A stretch of 24,690 nt of DNA, taken from the NCBI GenBank assembly GCA_946481275.1, contig CAMLMV010000070.1:1-24690 (forward strand), written 5' to 3'. The notes beneath the pieces are model-generated. The model was given only the letters and a program-made list of their open reading frames with translations, was not told where the DNA came from and did no database searches. How positions within the stretch are numbered: the first letter of the stretch is position 1; each line of letters opens with the position of its first letter. This DNA is from an uncultured Massilia sp. Lineage in GTDB: Bacteria > Pseudomonadota > Gammaproteobacteria > Burkholderiales > Burkholderiaceae. This document shows, piece by piece, positions 1-24,690 of this stretch. A program made the translations under genes and the position numbers.

Positions 1-254
<254 letters not shown>

Positions 255-260
255 ATCGCA

Positions 261-286
261 AAGCCGGCCGCGAGCCGGTTTTTTTT
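261..286 (+). terminator. Rho-independent terminator after the ferredoxin gene
   Basis: The stem CCGGC (264-268) pairs with GCCGG (274-278) around the loop CGCGA and can be extended by A/T pairs. An eight-T run follows directly (279-286). Confidence 0.75.
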
Positions 287-629
287 CGCGTCCGCGGCGA
301 TCCGGATGCCCATGCCATGCTCGATTCATGAGCGACGATTCCGCTTCCCGTACCCGCTTGCCCGCTTCGGTTATGTGACGGCGAACATCCTGTGCATCGT
401 CGGCTGGATCGCGGCCAACGTTGTTCCAAAACACAACACTCGCGATGCCCGATCCTGGTGCACAGCGCCCGCCTTTGTCATTCACATGCCGCTGATATGA
501 CGCCCGACATTGTGCTCTTGCAGCATTGAAATAGTTTTGAGTCTCTAATCTTGCCAATTTGATCGGTGCTATATTTATCTTGCAAAATTAGCACGCCCAT
601 TCTTTTTTCGGACGGGGAGACTCACAATA
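287..629. other. Intergenic region between ferredoxin and chemoreceptor genes
   Basis: No convincing gene seen. The short open frames here lack ribosome binding sites and recognisable protein features. The last 100 bases (about 520-605) become AT-rich and probably hold the chemoreceptor promoter, but I could not fix a -35/-10 pair with good spacing, nor a sigma-28 type site. A GGGGAG ribosome binding site sits at 615-620. Confidence 0.5.
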
Positions 630-2210
630 ATGATTAGAAATATGAGTATCGGCCAGCGTCTGGCCGTCGGGTTCGGGGTCGTGATTGCCTTGCTGGTGCT
701 GCTGGCGGGGCTGTCGTATGTCAGGATTGCCAGCCTGAACAAGGAAATGGAGACCCTGGTCAAAGTGCGCTACGCAAAGACCGTCGCGGCCAACCACATC
801 AAGGAAGACGTGAGCGAAGCGACGCGCAGCATGCTCAACGTCCTCATCATGACCGACCCGGAACAGATCAGGAAGGAATTGGCGAACACCGAAGCGAGAA
901 GCGCCAGCGCCACGGCCCAGGTCGCCGAACTGGCGAAGAGCACGGGTGATGCCGAGGCGGCCGACATCCTGAAGGCGCTGGCCACCATCCAGAACAAATT
1001 CCTGCCGGCGCAAACGGCGTTCATCAAGCTCGTCAACGAAGACCGCAAGGACGAGGCGATGATGAAATTCATGTTCTCGCTGCGTCCCCAGCAGACGCGC
1101 TACTTCGAACAACTGGATAAATTCGTCGCCTGGCAAAACGCCGCGATGCGCCAGGCCGGCGACGACACGGCCGCCGTCACGCAGCGCACGGAAATGCTGA
1201 TCCTGGCGCTGACGACGATCGCGGCCGGGCTGTCGCTGGGCGTCGCCTGGCTCGCCACGCGCAGCATCACCCGTCCGCTGGGGCAGGTGGTGGACATCGC
1301 GCGCCGCGTCGCCGACGGCGATCTCACGAGCGACATCGCCGTCGACAGCCGCGACGAGGCAGGCCAGATGATGGAAGCGCTGCGCCACATGAATGCCAGC
1401 CTGACGCGCATCGTCGGCGAAGTGCGCACGAGTACCGAATCGATGTCCTGCGCATCCGGAGAAATTGCCACCGGCAACCAGGACCTGTCGACGCGCACGG
1501 AATCCCAGGCCATGTCCCTGGCGCAAACGTCGAGCTCGATGCGGGCGCTGACCGGCACCGTGCAACAGAACGCGGACAATGCGCGCCAGGCGAACCAGCT
1601 GGCGGCCCAGGCGTCGGAAGTGGCGGCGCGCGGCGGTTCCGTCGTCGCGCACGTCATCGAGACGATGGGATCGATCACGGCGTCGTCGAAGAAGATCGTC
1701 GACATCATCGGCGTGATCGACGGCATCGCCTTCCAGACGAATATCCTTGCCCTGAACGCGGCGGTCGAGGCCGCGCGCGCGGGCGAGCAGGGGCGCGGCT
1801 TTGCCGTCGTGGCATCCGAAGTGCGCAGCCTGGCGCAGCGCTCGGCCGCGGCCGCCAAGGAAATCAAGCTGCTGATCGGCGATTCCGTGGACAAGGTCCA
1901 GGAAGGCAGCACGCTCGTCGAGCAGGCCGGCGTGACGATGGAAGAGGTCGTCGCAAGCGTGCGCCGCGTCACCGACATCATGGGTGAAATTACGGCTGCC
2001 AGCCTCGAGCAGAGCGCCGGCATCGCCCAGGTCAGCCAGACGATCGTCGCGATGGACGAGACGACCCAGCAGAATGCCGCCCTCGTCGAGCAGGCCGCCG
2101 CCGCGGCCGCATCGATGCAGGAACAGGCGCAGCGCCTGGCGCGCGCCGTCAGCGTGTTCAAACTGCAGAATGCCCAACCGGCCCTGGCACTGGCACTGGC
2201 CGCAGCCTGA
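630..2210 (+). CDS. Methyl-accepting chemotaxis protein (4HB sensor, HAMP, MCP signal domain)
   Basis: Inner-membrane chemoreceptor of 526 aa that controls CheA kinase activity through CheW. Order of parts: a short cytoplasmic N-terminus; TM1 at about residues 11-30; a periplasmic four-helix-bundle type sensor at about 32-187; TM2 at about 189-210; HAMP at about 211-263 (begins [10 protein letters not shown]); and a long cytoplasmic coiled coil. The highly conserved hairpin tip is near 364-400 ([20 protein letters not shown] then [15 protein letters not shown]). The C-terminus ends in an Ala-rich tail without the NWETF-like CheR/CheB docking pentapeptide. The start is supported by GGGGAG 9 bases upstream. 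No che genes adjoin it, so it looks like an orphan receptor gene. The ligand is unknown. Confidence 0.95.
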
Positions 2211-2261
2211 ATCGCGGCCGACGATTTTCACAACGATAGCCTTCCCATCAAGGAGACAACC

Positions 2262-2864
2262 ATGACTACCCCGACTTTTGCCATCAAGGGCCTGCTCGCA
2301 GGCGCCATCCTGACCCTGGCCGCCAGCCTGCCGGCGGCCGCTGCCGTCGTCGACGTGAACGGCTACAAGTTCGAAGACATGACGAAGGTCGCCGGCAAGG
2401 ACCTGAAACTGAACGGCGCCGGCATGCGCACCAAGTTCATCGTCAAGGTCTACGCGGCCGGCCTGTACCTGCCGGAGAAGAAGAACAACACGGCCGAGAT
2501 CCTGAAGGAAGAGGGCCCGCGCCGCGTGACGCTGCAGATGGCGCGCGACATCTCGTCCGAAGATTTCGGCAAGGCCTTCATGGATGGCCTGAACGAGAAC
2601 ATCGACAAGGCGGAAAAACAGCGCATCGTGGCCCAGATCAGCAAGATTGGAGAGATCTTCGCCTCCGTCGACGGCCTCAAGAAGGGTGACGTGCTGCACC
2701 TGGACTGGATCCCGGGTACCGGCACCCAGGCCGAGCTGAACGGCCAGAAGCTGGGCGGGCCTATCCCGGACATCAACTTCTACAACGCGATCCTGCGCAT
2801 CTGGCTGGGCGACAAGCCCGTCGACCGCTCGCTCAAGCCGGCGCTGCTGGGCGACACCAAGTAA
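2262..2864 (+). CDS. Exported chalcone-isomerase-like domain protein
   Basis: 200 aa. An N-terminal signal peptide is clear: a short basic start, a hydrophobic stretch at about 9-22, and an Ala-rich cleavage region near residue 28 (SLPAAAA). The mature part starts VVDVNGYKFEDM and contains the AGMRTKFIVKVYAAGLYLPEK-like segment typical of the bacterial chalcone isomerase-like family (fatty-acid-binding-protein related fold). The true function of these periplasmic proteins is not established, and flavonoid isomerase activity should not be assumed. A strong AAGGAGA ribosome binding site is just upstream of the ATG. The 51-bp gap to the chemoreceptor allows co-transcription, and a terminator follows the stop. 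Confidence 0.85.
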   Translation: MTTPTFAIKGLLAGAILTLAASLPAAAAVVDVNGYKFEDMTKVAGKDLKLNGAGMRTKFIVKVYAAGLYLPEKKNNTAEILKEEGPRRVTLQMARDISSEDFGKAFMDGLNENIDKAEKQRIVAQISKIGEIFASVDGLKKGDVLHLDWIPGTGTQAELNGQKLGGPIPDINFYNAILRIWLGDKPVDRSLKPALLGDTK

Positions 2865-2886
2865 TCGCCTCAGTTTTTCCCCGCGA

Positions 2887-2921
2887 CGCGGCCCCGGGCA
2901 ACCGGTGGCCGCGTTTTTTTT
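2887..2921 (+). terminator. Rho-independent terminator after the chalcone-isomerase-like gene
   Basis: CGCGGCC (2887-2893) pairs with GGCCGCG (2907-2913), followed by eight T residues. Confidence 0.85.
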
Positions 2922-2924
2922 CGC

Positions 2925-3345
2925 CCCTCGTTTTTTGACTGCGTACGTCCCGGATTTTTGGATGAGGTGGGGTGCCAGCCGGCACGTCGAGGCCTCTGGC
3001 GCCGCATGCATTCGATCAGATCGATAATTACCTTAACTCATCCATACAGCACAACCAATTATGAACTTCTCATATTTTGCAACGATATCGACGTGAACGA
3101 CGGCGATATCATCGCTAACTCTTCGTTATAATGCTGCCTGATCCTGTCATCCACCAGTTCGGCGAATTTCTTCATATCCCATCAATCTGATGCGATCCTT
3201 TGGCAACTTATCGATAACTCATCAGTTAATAAATCATCGATTTTTTGATACCAACATCTTTATCGACCAATTGTTAAATGAAATCGGCAAAAAAAGCGCC
3301 TGACAACTCGAGCGACCACGAGTTACCGGCGACGGGTAAGAGTAG
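2925..3345. other. AT-rich gene-poor stretch
   Basis: About 400 bases between two terminators. From about 3010 to 3295 the composition is far more AT-rich than the flanking genes. The only thing resembling a gene is a 38-codon frame on the - strand (3175 to 3059; begins MKKFAELVDDRIRQHYNEE). It has a plausible hydrophilic sequence but no neighbours or clear ribosome binding site, so I do not call it. The stretch could be a relic of transferred DNA or a regulatory or nucleoid-protein binding region. Confidence 0.4.
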
Positions 3346-3350
3346 GGGCG

Positions 3351-3387
3351 AAAAAAAAGCGGCGCCCGGTGATCCGGGCGCCGCTTT
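3351..3387 (-). terminator. Rho-independent terminator for the small membrane protein gene
   Basis: Read on the - strand: an 11-bp perfect stem (3374-3384 with 3359-3369, GCGGCGCCCGG and complement), a 4-base loop, then eight U residues (A run at 3351-3358 on the + strand). It lies 35 bases past the stop of the 3422-3652 gene. Confidence 0.85.
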
Positions 3388-3421
3388 CGGGAAATAAGCT
3401 GTGTAGACTAGACTGTAAGGA

Positions 3422-3652
3422 TCAGTGCGATCCCACCGCTGCGGCCTGCGCACGCTGCCTGCGTGCCGCCAGCTCGTCCTTCGTCGGACGGGGGCGTACC
3501 ACCAGCACCAGCGCGCGTACGATGCCGACCAGCAGCGGGCGGAAGAACATCAGGACGCCGCCCAGCAGGGTCAGCTGGACCATGCACAAGAGCAGATGGG
3601 TGAAGGGCAGAGCCAGCACCGGGGTCTGGAAAAGGGTGGCGGAGAAGGACAT
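3422..3652 (-). CDS. Small membrane protein of unknown function
   Basis: 76 aa from the ATG at 3652 (MSFSATLFQTPVLALPF). A TTG 18 bases further upstream would add six residues but has no better support. One or two hydrophobic stretches (about 14-33 and 35-50, with FFRPLLVGIVRALVLVV) are followed by a basic, Ala-rich cytoplasmic tail (RPRPTKDELAARRQRAQAAA). The charge pattern and a dedicated strong terminator argue that it is a real gene. It is divergent from the LysR gene, with 167 bases between the starts, and so is a candidate target of that regulator. I do not recognise a family. Confidence 0.7.
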   Translation of the reverse strand: MSFSATLFQTPVLALPFTHLLLCMVQLTLLGGVLMFFRPLLVGIVRALVLVVRPRPTKDELAARRQRAQAAAVGSH

Positions 3653-3721
3653 GGGAAGTCTAAGTGGCAAGCTGATCTATTCGTTCGATGTCACTATAGT
3701 GCAACGCAACATATAAATCTA

Positions 3722-3736
3722 ATTACACTTAGTAAT
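3722..3736. promoter_or_regulatory. Candidate LysR-type operator
   Basis: ATTAC-N5-GTAAT, a perfect 5-bp interrupted palindrome that also fits the T-N11-A pattern of LysR boxes. It lies in the AT-rich gap between the divergent small membrane protein gene and the lysR-type gene, 84 bases from the latter's start. Confidence 0.45.
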
Positions 3737-3819
3737 AGCTATTATATTGATCGTGAATGGAAATCGGGTACACTTACCGTACCGACAAACCATTTACTGC
3801 CAGTCCTGAACGGAGTCCC

Positions 3820-4800
3820 ATGAGCTTCCTCACGCTTGATCTGAACCTGCTCCGCGTCTTCGACGCCGTCATGACCGAGCAAAACCTCACACGCGCCGCC
3901 GGCCACCTCGCCATGACCCAGCCGGCCGTCTCGAATGCCATCAAACGCCTGCGCGAAAGCCTCGGCGACGAGCTGCTGATCCGCACCGCTTACGGCGTCA
4001 AGCCGACGCCGCGCGCGGAAGCGCTGTGGCCCGCCGTACGCCAGGCGCTGGCCGCGCTGGAAGCGGCCGTGATGCCGGAAACCTTCGACGTGTCCAAGGC
4101 CCAGGCGACGTTCCGCATGGCGATGGCCGACGCCACCGCCGCCCTGTGGCTGCCGTCCCTCGTGCGGTCGATCGAAAAAGAAGCGCCGGGCGTCAACATC
4201 CGCATGGTGCCGCTGACCACGCGCGAACCGCGGCCGATGCTGCTGCGTGGCGACATCGACCTGGCCGTCGGCTTCTTCCCCGGCGTCGCGGCCCAGCTGT
4301 CGTACGAAACGGGCTCGCCGATCCGCCACGAGCGCCTGTATTCGGGAGAATATGTGGTCGTGATGCGCAAGAATCACCCGCTGGCGCAGGGCACGCTCTC
4401 CCTCGACGATTATTGCAAGGCGAACCACCTGCTCGTGAGCTTCTCGGGCCGCGCCCACGGCCTCGTCGACGAAGCGCTGGCGCAGATCGGCCGCGAGCGC
4501 CGCATCCTGCTGACCGTGAACCAGTTCTTCACGGCCGGCCGCGTGGTCGCGAACTCCGACCTGGTGACGGTGCTGCCGAAGCACCTGATCGCCTCGACCG
4601 GTGCGGCTGAACAATTGATCTGGCGCGAGCTGCCGTTCCAGCTGCCGGCCGTCCACCTGGACATGCTGTGGCACGAACGCGACGGCCGCAGCCCGGCGCA
4701 CCGCTGGCTGCGCAAGAACCTGGAAAGCCTGTCCGCGACGGCGCAAAAGATGGTTCCGCAGAAGTCGGAAGCGTCGGAGAAAATGGAAAAGATTGCCTGA
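3820..4800 (+). CDS. LysR-family transcriptional regulator
   Basis: 326 aa from the ATG at 3820 (MSFLTLDLNLLRVFDAVM), which follows CGGAG closely; the frame is open further upstream but that part does not resemble the family. The N-terminal winged helix-turn-helix covers about residues 5-62 (TRAAGHLAMTQPAVSNAIKRL is the typical recognition stretch). A linker helix and a periplasmic-binding-protein-like effector domain follow (about 90-300). The effector domain resembles that of the NahR/NodD/LinR group sensing aromatic compounds, but the ligand is only a guess. No catabolic operon adjoins it; the divergent small membrane protein gene is the nearest possible target. A Lys/Glu-rich tail closes the protein. 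Confidence 0.9.
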   Translation: MSFLTLDLNLLRVFDAVMTEQNLTRAAGHLAMTQPAVSNAIKRLRESLGDELLIRTAYGVKPTPRAEALWPAVRQALAALEAAVMPETFDVSKAQATFRMAMADATAALWLPSLVRSIEKEAPGVNIRMVPLTTREPRPMLLRGDIDLAVGFFPGVAAQLSYETGSPIRHERLYSGEYVVVMRKNHPLAQGTLSLDDYCKANHLLVSFSGRAHGLVDEALAQIGRERRILLTVNQFFTAGRVVANSDLVTVLPKHLIASTGAAEQLIWRELPFQLPAVHLDMLWHERDGRSPAHRWLRKNLESLSATAQKMVPQKSEASEKMEKIA

Positions 4801-4804
4801 AGAT

Positions 4805-4831
4805 ACAACGCCCCGCCTGCCGGGGCGTTGT
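4805..4831. terminator. Bidirectional terminator between the convergent lysR-type and lrp-type genes
   Basis: An 11-bp perfect stem ACAACGCCCCG / CGGGGCGTTGT with loop CCTGC. It fills the 31-bp space between the two stop codons. The flanking U-runs are short, so efficiency is uncertain. Confidence 0.65.
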
Positions 4832-5287
4832 TCATTTGATGGGCAGCTTGGTCGTATTCTTGACCTCTTCCATCACCGCATACGTGTGCGTCTCGCGCAC
4901 GCCTTTCTGCAGCAATGTCTTGCCGAGGAATTCGCGGTAAGCTGCCATATCTTTTACACGCGCCTTGACGAGGTAATCGAAACCGCCGGCCACCATGTGG
5001 CATTCGAGCACTTCGGGAATCAGCTGCACGCTCTGCTTGAACGCGTCGAAGACTTCCGGCGTCGTGCGGTCCAGCACCACTTCGATGAACACCAGCAGCG
5101 ACACGTCCAGCAGCTGCGGATTCAACTGGGCCGTGTAGCCCATGATGTAGCCGGACTCGTGCAGCTTGCGCACCCGCTCGAGGCAGGCGGCGGGCGACAG
5201 GTTGACCCGTGCGGCGAGCTCGACGTTGCTAATGCGCCCGTCGCTCTGCAGCTCGGCCAGGATTTTCTTGCTGATCTTGTCCAGCAT
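4832..5287 (-). CDS. Lrp/AsnC-family regulator, probable PutR-like activator of putA
   Basis: 151 aa from the ATG at 5287 (MLDKISKKILAEL), with GGAGAGA just upstream; an upstream in-frame extension to 5335 is not family-like. Residues 1-60 form the AsnC-type helix-turn-helix (DGRISNVELAARVNLSPAACLERVRKL). Residues 65-145 form the RAM ligand-binding/oligomerisation domain (CHMVAGGFDYLVKARVKDM). It is divergent from putA, and this PutA lacks its own DNA-binding domain. In several proteobacteria (for example Agrobacterium and Rhodobacter) a divergent Lrp-type PutR activates putA in response to proline, so the same role is likely here. The inverted repeats in the shared intergenic region are candidate operators. 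Confidence 0.9.
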   Translation of the reverse strand: MLDKISKKILAELQSDGRISNVELAARVNLSPAACLERVRKLHESGYIMGYTAQLNPQLLDVSLLVFIEVVLDRTTPEVFDAFKQSVQLIPEVLECHMVAGGFDYLVKARVKDMAAYREFLGKTLLQKGVRETHTYAVMEEVKNTTKLPIK

Positions 5288-5313
5288 GTGTTCTCTCTCC
5301 ACTATAAATATTA

Positions 5314-5336
5314 TTTGGTGAAATTCTCTCACCAAA
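5314..5336. promoter_or_regulatory. Perfect interrupted palindrome between lrp-type gene and putA (candidate operator)
   Basis: TTTGGTGA-N7-TCACCAAA, 8-bp perfect arms, 27 bases upstream of the lrp-type start codon. Two further inverted repeats follow in the same gap: TTCTGT-N4-ACAGAA (5355-5370) and AGAAG-N5-CTTCT (5378-5392), the latter overlapping a TACAAT hexamer (5392-5397) that could be the putA -10 element. The array is suitable for binding of an Lrp-type octamer. The assignment is by position, not by a known consensus. Confidence 0.5.
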
Positions 5337-5468
5337 AACTATCTATTGCTAGTCTTCTGTAAAAACAGAATTAATCCAGAAGATTTCCTTCTACAATCGA
5401 ATCATTGATCCGCACCTCAGACCGGCGTTTGCCGGTGCTCGTCCTCATCCATTTTTTCCAGACCGTTC

Positions 5469-8400
5469 ATGAACATTGCCGCCTTCCCGGCTTCCACCTA
5501 CGTCCCTTTCGACGCCCTGCAGGCCGAAACCCGCCGCGAACAGACGCCGCTGCGTTCCGCGATCACCGCCGCCTACCGCCGTGACGAGACCACCGCCGTG
5601 GAATGGCTGCTGGCCCAGGGGGCCTGCGCCAACGGCGACGCCTACCTGCTGGCGCACCGCCTCGTCTCTGCCGTGCGCGAAAAACGGACGCGTTCGTCGG
5701 GCGTGGATGCGCTGATGCACGAATTCTCGCTGTCGTCGGAAGAAGGCGTCGCACTGATGTGCCTGGCCGAAGCGCTGCTGCGCATTCCCGACACGGAAAC
5801 GGCCGACCGCCTGATCGCCGACAAGATCAGCAAGGGCGACTGGAAGAAGCACCTGGGCGAATCGCCGTCGCTGTTCGTGAACGCCGCGACCTGGGGCCTG
5901 CTCGTCACCGGCAAGCTCGTGTCGTCCAGCAGCGAGAAGGGCCTGGGCGCCGCGCTGACCCGCATGATCGCCAAGGGCGGCGAACCGCTGATCCGCAAGG
6001 GCGTCGACCTCGCGATGCGCATGCTGGGCAACCAGTTCGTCACCGGCCAGACCATCGATGAAGCGCTGAAGAACAGCCGCGAGAACGAAACCCGCGGCTA
6101 CCGCTATTCCTACGACATGCTGGGCGAAGCGGCACTGACGGAATCCGACGCCGACAATTACTACGCCTCGTACGAAGCGGCCATCCACGCGATCGGCAAG
6201 GCCTCCAACGGCCGCGGCATCAAGGACGGTCCGGGCATCTCGATCAAGCTGTCGGCCCTGCATCCGAGATATAGCCGCGCGCAGTACGCCCGCGTGATGG
6301 GCGAGCTGCTGCCGCGCGTGCGCAAGCTCGTGCTGCTCGCCAAGGAGTACAACATCGGCATCAATATCGACGCCGAGGAAGCGGACCGCCTGGAAATCTC
6401 GCTGGACATGCTGGAAGCTCTGGCTTTCGATCCATCCTTGGCCGGCTTCGAAGGCATCGGCCTCGTCGTGCAGGCGTACCAGAAACGCTGCCCGTTCGTG
6501 ATCGATTTCGTCGTGGATCTTGCCCGCCGCAGCGGCCGCAAGTTCATGGTGCGCCTGGTCAAGGGCGCGTACTGGGATGCGGAGATCAAGCGCGCCCAGG
6601 TCGACGGCCTGCCGGGCTATCCGGTCTATACGCGCAAGATTTACACGGACGTGTCTTACCTCACGTGCGCGCGCAAGCTGCTGGCCGCGACGGACGTCAT
6701 CTATGCCCAGTTCGCCACGCACAATGCGCACTCGCTGTCCGTGATCTACACGTGGGCAAAGGCCGACAACGTCACCAATTACGAATTCCAGTGCCTGCAC
6801 GGCATGGGCGAAACCTTGTACGACCAGGTCGTCGGCAAGGAGAACCTGGGTAAAGCCTGCCGCATCTACGCGCCGGTCGGTTCGCACGAGACGCTGCTCG
6901 CCTACCTCGTGCGCCGCCTGCTGGAAAACGGCGCCAATTCGTCGTTCGTGAACCAGATCGTCGACGAGAGCGTGCCCATCGACACCCTGCTGACCGATCC
7001 ATTCGAAGCCGCGCGTGCCGCGCACTGCCTGCCGCACCCGCGCATTCCGCTGCCTTTGGCTCTGTTCCCGGACGGCCGCCGCAACTCCGCCGGCCTCGAT
7101 CTCGCCAATGAACACGTGCTGGCCGAACTGGCCGCCGACCTCGGCACGCCGCGCCACTACCTGGCCGCGCCGCTCGTCGACGGTGCGGTCGCCGCCGCCG
7201 GCGTGCTGAACATCGTGAATCCCGCGCAGTCGGCGGACATCGTCGGCCAGGTGACGGAAGCCACCACCGCCGATGTCGACACCGCCCTGCAGGCCGCCGT
7301 GAACGCCGCGCCCGGCTGGGAAGGCATCGGCAATGCGGCCCGCGCCGACATCATCGCCCGCGTCGGCGATTTGTTCGAACAATACCGCGGCGAACTGATG
7401 GCCCTGGCCGTGCGCGAAGCGGGCAAATCACTGCCGAACGCGATCGCGGAAGTGCGCGAAGCCGTCGATTTCCTGCGCTATTACGCGGCCGAGATCCGCA
7501 ATGCCCCGCAAGCCCGCGCGCTGGGACCGGTGACGTGTATCAGCCCCTGGAACTTCCCGCTCGCAATCTTCACGGGCCAGGTTGCGGCCGCGCTGGCCGC
7601 CGGCAACGTCGTGTTGGCAAAACCGGCTGAGCAGACGCCGCTGATTGCCCACCGCGCCGTGCAGTTGTTCCACCAAGCCGGTGTGCCGACAGGCGCGCTG
7701 CAACTGTTGCCGGGCCGCGGCGAGACCGTCGGTGCGGCGCTCACGGGCGATGCCCGCGTCAAGGCCGTGATCTTTACGGGCTCAACGGAAGTCGCGCAAT
7801 TGATCAACCGCACGCTGGCCGTCCGCGCCGCACAGGAAGGCGCCGACATCCCGCTGATCGCCGAGACGGGTGGCCAGAACGCGCTGGTCGTCGATTCGTC
7901 CGCGCTGCCGGAACAGGTCGTGCAGGATGTGCTCAGTTCCGCATTCGACAGCGCCGGCCAGCGCTGCTCCGCGCTGCGTGTGCTGTTCCTGCAGGAAGAT
8001 ATCGCGGATAAAACGATCAAGATGCTCAAGGGCGCGATGCAGGAACTGCGCGTGGGCGTGCCGGACCGCCTGTCCACCGACATCGGCCCCGTCATCGACA
8101 AGGAAGCCCAGCAGAACCTGCTCGGCCACATCGAGCGGATGAAAACGACGGCGAAGCAGCATTTCTCGCTGGTCCTGCCGGATGCCTTGCTGTCGCAGGG
8201 AACGTTCGTGCCGCCGACCGTGCTCGAGATCGGCTCGATGAGCGAACTGAAGCGTGAAGTCTTCGGCCCCGTGCTGCACATCGTGCGCTGGCGCCGCTCC
8301 GAGCTGGACAAGGTCGTCGACACGATCAACGCCACCGGCTACGGCCTCACCCTGGGCGTGCATTCGCGCATCGACGAGACGATCGAATTCATCACGACGC

Positions 8401-9104
8401 GCGCCCACGTCGGCAACATCTACGTGAACCGCAACATCGTGGGCGCCGTCGTCGGCGTGCAGCCGTTCGGCGGCGAAGGCAAATCCGGCACCGGTCCGAA
8501 GGCAGGCGGTCCGCTGTACCTGAAGCGCCTGCAAAAGGATGCGGCGCCGCTGCTGCGTCACGCACGCCGCAGCAATAACGCGCTGGACGGCCTGCTCGCC
8601 TGGGCGTGCGCGAACGGCCACGGCGACATCGCCGACCTCGCGCACGGTTACATGGAAACGACGCTGGACGGCGTGCGCATCGACTTGCCGGGCCCGACGG
8701 GCGAGCGCAACGAGCTCGATTTCGTCCCACGCGGCACCGTCCTGTGTGCGCCGAACGGCACGGCGAGCCTGCTGAACCAGCTGGCGGCCGCATTCGCGAC
8801 GGGCAATCGCGCGCTCGTGCTGGCGGAAGCGCTCCCGGCATTGCCGATCGCCGTCAGGGAACGCGTGCGTTTCATCACCGCGCAGGAACTGGACGGCAGC
8901 GAGTTCGCCATGGCTCTCGTCGAGCAGGGTCTCAAAGGAAATCTGCAGGCGCAGCTGGCGGCCCGTCCGGGCGCGATCGTCGGCATCGTCGATACCCGTG
9001 CGGGCGAACCGGTGGCGTTGTGGCGCCTGGTGGCGGAACGCGCCCTGTGCGTCAACACGACCGCGGCTGGAGGTAACGCAAGCCTGATGACGCTCGGTCT
9101 GTAA
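5469..9104 (+). CDS. putA: Bifunctional proline dehydrogenase / delta-1-pyrroline-5-carboxylate dehydrogenase
   Basis: 1211 aa. It oxidises proline to pyrroline-5-carboxylate (FAD) and then to glutamate (NAD+), channelling the intermediate; it acts peripherally at the membrane, feeding electrons to quinone. Residues about 1-195 are helical. The FAD barrel (about 197-500) shows SIKLSALHPRYSRAQ, GINIDAEEADRLEIS, VRLVKGAYWDAEIKRAQ and YLVRRLLENG (the substrate-binding Arg pair). The aldehyde dehydrogenase domain (about 580-1030) has SPWNFPLAIF, the general base in AETGGQN (Glu799) and the nucleophile in GQRCSA (Cys833). A C-terminal ALDH-fold domain (about 1030-1211) marks a type B PutA. The N-terminal ribbon-helix-helix repressor domain of the E. 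coli protein is absent, in keeping with the separate Lrp-type gene. No good ribosome binding site precedes the ATG. Confidence 0.97.
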   Translation: MNIAAFPASTYVPFDALQAETRREQTPLRSAITAAYRRDETTAVEWLLAQGACANGDAYLLAHRLVSAVREKRTRSSGVDALMHEFSLSSEEGVALMCLAEALLRIPDTETADRLIADKISKGDWKKHLGESPSLFVNAATWGLLVTGKLVSSSSEKGLGAALTRMIAKGGEPLIRKGVDLAMRMLGNQFVTGQTIDEALKNSRENETRGYRYSYDMLGEAALTESDADNYYASYEAAIHAIGKASNGRGIKDGPGISIKLSALHPRYSRAQYARVMGELLPRVRKLVLLAKEYNIGINIDAEEADRLEISLDMLEALAFDPSLAGFEGIGLVVQAYQKRCPFVIDFVVDLARRSGRKFMVRLVKGAYWDAEIKRAQVDGLPGYPVYTRKIYTDVSYLTCARKLLAATDVIYAQFATHNAHSLSVIYTWAKADNVTNYEFQCLHGMGETLYDQVVGKENLGKACRIYAPVGSHETLLAYLVRRLLENGANSSFVNQIVDESVPIDTLLTDPFEAARAAHCLPHPRIPLPLALFPDGRRNSAGLDLANEHVLAELAADLGTPRHYLAAPLVDGAVAAAGVLNIVNPAQSADIVGQVTEATTADVDTALQAAVNAAPGWEGIGNAARADIIARVGDLFEQYRGELMALAVREAGKSLPNAIAEVREAVDFLRYYAAEIRNAPQARALGPVTCISPWNFPLAIFTGQVAAALAAGNVVLAKPAEQTPLIAHRAVQLFHQAGVPTGALQLLPGRGETVGAALTGDARVKAVIFTGSTEVAQLINRTLAVRAAQEGADIPLIAETGGQNALVVDSSALPEQVVQDVLSSAFDSAGQRCSALRVLFLQEDIADKTIKMLKGAMQELRVGVPDRLSTDIGPVIDKEAQQNLLGHIERMKTTAKQHFSLVLPDALLSQGTFVPPTVLEIGSMSELKREVFGPVLHIVRWRRSELDKVVDTINATGYGLTLGVHSRIDETIEFITTRAHVGNIYVNRNIVGAVVGVQPFGGEGKSGTGPKAGGPLYLKRLQKDAAPLLRHARRSNNALDGLLAWACANGHGDIADLAHGYMETTLDGVRIDLPGPTGERNELDFVPRGTVLCAPNGTASLLNQLAAAFATGNRALVLAEALPALPIAVRERVRFITAQELDGSEFAMALVEQGLKGNLQAQLAARPGAIVGIVDTRAGEPVALWRLVAERALCVNTTAAGGNASLMTLGL

Positions 9105-9124
9105 TCCGGGTCCAGATGGCTTCG

Positions 9125-9170
9125 ACGCCGCGGCGGTAGGTTCACACCTGCGCTGCGGCGTTTTGTTTTT
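9125..9170 (+). terminator. Probable terminator after putA
   Basis: ACGCCGC (9125-9131) pairs with GCGGCGT (9155-9161), enclosing a smaller AGGT/ACCT hairpin, followed by a T-rich tract (TTTTGTTTTT). It separates putA from ald, so ald may have its own promoter or depend on read-through. Confidence 0.65.
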
Positions 9171-9196
9171 GTAGGTAATTAAACCTGGAGGCAGAC

Positions 9197-10312
9197 ATGT
9201 TGATAGGCGTACCAAAAGAAATCAAAAACAATGAATTCCGGGTGGGCTTGACGCCCCCCAGCGTGCACGAACTGGTCGCGCGCGGCCATAAGGTCATCGT
9301 GCAGACCGGCGCCGGTGCCGGCATCGGGTTGACGGACGAGCAGTACACGGCCGCCGGCGCCACGATCGTCCCGTCGGCGCAAGAGATCTTCGCGCAGGCC
9401 GAGATGGTCGTGAAAGTGAAGGAACCGCAGCCGCAGGAATGCGCGATGCTGCGTCCGGGGCAGATCCTGTACACGTATCTGCACCTGGCGCCGGATCCGG
9501 AGCAGACGGCGGCCCTCGTGAAATCCGGCGCCGTGTGCATCGCCTATGAAACCATCACCGGCCCGGGCGGCGGCCTGCCGCTGCTGGCGCCGATGAGCGA
9601 GGTGGCGGGGCGGATGTCGATCCAGGCCGGCGCCAGCCACCTGGAAAAATCGAAGGGCGGCGCCGGCATCCTGCTGGGGGGCGTGCCGGGTGTGGCGGCG
9701 GGCCACATCGTCATCATCGGCGCCGGCGTCGTCGGCACGAATGCGTTGCAGATGGCGGTCGGCATCGGCGCGCGCGTCACCGTGCTCGACAAGAACGTCG
9801 ACCGCCTGCGCCAGCTCGACCTCGTCTACGGCAACCGGATCTCGACCCTGTATTCGAACGCCCACGCGATCGAGGAAGCGGTACTGTCGGCCGACCTCGT
9901 CATCGGCGGCGTGCTCGTGCCCGGTGCCGCGGCGCCGAAGCTCGTCACGCGCGACATGGTGTCACGGATGAAAACGGGATCCGTCGTCGTCGACGTGGCG
10001 ATCGACCAGGGCGGCTGCTTCGAAACGTCGCATCCGACGACGCACGCGGATCCGACATTCGTCGTGGACGGCGTTGTTCACTACTGCGTGGCGAACATGC
10101 CGGGCGCGGTGGCCCGCACGTCGACGTTTGCGCTGAACAACGCGACGATTGGCCACGCCGTCGCACTGGCGAACAAGGGCTGGCGGCAGGCGATGCGCGA
10201 CGACGTCCACCTCAAGAACGGCCTGAATGTTTGCGAAGGGAAAGTTACCTACGCGGCCGTCGCGAAGGATCTTGGCTACGACTACGTGCCGGCGGACACC
10301 CTGCTGGCCTGA
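9197..10312 (+). CDS. ald: Alanine dehydrogenase
   Basis: 371 aa, the usual length. NAD-dependent interconversion of L-alanine with pyruvate and ammonia; cytosolic hexamer. The N-terminus [20 protein letters not shown] is the family signature. The catalytic residues expected from the M. tuberculosis/Phormidium enzymes are present at matching positions: Lys75 (VVKVKEP), His96 (YLHLAPD) and Asp270 (VAIDQGG). The Rossmann glycine motif [11 protein letters not shown] is at about 173-183. The start is supported by CTGGAGG six bases upstream. It lies 92 bp after putA in the same direction, forming an amino-acid catabolism pair (proline and alanine). The 3' end overlaps the convergent nucleosidase gene by 31 bp. 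Confidence 0.96.
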
Positions 10313-11067
10313 TTCTGCCAGCCCAGGCAGAACTGCCTGACGATGTAAAAGGCATAACGCGCGGCCACCGATTTCACGAAACGCATGAAATCCGTGGCCG
10401 CGTGTTCATTGGCGTTGTCGGAAATCGTCCGGATGACGCCGAACGGGATGCCCAGCTCGAAACAGGCCTGCGCGACGGCGGCGCCTTCCATCTCCACCGC
10501 CAGCAGACCCGGCAATGCCGCATTCAACGCGTGTAGACGGTCCCTGTCGCTCACGAACTGGTCGGCGCTGGCGATGAGCCCACGATGCAGCCGCGGCCCG
10601 CTGAGCGCGAATACGGCCCTTTCTCCGGGGTCGACGGCCAGCGCGAAGTCGTCTTCCAGGAACCGATGTGCCGCATCGGCCAGTTGCAGCGCCATGTGGT
10701 GGTCCGACAGGAAGTGCGTCAAACCCGTCAGCGGTACCTCATAGCGGGGGAACAAAGGACTTGCATCCATGTCGTGCTGGACGAGCGATTCGGCCACGAC
10801 GATGTCGCCGACACGGATCGAAGCATCTCCAGCACCAGCCACGCCCGTAAAGAGGATGTGGGTAACACCGAACTTCTCCACAAGCGTTGCGGTCGTCAAT
10901 GCCGCTGCAACCTTGCCTATACGCGATAAAACGCACACAGCGTCGATTTCCCACAGTCGCCCGACAAAGTACTCGCGCATGCCGTGCGTGAGCTTGTAGG
11001 GCCCTTCCATGGCCTCCACGAGCCCCTGCTGTTCTTCGTGCAACGCACTGATGATCCCTAATCGCAT
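10282..11067 (-). CDS. mtnN: 5'-methylthioadenosine/S-adenosylhomocysteine nucleosidase family protein
   Basis: 261 aa, about 30 longer than the typical enzyme. It cleaves the glycosidic bond of methylthioadenosine, S-adenosylhomocysteine and 5'-deoxyadenosine, in methionine salvage and AI-2 precursor formation. The phosphorylase/nucleosidase fold starts MRLGIISALHEE. The three residues essential in the E. coli enzyme have counterparts: Glu12 (ALHEE), Glu194 in VEMEGAAVAQ and Asp217 in TISDNAN. The extra length comes from the middle (about 100-150, including SDHHMALQLADAAHRF) and from a C-terminal tail ([12 protein letters not shown]) that runs into the 3' end of ald on the other strand. AAGG lies seven bases before the ATG. 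The gene points away from the DnaA-box region that begins directly upstream. Confidence 0.88.
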   Translation of the reverse strand: MRLGIISALHEEQQGLVEAMEGPYKLTHGMREYFVGRLWEIDAVCVLSRIGKVAAALTTATLVEKFGVTHILFTGVAGAGDASIRVGDIVVAESLVQHDMDASPLFPRYEVPLTGLTHFLSDHHMALQLADAAHRFLEDDFALAVDPGERAVFALSGPRLHRGLIASADQFVSDRDRLHALNAALPGLLAVEMEGAAVAQACFELGIPFGVIRTISDNANEHAATDFMRFVKSVAARYAFYIVRQFCLGWQNQASRVSAGT

Positions 11068-11160
11068 GTTTCTGCCTTGTTCTGAAGCGGTTTATGAAGG
11101 GTTCTCGCGGCTTGTTCACGCTGTTCCCGCTGCTTTTGTATTAATAAAACAAAGATGTAT

Positions 11161-11366
11161 ATAAAAAATGGTAGTGATAGTAAACGCGTTCCCAGCTGTG
11201 GATAAGACGGAATTTGTCTACAGCGTCAACGGTTTACGTGCTCCCGGAGCGGCTGGACAAGCATTGTATCGATGCTGAACCGATGTTGGACAAAAACCGG
11301 GCGAGCAGAAAAAGCGGTCGTTCTGCACATCCGGTGCTGTGGATATGCAGCGGCTTTTCCACAGTC
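11161..11366. repeat. DnaA-box module A
   Basis: Left to right: GTAAAC (11180), box TTATCCACA on - (11197-11205), degenerate box TTGTCTACA on + (11214-11222), TCAA-N4-TTA core and GTTTAC (11226-11237), then after 141 bp from the first box the pair ATATCCACA on - (11338-11346) and TTTTCCACA on + (11355-11363). This is the most diverged copy: one box has lost the consensus. Confidence 0.85.
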
Positions 11367-11395
11367 GAGCTGATTTTGTCTGCCAACAGGACACT

Positions 11396-11616
11396 TGCAG
11401 GCTGCGAACGTTGTTCCGGTTGCAACGTTGGCATCAAGTTCTTTCTGTAGACAGTACAAACGCCGAGTAGTGGTTGCGTCAGCTGGTTTTGCATGCTCAC
11501 CAGGCCTGCAGGATGCGGACGGTGTTCCCACTGCGACGTCGGCATCGCGTTCTTCCTGTAGACAAACGGCAGTCGAACAGTGGTTGCGTCAGCTTTGTAT
11601 GGGACGGTGCGCAGTT
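11396..11616. repeat. Tandem repeat of about 110 bp inside the candidate origin
   Basis: Two diverged tandem copies, 11396-11506 and 11507-11616. Each begins TGCAGG, contains GGCATC then a CTGTAGACA motif (11445 and 11556) and the identical 14-mer TGGTTGCGTCAGCT (11471 and 11581). TGTAGACAA is the complement of the degenerate DnaA box TTGTCTACA seen in module A, so the copies may hold weak DnaA sites. Confidence 0.75.
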
Positions 11617-11721
11617 TCTTTTTTTTTTTGAAGACAAAAGAGCGTTTGCGTTGTGTCGGCTTCGCCGTTCAGCGCTGTCGGGCGAGTTGTCCTTCTTTAG
11701 TTAACTTGGAGAGAAAGAAAG

Positions 11722-11922
11722 GATAGTGATGATAGTAAACGCCGCCTGAACTGTGGATAAGCGGGATTTTTTCCACAAGCTCAAGGGTTTACATGCGTTC
11801 AAAGCGGTCGAACAAACCTTGTTTCTGTAGAGGACCAAAACTGGAGAAAAAATTCGCGATCGCCTTTCATGGCAGTTCCGCACATTCGATCCTGTGGATA
11901 TTCAGCAGCTTATCCACAAAAG
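11722..11922. repeat. DnaA-box module B
   Basis: GTAAAC (11735), box TTATCCACA on - (11752-11760), TTTTCCACA on + (11769-11777), TCAA-N4-TTA and GTTTAC (11781-11792), then ATATCCACA on - (11893-11901) and TTATCCACA on + (11910-11918). Spacings are 17, 35, 141 and 17 bp, as in module A. All four boxes are intact. Confidence 0.88.
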
Positions 11923-12128
11923 GATAGCAAACAGGGCGGTTGGGGCTGCCGAAAGCGGGCTTGGTCGACGTCGAGCAGGTGTCGTGGTCATGAACGTATC
12001 CGGAGTCGGTCGATTTTTTTGTCGGGCAGGACAGGACGATGTCGAAGATGCGTTGTGGCCGACGATAAGAATTTTTTCGGCAGGACCGCAGTCTTCGAAG
12101 CGCGTCGTCAGGTTTACAACCAAAAGCT

Positions 12129-12341
12129 TGTATACAGAATGATGGTAATAGTTAACGGTGGTGCTCTTCTGTGGATAAGCCGGGTTTTTTCCACAACATC
12201 AAACGTTTACGGTTCGCATAAGGCGGTGGGCTGGTCTTGTATGTGCCTTGTGGCAAAACTGGATAAAAATCCGGGCTGTGCGAAAAACCGATCTTCCTCA
12301 CATTTCGTACCTGTGGATATTCATACGCTTATCCACAGTCC
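12129..12341. repeat. DnaA-box module C
   Basis: GTTAAC (12151), box TTATCCACA on - (12170-12178), TTTTCCACA on + (12187-12195), TCAA-N4-TTA and GTTTAC (12199-12210), then ATATCCACA on - (12312-12320) and TTATCCACA on + (12329-12337). Spacings are 17, 35, 142 and 17 bp. It ends 66 bases before the GMC oxidoreductase start codon. Confidence 0.88.
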
Positions 12342-12406
12342 TGGGACCCCTTGTTGAGCTTGATCATCTGGTAAGCTTGCCTCAACGAATCACGATGCGA
12401 GGGTCC

Positions 12407-14032
12407 ATGGAGTCCGCAGGGGAGTTCGATGTCATCATTGTCGGGGCCGGTACCGCCGGCTGCGTGCTGGCCAATCGCCTCACGCGCAGGTCCGACGTGC
12501 ACGTGCTGTTGATCGAGGCGGGCGGTAAGGACGATTACCTGTGGATCCACATCCCCGTCGGCTACCTGTACTGCATCGGCAACCCGCGCACGGACTGGCT
12601 GTACAAAACGGAAGCGGATCCCGGCCTGGCGGGGCGGGCGCTGATCTATCCACGCGGTAAAGTCCTGGGCGGCAGTTCGTCGATCAACGGCATGATCTAC
12701 ATGCGCGGCCAGGCCGACGACTACGACCGCTGGGCCGCCATCACGGGCGACCTATCCTGGCGCTGGGATAACGTCCTGCCCATTTTTAAGGCAAGCGAAG
12801 ACCATCACGGCGGCGCCAGCGCCATCCACGGCAGCGGCGGCGAGTGGCGAGTCGAGCGCCAGCGGCTGTCCTGGGAAATCCTCGACGCCTTCCGGGAAGC
12901 GGCGCACCAGACGGGCATCCCGAAAGTCGACGATTTCAATGGCGGCGACAACGGCGGCTGTGCCTATTTCGAAGTCAACCAGCGGCGCGGCATCCGGCTG
13001 AATACGGCCAAGGCGTTTCTCAGGCCGGCCTCCACGCGGCCGAACCTGACGATCATGACGGGTTGTCACGTCGAAAAGCTGTTGATCGAGCAGACGGAGC
13101 AGGGCGCGATCTGCCGCGGCGTGCAATTCACGGGCGGCGGCCGCGCGTTCACGGCCACGGCGCGACGCGAAACCCTGCTGGCCGCCGGCGCCATCGGCTC
13201 GCCGCACATCCTGCAGTTGTCCGGCATCGGACCGGCGTCTTTGCTGCATCAGCATGGGATCACGCCCGTCGTCGATGCGCCCGGCGTGGGCGAAAATCTG
13301 CAGGATCATTTGCAACTGCGCATGGTGTATCGCATCACGGGCGCCCGCTCGCTCAATACGAGTGCCGCCTCTTGGTACGGCAAGATGAAAATCGGCGTGC
13401 AATACCTGCTGTTCCAGAGTGGGCCGATGTCGATGGCGCCATCGCAGCTGGGCGCGTTTGCCCGGTCCGATCCCGGCCAGGCGACGCCGAACCTCGAATA
13501 CCACGTGCAGCCGCTGTCGCTGGAAAAATTCGGCGATCCGCTGCACGGTTTCCCCGCCTTCACGGCCAGCGTGTGCAACCTGCGGCCGACGGCGCGGGGC
13601 CACGTCCGGCTCGCGGCGAACGACAGTTACGCGCCGCCGAAAATATCTCCGAACTATCTCAGCACGCCGGAAGACCGCAAGGTGGCGGCCGACGCGCTGG
13701 CGCTGACCCGGCGCATCGTCGCGGCACCCGCACTGGCGAAATACCGGCCGGAAGAGTTCAAGCCGGGCCCGCACTACCGCACGGAGGAAGAGCTGGCGGA
13801 AGCGGCCGGCCTCATCGGCACGACGATTTTCCACCCCGTCGGCACCTGCCGCATGGGCAAGCGGGACGATCCGCTCGCCGTCGTCGACAGCGAACTGCGG
13901 GTCAAGGGTGTCAGGGGACTACGCGTCGTCGACGCGTCCATCATGCCGACGATCACGTCCGGCAACACGAATTCACCCACGTTGATGATTGCCGAAAAGA
14001 CGGCCGCGCTGATCGACCGCGCGTGGTCGTAG
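12407..14032 (+). CDS. GMC-family FAD-dependent oxidoreductase (choline dehydrogenase-like)
   Basis: 541 aa from the ATG at 12407 (MESAGEFDVIIVGAGTAG); an in-frame ATG at 12395 is an alternative, and the frame remains open back into the DnaA-box region, which I take as chance. It oxidises an alcohol with FAD, but the substrate cannot be named from sequence. The dinucleotide-binding GxGxxG is residues 13-18 with the ribose-binding Glu37 (LLIEAGG). The GMC signature appears as YPRGKVLGGSSSINGMIYMRG (about 85-105). The C-terminal catalytic region has FHPVGTCRMG (His476) and SGNTNSPTLMIAEK (about 518-531). Length is typical. It directly precedes the liv-type operon in the same direction, but a promoter-like sequence between them suggests separate transcription. 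GAGGG lies three bases before the chosen ATG, unusually close. Confidence 0.9.
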   Translation: MESAGEFDVIIVGAGTAGCVLANRLTRRSDVHVLLIEAGGKDDYLWIHIPVGYLYCIGNPRTDWLYKTEADPGLAGRALIYPRGKVLGGSSSINGMIYMRGQADDYDRWAAITGDLSWRWDNVLPIFKASEDHHGGASAIHGSGGEWRVERQRLSWEILDAFREAAHQTGIPKVDDFNGGDNGGCAYFEVNQRRGIRLNTAKAFLRPASTRPNLTIMTGCHVEKLLIEQTEQGAICRGVQFTGGGRAFTATARRETLLAAGAIGSPHILQLSGIGPASLLHQHGITPVVDAPGVGENLQDHLQLRMVYRITGARSLNTSAASWYGKMKIGVQYLLFQSGPMSMAPSQLGAFARSDPGQATPNLEYHVQPLSLEKFGDPLHGFPAFTASVCNLRPTARGHVRLAANDSYAPPKISPNYLSTPEDRKVAADALALTRRIVAAPALAKYRPEEFKPGPHYRTEEELAEAAGLIGTTIFHPVGTCRMGKRDDPLAVVDSELRVKGVRGLRVVDASIMPTITSGNTNSPTLMIAEKTAALIDRAWS

Positions 14033-14105
14033 TGCGTTTTTGCACAATGGGTTTGCGCTTCGTCATGACGTAACGCAGGGCGATACGCGGCGCACGTGCT
14101 GTATC

Positions 14106-14132
14106 TTGACGAGTTCCAAAAGTGTGTATGAT
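14106..14132 (+). promoter_or_regulatory. Possible promoter of the liv-type operon
   Basis: TTGACG (14106-14111) and TATGAT (14127-14132), separated by 15 bases, a little short for sigma-70. It lies 37 bases before the livG start codon, in a 136-bp gap with lower GC than its surroundings. Confidence 0.4.
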
Positions 14133-14168
14133 TTGTAAAGCTTGAATGGACGAAAGCGGGGAGACGCA

Positions 14169-14942
14169 ATGCCGGACGTCATTCTGGAAACACGTGATCT
14201 GACGAAGGAATTCAAGGGTTTTACGGCGGTCAACCAGGTGAGTCTGCAGGTGCAGCGCGGCCATATCCACGCGCTCATCGGACCCAATGGCGCCGGCAAG
14301 ACGACGTGCTTCAACCTGCTGACGAAGTTCCTGGCGCCGTCCGCCGGCCGCATCCTGTTCAACGGCACCGACATCACCTCGCTAAAACCGGCGCAGATCG
14401 CGCGCATGGGCATCATCCGCTCGTTCCAGATCTCGGCCGTGTTTCCTCATCTCACCGTGCTGGAAAACGTGCGCATCGGCCTGCAGCGCGCCCTCGGCAC
14501 CAGCTTTTATTTCTGGCGCAGCGAAAAGACCCTGAACCAGCTCAATGATCGCGCCATGGCTTTGCTGGCCGAAGTTGACCTGGCCGAATTCGCCGACACC
14601 ATCACGGCCGACCTGCCGTATGGCCGCAAGCGCGCGCTCGAGATCGCGACGACGCTCGGCATGGAGCCGGAACTCATGTTGCTGGACGAGCCGACGCAAG
14701 GCATGGGCCACGAAGATGTGCATCGCGTGACGGTACTGATCAAAAAAGTGTCAGCCGGCCGCACGATCCTGATGGTGGAACACAACATGAACGTCGTCTC
14801 AGGCATCTGCGACCGCATCTCCGTGCTGCAGCGGGGGGCCGTGCTGGCAGAAGGCAGTTACGCGGACGTATCGCGCAACCCGCAGGTCATCGAGGCGTAC
14901 ATGGGCAGCGCCGACAACAATCTGGCGGGAGCGCACGGATGA
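14169..14942 (+). CDS. livG: LivG-type ABC transporter ATP-binding protein
   Basis: 257 aa from the ATG at 14169 (MPDVILETRDLTKEF), with CGGGGA at a suitable distance; the TTG at 14142 is not favoured. Cytoplasmic ATPase of a branched-chain-amino-acid-type (HAAT) importer. Walker A is GPNGAGKTT (Lys44). The signature region is non-canonical, LPYGRKRALEIA (about 149-160) rather than LSGGQ. Walker B is LMLLDEP (Asp173, Glu174) and the switch His is His205 in VEHNM. LivG proteins commonly carry a Tyr-Gly type signature, so this is a family trait rather than decay. It is the first gene of a six-gene operon and overlaps livF by four bases (ATGA). Confidence 0.93.
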   Translation: MPDVILETRDLTKEFKGFTAVNQVSLQVQRGHIHALIGPNGAGKTTCFNLLTKFLAPSAGRILFNGTDITSLKPAQIARMGIIRSFQISAVFPHLTVLENVRIGLQRALGTSFYFWRSEKTLNQLNDRAMALLAEVDLAEFADTITADLPYGRKRALEIATTLGMEPELMLLDEPTQGMGHEDVHRVTVLIKKVSAGRTILMVEHNMNVVSGICDRISVLQRGAVLAEGSYADVSRNPQVIEAYMGSADNNLAGAHG

Positions 14943-15655
14943 CGCCGGCACTGGAGATCGAGAACCTGCAAGCCTGGTATGGCGAATCGCACATCCTGCA
15001 CGGCGTCAGTCTGTCCGTGCAGCCGGGCGAAGTCGTCACCCTGCTGGGCCGCAACGGTGCGGGCCGCACGACCGCCTTGCGCGCGATCATGGGGCTGACG
15101 GGGGCGCGCACCGGGTCGATCAAGGTCAATGGCGTCGAGGCGATCCGCCTGCCCACGCACCGCATCGCCCACCTCGGCATCGGCTATTGCCCGGAAGAGC
15201 GGGGCATTTTCGCGTCGCTGTCGGCCGAGGAAAACCTCATGTTGCCGCCGAAGCTGGCCGGCCGTGATGGGAAAATGAGCGGCATGAGCGTCGCCGAGAT
15301 CTACGAGATGTTCCCGAACCTGTACGAACGGCGCCACAGCCAGGGCACGCGGCTGTCCGGCGGCGAACAACAGATGCTGGCCGTCGCGCGCATCCTGCGC
15401 ACGGGCGCGAGACTCCTCTTGCTGGACGAGATCTCGGAAGGGCTGGCCCCGGTGATCGTGCAGGCGCTGGCGAAGATGATCACGACCCTCAAGGCAAAGG
15501 GCTACACGATCGTCATGGTGGAACAGAATTTCCGGTTCGCGGCGCCGCTGGCGGACCGGTTTTACGTCATGGAACACGGCCGCATCGTCACGACGATCGC
15601 GGCCGCGGAACTGCAGGCCAGCATGCCGGCATTGACCGAGCTGCTGGGCGTTTGA
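14939..15655 (+). CDS. livF: LivF-type ABC transporter ATP-binding protein with Walker A Lys-to-Arg change
   Basis: 238 aa, second ATPase of the importer. Walker A reads GRNGAGRTT: the phosphate-binding Lys is replaced by Arg43 (codon CGC at 15065-15067). The signature LSGGEQQ (139-145) is canonical, Walker B is LLLLDE (Asp163, Glu164), and the H-loop position is Gln196 (VEQN), as usual in LivF. Together with the non-canonical signature of LivG, this implies one consensus and one degenerate ATP site in the heterodimer. I recall Arg variants in some betaproteobacterial LivF proteins, so this need not be a defect. The start overlaps the livG stop (ATGA); the stop overlaps the upstream frame of the binding-protein gene. 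Confidence 0.93.
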   Translation: MTPALEIENLQAWYGESHILHGVSLSVQPGEVVTLLGRNGAGRTTALRAIMGLTGARTGSIKVNGVEAIRLPTHRIAHLGIGYCPEERGIFASLSAEENLMLPPKLAGRDGKMSGMSVAEIYEMFPNLYERRHSQGTRLSGGEQQMLAVARILRTGARLLLLDEISEGLAPVIVQALAKMITTLKAKGYTIVMVEQNFRFAAPLADRFYVMEHGRIVTTIAAAELQASMPALTELLGV

Positions 15656-15675
15656 TCATCGACAACGGAGACCAC

Positions 15676-16878
15676 ATGAAAACAGCGATTGCTTTTGCCG
15701 CCGCCGCCTTCGCGGCCGGTTTGTCCATGCCGGCGCTGGCCCAGATCTCGGGCGACACCATCAAAATCGGCATGATCACGGATTTATCGGGCGTGTATTC
15801 GGACATCGACGGCAATGGCGGCGCCGAAGCCGTGCGCATGGCGATCGCCGATGCAGGCGGCGCCATCAATGGTAAAAAAATCCAGTTCATCGTCGCCGAC
15901 CACCAGAACAAGCCGGACATCGCCGCCAGCAAGGCCCGTGAATGGTTCGACCAGCAGGGCGTCGACATGCTGATCGGCGGCACGAACTCCGGCGCCGCCC
16001 TGGCCATGGCCAAGGTCGCGGCGGAAAAGAAAAAAGTGTTCATTGCGATCGGTTCCGGCAGTGCGCAGCTGACCAACGAACAGTGCTCGCCGTACACCGT
16101 GCACTACGCCTACGACACGGTCGCGCTCGCTCGCGGCACGGGCGCCACGATGGTGAAGCAGGGCGGCAAGAGCTGGTATTTCCTCACGGCCGATTACGCG
16201 TTCGGCCAGTCGCTGGAAAAGGACACGACGGACGTCGTGAAGGCCAATGGCGGCACCGTGCTGGGCAGCGTGAAGCACCCGCTGGGGGCGTCCGACTTTT
16301 CGTCGTTCCTGCTGCAGGCGCAGTCGTCGAAAGCGCAGGTGCTGGGGCTGGCGAATGCCGGCGGCGACTTCATCAACTCCGTCAAGGCGGCGAAGGAATT
16401 CGGCCTCACCAGCAAGATGAAGATCGCGGGCCTGCTCGTGTTCATCAACGATATCCACACCCTCGGGCTGCAGACGACGCAGGGACTCTACCTGACGGAC
16501 GCCTGGTACTGGGACATGAACAACGACACCCGCGCGTGGGCGAAAAAATACTTCGCGAAGATGAAGAAGGAGCCGTCGTCGCTGCAGGCGGCCGATTATT
16601 CCGCCGCGATGAACTACCTGAACGCGGTGAAAGCGATCGGCACGGACGATAGCGACAAGGTCATGGCCCAACTCAAAAAGACCAAGATCAACGACATGTT
16701 CACGAAGAACGGCGAGATCCGTCCGGACGGCCGCATGGTGCACGACATGTACCTGATGCAGGTCAAGACGCCGGCCGAATCGAAAGCGCCATGGGATTAC
16801 TACAAGGTCGTGGCCACGATCCCGGGTGCCCAGGCATACACGACCAAGGCCGAGACCAAGTGCGCGGCCTGGAAGTGA
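15676..16878 (+). CDS. Periplasmic substrate-binding protein of a HAAT (branched-chain amino acid type) ABC transporter
   Basis: 400 aa from the ATG at 15676 (MKTAIAFAAAAFAAG), preceded by CGGAG; the in-frame ATC codons before it are not needed. Signal peptide of about 23 residues with an ALA-Q cleavage site. The mature protein begins ISGDTIKIGMITDLSGVYSDIDG and has the Leu/Ile/Val-binding-protein fold (two Rossmann-like lobes). Two Cys residues (NEQCSPY and the C-terminal TKCAAWK) could form a disulfide. It differs from classical LivJ/LivK, and relatives of this type also bind aromatic or other small acids, so branched-chain amino acids are not a safe ligand. Its place in the middle of livGF-SBP-livHM shows it delivers to this transporter. 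Confidence 0.92.
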   Translation: MKTAIAFAAAAFAAGLSMPALAQISGDTIKIGMITDLSGVYSDIDGNGGAEAVRMAIADAGGAINGKKIQFIVADHQNKPDIAASKAREWFDQQGVDMLIGGTNSGAALAMAKVAAEKKKVFIAIGSGSAQLTNEQCSPYTVHYAYDTVALARGTGATMVKQGGKSWYFLTADYAFGQSLEKDTTDVVKANGGTVLGSVKHPLGASDFSSFLLQAQSSKAQVLGLANAGGDFINSVKAAKEFGLTSKMKIAGLLVFINDIHTLGLQTTQGLYLTDAWYWDMNNDTRAWAKKYFAKMKKEPSSLQAADYSAAMNYLNAVKAIGTDDSDKVMAQLKKTKINDMFTKNGEIRPDGRMVHDMYLMQVKTPAESKAPWDYYKVVATIPGAQAYTTKAETKCAAWK

Positions 16879-16899
16879 GCCTGACGTAAGCACGTGCCC

Positions 16900-17784
16900 A
16901 TGGAAATTTTCGGCGTCCCCCTGCAGGCGATGATGAGCCAGCTGCTGCTGGGCCTGGTGAACGGTTCGTTCTACGCGATGCTGTCGCTGGGCCTGGCCGT
17001 CATCTTCGGCCTGCTCAACGTGATCAATTTTTCGCATGGCGCGTTGTACATGATGGGCGCGTTTGCCGCGTACATCGGCGTCACGTCGTTCGGATTGAAT
17101 TACTGGACGATGCTCGTGCTGGCGCCGCTCCTCGTCGGCGCGTTCGGCATCCTGATCGAAAAGACGATGCTGCGTTGGCTCTACAAGTTCGACCATTTGT
17201 ACGGCCTGCTGCTGACCTTCGGCATCACCTTGCTGCTGGAAGGCCTGTTCCGCTCGTTCTTCGGCGTGTCCGGTCAGACTCTGGACGTGCCGGAAGTGCT
17301 GTCCGGCGCCACCGACCTCGGCTTCATGATCCTGCCGAACTACCGCGCCTGGGTCGTGTTCGCCTCGCTCGTCGTGTGCCTGGCGACGTGGTTCACGATC
17401 GAAAAGACGCGGTTGGGCGCCTACCTGCGCGCCGGCACGGAAAACCCGAAACTGGTCGAAGCGTTCGGCGTCAACGTCCCGTTGATGGTGACATTGACCT
17501 ACGGCTTCGGCGTCGCGCTGGCGGGCTTTGCGGGCGTGCTGGCGGCGCCCGTCATCAACGTCACGCCGCTGATGGGCTCCAACCTGATCATCGTCGTGTT
17601 CGCCGTCGTCGTGATCGGCGGCATGGGGTCCATCCTCGGCTCCATCGTCACGGGCCTGGCGCTGGGCGTCATCGAAGGGCTCACGCGCGTGTATTACCCG
17701 GAAGCGTCGGAAGTCGTCGTGTTCGTCGTGATGGTGATCGTGCTGCTGCTGCGTCCCGCCGGCCTGTTCGGCAAGGAGAAATGA
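16900..17784 (+). CDS. livH: LivH-type ABC transporter permease
   Basis: 294 aa from the ATG at 16900 (MEIFGVPLQAMMSQLLLGLVNGSFYAMLSLGLAVIFGLLN); a GTG at 16894 would add two residues. Inner-membrane subunit with about eight hydrophobic segments. The typical LivH motif NVINFSHGALYMMGAF follows the first segments. The ATPase-coupling loop with EKTRLGAYLRAGTENPKLVEAFGVN lies at about 170-195. No clear ribosome binding site is visible. It lies 21 bases after the binding-protein gene and four bases before livM. Confidence 0.92.
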   Translation: MEIFGVPLQAMMSQLLLGLVNGSFYAMLSLGLAVIFGLLNVINFSHGALYMMGAFAAYIGVTSFGLNYWTMLVLAPLLVGAFGILIEKTMLRWLYKFDHLYGLLLTFGITLLLEGLFRSFFGVSGQTLDVPEVLSGATDLGFMILPNYRAWVVFASLVVCLATWFTIEKTRLGAYLRAGTENPKLVEAFGVNVPLMVTLTYGFGVALAGFAGVLAAPVINVTPLMGSNLIIVVFAVVVIGGMGSILGSIVTGLALGVIEGLTRVYYPEASEVVVFVVMVIVLLLRPAGLFGKEK

Positions 17785-17788
17785 GGCC

Positions 17789-18769
17789 ATGATCATGAAC
17801 AGAACCCTCGGCTACGGCCTCGCATTGGTGGTGGCGCTGGCGGCGCCGTTCGTCGGCTACCCGGTCTTCCTCATGAAGCTGCTGTGCTTCGGCCTGTTCG
17901 CCTGCGCCTTCAACCTGCTGATCGGCTATACCGGGTTGCTGTCGTTCGGCCATGCGGCGTTCTTCGGCGGCGCCGGCTACGTCACGGGCCATGCGCTGGC
18001 GGTGCTCGGTCTGCCGTTCGAGGCGGCGCTCGTGCTGGGCGTACTGGCGGCCGCGGCGCTGGGTTTCGTCATGGGACTGCTGGCGATCCGCCGCCAGGGC
18101 ATTTATTTTTCGATGATCACGCTGGCGCTCGCGCAGATGGTGTATTTCGCGGCGCTGCGCGCGCCATTTACGCATGGCGAGGATGGGCTGCAGGGCGTCC
18201 CGCGCGGCAAGCTGCTGGGCAGCATCGACCTCGGTAACGACCTGACCCTGTACTACGTCGTGCTGGCGATTTGCGTGGCCGGCTTCGCCCTGATCGTGCG
18301 CACGGTGCATTCGCCGTTCGGGCAGGTGCTGAAGGCGATCAAGGAAAACGAAGCGCGCGCCATGTCCCTGGGCTACGACGTGGACCGCTATAAACTCGTC
18401 GCCTTCGTCCTGTCGGCCGCGCTGGCCGGCCTGGCGGGTGCGACGAAGACCGTCGTGCTCGGCTTCGAGACGCTGACGGACGTGCACTGGACGATGTCCG
18501 GCCTCGTCATCCTGATGACGCTCGTGGGCGGCATGGGCACCCTGGCGGGCCCGATCCTGGGCGCCTTCCTTGTCGTCGCGCTGGAGAACAAGCTGGGCGA
18601 CCTGGGGAACTTCCTGGCCGAGACGACGCATGTAGAATGGTTCGCATCACTCGGAGAATCGGTGGGCATCGTCACCGGCCTCATCTTTGTCGCCTGCGTG
18701 CTGTTGTTCCGCCGGGGTATCGTCGGCGAGATCGCTGCGGTACTTCACGCTCCGGTTTCAAGGAGGTGA
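17789..18769 (+). CDS. livM: LivM-type ABC transporter permease
   Basis: 326 aa. Second membrane subunit of the importer, with LIGYTGLLSFGHAAFFGGAGYVTGHAL (the LivM counterpart of the LivH FSHGA motif) at about residue 44-70. The coupling loop includes HSPFGQVLKAIKENEARAMSLGYDVDRYK. About eight to nine hydrophobic segments. An alternative ATG lies two codons downstream. GAGG just before the start overlaps the livH stop. The livM stop TGA (18767-18769) follows directly on the AAGGAGG ribosome binding site of the next gene, which indicates translational coupling. Confidence 0.92.
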   Translation: MIMNRTLGYGLALVVALAAPFVGYPVFLMKLLCFGLFACAFNLLIGYTGLLSFGHAAFFGGAGYVTGHALAVLGLPFEAALVLGVLAAAALGFVMGLLAIRRQGIYFSMITLALAQMVYFAALRAPFTHGEDGLQGVPRGKLLGSIDLGNDLTLYYVVLAICVAGFALIVRTVHSPFGQVLKAIKENEARAMSLGYDVDRYKLVAFVLSAALAGLAGATKTVVLGFETLTDVHWTMSGLVILMTLVGGMGTLAGPILGAFLVVALENKLGDLGNFLAETTHVEWFASLGESVGIVTGLIFVACVLLFRRGIVGEIAAVLHAPVSRR

Positions 18770-18771
18770 AC

Positions 18772-19608
18772 GTGATCGACGAATCCCTCATGCTGGACGT
18801 CAACGGCATTCGCATCCACACGACGACGACGGGGCAGGGACCGGCCGTGCTGCTGCTGCACGGCTTTCCCGATACACACATCGTCTGGCGCAAGCAGGTC
18901 CCGGTACTGGCCGCTGCGGGCTTCCGCGTGCTGGCGCCGGACCTGCGCGGCTATGGTCGCAGCGACGCGCCGGGCGGCGTCTTCGACTACACGATGGACA
19001 AGCTGCGCGGCGACATGCTGGGCCTGCTCGACGCGCTGCACATCGACAAGGTCTTCCTCGTCGGCCACGACTGGGGCGGCATCATCGGCTGGCAGATCGC
19101 CGCGCTGGCGCCGGAGCGCGTGCACCGCTACGTGGCGATGTCCACCGGCCACCCGTACGCCATCGCGCGCGCCGGCATCCTGCAGCGCTTGCGCATGACT
19201 TATATTCTCGGCTTCATCATGCCCGGCATCGCGGAACATACGCTGCGCGCGGGCGACTGGTTCATCATGCGCCAGTTCACGGACGAGCCCGGCCAAGCCG
19301 ACCACTGGAAGCGCGACCTGTCGCCGCCGGGCCGGCTGACGGCCGCCCTGAACTATTACCGCGCCAACCTGAGCCTCGCCCTGCCGCGCGGACATCGCCA
19401 GGTGCGAGTGCCCGTGATGGGCTTGTGGAGCGACCGCGACCCGGCGCTGGGCGAAAAGCAGATGCGCGACTCGGCCCACTACGTCGACGGCGAATTCCGT
19501 TTCGAGCGCATCCGCGGCGCGGATCACTGGCTGCAACTGACGGCGGCCGACGAGGTCAACCGTTTGCTGCTGCAATTTCTCGAAGAAGGACGCGCGGCCG
19601 CGGTCTGA
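18772..19608 (+). CDS. Alpha/beta hydrolase, epoxide hydrolase-like
   Basis: 278 aa starting at GTG 18772, fixed by a perfect AAGGAGG (18760-18766) five bases before it; longer frames upstream lie inside livM. Oxyanion-hole motif HGFPDTH (30-36). Nucleophile elbow VGHDWGG with Asp100, so an Asp rather than Ser nucleophile, which points to epoxide hydrolases or haloalkane/fluoroacetate dehalogenases. Candidate acid Asp221 or Asp223 (WSDRDPAL) and catalytic His252 (GADHW). The lid contains ALNYYRAN (about 192-199), resembling the epoxide hydrolase lid tyrosine region, so I favour that activity. It is the last gene of the liv-type operon and tightly coupled to livM, suggesting it acts on the imported compound. 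Confidence 0.88.
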   Translation: MIDESLMLDVNGIRIHTTTTGQGPAVLLLHGFPDTHIVWRKQVPVLAAAGFRVLAPDLRGYGRSDAPGGVFDYTMDKLRGDMLGLLDALHIDKVFLVGHDWGGIIGWQIAALAPERVHRYVAMSTGHPYAIARAGILQRLRMTYILGFIMPGIAEHTLRAGDWFIMRQFTDEPGQADHWKRDLSPPGRLTAALNYYRANLSLALPRGHRQVRVPVMGLWSDRDPALGEKQMRDSAHYVDGEFRFERIRGADHWLQLTAADEVNRLLLQFLEEGRAAAV

Positions 19609-19610
19609 GT

Positions 19611-19627
19611 TTGTTGCGTCGCAACAA
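19611..19627. promoter_or_regulatory. Perfect inverted repeat upstream of the TauE/SafE-type gene
   Basis: TTGTTGCG-T-CGCAACAA, 8-bp arms with one central base, just after the hydrolase stop. A TACAAT hexamer (19639-19644) downstream could be a -10 element, with the repeat covering the -35 area, so an operator is more likely than a terminator (no T-run, too small a loop). Confidence 0.4.
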
Positions 19628-19667
19628 GGCTGCCGGACTACAATAGCGCTTTTAGGCGCTATTCATC

Positions 19668-20438
19668 ATGTTCGATTTTGCCCTGCTGGCCGTCGCGGCC
19701 TTCGTTGCCGGTCTCGTGGATGCTGTCGTCGGTGGGGGAGGATTGATCCAGATCCCGGCGATGTTTGCCATGTTCCCGCGGGAGGTGCCGGCGACCTTGC
19801 TTGGCACGAACAAGTTGGCGGCGATGTTCGGGACGGCCGTGGCCGCGATCAAATACTCCCGTCGCGTGACGGTTGCCTGGAGCACGGCGGCGCCGGCGGC
19901 CCTCGCCGCGTTCGCGCTGTCGTTCATCGGTGCGTGGACGGTGACCCGTGTGCCGGGCGACTTCGTGAGAAGTCTTCTGCCGCTGATCCTTGTCGCGGTG
20001 GCCGTGTACACGTACAAGAAGAAAGACCTGGGCGCCGTACATGCGCCGGCCCACAGCGGCATGAACGAGCGGCTGCTGGCGATGGGTGTCGGCGCCGCGA
20101 TCGGTTTCTATGACGGCTTCTTCGGTCCCGGCACAGGCAGCTTCCTGATCTTCCTGTTCGTCCGTTTCTTTGGGTTCGACTTCCTCAGCGCGTCGGCGGC
20201 GGCGAAGATCGTCAACGTCGCCTGCAATATCTCCGCGCTGATCTGGTTCGGCTACAGCGGCCATCTGCTCTGGCAACTGGGCTTGCTCATGGCCGTGTGC
20301 CAGATCGCCGGGTCACTGGTCGGGACGCGACTGGCGCTAAAGCACGGCAGCGGCTTCGTGCGCAAGCTGTTCCTCGTCGTCGTCGGGCTGTTGATCGTAA
20401 AGACAGCATTCGATACGTTCAAACGTCTGGGCTGGTGA
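19668..20438 (+). CDS. TauE/SafE (DUF81, YfcA-like) membrane transporter
   Basis: 256 aa integral inner-membrane protein with about seven or eight hydrophobic segments. The family pattern is clear in two related halves: FVAGLVDAVVGGGGLIQIPA near residue 13-32, with LLGTNKLAAMFGT following, and YDGFFGPGTGSFLIFLF near 148-164, with SASAAAKIVNVACNISAL following. Family members are linked to export or uptake of small sulfur-containing or organic anions (sulfite, sulfoacetate, taurine-related), but the substrate of this YfcA-like branch is unknown. It has its own putative promoter region. Its stop codon is followed after one base by a parS-like site. Confidence 0.92.
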   Translation: MFDFALLAVAAFVAGLVDAVVGGGGLIQIPAMFAMFPREVPATLLGTNKLAAMFGTAVAAIKYSRRVTVAWSTAAPAALAAFALSFIGAWTVTRVPGDFVRSLLPLILVAVAVYTYKKKDLGAVHAPAHSGMNERLLAMGVGAAIGFYDGFFGPGTGSFLIFLFVRFFGFDFLSASAAAKIVNVACNISALIWFGYSGHLLWQLGLLMAVCQIAGSLVGTRLALKHGSGFVRKLFLVVVGLLIVKTAFDTFKRLGW

Positions 20439-20439
20439 T

Positions 20440-20455
20440 TGTTTCACGTGGAACA
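20440..20455. promoter_or_regulatory. parS: parS site 1
   Basis: TGTTTCACGTGGAACA. Its complement matches the bacterial consensus TGTTNCACGTGAAACA exactly with N = C. Expected ParB binding and loading site near the origin. Confidence 0.85.
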
Positions 20456-20662
20456 GTCAACGCGACTTGCGGACGTGCGTTGGTAGACCCCACGCGTCAC
20501 CGGGCCGTCGACGACCCAGTAGCCGGGCCGATTCGGTCCGGCGAGGCGCTTCAGCAGGATGGTGGCATGCGGACCGTCGTCTTCGTCAGCATAACCGGCG
20601 GCGTGGCGCGTTCTCGTATTGTCGCAGGCGAGCTCCCACGCCGACAGTGGGGCTCGCGGCAA
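20444..20662 (-). CDS. Possible small protein of unknown function
   Basis: A 72-codon frame with GC-rich third positions, as expected for coding DNA here. Its sequence has an orderly C-terminal part (LLKRLAGPNRPGYWVVDGP). The only usable starts are TTG 20662 or internal CTG/GTG codons, and no ribosome binding site is seen. Its stop codon lies inside parS site 1. No family recognised. It may be a real small gene or a chance frame. Confidence 0.3.
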   Translation of the reverse strand: MPRAPLSAWELACDNTRTRHAAGYADEDDGPHATILLKRLAGPNRPGYWVVDGPVTRGVYQRTSASRVDCST

Positions 20663-20698
20663 GGTCGAGTGAGTGTGGCGAAAACCCTAACACGACAC

Positions 20699-20714
20699 TG
20701 TTTCACGTGAAACA
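20699..20714. promoter_or_regulatory. parS: parS site 2
   Basis: TGTTTCACGTGAAACA, a perfect 16-bp palindrome and exact consensus match, 86 bp upstream of the mnmG start codon. Confidence 0.92.
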
Positions 20715-20761
20715 AATCGTCGTTTTCGCGGCCGAGCCGAAGCCGCACGGAAAAAAGAATC

Positions 20762-20767
20762 TATAAT
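20762..20767 (+). promoter_or_regulatory. Candidate -10 element of the mnmG operon
   Basis: A perfect TATAAT, 33 bases before the start codon. No TTGACA-like -35 at 16-18 bp; the region there is GC-rich. Confidence 0.45.
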
Positions 20768-20800
20768 CCCTTCTTAATCCTCCTCGCAACACACTCCATC

Positions 20801-22735
20801 ATGCTATTTCCGACTGAATTCGACGTGATCGTCGTTGGCGGCGGCCATGCCGGCACCGAAGCGGCGCTCGCGTCTGCGCGCATGGGCCAGAAGACCCTGT
20901 TGCTCACTCATAACATCGAAACCCTGGGTGCGATGTCCTGCAACCCGTCCATCGGCGGTATCGGCAAGGGCCATCTCGTCAAGGAAGTGGACGCCATGGG
21001 CGGCGCGATGGCCATTGCCACCGACGAAGCCGGTATCCAGTTCCGCATCCTGAACTCTTCGAAGGGTCCGGCCGTGCGCGCCACGCGTGCGCAGGCCGAC
21101 CGCATGCTGTACAAGCAGGCGATCCGTTCGCGCCTGGAAAACCAGCCGAACCTGTGGCTGTTCCAGCAGGCCGTCGACGACCTGATGGTCGAAGGCGACC
21201 GTGTCGTCGGCGCCGTCACGCAGATCGGCCTGCGCTTCCGCGCGCGCGCCGTCGTGCTGACGGCCGGTACTTTCCTCGACGGTAAGATCCACGTCGGCCT
21301 GCAAAATTACTCGGCCGGCCGTGCCGGTGACCCGCCGGCGGTATCGCTGTCGTCGCGCCTGAAAGAACTCAAACTGCCGCAGGGCCGCCTCAAAACCGGC
21401 ACGCCGCCGCGCATCGATGGCCGCAGCATCGACTTCGCCGTCATGACGGAACAGCCGGGCGACCTCGATCCGGTCCCGGTGTTTTCGTACATGGGCAATG
21501 CCGCGATGCATCCGAAGCAATTGCCCTGCTGGGTCACGCACACAAATGCGCAGACGCACGACATCATCCGCAACGGCCTCGACCGCAGCCCGATGTACAC
21601 GGGCGTGATCGAGGGCGTCGGCCCGCGCTACTGCCCGTCGATCGAAGACAAGATCCACCGTTTCGCGTCGAAGGAATCGCACCAGATCTTCCTCGAGCCG
21701 GAAGGCCTCACCACGAACGAGTTTTATCCGAACGGTATCTCGACGAGCCTGCCGTTCGACGTGCAGCTGGCCTTGGTGCGCTCGATGCGCGGCCTGGAAA
21801 ACGCATTCATCCTGCGCCCTGGCTATGCGATCGAATACGATTATTTCGACCCGCGCGGCCTGAAGGCATCGCTGGAGACGAAGGCGATCCAGGGCCTGTT
21901 CTTCGCCGGCCAGATCAACGGCACCACCGGCTACGAAGAAGCGGCGGCCCAGGGCATGCTGGCAGGTATCAACGCGGCGCTGCAGACGCAGGGGCGCGAT
22001 GCGTGGACGCCGTCGCGCTCCGAAGCGTACCTCGGCGTGCTCGTCGACGATCTCACGACGCAGGGTGTGGCGGAACCGTACCGCATGTTCACGAGCCGCG
22101 CCGAATACCGCCTGTCGCTGCGCGAAGACAATGCGGATATGCGCCTGACAGAGATCGGTCGCAAGCTGGGCGTCGTCGGCGATGCGCAGTGGGAAGCGTT
22201 CGAGCGCAAGCGTGAAGCGGTCGCGCGCGAACTGGAACGACTGCGGGCGACGTGGGTGAATCCACGCATCCTCGCCGCAGCCGAATCCGAACGCGTGATC
22301 GGCCAGGCCATTGAGCGCGAGTACAACCTGGCGGACCTGCTGCGCCGTCCGGGTGTGGAGTACGACAAGCTGGTCACCCTGCAGGGTGTCGACGGCCAGG
22401 CGCTGGGCGGTCCGGGCGTGGAAGATCCGGCCGTGAAGGAGCAGGTCGAGATCCAGCTGAAGTATTCGGGCTATATCGACCGCCAGGCACGCGAGGTCGA
22501 ACGCCACGATCACTATGAAAACCTGAAACTGCCCGAGAACCTGAACTATCTCGAGATTGCGGCGTTGTCGATCGAAGTGCGCCAGAAGCTCGATAAGCAG
22601 CGTCCGGAAACGCTGGGCCAGGCCTCGCGCATTTCTGGTGTGACGCCGGCGGCAATTTCCCTGCTGCTCGTGCACCTGAAAAAACGTGGCGCCAAAGGTT
22701 TTGGGAGTGTCCCGAACGAGGAATCGGCCGCATGA
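20801..22735 (+). CDS. mnmG: tRNA uridine-5-carboxymethylaminomethyl(34) synthesis protein MnmG (GidA)
   Basis: 644 aa, the usual length. With MnmE it installs the (carboxymethyl)aminomethyl group on wobble U34 of tRNAs, using FAD, NADH and methylene-THF. FAD-binding [12 protein letters not shown] (GGGHAG at 13-18), the [20 protein letters not shown] segment with its conserved Cys, the family signature [12 protein letters not shown] (about residues 270-281), [16 protein letters not shown] (about 369-384), and the helical C-terminal domain for MnmE/tRNA contact are all present. There is no clear ribosome binding site before the ATG. It overlaps rsmG by four bases (ATGA). The mnmG-rsmG-parA-parB order is the classical origin-proximal arrangement. 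Confidence 0.98.
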
Positions 22736-23379
22736 AGAATTTCGATCGAGCGGCCTTGTCTGCCGTGCTGGACGAGGGCATCGCCGCGATGCGTCTCGAC
22801 GTCAGTCCGGCCCAGCAGGACAAGCTGATGAATTACCTGGCCCTGATGTTCAAGTGGAATGCGGTCTATAACCTGACGTCGTTGCGCGACCCGATGCAGA
22901 TGGTCACGCACCATCTGCTGGACTCGCTGGCCGCCGTGCCGGCCTTCGCGGCCGCGAAAAACGTGCTCGACGTGGGTTCTGGCGGCGGTCTGCCCGGCAT
23001 CGTGCTGGCAATCGTGCGGCCAGACATGAAAGTGTCGATGATCGACACGGTCCACAAAAAAACGGCGTTTCTTACGCAGGTGAAGGCGGAGCTGGGCCTG
23101 GCCAACGTCACGGTGTACACGGCACGGGTGGAGCAACTGCAGGTGAGCGAGAAATTCGACGTCATCACCTCGCGTGCATTTGCCGACCTGTCGGATTTCG
23201 TCAACTGGTCTTCGCACCTGCTGGCAGACGGCGGACGTTATATCGCCTTGAAAGGGGTGGCCCCGAAAGACGAACAGGAAAGGCTGCCGGCAGAATGGAA
23301 GGTCGACAAGGTGGAACCGCTGGACGTACCGAGGCTAGGCGCCGAACGCCACCTGGTATTCATCGAACGTTCCACGTGA
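22732..23379 (+). CDS. rsmG: 16S rRNA (guanine-527-N7) methyltransferase RsmG (GidB)
   Basis: 215 aa. SAM-dependent methylation of G527 in the 530 loop of 16S rRNA; loss gives low-level streptomycin resistance in other bacteria. The family motif [13 protein letters not shown] (about 43-55) is followed by HHLLDSL, the SAM-binding [15 protein letters not shown] (about 80-94), and SRAFADL (about 147-153). The start codon lies in the mnmG stop, so the two are translationally coupled. The last five codons, including the stop, form most of parS site 3, so the C-terminal ERST sequence is partly dictated by that site. Confidence 0.97.
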
Positions 23380-23383
23380 AACA
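23368..23383. promoter_or_regulatory. parS: parS site 3, overlapping the rsmG stop codon
   Basis: CGTTCCACGTGAAACA, 15 of 16 positions of the consensus TGTTNCACGTGAAACA (first base differs). It spans the 3' end of rsmG and lies 113 bp before parA. Confidence 0.75.
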
Positions 23384-23411
23384 ATCCCGGCAACGCACAA
23401 GCAGATAAACT

Positions 23412-23457
23412 GTATAAACAGTTTATACCGTTATTATCATATAAATCGTATAAATCG
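23412..23457. promoter_or_regulatory. AT-rich repeats upstream of parA
   Basis: Palindrome GTATAAAC-A-GTTTATAC (23412-23428), then a tandem direct repeat of TATAAATCG (23440-23448 and 23449-23457). A further GTATTAACCGTAT follows at 23466-23478. The repeats sit in the 116-bp gap between rsmG and parA and are likely promoter or operator elements for parAB; binding partner unknown. Confidence 0.5.
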
Positions 23458-23495
23458 TTTTAATGGTATTAACCGTATGACTGATAAAGGCATAC

Positions 23496-24266
23496 ATGGC
23501 GAAAATTTTTTGCGTAGCAAACCAGAAGGGCGGGGTCGGCAAGACCACGACCAGCGTGAACCTGTCCGCCGGCCTCGCCAGGCTGAACCAGCGCGTGCTG
23601 CTGGTCGACCTCGACCCGCAGGGCAATGCCACCATGGGCGCGGGCATCAACAAGGCGGGGCTGACCTCGTCGATCTATGAGGTGCTGCTGGGCGAGGCCG
23701 ATGTGGCCACGGCGCGCCTGCGCAGCGAAGCAGGGCGCTTCGACGTGCTGCCCGCCAACCGCGAACTGGCAGGCGCCGAAGTGGAGATGGTCGAGCTGGA
23801 AAACCGCGAGCGCCGCCTGAAGGAAGCGCTGGCCAAGGTCGATGCCGACTACGATTTCATTTTGATCGACTGCCCGCCCGCGCTGTCGATGCTGACCCTG
23901 AACGGTCTCGTGTCCGCGCACGGCGTCATCATCCCGATGCAGTGCGAGTATTACGCGCTGGAAGGCCTGTCGGATCTCGTGAACACGATCAAGAAGGTGC
24001 ATGCGAACCTGAACCATGATCTGCGCATCATCGGCCTGCTGCGCGTGATGTTCGATCCGCGCATGACGCTGTCGCAGCAGGTGTCGGCGCAGCTCGAGCA
24101 GCATTTCGGCGACAAGGTGTTCAAGACGATCATCCCGCGCAACGTGCGCCTGGCGGAAGCGCCGTCGTACGGCATCCCGGGCGTCACGTTCGACCCGTCT
24201 TCGAAAGGCGCGCAGGCCTACATCGCCTTCGGTGCCGAGATGGTCGAGCGCATCAAGACTATGTAA
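23496..24266 (+). CDS. parA: Chromosome-partitioning ATPase ParA (Soj-like)
   Basis: 256 aa, the short chromosomal type without an N-terminal DNA-binding domain. The deviant Walker A NQKGGVGKTTTSVNLSAGLA carries the signature Lys11 and the phosphate-binding Lys16. Further motifs are VDLDPQGNAT (Walker A' region, 37-46), FILIDCPPALSMLTLNGL (Walker B, about 121-138) and RLAEAPSYGIP near residue 215. ATP-bound dimers coat the nucleoid and move ParB-parS complexes. AAAGG lies about eight bases before the ATG. An overlapping +1-frame start at 23477 is a chance frame. It is followed after 18 bases by parB. Confidence 0.97.
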   Translation: MAKIFCVANQKGGVGKTTTSVNLSAGLARLNQRVLLVDLDPQGNATMGAGINKAGLTSSIYEVLLGEADVATARLRSEAGRFDVLPANRELAGAEVEMVELENRERRLKEALAKVDADYDFILIDCPPALSMLTLNGLVSAHGVIIPMQCEYYALEGLSDLVNTIKKVHANLNHDLRIIGLLRVMFDPRMTLSQQVSAQLEQHFGDKVFKTIIPRNVRLAEAPSYGIPGVTFDPSSKGAQAYIAFGAEMVERIKTM

Positions 24267-24284
24267 CCAGAACTTATCAACGTC

Positions 24285-24690
24285 ATGGCAACCAAAAAAC
24301 TCAAAGGACTCGGCCGCGGTCTCGACGCGCTGCTGGGTGGAGACGCTCCCGAGACGCCCGCCGCGCCAAGCGGTGCGCCGTCCCTGCTGCCGGTCGGTCA
24401 GATCCAGGCCGGCAAATACCAGCCGCGCACGCGCATGGACGACGGTTCGCTGGCCGAACTGGCCGCGTCGATCAAATCCCAGGGCATCATGCAGCCCGTG
24501 CTTGTGCGCCCGATCGACGTATCGTCATCCGGCGCGCGCTACGAGATCATCGCCGGCGAACGCCGCTTCCGCGCCGCCCAGCTGGCGGGACTGGACGAGA
24601 TCCCCGTGCTCGTGCGCGAAGTGGACGACCAGAACGCCGCCGCGATGGCGCTGATCGAGAACATCCAGCGCGAAGACCTGAACCCGCTGG
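24285..24690 (+). CDS. parB: Chromosome-partitioning protein ParB (3' end beyond the window)
   Basis: The first 135 codons are present (MATKKLKGLGRGLDALLGGD). The N-terminal ParA-stimulating segment KGLGRGLDALL is at 7-17. The CTPase/ParB-Srx domain begins near residue 34 (LLPVGQIQAGKYQPRTRMDD). The GERRFRAAQLAG motif (about 91-102), which binds CTP and is needed for spreading, is intact, and ALIENIQREDLNPL leads into the missing parS-binding helix-turn-helix. It forms an operon with parA. Three parS-like sites lie upstream within 4 kb. Confidence 0.96.
   Translation, partial: MATKKLKGLGRGLDALLGGDAPETPAAPSGAPSLLPVGQIQAGKYQPRTRMDDGSLAELAASIKSQGIMQPVLVRPIDVSSSGARYEIIAGERRFRAAQLAGLDEIPVLVREVDDQNAAAMALIENIQREDLNPL

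Follow-up and report, generated by a model that had tools for sequence, protein, structure and literature searches.

We show that the 24,690-bp stretch of Massilia DNA analyzed here (hereafter the window) carries, between a nucleosidase gene and a GMC oxidoreductase gene, three ordered copies of one DnaA-box module, and we conclude that this locus very probably is the replication origin, oriC (probability roughly 0.9). We observe the sites, their geometry, their conservation and, in related genomes, where they lie with respect to dif and mnmG, as well as a methylase gene of the right family in six relatives; origin activity is what we infer. A fuller account, in which an oriC of three ordered, anciently duplicated modules combines trio-like opening, looping and methylation control, is likely as well, if a little less secure.

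The window contains 14 DnaA boxes with at most one mismatch to TTATCCACA, 11 of them within 11197–12337, and exact matches to TTWTCCACA number eight against 0.12 expected from shuffled sequences (largest shuffle value, two). Each module consists of two inverted box pairs. In module 1 (left edges 11197/11214 and 11338/11355), the first pair (11197–11222) joins TTATCCACA on the minus strand to a degenerate TTGTCTACA with two mismatches on the plus strand, and the second pair (11338–11363), 141 bp from the first, joins ATATCCACA(−) to TTTTCCACA(+). Module 2 (left edges 11752/11769 and 11893/11910) has TTATCCACA(−) and TTTTCCACA(+) at 11752–11777 and, 141 bp away, ATATCCACA(−) and TTATCCACA(+) at 11893–11918; module 3 (left edges 12170/12187 and 12312/12329) repeats the same two pairs at 12170–12195 and, 142 bp away, at 12312–12337. 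The modules thus read 17-141-17, 17-141-17 and 17-142-17 bp, with all six pairs at 17 bp, and CACAG is present in eight of the 12 boxes.

The preliminary description of this DNA had reported eleven DnaA boxes in three modules, with 17 bp within pairs and 141, 141 and 142 bp between them. The left-edge coordinates bear out both statements and add one degenerate twelfth box, at 11214; as this is the second box of module 1, the fixed order of box types that was also claimed is valid at 11 of 12 positions. Its range of 11120–12345 left out another 17-bp pair (left edges 10857/10874), which lies in the nucleosidase gene.

This additional inverted pair (10857–10882; TTACCCACA on the minus strand, TTCTCCACA on the plus strand) is DnaA-box-like, consists of two of the three near-consensus boxes that the window has outside 11197–12337, and falls within the coding sequence for the peptide VEKFGVTH. 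Across 43 distinct contexts, the first valine of the peptide is encoded by GTG in 42 and the second by GTT in all 43, and GTT makes up 3.4% of valine codons in the 17 gene frames of the window; the skewed codon bases are part of the two boxes, and the pair with its unusual synonymous codons is kept across Massilia- and Janthinobacterium-type loci. Since these contexts share descent, we take the codon bias to suggest, at most, that the origin extends into the nucleosidase gene. Pfam assignments place proline utilisation A (5469–9104), alanine dehydrogenase (9197–10312) and the phosphorylase-superfamily nucleosidase (10282–11067, minus strand) on one side of the modules, and the GMC oxidoreductase (reading frame 12248–14032, start codon provisional) and branched-chain amino-acid ABC transporter genes (14142–18769) on the other. 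A scan of the window against Rfam found no family at its gathering score. Between modules 1 and 2 lie two 58-bp direct repeats (11396–11453 and 11507–11564; 111 bp apart, 81% alike), which contain no DnaA boxes with one mismatch or fewer.

The first pair of each module is embedded in a larger core element, which in module 1 (11153–11239, plus strand; 73.5 bits) comprises AT-rich sequence, a TAG/TAA repeat, GTAAAC, a spacer, the first pair and GTTTAC. Our model of this element uses only sequence (AT flank, TAG/TAA repeat, GTWWAC, first pair and GTTTAC) and was built from 47 copies after two of 49 alignment rows, being out of register, were removed. It finds three full matches in the window, all at the modules and at 64–74 bits (module 2, 11719–11794, plus strand, 63.8 bits; module 3, 12124–12212, plus strand, 68.9 bits), and the next best match scores 17 bits.

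The repeat itself has the TAG/TAA-rich consensus TAGTAGTAATAGTAAACG, preceded by TATA-rich sequence. Read on the other strand and away from the box, it is 3′-AAT GAT AAT GAT GAT-5′, which has the form of DnaA-trios, and its strand presumably agrees with that of the Bacillus subtilis trios. Trios were scored by a strict rule and by a tolerant TAG/TAA count over five triplets; in 163 modules the tolerant score averages 3.56 at first pairs versus 0.28 at second pairs, read in the same orientation as a control, and 1.01 in shuffled sequences, the orientation of each module having been chosen by the trio score, which favors the first-pair value. Of the 163 modules, 107 have an IHF-like match that starts at +27 and has no more than one mismatch (nine are perfect), and in the window it is found at module 3 only; such matches suggest that the modules may contain an IHF site.

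The spacing of the boxes is retained among relatives while much of the remaining sequence drifts. We compared 31 loci, namely positions 10501–12900 of the window and 30 relatives of its genus found by DNA similarity: all 188 convergent pairs with two or fewer mismatches in total, scanned at distances of 10–39 bp, are spaced by exactly 17 bp, and the pair-to-pair order 141/141/142 recurs in all 20 loci in which three modules were detected. The other 11 loci show two modules at the thresholds used, and one of them, L061, has 142 bp at the place of module 2. The distances between modules are loose in the 20 three-module loci (415–643 and 332–778 bp). In a broader set of 163 distinct modules from 101 loci, which includes other genera, some loci found through the geometry itself and several copies of the same species with only identical modules merged, the spacing is 141 bp in 101, 140 in 35, 142 in 26 and 139 in one. 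When modules are compared across genomes, the nearest neighbor bears the same number in 59 of 60 cases; identity averages 82% for same-numbered modules of different genomes versus 62% for different modules of one genome. We conclude that the triplication is old and that the spacing within modules has been kept while the rest drifts; the earlier proposal of selection on geometry is upheld, and the ordered triplication is the distinctive trait of the locus.

Evidence at the scale of the whole chromosome comes from relatives of the window's genome. We located dnaA and mnmG in 23 relatives with assemblies of 1–7 contigs, and a dif pattern (up to three mismatches) was matched in 19 of 20 genomes. 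The dif comparison covers 16 relatives, 11 of them single-contig and five in which the largest contig was taken as the circle; G264, G304 and G329, with no length, and G002, with no dif match, were left out of the count, and where dif was matched twice, as in three genomes, we took the better match. In these 16 relatives the locus lies at 0.469–0.536 of the circle from dif, with a mean deviation from the point opposite dif of 0.012 of the circle for the locus versus 0.050 for dnaA (Wilcoxon p 0.0008); the locus is closer to that point in 13 and dnaA in three, and the two are 265–568 kb apart.

The window also holds the origin-linked genes mnmG (gidA; 20801–22735, plus strand), followed by rsmG (22732–23379) and a parA-like gene (23496–24266), all by Pfam; mnmG, rsmG and parA are named as origin genes in the accessible text of PMC2099444. 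The preliminary description regarded such a location, close to mnmG and apart from dnaA, as unusual for a betaproteobacterium. This view is not supported: the core element lies 4–27 kb from mnmG in all 20 genomes from 11 other genera (19 single-contig), with dnaA about 20 to 720 kb away (distances partly approximate, G130 excluded), so that proximity to mnmG is a family-wide property. G002 belongs both to these 20 genomes and to the 23 relatives above.

The least stable 50 bp of the window by nearest-neighbor energies, 11134–11183, adjoins the repeat of module 1 (its rank is fifth with 80-bp windows) and is a candidate primary DNA unwinding element. Box density points to the same place: among 40 sampled 20-kb stretches of the single-contig relative G301, of which two overlap by 8 kb and one spans dnaA, the locus has eight exact boxes and each of the other 39 has two or fewer. 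Together with the position opposite dif, this sole dense cluster, the unstable stretch and a match to the locus in all 62 genus genomes support the oriC reading well. Skew, a check that the preliminary description had proposed, gave a weak signal: plain GC skew over samples of 20 kb and third-codon skew, after correction for the coding strand, run in a direction that fits the locus, and the interval between dnaA and the locus is intermediate in three of three genomes sampled. For KOPS, this interval differs from the left arm in G301 (p 0.001) and from the right arm in G281 and G049 (p 0.005 and 0.03), as expected with an origin at the locus in each case, but in the pooled count only 34 sites fit the locus versus 26 that fit dnaA. 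G281 and G329 have many weak extra DnaA-domain matches of equal score in frames of 265–273 aa, which may be helper ATPases of insertion sequences.

The window has nine GTWWAC sites (11180, 11232, 11700, 11735, 11787, 12112, 12130, 12151 and 12205, spanning 11180–12210), and all are in the locus, where 2000 draws from a Markov model give a mean of 1.1 and a largest value of six; seven control hexamers similar in composition occur 0–2 times in the locus and 2–37 times elsewhere. Within modules the site has preferred places: 159 of 163 modules have one at −19 to −17, at the end of the repeat, and 116 of 163 have one at +35. The 20-kb sample with the locus contains 12, 16 and 20 sites in three relatives, versus 0–11 in other samples; the samples with 11 are from G281 and G049, which have 16 and 20 at the locus. 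A PF01555 methylase (E about 5e-55 or better) was found in all six relatives searched, with a second copy in G281 (1e-26). The G301 protein, the one compared, matches PDB 8urk over 244 residues (E 2.8e-122), an entry listed as 'Methyltransferase' and which we take to be M.BceJIV. The latter reportedly engages two recognition sequences at once, a property of interest here since GTWWAC sites come in sets. The G301 methylase gene is near 2.209 Mb (L207), about 200 kb from the origin locus, and the frames flanking it look like hisD and hisC. In the accessible texts, the GTWWAC enzyme is reported to be conserved across Burkholderiaceae (PMC5390034), a total of 392 GTWWAC sites is given for the genome of Ralstonia GMI1000 (PMC11460718), and the B. 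cenocepacia origins have methylated CACAG and nearby GTWWAC sites (PMC7364216).

Our observations suggest a mechanism, to whose details we give about even odds. DnaA would bind the inverted 17-bp pair beside the DnaA-trio-like TAG/TAA repeat in each module, pass onto the repeat strand and open the adjoining AT-rich DNA; the second inverted pair, 141–142 bp off, would receive a looped-back or second DnaA assembly, with the IHF-like site possibly supplying the bend. First opening would be likeliest at module 1, beside the least stable DNA, and the part of modules 2 and 3 would be to contribute cooperativity or control. The conserved methylase would act on GTWWAC at +35 and at the junction of repeat and spacer; on this proposal, fresh hemimethylated modules would differ from old ones. 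We also put forward, as a tentative and rather doubtful extension, a multi-start origin, a single oriC in which three unwinding modules have been preserved independently and each has its own methylation switch: the switch would sit at the junction where DnaA goes from double to single strand, one methylase would time all three modules together, and the ordered module identity of 141/141/142 would mean that each module has its own task.

The main competitor to an origin is a datA-like locus, which would titrate DnaA or favor its inactivation while replication actually starts at dnaA. Such a locus would account for the many boxes, the IHF-like site in some modules and the hundreds of kilobases to dnaA in the 16 relatives, and two genome papers of the group do place the origin at dnaA: the accessible texts for Janthinobacterium HH01 and Herbaspirillum SmR1 both do so by skew and gene position, and that for SmR1 also reports DnaA binding sequences near dnaA. 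However, boxes are scarce at dnaA (0 or 1 in each of eight short dnaA loci, three of them shortened upstream by the contig start; one exact box in the 20 kb around G301 dnaA), dif lies opposite the module locus, the least stable stretch and the trio-like repeat suit an unwinding site, and the core element keeps its place near mnmG in the 20 genomes of 11 further genera. This alternative, raised in the preliminary description, is thus disfavored and in our judgment very unlikely.

Two other alternatives accept the origin and dispute a part of its mechanism. The TAG/TAA repeat might bind another protein and not be a DnaA-trio, opening being left to the AT flank and second-pair looping. The strict published rule for a BUS (a run of at least three NAN triplets no more than 16 bp from a box) speaks for this, as it holds in none of the three window modules (runs of 2, 2 and 1) and in 45 of 163 modules (118 fail) versus 41% of shuffled sequences, and so does not discriminate; the window repeats are interrupted (TAG/TAA in 3, 3 and 2 of five triplets), and many core-element copies contain TGA or a frame slip within the repeat. 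Yet first pairs show the TAG/TAA enrichment and second pairs do not, the spacers being mostly 10–15 bp across the 163 modules, and loci titled Janthinobacterium, e.g. L152, read TAG TAG TAA TAG TAA; in the accessible text of PMC8287927, TAG/TAA (3′-GAT-5′) repeats beside a DnaA box are the DnaA-trio form and the commonest BUS spacer is 13 bp. We regard a repeat of another kind as rather unlikely. Slightly easier to entertain, though still on the unlikely side, is the idea that GTWWAC is a by-product of AT-rich repeat and DnaA-box context and that its methylation has no role: the end of the repeat shares bases with GTAAAC and the IHF-like match shares bases with GTTTAC, and for B. cenocepacia methylase mutants the accessible text judges the replication impact limited from growth, with a change in relative nucleoid size (PMC7364216). 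Against it stand the concentration of all nine window sites in the locus compared with the control hexamers, the extra GTATAC and GTTAAC sites outside the repeat, and the PF01555 methylase in all six genomes.

Among known systems, datA of E. coli resembles the locus as a DnaA-box cluster away from dnaA; it is not known to have an unwinding element or to lie opposite dif. E. coli oriC has one box array, one AT-rich side and GATC with SeqA, whereas the Massilia locus has repeated modules and GTWWAC instead of GATC/SeqA; the two share a place near gidA (mnmG) and away from dnaA, adenine-methylation sites inside and an IHF bend (putative in Massilia). The E. coli origin lies between gidA and mioC according to the accessible text of PMC10225481. 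The BUS of Bacillus subtilis and others has, in the accessible text, the same succession of DnaA box, short spacer, TAG/TAA repeat and AT-rich flank (PMC8287927); the Massilia locus differs in its three ordered copies per origin, inverted instead of tandem box pairs, interrupted repeats in the window and GTWWAC at the junction.

A close likeness within Burkholderiales is the chromosome-1 origin region of Burkholderia cenocepacia, with DnaA boxes, an AT-rich block and an IHF site (PMC4948915, PMC7364216) and GTWWAC and CACAG methylation sites among the boxes (PMC7364216). In the accessible parts of these papers, that origin is located from its genetic context, the skew minimum and the density of boxes (PMC4948915, PMC7364216), the tags BCAL0024 (GidA) and BCAL0423 (DnaA) point to a large distance between dnaA and gidA in that genome as well, the authors describe the features as dispersed and the exact origin as unclear, and neither tandem modules nor a fixed 17/141 geometry is described. 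Our search of the open-access literature found no tandem-module origin described in this group and no paper on a Massilia oriC with DnaA boxes; DoriC, outside that search, may list the location as a prediction. If our reading is true, it fixes where replication starts in a large group of environmental bacteria, offers a natural series of origins with one, two or three core elements in which to study why more than one unwinding site is needed, and gives the conserved GTWWAC methylase a concrete place in replication control, like Dam and CcrM elsewhere.

The locus is matched by DNA similarity in 62 of 62 genomes of the genus, so that the modules are not absent from close relatives, an outcome that the preliminary description thought would weaken a core role. 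In a set in which each species is represented by one genome, 52 stretches contain the complete design (a pair of 17-bp pairs 138–146 bp apart); as these were retrieved by geometry, their spacing is not independent evidence. Titles name Massilia, Telluria, Janthinobacterium, Undibacterium or Herbaspirillum in 47, and the remainder are four Burkholderiaceae (two), Burkholderiales or Pseudomonadota MAGs and one Cytophagales MAG. The contig of the last (L181) has two 17-bp inverted pairs 146 bp apart and 14 near-consensus boxes, and is either convergent or a contaminant. Among the 20 matches listed of 676 records in a plasmid search, similarity is to the GMC part of the query and not to the locus.

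With strict filters, the core-element model matches 256 of the 294 genomes in the GTDB family, from 33 of its 44 genera, and most of these genomes have two copies; in the wider class, 10 of 273 other genomes have one weak match each (E 9e-8 to 7e-4). Three copies are usual in the window's genus (g1; two in G114, G172 and G183), in g4 (two in one of five genomes) and in g6, and g5 has one. Three matches also occur in four of five g15 genomes (G055, G078, G097 and G113), so that the third core element is not confined to the Massilia group: it is found in the Massilia and Janthinobacterium groups and in one other genus. In four genomes of g22 and g23 (G162, G173, G184 and G129), the two core elements are inverted instead of tandem.
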